DNA from: Ignavibacteria bacterium | GTDB taxonomy: Bacteria; Bacteroidota; Ignavibacteria; Kapaibacteriales; UBA2268 | Assembly (NCBI GenBank): GCA_012522895.1 | Contig: JAAYJM010000067.1 | Span: forward strand, 1-33,806 | DNA: 33,806 bases | Direction of reading: 5' to 3' | Shown: positions 1 to 33,806 of the stretch, piece after piece | How positions within the stretch are numbered: position 1 is the stretch's first letter | Layout: the number at the start of each line of letters is the position of its first letter | Notes under the pieces: model-generated | What the model was told of the DNA's origin: nothing | Database searches by the model: none | What the model saw: the letters and a program-made list of their open reading frames with translations, nothing else | Position numbers and translations under genes: made by a program

Positions 1-401
1 AAGCGGAGTAGCAAAAGCAAAAAAGCCGCTGCAAGAGTAGTAATCGTTAAAAAATCTGCAACCCCTTTTGAAATAGAAATGCTGAGCAATGAAAAGCCAA
101 TCGAGTTTTCAAATAAAAGATTGTGGTCAATAAGCAAAATCGGAGTAAGCCGCAAGCCAAAGAGAAATACCATTGACAAAGTGTCATAAATTGTCTTTAT
201 CCTAAATGCCCTTATTGGAAGTAAAAATCCAAGGGTCAACTTCCACATATAGTTTTTTGGAATTGCCTTGTCTTTTGCCTTTGATTTTGCCTCCAAGCCG
301 CTTAAAATCGTAAGAACAAAAAGCCGCACCAAACCAAGTGTCATTATAGCAAAAGAAAAACGAAAGAGCGGTCCTTTTGCAAAATTTAATAATGTTTCCA
401 T
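1..401 (-). CDS. Membrane cytochrome b-like protein (nitrate reductase gamma/DsrM-like), partial
   Basis: An open frame starts at the ATG at 401 and runs off the left edge without a stop; about 133 residues are visible. It begins METLLNFAKGPLFRFSF and is strongly hydrophobic, with a first membrane segment at about residues 12-32, a basic loop, and further segments from about residue 65 on. The pattern of a Trp-Lys-Leu/Leu-Pro segment, a membrane span ending in LLIDHN, then an Ile-Gly and a VADFLT motif resembles the gamma-subunit family of respiratory nitrate reductase and DsrM/HmcE-type quinone-interacting cytochromes b. These carry electrons between the membrane quinone pool and a redox partner. 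The His in IDHN is kept, but the position where the family usually has FHxG reads FLFGL, so one haem ligand may be missing. No Shine-Dalgarno sequence is visible. The family assignment is an inference from a partial sequence. Confidence 0.6.
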   Translation of the reverse strand, partial: METLLNFAKGPLFRFSFAIMTLGLVRLFVLTILSGLEAKSKAKDKAIPKNYMWKLTLGFLLPIRAFRIKTIYDTLSMVFLFGLRLTPILLIDHNLLFENSIGFSLLSISISKGVADFLTITTLAAAFLLLLLR

Positions 402-654
402 ATTTTTATATTTCTGTTAAAATCTAATTCCAGTGTTCTTCTTTGTTTCTCAACACTATTCTATAAATATAAGAAGAAGTCTCTTTTAGCTTAAAAAGCG
501 CCAAAGGAGACTCCTTGCTTAATTATTTATGTAAAGCTATGGTTTTTCAAATCAAACAAAACATATTGTCAAGCAAAGACGCTTATCCCCCGCCAGCGGG
601 GGACAAAGCATCTCTTCATCTAAAAATTTGATTGCTTAAATAAGCATTTTTAAC
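402..654. other. Intergenic region with two hairpins
   Basis: No gene is visible here. It holds the upstream region of the membrane protein ending at 401 and the downstream region of the T9SS protein ending at 655. A small inverted repeat TGCTTA/TAAGCA (633-646) lies 9 bases beyond the 655 stop and could be a weak terminator; the run of T that follows it is on the + strand. The GC-rich palindrome at 586-603 is listed separately. Confidence 0.5.
586..603. repeat. GC-rich palindrome, copy 1 (CCCCCGC family)
   Basis: The sequence TCCCCCGCCAGCGGGGGA is a perfect 8-bp inverted repeat with a 2-base loop. It stands out from the AT-rich surroundings. A second full copy lies at 13174-13189 and a half copy at about 4936-4948, so it is a dispersed intergenic repeat. 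Confidence 0.8.
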
Positions 655-2745
655 TTATTCAACAATAAAAGATTTAACTTTAAATGAGTTGTTTCCGCTA
701 ATTCTTATTGAATACATACCTTTTGCAAAGCTATCTATGTTAATTCTTTCAAGCTTACTATTAAGACTTGTCTCTAAAACCTTCACTCCCATTAGATTAT
801 AAATTGAAAGCTGCTTCCCTTCTGCATTTTTTATTACAATGTAATCTTTTGCTGGAATGGGATAAATGCTAAATTCGGTCTCTAATGCATCGTCAACAGA
901 TGAGGCAATGTCTAAATCTATTTCATTTGCATTTAAAACATAATGCTCAGTAGGATTGCCGGTATAAAGAGAGACGAAGGCAACCAAAGTTAAGCTGTCT
1001 GGATCCCAAGCGTCATCTAAAAAAAAGTCGAAGTTTGCAGCGTATTCAGTCTTTACTGCTGGATTGTTCGGTATGATATTTGGATTACCCCAAACATCTG
1101 TTACTACTTTTCTAATTACGTGCCTATGCTCATAGCCAACGATAGGATTGCCTTTTCCATACATTGGATGCCCTGCAGTTGTGTTATAGTAGTTCCCTTG
1201 GTCATATCCATTCCCTTGCCCCACAACAGTTTTTTCTATCACAAATAAATTCACTCTAAAATCAGCTGGCTCCACTTCACCTAAAAACTCAACAGATACA
1301 TTAGCAAAAACTTCTTTCTTTTCATTATCGTAATTATTGCTAATAGAAACGCTAAGAGGGCTAAGCTCTTCGAGGCAGCTTAAAAAGTCTTTTTCCCAAG
1401 TGGTTCTTGATAATTTTATTAATCTCCTATCCACAGCAGCAGTAGGAGCGCCAGAGGCATAAGCGCTTGCGTAAGTTTCGCTTTCCGATATTGTCCTTCT
1501 ATCTTTACCAAAGCCAGAATGATGGATAATAGGAACAATGGAGTTTGGATATTTTGCAATAATGTCAGCTAAGACAAGATGGCCATCTGGACAATAGCCG
1601 CACTGAGTAGTTGAAAATTCCTCGAACAGCACTTTCTTTGGAGCTACGTTTTCTAAAACAGTAACAGTAATAGAAATAGTGTCGTTTGCATAATTTATAT
1701 CCTCCCCGTCATTTACATTTGAAACAAATACCTCAACCGTATGAACGCCTGCTGTGGCATTCCATTTCTCGGGGTGAAGGAAGCTGTATTCTCCATTAAC
1801 TGGAATAGAAGCGTTTACTGAACTCGTGTGAATTTCACCACTATCAACTCGCCAAGAAATATCGAAGGAATTAATCGGGGTCTGATATCCAACATTATAA
1901 ATTACGCCTCCTATATTCGTTTCTCCAAATATCATTTTTTCTTTTACGCTAATAGATTGCATTTCGGCATCAGTTTCAACAAAGACGAATTGGCTCATAT
2001 CAATACCAAAAAAGCCATATCCTTGGACGTTACCGGCGATAATGTTTTTCCCTTCGAAAGCAGTTGAATTAAAGCATAAACCTCCGCCAAACTGCCCACC
2101 ATCAATAATTGGAATTTTCCTTTTCGTTATTTGCTTTGTATTTAAGTTAATGCAAAAAAGCTCTAAAATATCAAGTCCATCTGAGGGATTGAGCCAAAGA
2201 TAAGGACCGCCGGGGCTTAGGTTATCGTAAGCACTTCCCAAAGATCCGTGAAAATCTTTGTTATTTGAAAAGCTCATATTATCGAGTTCAACGCCATTCC
2301 TGCTAACCAAGCTAAAACCATAGTTATCCCAGTTACCTACCCAAAAGGCGCCATTGCCATTATCCGCTTCTGGAACATAGGAAATATTTCTAACGGTTTG
2401 ATTGGGAGATGCTATTGTGCCTACCAATGTTTTATTTTCAAAATCCAATATATAAATTACATTTGTCGAACCGGTTCCACTATAAAAATATTGTCCATCG
2501 TAAGCCAGATCCATAAGATTGTTTATACCCTCAATAGAGAAGGTTTCAACTGTGTTTCCGTTTTTATCCATTTTCCTAATTGTTGGTCCATTCCACATAC
2601 AGGTATAAAAAAACTCCCCGTCTGATTCGATACCAACGTTTGAGGAAATATCTGCTGGCTTCCACCAAAAATCAAATTCAGTAGAGCGGCTTTCTGTGCT
2701 TAAAAAAACCACAGCAATTATAGTGATAAGTAAAAACTTTTTCAT
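655..2745 (-). CDS. Secreted Omp28/thioredoxin-like protein with T9SS sorting domain
   Basis: This 696-aa exported protein starts with a signal peptide (MKKFLLITIIAVVFLS, cleavage near residue 22). Residues about 25-270 have repeated short segments with DGxxFY-type motifs, as in a beta-propeller. About 275-365 looks like an Ig/CARDB-type beta domain. From about 370 there is VLFEEFSTTQCGYCPDG, the Cys-x-x-Cys region of Omp28-related, thioredoxin-fold outer membrane proteins, followed by an Omp28-type beta-rich region to about 615. The last 70 residues (FSIYPIPAKDYIVI, IYNLMGVKV, KGMYSIRI) form a typical type A T9SS sorting domain, which directs export across the outer membrane and attachment to the cell surface. 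The gene stands alone, with 253 and 426 bases of flanking non-coding DNA. Its substrate is unknown; the CGYC motif suggests a thiol-disulfide role, but Omp28 homologues are poorly characterised. Confidence 0.85.
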   Translation of the reverse strand: MKKFLLITIIAVVFLSTESRSTEFDFWWKPADISSNVGIESDGEFFYTCMWNGPTIRKMDKNGNTVETFSIEGINNLMDLAYDGQYFYSGTGSTNVIYILDFENKTLVGTIASPNQTVRNISYVPEADNGNGAFWVGNWDNYGFSLVSRNGVELDNMSFSNNKDFHGSLGSAYDNLSPGGPYLWLNPSDGLDILELFCINLNTKQITKRKIPIIDGGQFGGGLCFNSTAFEGKNIIAGNVQGYGFFGIDMSQFVFVETDAEMQSISVKEKMIFGETNIGGVIYNVGYQTPINSFDISWRVDSGEIHTSSVNASIPVNGEYSFLHPEKWNATAGVHTVEVFVSNVNDGEDINYANDTISITVTVLENVAPKKVLFEEFSTTQCGYCPDGHLVLADIIAKYPNSIVPIIHHSGFGKDRRTISESETYASAYASGAPTAAVDRRLIKLSRTTWEKDFLSCLEELSPLSVSISNNYDNEKKEVFANVSVEFLGEVEPADFRVNLFVIEKTVVGQGNGYDQGNYYNTTAGHPMYGKGNPIVGYEHRHVIRKVVTDVWGNPNIIPNNPAVKTEYAANFDFFLDDAWDPDSLTLVAFVSLYTGNPTEHYVLNANEIDLDIASSVDDALETEFSIYPIPAKDYIVIKNAEGKQLSIYNLMGVKVLETSLNSKLERINIDSFAKGMYSIRISGNNSFKVKSFIVE

Positions 2746-3171
2746 AAAACCCTTAAAAATATTAAAAAAATTGTATTTATTCTATATAAATCATATTTAG
2801 AATATTCGCTTAAAAACTAAAAATAGAATAAAAAAAGCAGCAACTCTAATAATGAATAGCTCCTGCGCCAAGCTCACTTTTCATTAAAATTATTAAAAAA
2901 CTTCAAAAAAGAAGTATTTTTTTGCAAATTTAATAAAATTGATGAATTTTCAAAAGAGAAAAATGAAAAAAAATGAAATGCTTTGTTTTTTAATAAATTA
3001 CCTTAGTCATACGCCGTTTTAAATATTTGAATTAGTAAATATTATATTGCTTTTTATGTCAATTTTTCTTACTTTTGTTTTCTTAGTTTTTTCTTTTATT
3101 ATTTTAAAATATATTATATTTATATAATGACTATATAATGACGAAAAACTAAATATTTCAAAGGAGTTTAC
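2746..3171. other. AT-rich divergent intergenic region
   Basis: These 426 bases contain no convincing gene. They separate the divergent T9SS protein (-) and the DUF4234 protein (+), so they must hold both promoters. The DNA is very AT-rich with several poly-T and poly-A runs. The only distinct structure is the tandem repeat at 3121-3142. Confidence 0.5.
3121..3142 (+). promoter_or_regulatory. Tandem 11-bp repeat with TATAAT boxes, probable promoter
   Basis: TATATAATGAC occurs twice back to back. Each copy contains a TATAAT hexamer, 30-50 bases upstream of the GTG start at 3172. A duplicated -10 element is the simplest reading. No clear -35 partner was seen, so this is inference from composition and position. 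Confidence 0.4.
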
Positions 3172-3483
3172 GTGGGAATCAAATACAGAGAGATAGTAGA
3201 AGTTTATCTTTTGTTGTTTGCAACTTTAGGCTTTTATTCGATCTATTGGCTTGTTCAAACAAAAGATGAAATTAATCAGTTTGGAGCTAATATTCCAACT
3301 GCTTGGCTTCTTATCGTTCCAATAGCTAATTTATATTGGTTTTATCGTTATGCAGAGGGATTCTCAGTCTATATAAAGCGCGACGAGAATGCAATCCTTT
3401 GGTTTCTTCTTTTCTGGTTTGCTGGAATTATTATGCCAGCTATTGTTCAAAAAGAATTAAATGAATATGCAATTTATCAATAA
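3172..3483 (+). CDS. Small DUF4234-type membrane protein
   Basis: This 103-aa integral membrane protein starts with GTG at 3172, well placed behind the ribosome site AAAGGAG. There are three hydrophobic segments, at about residues 9-27 ([17 protein letters not shown]), 43-60 ([17 protein letters not shown]) and 77-95. The FYSIYWLV segment followed by a polar loop with Lys-Asp-Glu-Ile-Asn, and then a [11 protein letters not shown] segment, is characteristic of DUF4234 proteins, whose function is unknown. It lies 23 bases upstream of gcvPA on the same strand and is probably cotranscribed with it. There is no obvious functional link to glycine cleavage. Confidence 0.75.
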
Positions 3484-3506
3484 ATTTTTTTACGAAAGGT
3501 TTTAAA

Positions 3507-4847
3507 ATGCCATTTATCTCAAATACATCTGAAGACAGAGCTGAAATGCTTAAGGAAATTGGAGTTAGCTCATTCGAGGAATTAATTCAATCAATACCTG
3601 AGGAAGTTCGCTTAAAAGGCTTGTTAAATTTACCAGAGGCAATGTCCGAATATGATGTTGTAAAAGAACTTACAAATTATGCGAAAAAGAATAAAAGCGC
3701 CGATACTTATACCTGCTTCCTTGGCGGCGGGGTTTATGACCATTTTATACCTTCAATAGTCGGCTCTGTTTTGGAAAAGCCAGAGTTTAAAACAGCTTAC
3801 ACCCCTTACCAAGCCGAGGTGTCCCAAGGCACTTTGCAAGCAATGTATGAATATCAATCTATGATTTGCCAGCTAAGCGGAATGGACGTTTCAAATGCTT
3901 CAATGTATGACGGAGCGAGCTCACTTGCCGAGGCTTGCTTGCTTGCCAATGCACAAAACCGCAGAACTGAATTTATTTTCGCCGGCTCCATAAATCCAAA
4001 TTATCTTAACGTAATCGAAACAGTTTGCCAAGGCAAAGATTTTACTTTCAAATCCTTTGTGGCAGAAGATGGCACTTGCGACCTCGCCGGGCTTAGCGCT
4101 GCAGTTACAGAAACAACATCAGCAGTAATCGTTCAGCAGCCAAACGTATATGGAAATTTAGAAGATGTCTACGAAATTGAAAAAATTGCTCATTCAAAAA
4201 AAGCATTATTCGTTGTTGCTGCAGCTCCAATTTCACTTGGAATTTTAGAGGCGCCTGGAAAATATAACGCAGATATTCTTGTCGCAGAAGGGCAATCGCT
4301 TGGTTTAAATATGAATTATGGAGGTCCCTATCTCGGTGTGTTTGCAATTAAAAATGATTTAGTTCGCAAAATGCCCGGAAGAGTTGCAGGTGTTACTCAA
4401 GATTTAGATGGAAAAAGAGGCTTCGTGCTTACGCTTCAAACAAGGGAGCAACAAATTAAACGAGAAAAAGCAACGTCCAATATTTGCTCAAATCAAGGAC
4501 TGATGATGCTTGCCTCAGCTGTATATATGACCGCAATGGGCAAGCAAGGCATTAAAGAAGTGGCAGAGCGCTGCTTTGAAGCTGCTCATTACCTTGCCGA
4601 CCAAATTAAAAAAATCAAAGGGTTCTCATTATTAAACGACAAACCTTTCTTTATGGAATTTTTGGTGAAAACACCTGTTCCAGCTGCGAAAATTATTGAG
4701 GAAGCTGAAAAAGAAGGGATTCTCGCCGGAATTGATACTTCCCGTTTCGCGGAATGCAAAGAAGGTCTCTTAATTGCAGTTACAGAAAAACGCACTAAAG
4801 AAGAAATAGATAAATTGATTGATGTGTTAAAAACGTTTGCATCGTAG
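3507..4847 (+). CDS. gcvPA: Glycine dehydrogenase (decarboxylating) subunit 1
   Basis: This is the 446-aa N-terminal subunit of the split P-protein of the glycine cleavage system. That system decarboxylates glycine and passes the aminomethyl group to lipoylated GcvH in the cytoplasm. Family landmarks include FLGGGVYDHFIPSIV (about residue 72), TAYTPYQAEVSQGTLQAMYE, SMYDGASSLAEA, GQSLGLNMNYGGPYLG and TREQQIKREKATSNICSNQ. Length fits the usual 440-450 aa. The PLP-binding lysine sits on subunit 2, so GcvPA alone is not active; gcvPB, gcvT and gcvH are not in this window. The ribosome site GAAAGG lies about 8 bases before the ATG. Downstream, after a repeat array, comes folD, which uses the methylene-THF produced by glycine cleavage. 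Confidence 0.96.
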   Translation: MPFISNTSEDRAEMLKEIGVSSFEELIQSIPEEVRLKGLLNLPEAMSEYDVVKELTNYAKKNKSADTYTCFLGGGVYDHFIPSIVGSVLEKPEFKTAYTPYQAEVSQGTLQAMYEYQSMICQLSGMDVSNASMYDGASSLAEACLLANAQNRRTEFIFAGSINPNYLNVIETVCQGKDFTFKSFVAEDGTCDLAGLSAAVTETTSAVIVQQPNVYGNLEDVYEIEKIAHSKKALFVVAAAPISLGILEAPGKYNADILVAEGQSLGLNMNYGGPYLGVFAIKNDLVRKMPGRVAGVTQDLDGKRGFVLTLQTREQQIKREKATSNICSNQGLMMLASAVYMTAMGKQGIKEVAERCFEAAHYLADQIKKIKGFSLLNDKPFFMEFLVKTPVPAAKIIEEAEKEGILAGIDTSRFAECKEGLLIAVTEKRTKEEIDKLIDVLKTFAS

Positions 4848-4891
4848 ATTGGGAAGCGGGAATCAGGAAGCGGGAAATAGCAGAAATTAAA

Positions 4892-5237
4892 AATCCCCCC
4901 AACCCCCTTTTTCAAAGGGGGAGATAGAATGGCAAACGCCAGCGGGGGAAAAAAATGTCATTCTGAACCTAGTGAAGAATCCAGAAAATCCACCCAGCCC
5001 CCTTTTTCAAAGGGGGAGATAGAAGGGCAGCGTCATTCTGAACGCAGTGAAGAATCCAGAAAATCCCCCCAGCCCCCTTTTTCAAAGGGGGAGATAGAAG
5101 GGCAGCGTCATTCTGAACGTAGTGAAGAATCCAGAAAATCCACCTGCAACCTTTGAAAAAGGGGGAGATAGAAGGGCAGCGTCATTCTGAACGTAGTGAA
5201 GAATCCAGAAAATCCACCTGCAACCTTTGAAAAAGGG
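4892..5237 (+). repeat. Tandem array of 75-bp composite palindromic repeats
   Basis: This array fills most of the 431 bases between gcvPA and folD. Units begin GTCATTCTGAACGTAGTGAA at 4957, 5032, 5107 and 5181, giving periods of 75, 75 and 74 bp. A partial unit precedes them from 4892, and the last is cut short. Each unit joins two modules: the GTCATTCTGAAC...GAATCCAGAAAATCC stretch, and the hairpin CCCCCTTT-TTC-AAAGGGGG followed by GAGATAGAAGGGCAGC. In the third and fourth units the left arm of the hairpin has decayed to CTGCAACCTTTGA. A CGCCAGCGGGGG half palindrome (about 4936-4948) sits between the first hairpin and the first full unit. The open frame through the array translates repeat units and is not taken as a gene. 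The same unit recurs at 18261. Confidence 0.9.
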
Positions 5238-5278
5238 GCAAAAGGGAATTTTTATCACAACTTTTATGAAAGGAAAAA

Positions 5279-6163
5279 ATGGCAAAAATATTATATTGCA
5301 AAGAAATTGCTGAAACAATAAAACAAGAAATTAAGCAAAATACTGAAAAACTTATTGCTGAAAAAGGAATTAGACCGGGCTTAGCGATCCTGCTTGTTGG
5401 AAATGACCCAGGCTCAAAGGCTTATGTAAATTCCAAAGAAAGAACTTGCAAAGAGCTTGGCTTTCATTCACTTATTAGAAGGGAAGAAGAAAATTTTTCC
5501 GAAGAAGAAGTAATAAAACTTGTTAAAACCTGGAACGAAGATGACTCCATACACGGAATACTTGTTCAGCTCCCGCTTCCAAAGCATATTAACGAACGAA
5601 AAGTAATAGAGACTATACTTCCTCGAAAAGACGTTGACGGCTTCCATCCAGAAAATGTTGGACGTTTAGTGATTGGATTGGATAGCTTTGTTCCTTGCAC
5701 CCCAGCTGGAATTATTGAGCTTATTCGAAGAGAAAAAATTGAGACAAAAGGAAAACACGTTGTGGTGGCTGGTCGTAGTAATATTGTCGGCAAGCCCATA
5801 GCAAATTTACTTTTGCAAAAAAAAGAAAATGCAAATGCGATTGTTACAATTTGCCATACTGCTGCAAAGGATTTAAAACAATATACGCGTCAAGCAGATA
5901 TACTGATTGCTGCAATGGGGGCGCCTGAGCTTATTGATTCCGACTATTTAAAAGATGACGTGGTCATTATTGACGTTGGTTACAATCGCGTTGAAGACAA
6001 AAAAGAAGCGAAGGGCTATAGAATTGCTGGCGATGTGCATTTCGAAGATGCAAAAGCAAAAGCAGCTGCCATCACGCCCGTTCCAGGCGGAGTCGGACTT
6101 ATGACTATTGCTATGCTTATGTTGAACACTTTAAAAGCTGCAGCTGGTGAAATCCAATTTTAA
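5279..6163 (+). CDS. folD: Methylenetetrahydrofolate dehydrogenase / cyclohydrolase
   Basis: This 294-aa bifunctional cytoplasmic enzyme oxidises 5,10-methylene-THF to methenyl-THF with NAD(P)+ and hydrolyses that to 10-formyl-THF, for purine and formyl-Met synthesis. Visible motifs are YVNSKERTCKELG with the catalytic lysine (about residue 55), GILVQLPLPKHI, DVDGFHPENVGRL, CTPAGIIELI, the dinucleotide-binding VAGRSNIVGKPIANLL (about 165-180) and the C-terminal ITPVPGGVGLMTIAML. Length is normal. The ATG at 5279 follows the ribosome site GAAAGGA. It overlaps the next gene by 17 bases, which suggests translational coupling. With gcvPA upstream it forms a one-carbon metabolism pair, although a repeat array separates them. 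Confidence 0.97.
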   Translation: MAKILYCKEIAETIKQEIKQNTEKLIAEKGIRPGLAILLVGNDPGSKAYVNSKERTCKELGFHSLIRREEENFSEEEVIKLVKTWNEDDSIHGILVQLPLPKHINERKVIETILPRKDVDGFHPENVGRLVIGLDSFVPCTPAGIIELIRREKIETKGKHVVVAGRSNIVGKPIANLLLQKKENANAIVTICHTAAKDLKQYTRQADILIAAMGAPELIDSDYLKDDVVIIDVGYNRVEDKKEAKGYRIAGDVHFEDAKAKAAAITPVPGGVGLMTIAMLMLNTLKAAAGEIQF

Positions 6164-6902
6164 AAGTTTTTCCGAACTTGAACTAATTTTTGAGGACGAA
6201 AGCATTATTGTGCTTAATAAACCAGCTGGACTTTTAAGCATCCCTGAGCGCTTCGACAAGTCAGCAAGTAATTTATTTAGCATTTTAAAAAAGCAATTTG
6301 GAACTATACTGACTGTGCATCGTTTGGATAGGGACACAAGCGGAGTTATCATATTTGCAAAAAATGCTGAGTCACACTCGAATTTGAACACTCAGTTTGA
6401 AAAAAGAGAAGTTAAAAAGATTTATCATTGCCTAATTGCTGGGAGTTTTAATAAAGAAAACCTGCTTGTGGACATCCCTTTAATGCCAGACCCAGCGCGG
6501 AAAGGAGTGATGATTCCATCTGCTCGAGGCAAAGAATCACTTACGGAAATAAAATTATTAGAAAAATTTACGCGGGCGTCCTTAATAGAAGTAAATCTTA
6601 TAACAGGGCGCCAGCATCAGATTAGAGCGCATTGCGCCGCAATAGGTTATCCGCTCTTAGTCGATGGAATATACGGCAGAAGTAAAGATTTTTATCTTTC
6701 TTCAATAAAAAAGCGATACAATTTAAAAAAGGGCGATGAAGAAAAGCCCATCATATCAAGAATCACAATGCACGCAAACTCCATCGAATTCACGCATCCC
6801 GAAACAAAAAATAAAATGAGCTTTCAAGCTGCTTACCCCAAAGACTTTTTAGCACTGCTCCAAGTTTTACGGAAATACGCAAGCATAAGGGATTGGTTTT
6901 AG
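6147..6902 (+). CDS. RluA-family RNA pseudouridine synthase
   Basis: This 251-aa protein starts with GTG at 6147 inside the end of folD. RluA enzymes isomerise specific uridines in rRNA or tRNA to pseudouridine. The catalytic motif is plain: TVHRLDRDTSGVIIFAKN, with the active-site Asp in RLDRDTSG (about residue 61). Also present are IIVLNKPAGLLSIP near the N-terminus, the family's KIYHCLIAG segment and the GRQHQIRAHCAAIGYPL motif at about 152-170. There is no N-terminal S4 domain, so it belongs to the short RluA/RluC-like group. The target uridine cannot be told from sequence. The overlap with folD makes it the last gene of that operon. The region to 7052 holds only a weak GAGTAT/ATACTC hairpin (6937-6959). 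Confidence 0.92.
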   Translation: MKSNFKSFSELELIFEDESIIVLNKPAGLLSIPERFDKSASNLFSILKKQFGTILTVHRLDRDTSGVIIFAKNAESHSNLNTQFEKREVKKIYHCLIAGSFNKENLLVDIPLMPDPARKGVMIPSARGKESLTEIKLLEKFTRASLIEVNLITGRQHQIRAHCAAIGYPLLVDGIYGRSKDFYLSSIKKRYNLKKGDEEKPIISRITMHANSIEFTHPETKNKMSFQAAYPKDFLALLQVLRKYASIRDWF

Positions 6903-7052
6903 CTTTATTTTACGTTAAGCAATTAAAAGAATCACTGAGTATTTTTTGTTTTTATACTCTTGCCGCAAATAAAGATAGCTAAAAACTCATTCCATCGGGC
7001 TAACCGCGATTAATATGTATGACTAATAAATATAATACACTGTTTCAAAATT

Positions 7053-8249
7053 TTAGCAGCCACCTACTATTCTCTTCTGTGTTTTTTTAACTGCGCCAGA
7101 GGGCTTGCTTTCCTTAATTAATAGCGGCAACCTTTGGCTTGCTCTAAAACGGAAGCGGTAAATGTCTTTTTCCGAAACATCATTAGAAGCAAGCGCTGAG
7201 GCTGGAGCAAAATCAAGTATGGATTTTTGAAACTCTGCAAAACCGCCCTTTAAAACTCTAATGTTTTTAAAGCCAAGTTCTTTTGCTATATAGCCAATTC
7301 GTTTAGCTTCCAATTCATCGCTTCCAATCAAAATGTTCTTTTTGTGTCGCAAATGCAATAGTTTGCTTGGCTCTTTCTCAAAAAGATTTTCGATAGTAAA
7401 CAAAGTTGACTTTGGCAATGGCTGTTTTTCATATTCTTCTGAACTGCGAAAATCAAATATTTGTATTCTTTTGTCATCACTCATCAAGCGGCAAGAAAGC
7501 TCGTCAACGCTTATATAATCAAGTTCATAGCTTTGCAAAATACTTTGGTTATTCGATTCTTTTAAAAGAGATTCTTTTTTATTTGGGAAGAAAAAGGCAG
7601 AAATCGCAAGAGCAAAGCCGACAACGGCAATACTGATGTAATAAGGTGTAAATCGGATTGCTGGCTCTTTTATTCCGTTTGCTTTGTTTTCAATAATTGA
7701 AACAAAAAAGAAAGCAAAAAGAGCTATCAAAACAAAAAGAAAGGCAAACAAAGATTGCGATATTCCAAGCATAGAGAATAGTTGCGGGTTTCCCAAGTTT
7801 TGAGCAAAGTATAGCTCTTCCCAAAGAGGATATGTTTCAGCAAAAATAAGAACTCCAAGGTATGCCCCGATCACAAAAACTATTGCATCAATTTTTCCAA
7901 TTGCAGCAGCACAAACGCTCGTTCCGGGACAAAAACCTCCAATCACAAAGCCCAAACCCATAATTAAACCGCCAACTATTGCAGATGTTAAAAACGTAGG
8001 ATTTATGTAAATTAGGTTCATATCGAGCAAGCCGAAATGAGCAAGTGCAATCACTCCGACCATAGCAGTAACGCCAGCAGTGAAAAACACGCGAAGCACC
8101 GTGAAGTCATAGCCATAAAAAAGCCCTACCAACTTTTTCGATGTGGAAAAGCCCGCCTGCTCTAATATCATTCCGAACAGAATCCCAATGACGAGAGCAA
8201 CTATGAAATTCAAATCATTTCCAATAATATCTGGCACAAGTGGTCCCAT
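7053..8249 (-). CDS. YeeE/YedE sulfur transporter fused to a degenerate rhodanese domain
   Basis: This is a 398-aa membrane protein. The ATG at 8249 is preferred over an upstream TTG at 8264 because GAAAGGC is spaced about 7 bases before the ATG. Residues about 10-205 are hydrophobic, with 6 or so membrane segments and the family motifs GFSTSKK, GGFCPGTSVCAAAIGKID and GAYLGVLIFAE. In characterised YeeE, conserved cysteines relay thiosulfate into the cell. After a last membrane segment, about residues 240-345 form a rhodanese-like domain (ISVDEL, IQIFDFRSSEEYEKQ, FKNIRVLKGGFAEF). At the active-site loop, where catalytic rhodaneses have a Cys, the sequence reads NILIGSDELEAKR, so sulfur transfer by the usual route is unlikely. 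It follows the other YeeE half with no gap and probably forms the transporter with it. Confidence 0.88.
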   Translation of the reverse strand: MGPLVPDIIGNDLNFIVALVIGILFGMILEQAGFSTSKKLVGLFYGYDFTVLRVFFTAGVTAMVGVIALAHFGLLDMNLIYINPTFLTSAIVGGLIMGLGFVIGGFCPGTSVCAAAIGKIDAIVFVIGAYLGVLIFAETYPLWEELYFAQNLGNPQLFSMLGISQSLFAFLFVLIALFAFFFVSIIENKANGIKEPAIRFTPYYISIAVVGFALAISAFFFPNKKESLLKESNNQSILQSYELDYISVDELSCRLMSDDKRIQIFDFRSSEEYEKQPLPKSTLFTIENLFEKEPSKLLHLRHKKNILIGSDELEAKRIGYIAKELGFKNIRVLKGGFAEFQKSILDFAPASALASNDVSEKDIYRFRFRASQRLPLLIKESKPSGAVKKTQKRIVGGC

Positions 8250-8264
8250 TTTTTTGCCTTTCAA

Positions 8265-8780
8265 TTAAATCCAGAATTTTCTAAAAAAATACGCAAAGCT
8301 GTATGCAGCGCCAAAAATGGCAAACATAGTGATAATACCTCCTGCCGACATAACCGCAAGTCCGCTGAGAGCAGAGCCGCTTGTGCAACCTCTGCCGAGC
8401 TGAGAGCCAATCCCCCAAAGTATACCTCCAATCACAGCGGCTGCAATGCGGGTTTTTGAGCTTACTCGCGGTCCTTTTTCTAATTTCCAAGTTAAGCGTC
8501 CAGACATCATTCCGGAAATAAAGGCGCCAATTATAACGCCCACAACCTCGAATACTAGCCAGTTTTTTAGCGGACTGCCTTCGTGTTCTTTGGAATAATC
8601 CGCATAGAATTTGGAATTTTCTGCGTGGGCTGGGGCAACAGATTCGACAGTCGCCACAGCAGCACTTTTAAATGCCCCGCTTGCGCCAAGGCCTCGTCCT
8701 GTTATGTATATAGTTGTAAGCAGGAGCAGTCCAAGCAGCAGCCCAGCATAATAGGGGTTCATATATTTTGTGTTTTCCAT
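8265..8780 (-). CDS. YeeE/YedE-family sulfur transporter, first half
   Basis: This 171-aa membrane protein has hydrophobic segments near residues 10-27, 70-90, 108-127 and 140-160. The signature LGRGCTSGSALSGLAVMSAGG (about residues 125-145) carries the conserved cysteine of the YeeE/YedE (Sulf_transp) family, known for thiosulfate uptake in characterised members. Its size matches the short partners that occur in pairs in bacteria. Its stop codon abuts the next transporter gene, so the two are cotranscribed and likely assemble together. The ATG at 8780 lies inside the scrap ORF at 8759-8977, so its original ribosome site may have been disturbed by whatever inserted upstream. No strong Shine-Dalgarno sequence is seen. 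Confidence 0.9.
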   Translation of the reverse strand: MENTKYMNPYYAGLLLGLLLLTTIYITGRGLGASGAFKSAAVATVESVAPAHAENSKFYADYSKEHEGSPLKNWLVFEVVGVIIGAFISGMMSGRLTWKLEKGPRVSSKTRIAAAVIGGILWGIGSQLGRGCTSGSALSGLAVMSAGGIITMFAIFGAAYSFAYFFRKFWI

Positions 8781-8977
8781 AAAATTTTTGTATGTTGGTT
8801 TATACTTATTAAATTTCTAATTATTGATTTTCCTTTGTAATAATCCCAGTATTTAACTATAATTTCATTTTCAGCAATTTCATTTAGTTTTTTTAAATAT
8901 TCAAGGACATTTTGCTTATTTGAAGGAATTTTCTTTGCCAAATCTTCCAGTAATCTTGATATAATAAATTCCGCAAG
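8759..8977 (-). pseudogene. In-frame tail beyond the methyltransferase stop, unknown
   Basis: Right after the TAG stop of the methyltransferase, the same frame stays open for 72 codons (beginning LAEFIISRLLEDLAKKIPS) to a TGA at 8759, which overlaps the YeeE start by 22 bases. There is no ATG near its beginning; a TTG at 8941 is the first usable start, giving 60 residues. The translation is helical and rich in Lys, Glu and Asn, like the methyltransferase itself. It could be the 3' part of a longer methyltransferase interrupted by a GAG-to-TAG change, a remnant of a restriction endonuclease, or chance. I do not recognise a family. Confidence 0.35.
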
Positions 8978-10054
8978 CTAACCCTTTTTAAATAGTAAAA
9001 TGTATTCGTGCTTAAAAATGTAAAAACCACCAAGCAGCGCACGATAACGCCATAATTCTTTTTCTTTCATTTTGCCTTTAGTCTCTTCAAAATTTTTAAC
9101 GATGATTGATTTTAGCTTTAATTTCCTTTTTTGAATTTCATTCATACAGTAAAAACCGAGTGGAATCCATTCAGCATTGCTGTATTTATCTCCAATAACG
9201 AAAGCTAAATAACGTCCTTTTTCTAATATTGGATAAAGCGCATCAATTAACTTGCCTATTTTATCAAGAAAATCTTTTAAAGACTTCGCGTTTGACAAAT
9301 CCTTTTCATCTTCACTAAACTTTATAATATCCCAATAAGGCGGATGCATTATAACAAATTGAACTTGCTTAATCCCAATTTTTTTTAATTCCTCTTTATA
9401 GTTAAGTTCCGTGCAATCTTTATTAATAATTTTATATTCCGTATTAAAAAAATTTTCTTCTTTTTGAATATTGCTTTGGGCAATTTCAACGACCTCGCTT
9501 TGCAATTCAATGCCGACAGCATTTCTGCCTAATCGCCTTGCTTCTATGATACTTGTCCCGCTTCCAAGAAAAGTATCTAAAATCCACTCTCCTTTTTTTG
9601 TATAACGTTTAAAAAGTTGATTCGGTATTTGCGGAATAAAATTTCCCCAGTAATTACCATTATGAGCCCCGCTATTATCCCTTTTGTCTAAGACCCATAA
9701 GCTGTCAGTAATTATGTCGTCATATTGCTTCCACTTGTTCAGGTCCAAATCGTTTATTTTCGAAAACCTTTCTTCTTTCAAACTTTTAATCAGTCTTTTT
9801 ATGTAGTATTTAGTTCTCTCTATAGTTTGCGTATTTCTAATTTGCTCAATGTCGTTTTGAAAAAATGAATAATTATCTATTAACTTATGCTCCTTTTCAA
9901 ATTCGCTAATTGCAAGTAATTCCTTTTTAATATAGTGCAAATCTTTTAAATCGAGTAGCTTTTCTAATGCGGTGAAAATTCCGTTTTTTGTTTGTTCTAT
10001 CTCAAGCTGCTCGTCCGGAACATTGTTTAGCTCTTTATTATTGAATAAATTCAT
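8978..10054 (-). CDS. DNA methyltransferase (N4-cytosine or N6-adenine type)
   Basis: This 358-aa protein has a lysine- and glutamate-rich helical N-terminal region (residues 1-120) and then a SAM-dependent DNA methyltransferase domain. Visible motifs are NYWGNFIPQIPNQL (motif X-like, about 133-147), ILDTFLGSGTSIIEARRLGRNAVGIEL (motifs I-II, about 157-183, SAM binding) and the catalytic motif IV VIMHPPYWD (about 233-241). HPPYW and the order X-I-IV suggest amino methylation of cytosine or adenine. No endonuclease gene is intact nearby, so it is either an orphan methylase or the survivor of a restriction-modification pair. The gene is markedly more AT-rich in codon use (AAA, ATA, TTA) than its neighbours and sits between sulfur and redox genes on the same strand, which points to transfer. 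Confidence 0.85.
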   Translation of the reverse strand: MNLFNNKELNNVPDEQLEIEQTKNGIFTALEKLLDLKDLHYIKKELLAISEFEKEHKLIDNYSFFQNDIEQIRNTQTIERTKYYIKRLIKSLKEERFSKINDLDLNKWKQYDDIITDSLWVLDKRDNSGAHNGNYWGNFIPQIPNQLFKRYTKKGEWILDTFLGSGTSIIEARRLGRNAVGIELQSEVVEIAQSNIQKEENFFNTEYKIINKDCTELNYKEELKKIGIKQVQFVIMHPPYWDIIKFSEDEKDLSNAKSLKDFLDKIGKLIDALYPILEKGRYLAFVIGDKYSNAEWIPLGFYCMNEIQKRKLKLKSIIVKNFEETKGKMKEKELWRYRALLGGFYIFKHEYILLFKKG

Positions 10055-10145
10055 ATTTTAATAAGTTTTCAAAGTAATTCTTTATCACCTCTAAAATAAC
10101 CCGAATATCGCTCACAGTCAAATCTATAATGCGATTCAAATCCAT
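10038..10145 (-). CDS. Possible 35-aa leader ORF before the methyltransferase
   Basis: A short frame starts at the ATG at 10145 (MDLNRIIDLTVSDIRVILEV...) and ends inside the first codons of the methyltransferase, with a 17-base overlap. The peptide is a plausible amphipathic helix. Only a weak AAAGAAA precedes the ATG. It may be a small coupled gene, a remnant of a longer N-terminus, or chance; nothing in it matches a family I know. Confidence 0.25.
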   Translation of the reverse strand: MDLNRIIDLTVSDIRVILEVIKNYFENLLKYEFIQ

Positions 10146-10164
10146 CGTTTCTTTTAACTCAAAG

Positions 10165-10782
10165 CTACTCGTCATCGTCAATTTCTTCTTTGCCAGTCAG
10201 CATTGCTTTTAAATTAGAGGAAACGGTGTCTCCAGTAGTAATTAAATAAAGATGAGCTATAATGAAAGCGAGCAGTAAAAAAGCCCCGATTGTGTGCAAA
10301 ATTGCTATAGTTTCCAGCGAATCTATATTCAGTGAACGAACCCCGTATTTGGTTGGATAGCGATAAAACATATAAAGCAAGCCCGTTGTTACAACTACAG
10401 GTATCACAAGTATTTTCAGCCCAAAATATGTGAGTTTTTGCAAAGGGTTCAGTTTGCTTAAAGCAGTTTTTTTCGTTGGATGCGGGGCATTTTTAAAAAT
10501 ACCAAAAAGATAATAGTCGAGCTGTGCTTTGATATTGCTTAAAGTTGGAATATACTGCTTCCATTCGCCTGTTGCAAAATGCCAAAAAATTGCAAAAAGA
10601 ATAAGAATGATAAGCATATAAGCGGCAATATTATGATAATCAACCGCATTTTCAAAGCCGAAAAAAGTGTAAAAGCCATGGATTTCAAAGCCGGTAAATG
10701 CAAGAAAGAAAATTAAAAGCGCTTGCATCCAATGCCAAAATCTTTCAAATGGCTTGTAAATTTCTACAAGTATTTTAGCCAT
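10165..10782 (-). CDS. Cytochrome b561-type membrane subunit
   Basis: This 205-aa integral membrane protein resembles the cytochrome b subunits of Ni,Fe-hydrogenase and formate dehydrogenase. It has four main hydrophobic segments: residues about 17-38, 52-70, 120-142 and 155-178. Candidate haem-ligand histidines lie at RFWHWMQ (His17), DYHNIAAY (about 50), AILHTIGAF and IIAHLYLI, the pairs expected on opposite sides of the membrane for two b haems. Its start overlaps the end of the octaheme cytochrome gene by 8 bases, so the two are translationally coupled and should form one complex. In it, the b subunit would exchange electrons between quinol and the periplasmic multihaem protein. The C-terminus is acidic (EEIDDDE). 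Confidence 0.85.
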   Translation of the reverse strand: MAKILVEIYKPFERFWHWMQALLIFFLAFTGFEIHGFYTFFGFENAVDYHNIAAYMLIILILFAIFWHFATGEWKQYIPTLSNIKAQLDYYLFGIFKNAPHPTKKTALSKLNPLQKLTYFGLKILVIPVVVTTGLLYMFYRYPTKYGVRSLNIDSLETIAILHTIGAFLLLAFIIAHLYLITTGDTVSSNLKAMLTGKEEIDDDE

Positions 10783-12352
10783 TTTTCACCTCTTTGTTTT
10801 TTCTTGAATTAATAATTCTTAAAGCGCCGTGACCCGCAACTCCTAGAAAAGTAAGTAAAAGCAGCCATGAGCCTGCTGTGTCGACTAACCGACTGTAATC
10901 CCTTCCCGGAATGTAAAAATCTCTAAGCCCAGCAAGACGGGAATCGTTTCTTGTGTGGCACTCATTACATTGAACGGTCTCTTCTTTCGAGGAAACCATG
11001 TGATTTACAAGCCAAAACATTTTTGTTTCGATAAAATCAATTTTTCCACTGAAAGGCAAGCCAACGTCCTCCATGCCAAGTTTTGAGGCAATTTGCCAAT
11101 CAAAATCTTTCCAAAAGGCGCCCTCACCCTCTTTTTCTGCGTAAAGTCGCGGCTGAATTAAAACTTTATTTACTGGGTCGTAAGGCTGTTTTGCAATATG
11201 AATTTTCACTGGAACGATTTTTGATTCCAAATCCTTATAAGAGCCGTTTAATTGGTTCAGCACTAAATCTTCGGCTCCTTCTTCTATTGTATCACCGAGT
11301 AGATAGTGCGAGGCAGTTCCGTTGAACCAAACGTAATCTGGCTTCAGCTTTTTTCCCCAAACAAAGTTCCCTTTGATAGATAGATATGTTTGATTTCCAG
11401 CACTATCCGTTTCTACGTAAGGTTTTCCATTTTTTAATTTTCCCGCACTCGACCAATCCCAGTATAATTTAGTATAGTTTTCCTTGGCATAAATTGGAAT
11501 ATGACAAGCCTCGCAGGAAACCTTTAAAGTATGCTTATTTATAAGGTCTTTTTCGTGAGGTGCGTTTGTGTGGCACTGGTCGCAAGTATTTCTATTTGTG
11601 CAAGAAGAGGCAAAGGAGTAGAGCTTGCCAGAAATTTCGTGATGCTCAGTTAAATGACAATCAACGCACTGCAAATTCATTCCCTCAGCTGCCATGTGCA
11701 TATCAATTTCTTTTGTCGGCTCGTTCATAGCAGATTCAAGATGCCCGTGCTTGACGTTATTCCCGCCGCCACCGTAAAAATGACAAACGCCACAATTACT
11801 CCTCAATGGCTTGCCTACGCTTTGAGCAATAAGGTTTAAATCTAAATCCTCCACTGGAGCGCCAGCCTTTTCAGCAGCTTTTGAATAAGTTTCCGAGTTG
11901 TCATGGCAAACGAGGCAGTCTATATTTGTAGAGTCGGTGTAGATATTGCCCTGCTCGTCATAGCCTAATCCAATGTGGCATTTAGCACAGCTTTGCTCGT
12001 TTCCCTTTGTGCCGATGCAAAAATTATTGATTGCATTTTTCTTTCCAAGATAAACAATGCCTTTGCCTTGTATATATTCTTCACGCTCCCAGTTCCAATG
12101 GCTCGACTCCATAACCTCAGCAGAAGTAAGATTGTGGCAGGTTTCACAAGCTTTTGTAACCTCTTGTGCGCTTTCAAATTTGGCTTGCAACTCCTTGAAT
12201 TTTGAGTGGTCTACTTTTGGCTTCTGCTTTTTCGAATACTTTTCTTTCAGCTTCATCAAAGTAGTTGGCTCATAATCAAGCGAAGACAAACTCCCGATTA
12301 TTATCGCAACTATTATCGAAGCAACAACTACAAATGCAAGTATCTTCTTCAT
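10775..12352 (-). CDS. Octaheme tetrathionate reductase-family cytochrome c
   Basis: This 525-aa protein has eight CxxCH haem-binding motifs: CETCH, CAKCH, CLVCH, CGVCH, CVDCH, CDQCH, CEACH and CNECH. Number and spacing fit the octaheme tetrathionate reductase (Otr) family. The characterised Shewanella enzyme reduces tetrathionate and also nitrite and hydroxylamine in vitro. The N-terminus (ILAFVVVASIIVAIIIGSL) is an export signal or anchor, and a second hydrophobic stretch near the C-terminus (WLLLLTFLGVAGHGALRII) should anchor it in the membrane, with the haem domain in the periplasm. The start of the cytochrome b gene overlaps its end, so a quinol-linked reductase complex is likely. The physiological substrate is inferred, not shown; the nearby YeeE transporters favour sulfur compounds. 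Confidence 0.9.
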   Translation of the reverse strand: MKKILAFVVVASIIVAIIIGSLSSLDYEPTTLMKLKEKYSKKQKPKVDHSKFKELQAKFESAQEVTKACETCHNLTSAEVMESSHWNWEREEYIQGKGIVYLGKKNAINNFCIGTKGNEQSCAKCHIGLGYDEQGNIYTDSTNIDCLVCHDNSETYSKAAEKAGAPVEDLDLNLIAQSVGKPLRSNCGVCHFYGGGGNNVKHGHLESAMNEPTKEIDMHMAAEGMNLQCVDCHLTEHHEISGKLYSFASSCTNRNTCDQCHTNAPHEKDLINKHTLKVSCEACHIPIYAKENYTKLYWDWSSAGKLKNGKPYVETDSAGNQTYLSIKGNFVWGKKLKPDYVWFNGTASHYLLGDTIEEGAEDLVLNQLNGSYKDLESKIVPVKIHIAKQPYDPVNKVLIQPRLYAEKEGEGAFWKDFDWQIASKLGMEDVGLPFSGKIDFIETKMFWLVNHMVSSKEETVQCNECHTRNDSRLAGLRDFYIPGRDYSRLVDTAGSWLLLLTFLGVAGHGALRIINSRKNKEVKNG

Positions 12353-12479
12353 TTTAATAGCTTTTCAATGTTTTCAATATTCTTTTTAAGTAATATAGAT
12401 TTTTAATTGTTTTTAAAAATACTAATATTGCTTAATTTTGAAATTAAGAAAACTTTTTAAAAGAAAAAACAATTATTTT

Positions 12480-13082
12480 ATGCCTCATCACGATTTTTTT
12501 GTAACAGAAAAGCGGCTGGAAAAATTGAGCAATGTATTAAAGAAACGCCAATTTGATTTTACCATTGTTTTAGAAAATATACACGACCCGCATAATTTAT
12601 CGGCAATACTGCGTTCTTGCGATGCCGTAGGGGTTTTTGAAGTGTATTTGATTTATGAGAGAAGACCGGATATTCCGCGTTTGGGGGAAAAAAGTTCTGC
12701 AAGTGCAAAAAAATGGATTCATAAGCGGCTTTTTCATAGCGTTTCTGCCTGCTATTCTGAACTTCGTAAGCAAGGAAAAAAGATTTTCACTACTCATCTT
12801 TCTGCCGAAGCAAAATCAATTTACGAAATAGATATGACGCAAAAGATAGCAATCGTTTTTGGGAACGAACACAGCGGAGTGAGTGAAGAAGCTCTTGCCA
12901 ATGCCGATGGAAACGTTTTAATTCCACAGGTGGGAATGATTCAAAGTTTAAATATTTCCGTTGCTTGCGCTGTTACGCTATACGAAGCATTTCGCCAAAG
13001 AAGCAAGGCTGGACTATACAATCAAAGCCAAATAGACGACTCCGCTTTCCATAAAATAATGAAAGAATGGACAAAAAGGTAG
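12480..13082 (+). CDS. TrmH-family (SpoU) RNA 2'-O-methyltransferase
   Basis: This 200-aa SAM-dependent enzyme methylates a ribose 2'-hydroxyl in RNA, most likely the tRNA Gm18 position as in TrmH. The ATG at 12480 is chosen over a TTG at 12438, because the homologous N-terminus begins near TEKRLEKLSNVLKKRQ. Neither start has a good ribosome site. Motif 1 is ENIHDPHNLSAILRSCDAVG (about residues 32-51), motif 2 IAIVFGNEHSGVSEEAL (about 122-138) and motif 3 LIPQVGMIQSLNISVACAVTLYE (about 147-170), which form the SPOUT trefoil knot. The gene is divergent from the octaheme cytochrome across about 127 bases. Confidence 0.9.
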   Translation: MPHHDFFVTEKRLEKLSNVLKKRQFDFTIVLENIHDPHNLSAILRSCDAVGVFEVYLIYERRPDIPRLGEKSSASAKKWIHKRLFHSVSACYSELRKQGKKIFTTHLSAEAKSIYEIDMTQKIAIVFGNEHSGVSEEALANADGNVLIPQVGMIQSLNISVACAVTLYEAFRQRSKAGLYNQSQIDDSAFHKIMKEWTKR

Positions 13083-13173
13083 AGGAGAAAACAGAAATCC
13101 CCCCAGCCCACTTTTACAGAAAGCAGAAGAAAGAAAGCAGAAGAAAGAAGTCTGGAGGTAAAGAATAAGCTGT

Positions 13174-13189
13174 CCCCCGCTGGCGGGGG
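13174..13189. repeat. GC-rich palindrome, copy 2 (CCCCCGC family)
   Basis: CCCCCGC-TG-GCGGGGG is a perfect 7-bp stem with a 2-base loop. It is the reverse complement form of the copy at 586-603 and is followed by AGGGGG. Confidence 0.8.
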
Positions 13190-13276
13190 CAGGGGGTGGA
13201 TCTTTATACATTGCAATTACTTAATGCTTTTTCTCTCCTTCCCATTTGAGTTTTGGAAGAAGGGAGCAGAAAGAAA

Positions 13277-13307
13277 GATGGACTCCACCTTTAAGGTGGG
13301 GTCCATC
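13277..13307. repeat. 31-bp near-perfect palindrome (GGTGGAGTCCATC family)
   Basis: Left arm GATGGACTCCACCTT and right arm AAGGTGGGGTCCATC are separated by one T. They pair at 15 positions with a single T/G wobble. It lies between convergent genes and could act as a bidirectional terminator hairpin, though it has no long T run. One arm recurs at 30167-30179 after pyrG. Confidence 0.8.
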
Positions 13308-13373
13308 TGAAAAATCAAGAAATCTTTTAATCAAGAAAATCAAGGTTCAAAGATCTCAGTCTTTTCTTTAAAC

Positions 13374-15722
13374 TTACAGCTCTACCACAGTAACTCCATC
13401 GCCGCCTTCAAGAAGATCGCCATCGCGATATGACTTTATTGTCGGGTGATGATGCAAAAACTCTTGAATTGCTTTTCTCAAAGCTCCAGTGCCTTTCCCG
13501 TGAATAATTGTGATTTGGTCTGCGTTACCAAGGATTGCCTGCGAAATAAAATCGTCGACCTCGCGAATCGATTCCTCAGCTCTTTTACCGCGCAAATCTA
13601 TTCGAGTGCTTGCATCGAAGCGAATGTAGTCCGCAGCAGTGGTTTTCTTTGTTTTAGGCAAATCTGTTTTCCGAAGCTGGCTTAAATCAACTTTGAATTT
13701 TACATCGTTAAACTCGACTATTGCGCTGTTGTTTTTTTCATTAATAGAAATAATTATTCCAACCTCCGAAGAATCTTCCATAGTTACAGCATAACCGGGC
13801 AAAAGCTGCTCTTCTTCTTGTTCTTTTGGCGGTTCTAATTTTTCAGCTTTTTCAATTATTTTTTCCTTTTTCGCAAAATATTCTTTTTTTATTACTGAAA
13901 TTTGCTTTTTCTCTTCTCTTATCTCTTTGATTGTGCCTTCTATTAAAGCATTTGCGCCTTGCAAGATTTCTGCCGCTTCTTCCCTTGCGTTTCTTATATA
14001 AATTTGCTTTTTCTCTTTGATTTCTTTAAGTTTAGCTTCGTAGTCCTCTTTTAATTTTTGCATTTTCAATTTATACTTTTCTGCTTCAGCTATATTTTCT
14101 TCCGCCTTGTTCCTGTATCCTTGCAAAATTGCAATGCTTTCCTCGAGTTGAGTTTGCTTTTCACCAATATATTTTTTTGCACGCTTTAGAACTAATTTAG
14201 AAAGTCCAAGATTTTCAGCAAGAACAAAAGCATAGCTGTTGCCGGGGATTCCTTGCAAAAACTTATAAGTTGGCTTGAGCTGAGCTTGATTAAATTCAAG
14301 CGAGCAATTTTCTATTTCCGCCTTATTTAAAGAATATGCTTTAAGTGAGGATTGATGCGTAGTTGCAACGAAGAAAAGCTTTATTTCTAAAAAAGTATCG
14401 AGCAGTCCAGCCGCAAGGGCGCTTCCCTCCTGCGGGTCTGTTCCAGAGCCAATTTCATCTATCAAAACAAGCGAGGAAGATGTGCAATTATCAACAATCT
14501 GCTTCAATTCTTTAATTTGTGAACTAAAAGTGCTTAAATCGCTTTCAATCGACTGATGGTCGCCAATCGAAGTGAAAATGTTTCTATAATTTGTTTTGCA
14601 ATAGCCAAGCGGGAAACAGCCAGAAAGAGCAAGGGCAACATTGACACCAATACTTTTTAGTGCAACGGTTTTGCCGCCTGCGTTGGGACCGGAAATCAAA
14701 TGACCTCGCTTTTCTGAATTGAAACTAATAGAAAGTGGAACTACGTTTTTGAAGCCTTTGGACTGGATAAGCAAGGGGTGCCTGATGTCTTGCAAAACAA
14801 TTTCATTTTCTTCGGAAATGACTGGCTTGATGCAGCCAAACTCATTTGCATAATTTGCCTTTGCAATTAAAGAATCCAAATGAGAAGCGATAGAAAGCGA
14901 GTAAATGTAGGCGCTTAGCTCTTGACGTAATTCCGATGTGAGATTATGAAGAATTTTATATATTTCGCGATTTTCTTCATTTTTTAAAAGGGAAACTTCG
15001 TTATTTAGCTCAAAAATTTCCATTGGCTCAAGGAAAACCGTTGCTCCTGTTTGAGAAACCCCGTGAATGATGCCCGGTATATGTCTTTTATGCTCAACTT
15101 TTACAGGAATTACAAATCGTTCATCTCTAATTGTGGTAAATTCTTCTTGCAGCATATCGTCTTCGGACACCTTTTTCATAATTTTTTGCAAGCGACTGCG
15201 AAGAAATGCCGATTTACTGCTTATTTCTCGGCGAATGCGTGCAAGCTCTTTAGAAGCGTTGTCCTTCACATTGCCCATATCGTCAATTGCATCGTTGATA
15301 TGCTTTTCAAGTAAAATATTTTCACTTAACTGGGAAATTTCATCATAAAGATATGGATATTTTTCGCTGCGACTGTTAAAATAGCTTTTCAGCAGGCGGC
15401 AAAGTCGAATAAAATCTTTAACAGCAAGCAGCTCGCCGGTGCTTAAAACTGAATTTTCTATTTGTGCCTTGAACAGCTTTGAACGAACATCGCTTAGCCC
15501 TTCAAGCGGAAGCGAGTCGTCATAAAGCAAGAGCTGTGCCGTTTCTTCTATTAAATTGTGTTCATTTTGCAGCTGTTGAATGTCATCGTTTGGCTCGGAA
15601 TTTAAAATAATTTCCTTTCCAAGGTCTGAATGTGCTTTTTTGGCAATAAGTTCTAAAACCTGATAAAATTCAAGTTCTTTCAGCGTTGCCCTTTGCAAAG
15701 ATTTTTCTTCTGTTATTTCCAT
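13374..15722 (-). CDS. mutS2: Endonuclease MutS2
   Basis: This 782-aa protein is of normal length for MutS2. The N-terminal 300 residues are the helical core and clamp region (LKELEFYQVLELIAKKAHS). The ATPase follows: Walker A GPNAGGKTVALKSIG (about residue 343), Walker B SLVLIDEIGSGTDPQEG (about 419) and the ATTHQ switch. A long charged coiled coil covers about 510-640. The C-terminal Smr nuclease domain begins at RIDLRGKRAEESI and contains IIHGKGTGALR and the terminal GGDGVTVVEL. MutS2 is linked to suppression of recombination and, in some bacteria, to rescue of collided ribosomes; it is not the mismatch-repair MutS. It lies 36 bases downstream of topA on the same strand and is probably cotranscribed. 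Confidence 0.96.
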   Translation of the reverse strand: MEITEEKSLQRATLKELEFYQVLELIAKKAHSDLGKEIILNSEPNDDIQQLQNEHNLIEETAQLLLYDDSLPLEGLSDVRSKLFKAQIENSVLSTGELLAVKDFIRLCRLLKSYFNSRSEKYPYLYDEISQLSENILLEKHINDAIDDMGNVKDNASKELARIRREISSKSAFLRSRLQKIMKKVSEDDMLQEEFTTIRDERFVIPVKVEHKRHIPGIIHGVSQTGATVFLEPMEIFELNNEVSLLKNEENREIYKILHNLTSELRQELSAYIYSLSIASHLDSLIAKANYANEFGCIKPVISEENEIVLQDIRHPLLIQSKGFKNVVPLSISFNSEKRGHLISGPNAGGKTVALKSIGVNVALALSGCFPLGYCKTNYRNIFTSIGDHQSIESDLSTFSSQIKELKQIVDNCTSSSLVLIDEIGSGTDPQEGSALAAGLLDTFLEIKLFFVATTHQSSLKAYSLNKAEIENCSLEFNQAQLKPTYKFLQGIPGNSYAFVLAENLGLSKLVLKRAKKYIGEKQTQLEESIAILQGYRNKAEENIAEAEKYKLKMQKLKEDYEAKLKEIKEKKQIYIRNAREEAAEILQGANALIEGTIKEIREEKKQISVIKKEYFAKKEKIIEKAEKLEPPKEQEEEQLLPGYAVTMEDSSEVGIIISINEKNNSAIVEFNDVKFKVDLSQLRKTDLPKTKKTTAADYIRFDASTRIDLRGKRAEESIREVDDFISQAILGNADQITIIHGKGTGALRKAIQEFLHHHPTIKSYRDGDLLEGGDGVTVVEL

Positions 15723-15758
15723 ATCCTAAAAATATTAAAAACTTTTGATTGGGAAAAC

Positions 15759-18080
15759 TTAGTTTTCAAATTCACTGTTGCATTTTGGACATTTTAAATA
15801 TCTTTCCCATTCACCAGCTTTTTTCCTAAAACGAGCTTCTATATAATAGTGATTGCAGTTGGGACAAGCCCTGTTTATTGGCTCATAATTCGTTAAGTAA
15901 TCACATTTTGGATAGTTTGAGCAGCCCCAAAATTTCTTTTTTGTTTTTGGACTATACCTTTCACTTAGCACGCCCTCAGCGCACTTCGGACATTTCACAT
16001 TAGTAGAAATCTGCTTAATCCCTTTGCAATTTGGATAGTCAATACAGCCGTAAAATTTCCCATAGCGTCCTTCACGAACCACCATTTGTTTTCCACAAAG
16101 ATCGCAGGTAATCCCTTCAGCTATTTCTGGCTCTTTCTTTTCTTCTTGAGCGCTTTTTGGAAGTGGTTTAGTGAAAGTGCAATCTGGATAACGGGAACAG
16201 CCAAGGAATCGGCCTCTTTTGCTTACTTTAATCAGCATCGGGGCGCCGCATTCATCACATATTATTTCTGGAATATCGTTTTTGTTTTCTGCTCTGTCCA
16301 AAGATTCTTTGAAAGGACCATAAAAATCTTTTACAACATCGAGATAGCTGCTCTTCCCTTCTGCAATTACGTCAAGTTTGGTTTCCATTTCCGCCGTGAA
16401 ATCCACGTTGAAAAGCTCGGGGAAATATTTCAGCAAAACCTCAACCACACCAATACCCAATTCCGTTGGGAAAAAGACCTTGCTCTCTAAATTAACGTAT
16501 TTTCTTTCAATCAAAGTGCTGATAATTGTGGCATAAGTGCTTGGGCGTCCAATGCCTAACTCGTCAAGCTCTTTAACAATACTTGCTTCATTAAAGCGTG
16601 GCTTGGGCTTAGTTTGGTGCTTTTGATAATCCAATTTTTCCAAATCTAAAGGCGCTTTTTCTTTTAGATTTGCTGGTAAAAGCCCGCTTTCTTCCTTGTC
16701 CGCTTGCGAATCCTCTTTTAAGTCGGAATAAACGATTAAAAAACCTTGAAATTTAATAATTGAACCCGTTGCTCTAAATAAAAAGTTTTCACTTGAAATA
16801 TTGACTGTGGTTTGGTCAATTATCGCTGGCGCCATTTGAGAAGCAAGAAAACGATTATATATTAATTCATAAAGCCTTGCGGCATCTCTATCCAAATATT
16901 TTGAAATCTGCTTTGGAGAGTTCTCAATTGATGTGGGACGAATAGCTTCGTGAGCGTCCTGCACATTCGATGATTTAGAAGAATAAAAGGGCGCCTTTGC
17001 TGGCAAATACTCTTTGCCATAAATAGTTTGAATGTAATCCCTTGCTTGACTTTGTGCATCTGGAGAAATGCGAACAGAATCCGTTCTCATATAAGTAATT
17101 AAACCGATTGAGCCTTCACTTCCAATATTAACACCTTCATAAAGCGTTTGGGCAAGTGTCATAGTTTTTTTATTGGAAAAACCGAGCCGTTTTGCCGCTT
17201 CTTGCTGCAAACTGCTTGTGGTGAAAGGAGGATATGGGTTTCGTTTTACTTGCTTTTTTTGTATAGATTCTATTGAAAAGCTATCTTTTTTTATTCTCTC
17301 AATTAAATCTTTTGCCTCGCCTTCGCTTCTAATGAAATTCAATGATTCAAGCTTTTTATCGATTTTCTTTTGCTCGGAGTCGCTGTTCGATTTTGCTGAA
17401 CCCTCTGGATTTTTGATTGTTTTTCCATTAAAACCCACTAAACGGGCTTTAATAGTAGATTTTTCCTCCGTTAAAAAAGTGCCAAGCACCGACCAATACT
17501 CAATCGGAACGAAAGACCGTATTTCGCTCTCCCGCTCACAAATCAGACGGAGGGCAACGGATTGCACTCTGCCAGCTGAAAGAGCTTGACTTGTTTTATC
17601 GAGCATTGCTTTGGAAACGAAAGGAGAAACCTGAAAGCCGATCAGTCGGTCAAGCACCCTTCTTGCTTGCTGAGCTTGAAAAAGATTGTCGTCAATATCG
17701 CGCAAGTTTTTTAGTCCGCCGCTAATGCCATTTTTCGTTATTTCATTGAAAATAAGTCGCTTTATATTTGGATTCTTTTGCTTAACTTCTTGAGCTATAT
17801 GCCAAGCTATTGCCTCGCCTTCGCGGTCTGGGTCTGTTGCAATCAGCACCTCTTCAACTTTTTCAGCTTGACTTTTCAATCTTTTTACGATTTCAGCTTT
17901 TCCGCGTATAGTTTGATATTTTGGCTCAAAATTTTTATTTATATCGACTCCAAGTCCGAATTTCACTAAATCTTTGATATGCCCAACCGAGGCTTCCACT
18001 AAATAGTCTTTTCCGAGGTATTTGTTAATCGTCTTTGCTTTTGATGGAGACTCAACTACTACTAATCTTTTTTTCGCCAT
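15759..18080 (-). CDS. topA: DNA topoisomerase I
   Basis: This 773-aa type IA topoisomerase relaxes negative supercoils. The TOPRIM domain opens the protein (LVVVESPSKAKTINKYLG), with the acidic ATDPDREGEAIAWH motif near residue 105. The catalytic tyrosine is in GLITYMRTDSVRIS, near residue 325. The C-terminus holds four zinc-ribbon modules from about residue 585, each with CxxC pairs: CDECG...CSRYPDC, CDLCG...CIDYPNC, CPKC...CSNYPKC and CPNC...CPKC. The ATG at 18080 follows AGAAAG. The gene is followed closely by mutS2. The region upstream to the next gene holds repeats and presumably its promoter. Confidence 0.97.
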   Translation of the reverse strand: MAKKRLVVVESPSKAKTINKYLGKDYLVEASVGHIKDLVKFGLGVDINKNFEPKYQTIRGKAEIVKRLKSQAEKVEEVLIATDPDREGEAIAWHIAQEVKQKNPNIKRLIFNEITKNGISGGLKNLRDIDDNLFQAQQARRVLDRLIGFQVSPFVSKAMLDKTSQALSAGRVQSVALRLICERESEIRSFVPIEYWSVLGTFLTEEKSTIKARLVGFNGKTIKNPEGSAKSNSDSEQKKIDKKLESLNFIRSEGEAKDLIERIKKDSFSIESIQKKQVKRNPYPPFTTSSLQQEAAKRLGFSNKKTMTLAQTLYEGVNIGSEGSIGLITYMRTDSVRISPDAQSQARDYIQTIYGKEYLPAKAPFYSSKSSNVQDAHEAIRPTSIENSPKQISKYLDRDAARLYELIYNRFLASQMAPAIIDQTTVNISSENFLFRATGSIIKFQGFLIVYSDLKEDSQADKEESGLLPANLKEKAPLDLEKLDYQKHQTKPKPRFNEASIVKELDELGIGRPSTYATIISTLIERKYVNLESKVFFPTELGIGVVEVLLKYFPELFNVDFTAEMETKLDVIAEGKSSYLDVVKDFYGPFKESLDRAENKNDIPEIICDECGAPMLIKVSKRGRFLGCSRYPDCTFTKPLPKSAQEEKKEPEIAEGITCDLCGKQMVVREGRYGKFYGCIDYPNCKGIKQISTNVKCPKCAEGVLSERYSPKTKKKFWGCSNYPKCDYLTNYEPINRACPNCNHYYIEARFRKKAGEWERYLKCPKCNSEFEN

Positions 18081-18447
18081 TTCTTTCTGTTCTTAAATAA
18101 ATTAATAATTATTAAAACGTTTTTACTTTTTCCCAAATTGTAAATAGGAAAAAATAAAATTAACGATTTTTCTTGAGATTTCTTTTCTTGTTTGAATTAA
18201 AATAATGTAAACAAGCAAAGGCTTGCACTTGAAAAGCCCTGAGCTTTGCGTTATTGCCAAGTCTTTCTGAACGTAGTGAAGAATCCAGAAAATCCCCCCG
18301 ACCCCCTTTTTCAAAGGGGGAGATAGAAGGGCACCGTCTTTCTGAACAAAGTGAAGAATCCAGAAAATTTTTCTATTCCCTAATTACTCTGGACTCTTCA
18401 CTACGTTCAGAGTGACGATCCTGCACTTATCCCCTGTATTGCATAAG
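18081..18447. other. Intergenic region between topA and nuoG, with repeat cluster
   Basis: These 367 bases carry no gene. The half next to topA is AT-rich and should hold the topA promoter, although no clear -35/-10 pair was identified. The half next to nuoG is occupied by the repeats at 18261-18416. Confidence 0.5.
18261..18416. repeat. 75-bp composite repeat, direct and inverted copies
   Basis: A full unit of the 4957-5237 repeat family starts at 18261 (GTCTTTCTGAACGTAGTGAA) and includes the CCCCCTTTTTCAAAGGGGG hairpin. The next unit starts exactly 75 bases later, at 18336, and loses similarity after CCAGAAAAT. An inverted copy of the first module lies at 18387-18416 (ending CACTACGTTCAGAGTGAC), so the cluster can also fold into one larger stem. 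Confidence 0.85.
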
Positions 18448-20220
18448 TTACCAAACAGGCGTTAAATAGTGTGAAAGATAGTTCAGCACCTTTTCATCTG
18501 GCTTGTCAGCTTTTCCAAGCGTTAAGCCTTGATAATAATCTAATAATTGGTAGTTCATTCCTTTAAAACTTGGCACCTGATTTGAAATTTCGTCAAAAAT
18601 ATCGGAAGAAGATTTATAGTTCCAGTTTGCCCCTAATTGCTTAGCGAGCATTTGGAGAATTGCCCAATTCTGTTTAGAGTGGCGAAGCTCGTGCTGAGTC
18701 CATCTGTCGTTGTGTGAGCCGAATTTATCCAAGCGGCTCATTTTCATTCCCATATAGCGTTGATTTTCTGCTGTTCTAAGAAAGGGTTCAAAATGCTGAA
18801 CGCGCTTATCTTCATTTGTGAAAGTGCCTTCGGATTCCGCAAAAGTAGATGCAGCAAAAACAAGATCTGCTAATTTACTGATTTTATTCTTATTAGAAGA
18901 ATGAACTATTATGAACTCCAAATTCTTTAATTCATTTTCCAAACCCTCAATTTTTAAAATGTCCTCATCTAAGCTGTGCAAAACCTTGATTTGCTTTGAG
19001 CGAATTTTTGCAATCAAATCGCTTATTTGAGTTCCTTTATTGCCCGATAGTCCAAGCTCAATCAGTCCATTTGTGTTTGGTGCTTTGTCGCTTGTTCGTA
19101 GAAAATCATCGGCAAACGCTTCTTCGTAATGCTTTATAAAATCTAAATTATTGGATTTTAAGATTTTTTTCACATAGTTTGCAAATAAGTAATTGTCTTC
19201 ATTGCTGCTTTTTGCGGAAGCGATGAACATTATTTCAGACGGCTTGTATTTTTTTAAATTGTTTGATGCAAAAGCAATAGCTTCTTGCCAAGAAACAGAG
19301 ACTAATTGCCCTTCTTTTTTAATCATTGGCTCAGTAATTCTATTTTCATTTACAGTTGGGTAAATGTTAAGCCTTCCCCAATCGCAGATCCAAAATTTAT
19401 TTACATAAGGATTTGGAGCAGGGTCATAGCGTAGAATTTCATTGTTGCGAACTCCAATTTTCACATTGCAGCCACGCGAGCAACCAGTGCAAATTGAAGG
19501 ATTAAAGCTCATATCCCAAACCCGCGATTTGAAGCGGAAATCTTTGCTTGTCAAAGCTCCAACAGGGCAAATATCTATGACATTCATTGAGTATGGACTA
19601 TCGAACTCCTTGTCTTCAAATAGCTTAATAGTAACCTTGTCGTTGCGATTAAAGAATGTAAGAACATCTTGCTTAGCAATTTCTTGAGCAAAGCGAATAC
19701 AACGGGAGCAAGAGATACAACGCTCAGCATCATAAAGCACGTTAGGACCCCAAGACACTCGCTTGTCCTTATGGTTCTTTGTTTCTATAAAGCGGCTTTC
19801 TCCATCAGAATAACGGAAAGCATATTCTTGAAGTTTGCACAGCCCAGCCTCATCGCAAATTGGACAGTCCAAAGGGTGATTTATTAAAAGAAATTCCATA
19901 ACTGCTTCTTGCGCTTTAATTGCCGCTTTGCTCAAAGTGCGGACCTGCATTTCATCGCTAATCTGCGTGGCACAAGCGATTTGCAGTTTTGGAAAAAAAT
20001 TTATTATTGTCTTTCCATTTTCATCTTTTTCAAAAGAGCCGTCAGCAAGGCGTTTGGGAAGTCCAACCTCAACAAGACACATACGGCAGTTGCCAGAGAC
20101 GGAAAGTTCCGGGTGCCAGCAAAAATGAGGGATTGTTATGCCATTTTGGTAAGCAACCTCAATTATTGTCTGATTCGGATTTCCTTTACAAGGCTTGCCA
20201 TCTATGTAAATACGAGCCAT
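18448..20220 (-). CDS. nuoG: NADH-quinone oxidoreductase subunit G (short form)
   Basis: This 590-aa iron-sulfur protein belongs to the complex I electron-input arm. The 2Fe-2S domain has Cys34, Cys45 and Cys48 (PHFCWHPE, NCRMC), with the fourth Cys in QIACAT. The His-ligated 4Fe-4S motif is NHPLDCPICDEAGLC, near residue 115. A further 4Fe-4S site is formed by CISCSRC and DICPVGAL. At about 244 comes CTGCSRGCNVKIG followed by FWICDWGR, the extra N7-type cluster. The molybdopterin-like domain after that is short: members such as Thermus Nqo3 and E. coli NuoG are about 780-910 aa. No other nuo gene lies in the window, so it is separated from any nuo operon or serves another NADH- or hydrogenase-type complex. 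The start has a good ribosome site, TTTTGGAG. Confidence 0.88.
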   Translation of the reverse strand: MARIYIDGKPCKGNPNQTIIEVAYQNGITIPHFCWHPELSVSGNCRMCLVEVGLPKRLADGSFEKDENGKTIINFFPKLQIACATQISDEMQVRTLSKAAIKAQEAVMEFLLINHPLDCPICDEAGLCKLQEYAFRYSDGESRFIETKNHKDKRVSWGPNVLYDAERCISCSRCIRFAQEIAKQDVLTFFNRNDKVTIKLFEDKEFDSPYSMNVIDICPVGALTSKDFRFKSRVWDMSFNPSICTGCSRGCNVKIGVRNNEILRYDPAPNPYVNKFWICDWGRLNIYPTVNENRITEPMIKKEGQLVSVSWQEAIAFASNNLKKYKPSEIMFIASAKSSNEDNYLFANYVKKILKSNNLDFIKHYEEAFADDFLRTSDKAPNTNGLIELGLSGNKGTQISDLIAKIRSKQIKVLHSLDEDILKIEGLENELKNLEFIIVHSSNKNKISKLADLVFAASTFAESEGTFTNEDKRVQHFEPFLRTAENQRYMGMKMSRLDKFGSHNDRWTQHELRHSKQNWAILQMLAKQLGANWNYKSSSDIFDEISNQVPSFKGMNYQLLDYYQGLTLGKADKPDEKVLNYLSHYLTPVW

Positions 20221-20386
20221 TTATGCTCCAAAATATTAATAATTTTCTATTTGCAACTCAATTTGCAAATTCTAATATACAAATATATTTCTTTTTTAAA
20301 AAAATTAGCTAATATTTTTAAAAATAATCATTATATTCGATTTTTTTTAATTGAATTTAAAGTTTTATAGAAAAATAATTTGGAAA

Positions 20387-20653
20387 ATGGTAGAAACAAA
20401 AGTTACAGTAATAAATAACGCTGGTATTCACACAAGACCCGCTGCTATTATCGTTAAAACTGCAGCTGCTTTTAAATCGGAGGTATTTCTATCGCGGGAC
20501 GGATATTCCGTTAATGCAAAAAGTATAATCGGGGTGATGACCCTCACTGCTGAAAAGGGGGCTGAGCTAATTTTAAGAACCGAAGGTCCGGACGAGCAAA
20601 AAGCTGCAAACAACATTATTGCATTATTTGAAGATGGCTTTGGAGAAATTTAG
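20387..20653 (+). CDS. HPr-family phosphocarrier protein
   Basis: This 88-aa cytoplasmic protein starts at the ATG at 20387 rather than an upstream TTG at 20351. With this start the two phosphorylation sites fall at the canonical positions: His15 in AGIHTRPAA (phosphorylated by enzyme I/PEP) and Ser46 in NAKSIIGVM (target of HPr kinase). HPr carries phosphate in the sugar PTS, or acts only as a regulator in bacteria without a full PTS. No enzyme I, EII or hprK gene lies in the window. It is divergent from nuoG and convergent with lptE. A bulged hairpin GCTTTCAAA/TTTGGAAAGC (20654-20675) right after the stop may aid termination. Confidence 0.9.
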   Translation: MVETKVTVINNAGIHTRPAAIIVKTAAAFKSEVFLSRDGYSVNAKSIIGVMTLTAEKGAELILRTEGPDEQKAANNIIALFEDGFGEI

Positions 20654-20675
20654 GCTTTCAAATAGTTTGGAAAGC
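20654..20675 (+). terminator. Weak hairpin after HPr gene
   Basis: GCTTTCAAA and TTTGGAAAGC pair with one bulged G around a TAG loop, immediately downstream of the stop. No T run follows, so termination strength is doubtful. Confidence 0.3.
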
Positions 20676-20705
20676 TAAAAGGCAAGCATTTGCAGAAAAT
20701 AAATT

Positions 20706-21224
20706 TTACCAGCCGGAAACTACGGCTAACATTATATCTTCAGATATTTGCTCTAAAATCTCACTGATTGCCTGCTCCCTATTTGCTTGGGCATTATCTA
20801 TATTATAGACGCTATAAATTGAAAAATTTTTTTTCCAAAAGCTAGTTCTTTTCACATTATCAATATATTCAGCCTCGCAAGTAATGGTCATCTTTCTTTC
20901 TTTTTCCAACTCACCTGCTTGAACGGTTGAAATTTCGTCTCTTATAGAAGAAATTATAATATTCAAGCGGGAGTCGGAGGCAGATTCTACAAGCTCCAAA
21001 GAATTATCTCTTCTAAAGTTATCAATTATGCTTTGAGTTAGCATCTCTCGATAATTTGGGTTTCCATAGCCGCTATTATCCCGAATTGAGCTAATGTGAA
21101 TTGTTTTAATATGCCCCGGGATTGAGCTTCCAGTAAAAGAATAGCAGCCGCTAAGCAAAATCAACAAGGAAAATACGAAAACAATTCTTTTTAAAAAAAA
21201 CAATACAGAAAACTCTTTTTGCAT
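20706..21224 (-). CDS. LptE-family LPS-assembly lipoprotein
   Basis: This 172-aa lipoprotein has the N-terminal hydrophobic stretch IVFVFSLLILLSGC, whose LLSGC lipobox is cut before the Cys near residue 27. The mature part starts YSFTGSSIPGHIKTIHI and has the LptE-type beta-alpha layout (SRLNIIISSIRDEIS, KMTITCEAEYID, AISEILEQISEDIM). In Gram-negative bacteria LptE plugs the LptD barrel and helps insert lipopolysaccharide in the outer membrane. The start lies 6 bases after the stop of the hydrolase gene upstream, behind AGGA, so the two are in one operon. LptE sequences diverge strongly; the call rests on size, lipobox and the GCYSF opening common in the Bacteroidota forms. Confidence 0.75.
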   Translation of the reverse strand: MQKEFSVLFFLKRIVFVFSLLILLSGCYSFTGSSIPGHIKTIHISSIRDNSGYGNPNYREMLTQSIIDNFRRDNSLELVESASDSRLNIIISSIRDEISTVQAGELEKERKMTITCEAEYIDNVKRTSFWKKNFSIYSVYNIDNAQANREQAISEILEQISEDIMLAVVSGW

Positions 21225-21230
21225 TTTTTC

Positions 21231-21875
21231 CTAATCTAACTCAAATCGAATGAATGGATTATACTTTTTCTCATCAGCGATTGTTGTTTTCATACCATGC
21301 CCCGGATAAATGGTAAAATCATCTGGCAATGTAAGTATTTTATTTTTTATAGAATTTTTTAAATCTTCGTAATTGCCGCCAGGGAAATCGTATCTGCCAA
21401 CACTATTTTTAAATAAGGTGTCGCCAGTGAAAATCACTTTTTTATTTTTCTCAACAAAGCAAACGCTCCCCTCTGTATGCCCGGGGGTGGACAGAACTTG
21501 AAAGCAACTATAGTCAGCAAAAAGTATATCCATTTCTTCTTGCAAATAAACATCGGGTTTAATAGGAGATAGCTCAAAATCTAATGGGACTATACTGTGC
21601 TTCATAGGGTCGAGTAATCTATATTCGTCTAAAGTATGAACTGCAATCGCGGCGCCTGTTAATTCCTTTAACTTCGGGGCACCAGCGAAATGATCCCAAT
21701 GGGAATGGGTTAACAAAATAATTCTTAATTCTAAATTATGCTTTTCTAAATGATACATTGTTTTTTCAGCGCAGTCCAAAGGTGCATCAATAAGCACGGC
21801 ATAATTACTTGCATCTGTATGAATCAAATAGAATCTTGTTGCCAAAGGACCGGCTTCTAAACTTATTATTTTCAT
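21231..21875 (-). CDS. Metallo-beta-lactamase-fold hydrolase (glyoxalase II-like)
   Basis: This cytoplasmic protein of 214 aa uses the ATG at 21875, which has AAGGA spaced 7 bases upstream. The longer frame back to 21947 has no such site and gives an unlikely hydrophobic extension. The zinc site is complete: LTHSHWDHFAG (HxHxDH), STPGHTEGSV, IFTGDTLF and IYPGHGMKTT. Length and motif spacing fit the short MBL-fold hydrolases related to glyoxalase II, which cleave thioesters such as S-lactoylglutathione. The true substrate is not known. It is cotranscribed with lptE downstream. Confidence 0.88.
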   Translation of the reverse strand: MKIISLEAGPLATRFYLIHTDASNYAVLIDAPLDCAEKTMYHLEKHNLELRIILLTHSHWDHFAGAPKLKELTGAAIAVHTLDEYRLLDPMKHSIVPLDFELSPIKPDVYLQEEMDILFADYSCFQVLSTPGHTEGSVCFVEKNKKVIFTGDTLFKNSVGRYDFPGGNYEDLKNSIKNKILTLPDDFTIYPGHGMKTTIADEKKYNPFIRFELD

Positions 21876-22030
21876 TTTCATTTCCTTGTTTTTTTCTACA
21901 AAAATAAGAAAATTAAACAATAATTGTAAATTAAATAATTTTTGCAAAAAAAATGAGCTTCACTTTATAGATGAAGCCCACCATACATTTTGTTTAGAGA
22001 TTTGATTAAGCAAAAAGCAAATGCTTGCGA

Positions 22031-22639
22031 TTAGCTTTTTGTAACAATGAATTCGCCGTAATCATCGCCGCATTCTATTCCTTTCACCTGCTCGCACTTA
22101 AAAGCACTAATTCTATCTCCTTCGTTAGAGCTGCTGTATTCACCGGCATAAGCTAATGCCATAAAAGCAGCTGAAACGCCTCTTATCATGTAAGCGCTCA
22201 TTTTTTTGGACTTTCCATATTTTGCTACGTCAGACTCATAATAATTATATGCACGCACCACCATTTTCTCCCCTGGAACAAGCTCAATCACTTCAGCGTT
22301 AGCCCAGCCCCAAGCAGTAAACACAGCATAAGCTCCATAAAGAATATCTTCTGGCGCTTTTTCAATCATTGGAACAACAATTCTCTTCCATTCTTCAGAA
22401 GTAATGATTCCATAGCCAGTGTGATAGCCACACTCTTGAGCTGCATTTACCAGCAAATATTCAGTTGCCTCAAGCATTTCTGGACTTGCTTTCGTTGAGA
22501 GCCGTTCAGCAAAAGAATTCCAAAAAGCCGCCGGAAGCCTATTCACCATTACATTAAAACCTTCGATAATGCCTTCTTCGTTGCTTTCCGCACTAACTTT
22601 AGACATTTCTTCAATGATTTTCTTTCTATCTATAGCCAT
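22031..22639 (-). CDS. V4R-domain protein, paralogue A
   Basis: This 202-aa soluble protein is the third gene of a tight cluster. The C-terminal half fits the V4R (4-vinyl reductase) domain: GWANAEVIELVPGEKMVVRA, then a Tyr/Glu-rich strand, SAYMIRGVSAAFMALAYAG, and finally FKCEQVKGIECGDDYGEFIV, which keeps the E/C-x-x-GDD-x-x-EF ending of V4R. V4R domains bind small molecules in bacteriochlorophyll reductase BchJ and in aromatic-sensing regulators such as PoxR. No DNA-binding or catalytic domain is attached here. The N-terminal half (residues 1-95) is helical and holds the Cys/His motif ECGYHTG. The ribosome site AAAGGAG is strong. The 174-aa neighbour shares the same pattern, so the two may form a heterodimer. 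Function unknown. Confidence 0.7.
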   Translation of the reverse strand: MAIDRKKIIEEMSKVSAESNEEGIIEGFNVMVNRLPAAFWNSFAERLSTKASPEMLEATEYLLVNAAQECGYHTGYGIITSEEWKRIVVPMIEKAPEDILYGAYAVFTAWGWANAEVIELVPGEKMVVRAYNYYESDVAKYGKSKKMSAYMIRGVSAAFMALAYAGEYSSSNEGDRISAFKCEQVKGIECGDDYGEFIVTKS

Positions 22640-22652
22640 AATAACTCTCCTT

Positions 22653-23177
22653 TTAATGAATAACTTTAAAAATTGAAACTTTGTTCCCCATTACAATGCT
22701 TTGAGTTTCAATGGCTTTGTAATAGTGAGTTGGTTTGTCGAAAATTGCAGAAAAGATGGCACAAATGAAGCCGCCAGTAATATAATTAACTGGCTTATCA
22801 TAATTGCCCCATTTTCTTCTCCAGCCAGCGTCAATGTGGGAAACAGGCAGTTCAACCTCACCTGAGTCTTCACCAGCAAAATTCACAATCAATTGCCCAA
22901 GTCCTAACACAGAATAGTATTCAGAAACAATATCAATTCTGTCTTCTAATCTGCAAATTTGGTGCTTTTTAAAATAATCAATAATTGTTCTATAAAAAGT
23001 TTCCTCAGCAACATCGCTTAGCAGCTTTGTTTCGTCAGCATCGAGAGCGAGCTGAGAATAAAGCGCTGCATAGTGATGGCAGTGAAGCACAGTTTGTTCA
23101 CCATTCAAAAAGTGTCTTTTGTTTTTTGCATCGAAATAGTTTTCGATAATAAACTCTGGTTTTAATACTCTGCTCAT
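22653..23177 (-). CDS. V4R-domain protein, paralogue B
   Basis: This 174-aa soluble protein lies 13 bases upstream of paralogue A. After an N-terminal region with the conspicuous LHCHHYAALYSQLAL (about residues 31-45), a V4R-like half follows: LGLGQLIVNFAGEDSGEVEL, SHIDAGWRRKWGNYDKPVN, YITGGFICAIFSAIFDKP and ETQSIVMGNKVSIFKVIH. These segments align in order with those of paralogue A, but the cysteines usual in V4R (before the Gly-rich helix and in the last strand) are absent. HCHHY could bind a metal or haem, which is inference only. The ribosome site TAGGAG is clear. Its enzymatic or regulatory role is unknown. Confidence 0.68.
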   Translation of the reverse strand: MSRVLKPEFIIENYFDAKNKRHFLNGEQTVLHCHHYAALYSQLALDADETKLLSDVAEETFYRTIIDYFKKHQICRLEDRIDIVSEYYSVLGLGQLIVNFAGEDSGEVELPVSHIDAGWRRKWGNYDKPVNYITGGFICAIFSAIFDKPTHYYKAIETQSIVMGNKVSIFKVIH

Positions 23178-23185
23178 AAATTCTC

Positions 23186-23365
23186 CTAATTTTCTTTTTT
23201 AATTTCGTTCAACGCATTTTGAAATAAAGCAACATTCTCGGGGGTATCAGGCACAGTTGCAGCTTGAGAAGATGGAGTTTTTGTTAAAACTGCCATTCTC
23301 ATTTGAGCTTTGAGTCCGCCAATTCTCTTTGCTTCCTCGCAAATTTGGACTAATTTTGCTCCCAT
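23186..23365 (-). CDS. 59-aa protein heading the V4R cluster
   Basis: This small soluble protein starts MGAKLVQICEEAKRIGGLKA. The ATG at 23365 is chosen because AAAGGA is spaced about 8 bases before it; a TTG two codons upstream lies too close. The first 30 residues form a predicted helix, a Thr/Pro/Ser-rich linker follows (TKTPSSQAATVPDTPEN), and a second helix ends the protein. It lies 8 bases upstream of paralogue B with a good ribosome site, so it is expressed with the two V4R proteins and may be a small subunit or adaptor. I do not recognise the family. Confidence 0.65.
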   Translation of the reverse strand: MGAKLVQICEEAKRIGGLKAQMRMAVLTKTPSSQAATVPDTPENVALFQNALNEIKKEN

Positions 23366-23488
23366 ATTCAATTCCTTTTACATTGTTTAAAAACACAATT
23401 TACGTAATTGCAATATAATAAATTTATATAAATCATCTATAAAGTATAGAATTTTTTCGCTATGCAATTAAACAGATTTTTCTTACAG

Positions 23489-23517
23489 CTCATTCTGTAA
23501 GTAGTGAAGAAGCCAGA
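23489..23517. repeat. Diverged remnant of the 75-bp repeat module
   Basis: CATTCTGTAAGTAGTGAAGA followed by AGCCAGAG resembles the first module of the repeats at 4957 and 18261 with a few changes. It lies between the V4R operon and the OPT transporter. Confidence 0.6.
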
Positions 23518-23520
23518 GAG

Positions 23521-23557
23521 ATATTCATCCGATAACTTGAAGTCATCGGATGAATAT
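23521..23557 (-). terminator. 37-bp palindromic hairpin after the OPT transporter gene
   Basis: ATATTCATCCGAT and ATCGGATGAATAT are perfect 13-bp arms. Between them ACTT-G-AAGT pairs again after one A/C mismatch, so nearly the whole 37 bases fold. It starts about 10 bases beyond the OPT stop, as expected for transcription termination on the - strand, but no clear T run follows on that strand. Confidence 0.5.
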
Positions 23558-23566
23558 AAAAAACAT

Positions 23567-25555
23567 TTACATTGATTTTGGTGGAGCAGGATCGTCTGCA
23601 TTTCCAGCGTTACGAGCAGGGGTGAATATTAAAAAGAGCGAAACAATTACAACTACAATAAGTCCGATGCTAAAGGGTGGCGAGCTAAATATCGCTGGCA
23701 TTTGTATTTCTCCAAAAGCAAAACCAGCGAAGAGCAAGCCAATCAGCGCCTCTCCCGCTATGAAGCCTGCCGCAAGGAGCACTCCAACATTATCGACCCT
23801 CGTCCTCTGCCCTTCATTAAACCCTCTTTTTTTGCAAACCATATCAAGAATGCCCTTAGTTATCCCGCCAATGAAAATAGCAAACACCGTCCCAAAGGGA
23901 AGATACATACCAACGCTGATGAGCATAGGGCTTCCGGCGCGAATTAAAATCAGTGCGCAGCCCATCAGCATTCCAACGATAATAAGGGGCCAAGTCATAT
24001 CGCCACCCACAATTCCTTTTGAAAGCATTGCCATAAGCGATGCTTGAGGAGCGGGCAATTCCTTACTTCCAAAGCCACCAGCGTAGCCTTGCATATTTCC
24101 CAAAGAAACGTCCCCCTCGTGCAGTATGAAAAGCGGAACAAAAAGGACTGCCGCTGCAATGACAACACCAATTATATCACCAAGCTGCATTTTCCAAGGA
24201 GTTCCACCGAGTATATGCCCAACTTTTAAGTCCTGAAGCATTTCACCTGCAACAGCAGCGGCAACACATACGATTGCTGCCACTCCAAGCACTGCTGCCA
24301 CTCCTTCTTGACCAGTAGCACCCAGGGCAACTAAAATAACCGCAGTTACTACAAGTGCGGTCAAAGTTAGTCCGCTTATAGGATTATTGCTCGAGCCCAT
24401 AATTCCAACTAAATAACCCGAAACTGCGGCAAAGAAAAATGCTAAAATAATCATTACCGTCGCCGCAACGATTGAGATGAGCAAAGATGCGTTAAATACA
24501 AAAAATGTGATTATGAAAGTGCAAACTGCAACAAAGACGATTCCAGCCATAATCCAAGTAAAGCTTATGTCTTTTTCTGTTCTTTCTACGTCAGAAGCCA
24601 TACCAGCAGCAGCTCTTTTCACATCACCAACTGAGCGGGCAATCCCAGTAATTAAGCTTTTTCTCATTTTGAATAAAGTATAGCTTGCTCCGACAAGCAT
24701 ACCTCCGATGGCAATTGGTCGCACTATTTTTCCCCAAACCTCCATTGCCGTAAGTGCGCCATCTTGCGGGTAATAGGGCATAATGAAGTATTGGATTATT
24801 GGTGTTAAAAGCCCCCAAGCAATCAAGCCGCCACCAAAGGCAAGCGAAGCAAGTTGGGGACCAATAATATAGCCAACGCCCATATAAGCGGGACTAATTG
24901 TGAATGAATTGAACATCAAGCCACCTTGCGCTTGGAAGGTGCTACCGGGTATGGTTTGTTTGCCAAAAACGAAAAAGTGCTGAAATGAAGTAGCAAATAG
25001 TTTCAGCTCTCCAAATGCTTTTATTAAGGCGCCGCCAATCATTGCGAAAAATAGATGCGAGCTGCCAGAGGTGCCAGATTGTCCAGCCTTATGAATTTCT
25101 GCTGCGGCTACCGATTCGGGATAAGGCAGTTCCTTATTTTCTACCATTATTCGCCGAAGCAATGCAACGAACATAATGCCGAGTATACCACCCACCGCCA
25201 TAATGGAGGCAGCAATTATATAGTTTGTTGTGGTGTAGAACTCGGGCCAAATACCAGCAATGAAAAAAGCGGGCAAGGTAAAGATTGCGCCGGCAGCAAC
25301 AGATTCACCTATCGAACCTACGGTTCGGGCAAAGTTTTCTTCTAAAATTGTTCCTTTAAATGCACGTAAAACTGCCATTCCAATCACGGCAGCTGGATAA
25401 GTTGCTGCGATTGTCATACCAGCTTTGAGACCAAGGTAAGCATTTGCAGCACCTAAGATTACAGCCATTAACAAACCGAGTATTAATGCGCGAACTGTCA
25501 TCTCCGCCATATTCGATGATGATGCTACAAATGGAACGAACTTCTCTTGAGACAT
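23567..25555 (-). CDS. OPT-family oligopeptide transporter
   Basis: This 662-aa polytopic inner-membrane protein has about 14-16 hydrophobic segments along its whole length. It matches the bacterial OPT family, which imports peptides or metal-chelate-type substrates by secondary transport. Family landmarks are the N-terminal LGAANAYLGLKAGMTIAATYP (about residues 38-58), ENFARTVGSIGESVAAGAIF, ELPYPESVAAAEIHKAGQSG (about 142-161), the Gly-rich AYMGVGYIIGPQLASLAFGG and VLLAAGFIAGEALIGLLFAG near the end. Length is typical. The ATG at 25555 has a good GGAG ribosome site. The gene appears to be monocistronic, ending at the hairpin listed at 23521. The substrate cannot be predicted. Confidence 0.93.
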   Translation of the reverse strand: MSQEKFVPFVASSSNMAEMTVRALILGLLMAVILGAANAYLGLKAGMTIAATYPAAVIGMAVLRAFKGTILEENFARTVGSIGESVAAGAIFTLPAFFIAGIWPEFYTTTNYIIAASIMAVGGILGIMFVALLRRIMVENKELPYPESVAAAEIHKAGQSGTSGSSHLFFAMIGGALIKAFGELKLFATSFQHFFVFGKQTIPGSTFQAQGGLMFNSFTISPAYMGVGYIIGPQLASLAFGGGLIAWGLLTPIIQYFIMPYYPQDGALTAMEVWGKIVRPIAIGGMLVGASYTLFKMRKSLITGIARSVGDVKRAAAGMASDVERTEKDISFTWIMAGIVFVAVCTFIITFFVFNASLLISIVAATVMIILAFFFAAVSGYLVGIMGSSNNPISGLTLTALVVTAVILVALGATGQEGVAAVLGVAAIVCVAAAVAGEMLQDLKVGHILGGTPWKMQLGDIIGVVIAAAVLFVPLFILHEGDVSLGNMQGYAGGFGSKELPAPQASLMAMLSKGIVGGDMTWPLIIVGMLMGCALILIRAGSPMLISVGMYLPFGTVFAIFIGGITKGILDMVCKKRGFNEGQRTRVDNVGVLLAAGFIAGEALIGLLFAGFAFGEIQMPAIFSSPPFSIGLIVVVIVSLFLIFTPARNAGNADDPAPPKSM

Positions 25556-25667
25556 AATTTTACTCCATTCTCTTGATATAAAGCTATTTATTGATTATTT
25601 TTTTCCGAATTCAAACGAACATTAAAATTTCTTCATTTTTCAATAAAATAAAATTAATAAAATTAAC

Positions 25668-25923
25668 TTGAAAATCAAAGAAATAATAAAAATTAGTGCT
25701 TTATCGTTTTTTGGAGTGCTAATAGCATTTTTAACTTTATTAGAACTGTCATTGATGAGCTTGCATTCTGGAGCTTAGATCATTCCCATTGGCTAATTAT
25801 AGTTATGCTTGAGTTATGCTTGCGGCATTATTCTACTGGGGATTTAGAGCTGGATGGAACAAAGTCCTTTTGCGTATTTTCTTGGGACTTATTGCATTAA
25901 CAGTGCTTAGGCGTTTCTGCTAA
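25668..25923 (+). pseudogene. Decayed small membrane-protein gene
   Basis: The 435-base gap between the OPT transporter and the next gene contains coding-like sequence broken across frames. Frame one starts with TTG at 25668 (MKIKEIIKISALSFFGVLIA) and stops at 25776. A second frame continues with VIDELAFWSLDHSHWLIIVM. The third gives AALFYWGFRAGWNKVLLRIF and ends at the TAA at 25921. The last two join into one frame if one copy of a perfect 11-bp tandem duplication, AGTTATGCTTG (25801-25822), is removed. The joined product would be a membrane protein of about 80 aa with two or three hydrophobic segments. At least one further frameshift near 25745 is needed. No family is recognised. The remaining gap (25556-25667, 25924-25990) holds nothing clear. 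Confidence 0.45.
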
Positions 25924-25990
25924 AAATTTTTGTTATTTGCATAAGCAATTTATGTTAAAAAAAGTAGCAAATATTAAAAAACAAAATATA

Positions 25991-27094
25991 CTATATTTTA
26001 TTATAAAAAAGGGAAAAAGTAATTGTGGTTCCCTCGCCTTCTTTGCTTTCTATAAGAAATTTGCCCCCGTGAATCTCTACTATCTTTTTGGCAATAACAA
26101 GTCCTAACCCTACTCCCTGCTGCTCGTGCATAGCTCTTTCAAATTGGGCAAGGGCTGCAATTCCATTTATTTGATCTTTTGTCATCCCTCGTCCTTCATC
26201 TGTGATGGAAATACAAAGGTGGCTATCTTCAATAAATGTTCTTATAGACACTTTTTTAGATTGGTTGGAAAATTTAAAAGCATTGTCAATTAGTTCATCA
26301 AAAACTTTGTGGAAGTTTTCAGTAGAAATCTCAACGGAAATTTTATCCACCATATCGTCTATAAAAAGATCGTCAACTCTCTTGTATTGGTCAGCTTTTA
26401 GGTATGCGATATCCACAACCATTGCAACAGGTTCCTCAGTTCGCATAGCTCTCATCTGCTTTATTTTTACGGGGTCAGCGGCAAGCGATTCCAACATTAC
26501 ATAAGTGAGAAAGTTTTCCGTTATTTTAAGCAATCGATTAGAAGAAAAGATAATGTCGCCCGCAAATTCCACAATTTCAGAAGAGCTAATTTGCTCCGCA
26601 GTAGACTTTAAATATTTGGCAGTCCCTATTACTTCATTCAAAACGGTTCTAAATTCGTGTGGAAGAGCATAAGTAACATTTCTCCCGACCTCCTCGACTT
26701 TTTCTTTTACTTGTTGTGCAAATAATTGATGTTTATTCCATTGGGCGTCAATAGCATTTACAAGCTCCTCCCTTGTGTATGGCTTCACTATAAAGTCATC
26801 GGCTCCCTTTTCCATTCCCTTTCGCTGCTCGGATTTTTCAGTAAAAGCAGTAAGAAAAATAAACGGGATTGTCGCTGTTTGAGCATTAGCTCGGATTGTA
26901 GTTAAAACCTCGTATCCATCGACTTCTGGCATTGATATATCGCAAAGTATTAAGTCTGGCAACTCTTGAAACGCAAGCTCAATACCTTTTCTGCCATTAT
27001 CAGCTGTTTTAATATCATAGCCCTCGAATTTTAAAATTGTCGCTGTTGTCTCTAATATAAACTCTGCATCATCAATTACTAATATTTTTTTCAT
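25991..27094 (-). CDS. Receiver-histidine kinase protein (REC-HisKA-HATPase)
   Basis: This 367-aa cytoplasmic signalling protein has its domains in REC-kinase order. Residues 1-118 are a receiver with Asp8/Asp9, phospho-acceptor Asp52 (LILCDISMPEVDG), Thr82 and Lys104 (IVKPYT). About 135-200 is the dimerisation helix pair with the phospho-acceptor His146 in ALPHEFRTVLNE. Residues 245-365 form the HATPase domain with N-box VFDELIDNAFKFS, G1 DEGRGMT and G2 GVGLGLVIAKKIVEIHGG. There is no membrane segment or sensor domain, so input probably comes through phosphorylation of its receiver by another kinase. The solute-binding lipoprotein lies 66 bases upstream on the same strand and may share the transcript. 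No Shine-Dalgarno sequence is seen. Confidence 0.9.
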   Translation of the reverse strand: MKKILVIDDAEFILETTATILKFEGYDIKTADNGRKGIELAFQELPDLILCDISMPEVDGYEVLTTIRANAQTATIPFIFLTAFTEKSEQRKGMEKGADDFIVKPYTREELVNAIDAQWNKHQLFAQQVKEKVEEVGRNVTYALPHEFRTVLNEVIGTAKYLKSTAEQISSSEIVEFAGDIIFSSNRLLKITENFLTYVMLESLAADPVKIKQMRAMRTEEPVAMVVDIAYLKADQYKRVDDLFIDDMVDKISVEISTENFHKVFDELIDNAFKFSNQSKKVSIRTFIEDSHLCISITDEGRGMTKDQINGIAALAQFERAMHEQQGVGLGLVIAKKIVEIHGGKFLIESKEGEGTTITFSLFYNKI

Positions 27095-27160
27095 TATTTT
27101 TTAAACATCAATTTTTTTACAGCTAATATAATAAAAAATCACATTTTAAAGTCAGTTTCT

Positions 27161-28396
27161 TCATTTAACAATTTGCTTAATCTGTTCTTGTGCTTCAAGC
27201 AGTGCTTCGTAAGGCGATTTTTTTGCAAGTAAGACCTCAACTACTGCATTTTCAATAAGCTCCTCTATATCCAACCAGTTAGGGACTACTGGTGTCATTT
27301 TCGAATAATTCAACTGTTCAGCAAAAATGCTTTTAAATTTGATAGATTTATATGACTCGTGATTATAAAATTCTTTATCTGCTGGAAAACCAGCTTCTCT
27401 AACTTTTTCGCAATATTTTAAAGTATTTTCACCCTTACTTAAAAACTTAATAAACTTTTTTGAAAGATCAGCTTTTTTTGTTTTAGCATTAATTGCTAAA
27501 TACTCTCCCCCTGCAAAAGATATGCCAACAGCTGATTGATCGGTGCTAGGAACTAAAGCAATGCCATAGTTTAAATTTGGATTCTCGCGAGAAATCTTAT
27601 CAATAAGCCAAGCGCCTGAAAGCCAAAAGGCAATTTTGCCTTGAACGAAGTATGAATCAAGCTGACGTTGAGTTTCTATAAGTCCATAATTAGAAAGCTC
27701 TTTATATATTTCAAGTGCTTTGATGTTTTCCTTAGAAAAAAGGATTGGCGCCCCGCTATCGTCAAAAACTCCTCCTCCATAAGTCCAAATAAAATAAAGA
27801 ATTTTTTTGTATAAGCGGTGAGGATCTGAGCCGTTTGCTCCAAAACCATAAATCCCTTGCTCATTGTTATTAATGGCTGCAGAAAGCTCGATCATCTCAT
27901 CTATTGTCTTTGGCGCCTCGTCTGAGTTTTTTGCTTTTTTCAGCAAATCTTTATTGTAAAAAAGAACACGAGTATCTACCGTCCAAGGCTGGGCATACTG
28001 AGTGCCTTTCCAAAAGCAGGGCGCGTGTGAAAAATCAACGAACTGCTTTATATCAAATTCATTTGAGTCAAGAGGCAAAAGAATGCTGCCGTTTTTAGAC
28101 TTTGTAGAAGAAAATTGGGCAACCCAATCTGAGCCTAACTCAATAATATCCGGCGCGCTATTAGAATTAAAAGCAGCAAATAGCTTTGTTTTTCCATCAT
28201 TCCAACTCAGCTCAGTTGTCTTTACGGTGCAGTTAAATTCTTTTTCAAATTCTGCTATTAACTCCATCAATACTTTTTTCTGATTTGGTTCGCTTTGAAA
28301 ATGCCAAAAACTAATTTCATTTGTGTCAGCTTCTTTTCGGCTGCAAGAGATTGCTATTAAGGAAATTACTATCGCAGCGATCAAATAATTTTTCAT
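27161..28396 (-). CDS. Extracellular solute-binding lipoprotein (sugar ABC type)
   Basis: This 411-aa lipoprotein has the signal MKNYLIAAIVISLIAISCSR, with a lipobox ending at Cys18. The mature part is a family 1 solute-binding protein like MalE and UgpB: ISFWHFQSEPNQKKV, LIAEFEKEFNCTVKTTELSW, SAPDIIELGSDWVAQF, AQPWTVDTRVLFYNKDLLKKA, GKIAFWLSGAWL and FAGGEYLAINAKTKKA. Such proteins deliver sugars or polyols to ABC permeases. No permease or ATPase gene is in the window, and the next gene on the same strand is the receiver-kinase protein. The permeases may be encoded elsewhere, or the protein may serve sensing; the latter is speculative. Confidence 0.9.
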   Translation of the reverse strand: MKNYLIAAIVISLIAISCSRKEADTNEISFWHFQSEPNQKKVLMELIAEFEKEFNCTVKTTELSWNDGKTKLFAAFNSNSAPDIIELGSDWVAQFSSTKSKNGSILLPLDSNEFDIKQFVDFSHAPCFWKGTQYAQPWTVDTRVLFYNKDLLKKAKNSDEAPKTIDEMIELSAAINNNEQGIYGFGANGSDPHRLYKKILYFIWTYGGGVFDDSGAPILFSKENIKALEIYKELSNYGLIETQRQLDSYFVQGKIAFWLSGAWLIDKISRENPNLNYGIALVPSTDQSAVGISFAGGEYLAINAKTKKADLSKKFIKFLSKGENTLKYCEKVREAGFPADKEFYNHESYKSIKFKSIFAEQLNYSKMTPVVPNWLDIEELIENAVVEVLLAKKSPYEALLEAQEQIKQIVK

Positions 28397-28450
28397 ATAA
28401 TCTTTTATTCTTAAATTGTGTTTTCTTTTTGTTAATAAAAATTAAGCTAA

Positions 28451-28481
28451 TTTGCAATCAGTAATTTTACAAATATATAAT
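28451..28481 (+). promoter_or_regulatory. Possible pyrG promoter
   Basis: TTTGCA at 28451-28456 and TATAAT at 28476-28481 are 19 bases apart, just upstream of the pyrG ATG at 28492. A transcript from here would have almost no leader, and indeed no Shine-Dalgarno sequence precedes pyrG. This rests on consensus matching alone in very AT-rich DNA. Confidence 0.3.
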
Positions 28482-28491
28482 TTATTTTAAA

Positions 28492-30165
28492 ATGGAAATA
28501 AGTAAAATTAAAAAAAATGATGATGTTAAAAAAGAAACAAAGTTTATTTTTATCACTGGAGGAGTTTTATCTTCATTAGGAAAAGGTATTGTCTCTGCTT
28601 CGCTCGGGCTTTTACTTAAAAAACAGGGCTGGACAGTAACATCAATGAAGCTTGATCCATACATAAACGTAGACCCCGGAACTTTGAGTCCTTTCCAGCA
28701 CGGAGAAGTTTATGTAACTGACGATGGCACCGAAACCGATTTAGATCTTGGGCATTATGAAAGATTCCTCGATACTTCACTTTCCAAGCATAACAACACC
28801 ACAACCGGACAAGTTTATTACGAAGTCATTCAAAAAGAACGTAGAGGACATTATCTTGGAAAAACCGTGCAGGTAATCCCTCACATCACCGATGAAATAA
28901 AGAGAAGAATGGCTCATTACGATGGGGATTACGATTTTATTATATTCGAAATAGGCGGGACGGTCGGCGATATAGAATCACTCCCCTTCCTCGAAGCAGC
29001 AAGGCAGTTTTCTTGGGAAAGAGGGGCTTGCAGCACCTTAAATATCCATTTAACTTACATCCCTTACATTAAAACAAGTGGCGAGCTGAAAACAAAGCCT
29101 ACTCAACATTCCGTTAAAACTTTGATGGAATATGGAATTAAACCAGATATTCTCCTTTGCCGCTCCGAATACAGACTTTCCAAAGAAGAAAGAGCAAAAA
29201 TCGCCTTGTTTTGTAACGTTGATGAAAAGTCGGTAATTGACGTCCTTGACGCAAAAAATACTATATACGAAGTCCCGCTTATGCTGGCTAAAAACGGCTT
29301 AGCTGAAATTGTTCTGAATAAATTGAATTTACCTATTAGAGAAGCGAAAATTGATACTTGGAAAAGTTTTGTTCATAAAATAATTAATCCAAAATACAAA
29401 GTTAATGTAGCTTTGGTTGGCAAATACACAAAGTATGCTGATTCTTATAAAAGCATACTTGAAGCTTTTATTCATAGTGGCTCGATAAACAATACAAAAG
29501 TTGATCTCAAATTAATCAATGCTGAAGACATTAAAGAAGAACAAGTTGCAAAGAAATTGGCTTGTTTTGATGGTATTCTCGTAGGTCCCGGTTTTGGCAA
29601 TCGGGGTTTTGAAGGCAAGCTAATCGCAATTCAATATGCTCGCGAAAATAAAATTCCTTTCTTTGGCATTTGTCTCGGTATGCAGTGTGCCGTTGTCGAG
29701 TTTGCAAGAAACGTTTGCGGGCTTAGCGAAGCAAATTCCTCCGAAATGGACAAAAGCACAGAGCATAAGCTTATAGATTTAATGGAGGCTCAAAAGGACG
29801 TCAAAAATAAAGGCGGGACAATGCGGCTTGGCGCCTTTCCTTGCATACTCAAAGAAAACACAAACGCTTTTAAAGCTTACGAAAAGCTGGAAATATCAGA
29901 ACGCCACCGCCATAGATATGAGTTGAATAACGACTATCGAGCAATTTTAGAAGAAAACGGTATGATTTTAAGCGGATTGTCCCCTGATGGAAAATTAGTT
30001 GAAATCATTGAAATAAAAGAGCATCCCTGGTTTATTGGGGTTCAATTTCACCCAGAATTAAAATCGCGCGCAGTGAGCGGCCATCCCCTATTTATCAGCT
30101 TTGTAAAAGCAATTTTAAATCAAAAAAAAGAAAAAAGCAGAAAAAACGACAACAAATTGATTTAG
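28492..30165 (+). CDS. pyrG: CTP synthase
   Basis: This 557-aa cytoplasmic enzyme converts UTP to CTP with ATP and glutamine. The synthase domain begins [20 protein letters not shown] (about residue 18) and continues with [36 protein letters not shown] and [16 protein letters not shown]. The class I glutamine amidotransferase domain covers about residues 300-545, with the nucleophile Cys in [18 protein letters not shown] and the His-Glu pair in [10 protein letters not shown]. Length is slightly above the usual 535-545 because of short charged extensions at both ends ([25 protein letters not shown]). The gene stands alone, divergent from the solute-binding protein. Confidence 0.97.
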
Positions 30166-30227
30166 AGGTGGAGTCCATCTTTTTTTTCTGCTTCTCCTTC
30201 CCAAGCTGAACTATATTAACTAAGATC

Positions 30228-30260
30228 TGCCACACTTGGGAAAGTGTGGCACATCTTTTT
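30228..30260 (+). terminator. Probable intrinsic terminator of pyrG
   Basis: TGCCACACTT and AAGTGTGGCA form a perfect 10-bp stem closed by a GGGA loop (GNRA type). CATC and then TTTTTT follow on the + strand, 62 bases beyond the pyrG stop. Stem plus T run fits Rho-independent termination. Confidence 0.6.
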
Positions 30261-30308
30261 TCCACTCCTTCCCAAGTTCAAATTTGAAGGAGGAAGGAAG
30301 CGGAATTT

Positions 30309-30352
30309 ACCAACGGGCTATGCGAAATCAATCAACGGATTAACCCGTTGGT
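30309..30352. repeat. Inverted repeat with a competing inner arm
   Basis: ACCAACGGG (30309-30317) pairs with CCCGTTGGT (30344-30352). A second CAACGG copy inside the loop can pair with the same CCGTTG, so two exclusive hairpins are possible. Confidence 0.6.
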
Positions 30353-30537
30353 TGACATTGATTTACGTTTATTTCGATCTGCGATGAATGTTTTTTCTCT
30401 GGATTCTGAACGAAACTAAGCCCCCCTGTTCACTTCCTATTCTTCCTTTTTTTTATTAATATTTTTTAATTTTGAGACAGAATACATTCTGATGTGTTTT
30501 TCTTAATAGAATGTGTTGAACAATAAAAAAGATTTCA

Positions 30538-33500
30538 ATGAGAAAGTTCGTATTTATTCTTTTTTTACTTCTTTTTGGTTTTTCGCTTGCGAGTAGCCAA
30601 GTAATTATTAATGAAATATGCTCTTCAAACGCAGAGTCCTTGCTCGATGAGGATTACGAGGCAAGCGATTGGATTGAACTTTATAACAGCGGCTATTCCC
30701 CCGTTCGCTTGAAAGATTGGAGAATTTACGACAAGAACAATTTTGAAAAAGCTTGGGTTTTACCCGACACCACAATAGGAGCAAAAAGCTATCTAATTCT
30801 CTTTGCCTCAGACAAAAATCGAATAAGCTCAGGCAATTATTTAATTGAAGCCGGGGGACAAGGTGCGGTAGAATGGGCGAAAGATGATTACTTTCATTAC
30901 GAATATTTAAAAGTGGCTGGCGATTTCGATATTTCAGTTAAAATCCCCTTCTTTCAATCGGGTTTCTTTTTTGGGCTTGCTGGCTTAATGCTAAGAGATT
31001 CTCTAACCGCAAGATCAAAGTATATTTCAATGAACAGCAAAATTCAAAGACGCGGCTCTTATTTCTGCTTATTTAGAGAGGAACAAGGCAAGGCGCCAAA
31101 TAGAAGTCACGCCGTGAAGCCAATTCAATTCCCAAATGTATTTGTCCGATTAAAGCGCGAAAACGACACCGTGCTTGCGTATTTGCTCCTCAAAAACAGC
31201 TTTGACTGGCTTAATTTCGGCAAATTTCATTACGACAATAAGGACTCTGTCTATCTTGGAATTGCAATTTCTGGAACGGAAAATGGAAAGCTATCCAAAG
31301 GACTTTTTAAGGATTTGGTTTTAAATGGCGATACAATTAGCTTCGCGAAATTAAACAGTTTTAACAACACAAATCAAATATTTTATAAACGATTCTATAA
31401 AGAATTACACACAAACTTTTCTTTAAGCAAGGAAGGCGAAACGGTTTTCCTTTGGAACAACAAAGCGGAATTAGTCGACAGTTTGTCATTTCCAGAGTTA
31501 AAAGCAGATATTAGCTATGGGAGGTATCCAAATGGTGAAAATGAATTTGCTTATTTTTACCCTTCAACTCCAAGCTTTGAAAACGCAAATCCTTGTTATG
31601 CTTTTGCAGAAGAGCCAGAATTTTCAATAGAAGCAGGCTGGCACAGCCAAGAGCTTTCACTTACTTTTTTAAACAGTAAGCTAGAAGAAAAAATTTATTA
31701 TACATTAAATTCTTCTGAACCAAATGAAAATTCTTTTTTATTTGAAGGGAATCCGATTGAAATAGACAAGACAACTATTGTGAGGGCAAAAACTTACGCC
31801 GAAAACTCCGTGCCAAGTCAAACAGTATCAAAATCATATTTTATAGAAGAAAATACTCACAAATTGCCTGTTGTGTCGGTGATTGTTGATTCTATAGACT
31901 TGTGGGACAGGGATAGAGGAATTATGAACGAGGCTAACGTTTTCAAAAAAATGGAGGTAGAAGCAGATTTTGAGTTCTATGAAAAAGATAAAAGTTATCC
32001 CAATTTTTCTGGAAAAGCTGGGATGAAACTACACGGTTTTACTTCCCGTGCGCCAAAATATCCTCAAAAATCGTTATCCATAATAGCGAAAAGCAGGTAT
32101 GCTCTTTCAAAATTTGAATATCCTTTCTTTAAAGATAATAGTTACGAAACTTACGACAAGCTGCTTTTAAGAAACGCTGGCGGAGACTGGGGCAAAGCTT
32201 TTCTTCGCGATGGCTTTGCTTGCAAATTAGCGCTGCAAATGAATTTGGGAGCGAGCAATTACCGACCTGCAGTTGTGTATATCAATGGTGAATATTACGG
32301 CTTGCAAAATTTAAGAGAAAGGATTGACGATGATCACATTTCAATAAAATATGCTGTTTCAAAAAAGAACTTGAATTTAATTGAAGACAAAGCCGTTCTT
32401 CTTTGTGGAAGTAGAGATTCTTACTTAGAACTGCTTGATTTTATAGAAAATAACGATATGTCTAACCCTAATCAGTTTAAACAAGTAGAAAAGCTTGTTG
32501 ACCTGAAAAGTTTAATAAATTATTTCGTTTTTAGGATTTGGAGCGGAATACCAGATTGGCCCGAAAGAAATCAAAAGTATTGGTCTTCAACAGATTTTGA
32601 TGGCAAGTGGCGTTGGGTTGCTTATGATTCCGATATTGCCTTGGGAAATAATTTTAACTATATCAATTATAGTCTGTTTGTGCTTAAAGATTCTACAAAA
32701 ATGTTTTCAAAAATGATGATAAAGCTGCTTGAAAACGAGCAATTTAAACATTATATGCTTAACGGTTTTGCAGGCATTTTCGCAACAAAACTGCATAAAA
32801 GCAACACAATTCCATTATTAGAAAGCATAGCCGAGCAGATCAAAGATGAAATACCAAGCCAACAAAAGCGTTGGGAAGGCTCAGTGCTTGATTGGGAAAA
32901 CGAGATTCACGCGATTAAAGAGTTTTTATTGCAAAGAAATTATTCTGTTCTTTCAAACCTTCTAACTCACTATAAATTAAAAGGTATAGGGAAAATTGTT
33001 TGTAAATTGTCAAATATAGAAGGGGGCGATTTTAAGCTACACGACTTTGAAAGAAAAGACTTTCTGGGCGGCATGAAATATTTTCAATGCATCCCTGTTA
33101 CTCTGGAAGCAGTTCCAAAGCAGGGCTATGAATTTGTAAGCTGGGGAAATCCACTCCTTCCAGATAGCAGTTGCCTTAGAATCGCTTTCGACTCTGCGGA
33201 AGTGGTTCTAAATCCAATTTTCAAACTCAAAGAAAATCCAGAGGAAAGAACGATTATTTTTAACGAAATTATGTATAAAAGCTCAAAAGATTTAAAATGC
33301 GATGATTGGGTTGAACTCTACAATACAGCAGAAGAAACGATTGATATTTCTAATTGGATTTTCAAAGATGACGATGATAGCCATATTTTTCTAATTCCAG
33401 AAGGAACAAGCGTCAAGCCGAAAGAATATCTTGTTTTATGTGAAAATGAAGAAAGCTTTTCAAATTCCTATCCAAATGTAAAAAACTACATTGGCAGTTT

Positions 33501-33806
33501 TAGCTTTGGTTTAGGTCGTCCCGATATCGTTCGTTTGTTCGATGCAAGCAATAATTTAATTGATTCGGTTGCTTATTCTCATTTATCGCCTTGGGATGAA
33601 AATGCTGATGGAACGGGATTTAGCTTAGAATTGGATAAATTTAACAGCGATAATAACAACCCTGCAAATTGGTATGCATCGCACATTTACGGTGGAACGC
33701 CGGGCGAGCTTAATTCAGAACAAGTTTCGGTGCAAGAATTTGAGGCAAGCAGCGGGATTCATTTTTCTTGCTATCCAAACCCTTTAAGCGATTATTCTAC
33801 AATAGA
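30538..33806 (+). CDS. Secreted CotH-kinase / lamin-tail protein, partial
   Basis: The frame starts at ATG 30538 and runs off the right edge; about 1,089 residues are visible. A signal peptide (MRKFVFILFLLLFGFSLA) comes first. A lamin-tail domain follows at about 22-105 (VIINEICSSNAES, DWIELYNSG). About 105-270 is a concanavalin-like segment (GDFDISVKI, GLMLRDSLTARSKYISM), and about 380-435 a chitobiase C-terminal-type segment (IYYTLNSSEPNEN). The CotH kinase-like domain covers about 440-800, with MKLHGFTSRAPKYPQKSL, LLRNAGGDWG, VVYINGEYYGLQNLRERID and the acidic WVAYDSDIALG. A second lamin-tail domain lies at about 903-1010 (IIFNEIMYKSS, DDWVELYNTAE). The end (FSCYPNPLSDYSTI) is the opening of a T9SS sorting domain. 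CotH proteins phosphorylate secreted proteins in some bacteria; surface anchoring through T9SS is inferred. No strong ribosome site is seen. Confidence 0.88.
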   Translation, partial: MRKFVFILFLLLFGFSLASSQVIINEICSSNAESLLDEDYEASDWIELYNSGYSPVRLKDWRIYDKNNFEKAWVLPDTTIGAKSYLILFASDKNRISSGNYLIEAGGQGAVEWAKDDYFHYEYLKVAGDFDISVKIPFFQSGFFFGLAGLMLRDSLTARSKYISMNSKIQRRGSYFCLFREEQGKAPNRSHAVKPIQFPNVFVRLKRENDTVLAYLLLKNSFDWLNFGKFHYDNKDSVYLGIAISGTENGKLSKGLFKDLVLNGDTISFAKLNSFNNTNQIFYKRFYKELHTNFSLSKEGETVFLWNNKAELVDSLSFPELKADISYGRYPNGENEFAYFYPSTPSFENANPCYAFAEEPEFSIEAGWHSQELSLTFLNSKLEEKIYYTLNSSEPNENSFLFEGNPIEIDKTTIVRAKTYAENSVPSQTVSKSYFIEENTHKLPVVSVIVDSIDLWDRDRGIMNEANVFKKMEVEADFEFYEKDKSYPNFSGKAGMKLHGFTSRAPKYPQKSLSIIAKSRYALSKFEYPFFKDNSYETYDKLLLRNAGGDWGKAFLRDGFACKLALQMNLGASNYRPAVVYINGEYYGLQNLRERIDDDHISIKYAVSKKNLNLIEDKAVLLCGSRDSYLELLDFIENNDMSNPNQFKQVEKLVDLKSLINYFVFRIWSGIPDWPERNQKYWSSTDFDGKWRWVAYDSDIALGNNFNYINYSLFVLKDSTKMFSKMMIKLLENEQFKHYMLNGFAGIFATKLHKSNTIPLLESIAEQIKDEIPSQQKRWEGSVLDWENEIHAIKEFLLQRNYSVLSNLLTHYKLKGIGKIVCKLSNIEGGDFKLHDFERKDFLGGMKYFQCIPVTLEAVPKQGYEFVSWGNPLLPDSSCLRIAFDSAEVVLNPIFKLKENPEERTIIFNEIMYKSSKDLKCDDWVELYNTAEETIDISNWIFKDDDDSHIFLIPEGTSVKPKEYLVLCENEESFSNSYPNVKNYIGSFSFGLGRPDIVRLFDASNNLIDSVAYSHLSPWDENADGTGFSLELDKFNSDNNNPANWYASHIYGGTPGELNSEQVSVQEFEASSGIHFSCYPNPLSDYSTI

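Follow-up and report, generated by a model that had tools for sequence, protein, structure and literature searches.

Three tightly packed genes in the genome of an Ignavibacteria bacterium raise the question of what two stand-alone proteins and a 59-aa companion do together when each escapes the usual family models. The genes, here called A, B, and C, lie within a 33,806-nucleotide stretch of one contig (the window). They are read in the 5'-to-3' order C-B-A, with gaps of 8 bases (C/B) and 13 bases (B/A), and a purine-rich ribosome site precedes each of them; direct reading thus confirmed the spacing and ribosome sites described in an earlier, sequence-only reading of this DNA. The features of the locus are the following.

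23186..23365, minus strand: gene C, 59 aa from ATG, proposed connector, without a Pfam or NCBIfam family
22653..23177, minus strand: gene B, 174 aa, predicted V4R fold, invariant HCHH (open reading frame, AF2 model, Foldseek)
22031..22639, minus strand: gene A, 202 aa, predicted V4R fold, invariant CGYHTG region (open reading frame, AF2 model, Foldseek, profiles)
23371..23379, minus strand: ribosome site of C, AAAGGAA (read from sequence)
23181..23187, minus strand: ribosome site of B, AGGAGAA, which overlaps the stop codon of C (read from sequence)
22645..22652, minus strand: ribosome site of A, AAGGAGAG (read from sequence)
21982-21952, minus strand: intrinsic-terminator-like hairpin 3' of A, 12-pair stem and T-run (pattern match only)

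The trio is probably one transcription unit, given the short gaps, the hairpin after A, and the space of about 200 bases between C and the end of an upstream oligopeptide-type transporter gene (assigned by eye). The terminator-like site is weak when taken alone, as one was found versus 1.7 expected in shuffles. Beyond the hairpin, the next gene after A encodes a metallo-hydrolase (by eye), which was dropped as a partner because it lies behind the terminator-like site and is not a conserved neighbor. A YeeE/YedE-type sulfur transporter split over two genes, one with a C-terminal rhodanese domain (positions 7053-8780 of the window), was likewise dropped, being 13 kb distant. At 25991-27094, on the same strand and 2.6 kb upstream of the trio, with a transporter gene between, is a gene for a protein of 367 aa in which a receiver domain precedes a histidine kinase core. 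No Rfam elements were found in the trio region.

The sequence-only reading had proposed that A and B are paralogues of V4R, a small-molecule-binding domain, without attached effectors. Searched as single sequences, A, B, and C gave nothing useful in Pfam and NCBIfam, V4R (PF02830) included, and neither did A and B against PDB sequences or profile searches of PDB sequences; the Pfam V4R model had no match in the bacterium's own genome. Relatives were more informative. Two genomes (G389 and G329) encode natural B-A fusions, single proteins of about 430 aa (L004 and L005), whose B halves pass the Pfam V4R cut-off of 31 bits with scores of 35.8 and 39.5. A profile search of 297 genomes from the phylum of G411 yielded a deeply diverged clade in which B and A are paired in the same way, and of 20 distant proteins (A, B, and single V4R proteins), 18 match Pfam V4R with an E value of 0.01 or better. 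Full-length profile matches join the window families to this clade (E = 2.5e-37 for B and 2.1e-47 for A). The window A and B families match each other at 89% probability (E = 2e-6) over 59 C-terminal columns, in keeping with the similarity of C-terminal halves claimed earlier, and the distant A and B families do so over 167 columns (E = 4.6e-17). The AF2 model of B (pLDDT, 91.9) resembles the phenol-sensing domains of PoxR, MopR, and DmpR in Foldseek (E about 5e-8; TM score, 0.77); that of A (pLDDT, 81.5) matches TRAPPC3 and MopR more weakly than B matches its hits (E about 1e-3; probability, 1.00). The three pairs of A/B stretches aligned in the sequence-only reading occupy corresponding elements in the predicted structures of the two proteins. 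Because fusions and distant relatives match Pfam, profiles join the families, and predicted structures agree, we conclude from these comparisons that A and B are homologous, diverged V4R-fold proteins; both the V4R relationship and the mutual match were found. The two proteins stand alone, with no fused sigma-54 activator or kinase.

Scanning bacterial genomes with A gave 22 loci, in nearly all of which the match covers most of A at 53-72% identity. Their labels include Ignavibacteriales, Coatesbacteria, Deltaproteobacteria, Phycisphaerae, Bacteroidetes (among them the isolate Aureispira sp. CCB-QB1), Oligoflexia, Fibrobacteria, Peptococcaceae, KSB1, Caldithrix, Zixiibacteriota, and Spirochaetia, and named bacterial groups number at least 11 among the close loci. 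In each of the 23 intact close loci (the window, L003, L006-L023, L025, L026, and L049), B and A are immediate neighbors; this set leaves aside L024, whose sequence begins within A at the end of its contig. In 21 of the 23, C comes before B, and no C was found in L026 and L049; a C-B-A order kept in so many loci from many phyla places the arrangement far beyond chance, and the co-occurrence with the 59-aa gene on which the sequence-only reading depended is conserved along with the gene order. All that is left of the trio in L027 is a relic of A at 5969-6232, which covers the first ~44 residues and has chemoreceptors on one side and CheA on the other. Rows of the A tree are not grouped by phylum. 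Vertical inheritance of A within phyla was rejected, since taxonomic labels on the tree are no more clustered than in shuffles, a comparison limited by MAG binning errors and small groups. The simple reading is that A moved laterally between phyla, which MAG bins and the method used make a suggestion and not a proof. There was no match to A in plasmids and none to B in phages.

HCHH is invariant in close homologues of B, where a Ser-His...Gly-Trp...Lys-Trp-Gly stretch is also kept, and the Cys of ECGYHTG is invariant in close homologues of A; the His-Cys of B and this Cys of A are invariant in the distant clade and the fusions too. The distinct Cys/His sets attributed earlier to the two proteins thus held up in these parts, whereas homologues of A do not consistently keep the Cys of GIECGDD. 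Conservation of A is unusually high (53-73% identity between phyla), a level compatible with a fixed ligand and with an enzyme alike. In the phenol sensors PoxR, MopR, and DmpR, the phenol hydroxyl is anchored by His and Trp. Zinc is held in such sensors by three Cys and one Glu (PMC10715001), and the Cys/His sets of A and B are not this site, because the window clade has lost it: the Cys-Glu-Cys-Cys ligands are missing from both window subunits and their close homologues. Distant relatives retain the matching positions C142, E168, C171, and C179 (alignment A5). "Most" V4R domains keep glycine pairs (G-x3-G) in helices 2 and 5 (PMC2253512); in A, helix 2 has the invariant G71 and G75, and helix 5 keeps a single Gly (G154), and in B, helix 2 keeps no Gly, and helix 5 keeps one (G136).

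Gene neighborhoods go beyond the sequence-only reading and point to signal transduction and to a cysteine-desulfurase pair. Genes for MCP, CheW, or CheA flank the module in 8 of the 23 intact close loci (L007, L008, L013, L015, L016, L019, L021, and L026) as well as in the relic L027. In L007, CheW comes before the module and an MCP after it; in L021, two MCPs come before it and CheA after. At a generous chance rate of 6%, 8 of 22 loci corresponds to a binomial probability near 2.5e-5, a figure that serves as a guide, given the non-independence of the rows. Hydropathy shows two membrane segments without an intervening domain in the MCPs of L008, L019, and L026 and in the first of L021. CheW was detected in 21 of 26 genomes searched, all carriers of the module or the fusion, including the window's own genome. 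PAS histidine kinases lie directly 3' of the distant B-A pairs of L050 and L054-L057 (three of these five were Pfam-scanned), and in L049 a response regulator-DUF4388-Roadblock protein directly precedes B-A. Downstream of the module in L020 (5384-5761), L022 (6670-7050), and L049 (8836-9207) are 123- to 126-aa proteins that appear roadblock-like by eye and have no significant match in Pfam. Part of the distant clade (L050, L052, and L053) has a cobalamin-adenosyltransferase-like gene adjoining the B-A pair, and in L052 methyltransferase-like genes are also near (all by eye); these neighbors hint at a different ligand in that part of the clade.

Homologues of C recur in comparable company. In L068 (6404-7324) and L069 (6984-7788), a stand-alone XylR_N-V4R protein is directly followed by a C homologue, which is a two-gene form of the module. 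A C-type small protein forms the N-terminal domain of GAF proteins in L071 (6366-7256) and L072 (7111-7872), and in L083 a C homologue adjoins a response regulator-DUF4388 protein.

On balance, we lean toward the explanation that A and B make up a stand-alone, cytosolic, heteromeric V4R sensor, with C as a connector, that signals in trans. The two proteins would pair as subunits of one sensor, and the A-B unit would bind a small ligand or cofactor, in which the invariant residues described above (HCHH in B, Cys in A) are probably involved. C would couple the V4R sensors to an output, and the signal would pass in trans to a module provided by the host. In many bacteria this module would be chemoreceptors and CheA; the distant clade would use PAS histidine kinases, and others response-regulator/DUF4388 proteins. 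A sensor is favored because A, B, and C have signal input in common: V4R and GAF are sensory domains, and the genes found nearby encode chemoreceptors, kinases, and receiver proteins. For V4R domains in general, binding of hydrophobic ligands and signaling in cis or in trans have been proposed (PMC2253512). Several observations count against a sensor: 15 of the 23 intact loci are without an adjacent chemosensory gene, the C-B-A unit of the window contains no signaling gene, no CheW match was obtained in G389, G329, G407, G410, and G412, and the desulfurase pair is no rarer a neighbor than chemoreceptors. For this trio, the chemotaxis link is one that we infer from relatives, the window being without a linked output partner.

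That desulfurase pair underlies the main and serious rival, which is less favored than a sensor and holds a distinctly smaller share of the probability. Under it, A, B, and C would be a small heteromeric enzyme or cofactor carrier that handles sulfur (or selenium) with a desulfurase/lyase and a ~95-aa partner, and the chemotaxis neighbors would be secondary. It keeps its place because of the pair itself and the strong conservation of A. A desulfurase-like enzyme adjoins the module in 15 of the 23 intact loci, and an unnamed family of ~95-aa proteins does so in 17. The Aureispira desulfurase is assigned to TIGR01977 (391.5 bits; cut-off, 377), a family linked to selenium use elsewhere (PMC2276186), and the distant B-A pair of L059 is followed by another desulfurase-like gene. 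The invariant Cys and His residues of A and B would suit catalysis of this kind, and there is a V4R-like precedent in ATC hydrolase, reported as related to V4R, which cleaves a C-S bond (PMC5847659). The ~95-aa family has conserved EDCFDGS and RPFFK stretches and no match in Pfam or NCBIfam; the following are members.

L007:3323-3613
L009:8174-8452
G000:C1:13133-13414
L084:4831-5133

The association has exceptions, however. No desulfurase lies beside the module in the group formed by L015, L016, L017, L019, and L021, and in the window's own genome, which was covered by searches and extracted stretches, the desulfurase and ~95-aa genes are both present but are linked neither to the trio nor to one another. 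Members of the ~95-aa family also turn up in relatives that gave no match to A, in one case with a hypB-like and a hypF-like gene on either side. Moreover, those V4R relatives whose function is known sense ligands, and many loci have kinases or chemoreceptors alongside. A tie between the own-genome ~95-aa gene and chemotaxis through its cheA-cheW-cheR-cheB contig was also considered and rejected, since the gene directly follows serS and the cluster is about 8 kb off. The frequent presence of the desulfurase and the ~95-aa protein suggests, as a weaker inference, a sulfur-derived ligand or cofactor.

Even with the sensory role granted, A and B could be two independent V4R homodimers that share an operon and have separate ligands and partners. 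Both the V4R sensor MopR (PMC10715001) and a Thorarchaeal TRAPPC3 (PMC10933270) are homodimers, but we regard this arrangement as improbable for A and B, which keep the B-A order in every intact locus, occur in the same pairing in the deeply diverged clade, and are fused in L004 and L005. An A-B heteromeric complex is plausible on these genomic grounds, because adjacency is fixed and fusions exist. Within TRAPP, moreover, V4R-fold subunits form heterodimers. Least probable is a TRAPP-like membrane-trafficking or polarity module, in which V4R heterodimers would act with roadblock/longin proteins and not as a ligand sensor: TRAPPC3 is the best match of A, a Roadblock domain lies beside the L049 module, and small proteins of L020 and L022 look roadblock-like (by eye only), yet the neighborhoods of the module showed no small GTPase, its partners are more often kinases and MCPs, and B is closest to phenol sensors.

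Within the preferred reading of a heteromeric V4R sensor signaling in trans, a more ambitious version can be drawn, which we put forward as a speculation that is rather unlikely to hold in full. The module would be a widespread and laterally spread, obligate V4R heterodimer of TRAPP-like build with a dedicated connector peptide, serving as a detachable cytosolic receptor for sensorless chemoreceptors and reading a sulfur-derived ligand that a dedicated desulfurase and the new ~95-aa partner would produce or load. The V4R fold is known; the company that A, B, and C keep, with chemoreceptors and kinases, is the new part. In the open-access literature, we found no description of a V4R sensor divided into two paired proteins and accompanied by a small one, nor of V4R proteins beside chemoreceptors, sensorless or otherwise. 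As none of the three proteins convincingly matches Pfam or NCBIfam, routine annotation misses the module. Two separate, diverged V4R subunits kept together with a small companion in many phyla, in several cases beside sensorless chemoreceptors, would be a general plug-in input for bacterial signaling.

V4R sensors are known as fused input domains and homodimers. With the XylR_N-V4R domains of PoxR, MopR, and DmpR, the trio has in common the predicted fold (B strongly and A more weakly) and, as proposed, a sensory role, and distant A and B relatives keep Cys, Glu, Cys, and Cys positions like their zinc ligands. Those domains are homodimeric and fused to sigma-54 activators or kinases; the trio, in contrast, has its two diverged V4R-fold proteins encoded by separate genes, together with a small companion, and the window clade no longer has the zinc residues. 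Stand-alone prokaryotic V4R proteins (MJ1460, COG1719) are effectorless like A and B, and B matches 2osd/2oso, but these are single proteins, for which no paired subunit or small companion was found described in the papers searched. The EF2568-type cysteine desulfurase/selenocysteine lyase family (TIGR01977) is a common neighbor and not part of the window trio. A parallel in architecture is the TRAPP core, in which Bet3/TRAPPC3 and TRAPPC5/C6 are V4R-fold paralogues that pair as heterodimers and of which TRAPPC3 is the best structural match of A. The zinc site is reported lost in mouse TRAPPC3 (PMC10933270), which parallels its loss in the window clade. TRAPP is a eukaryotic Rab exchange factor, whereas the trio has no GTPase in view, and its A-B pairing is one that we infer; if the two subunits do pair, they would be a prokaryotic case of a paired V4R arrangement otherwise known from TRAPP.
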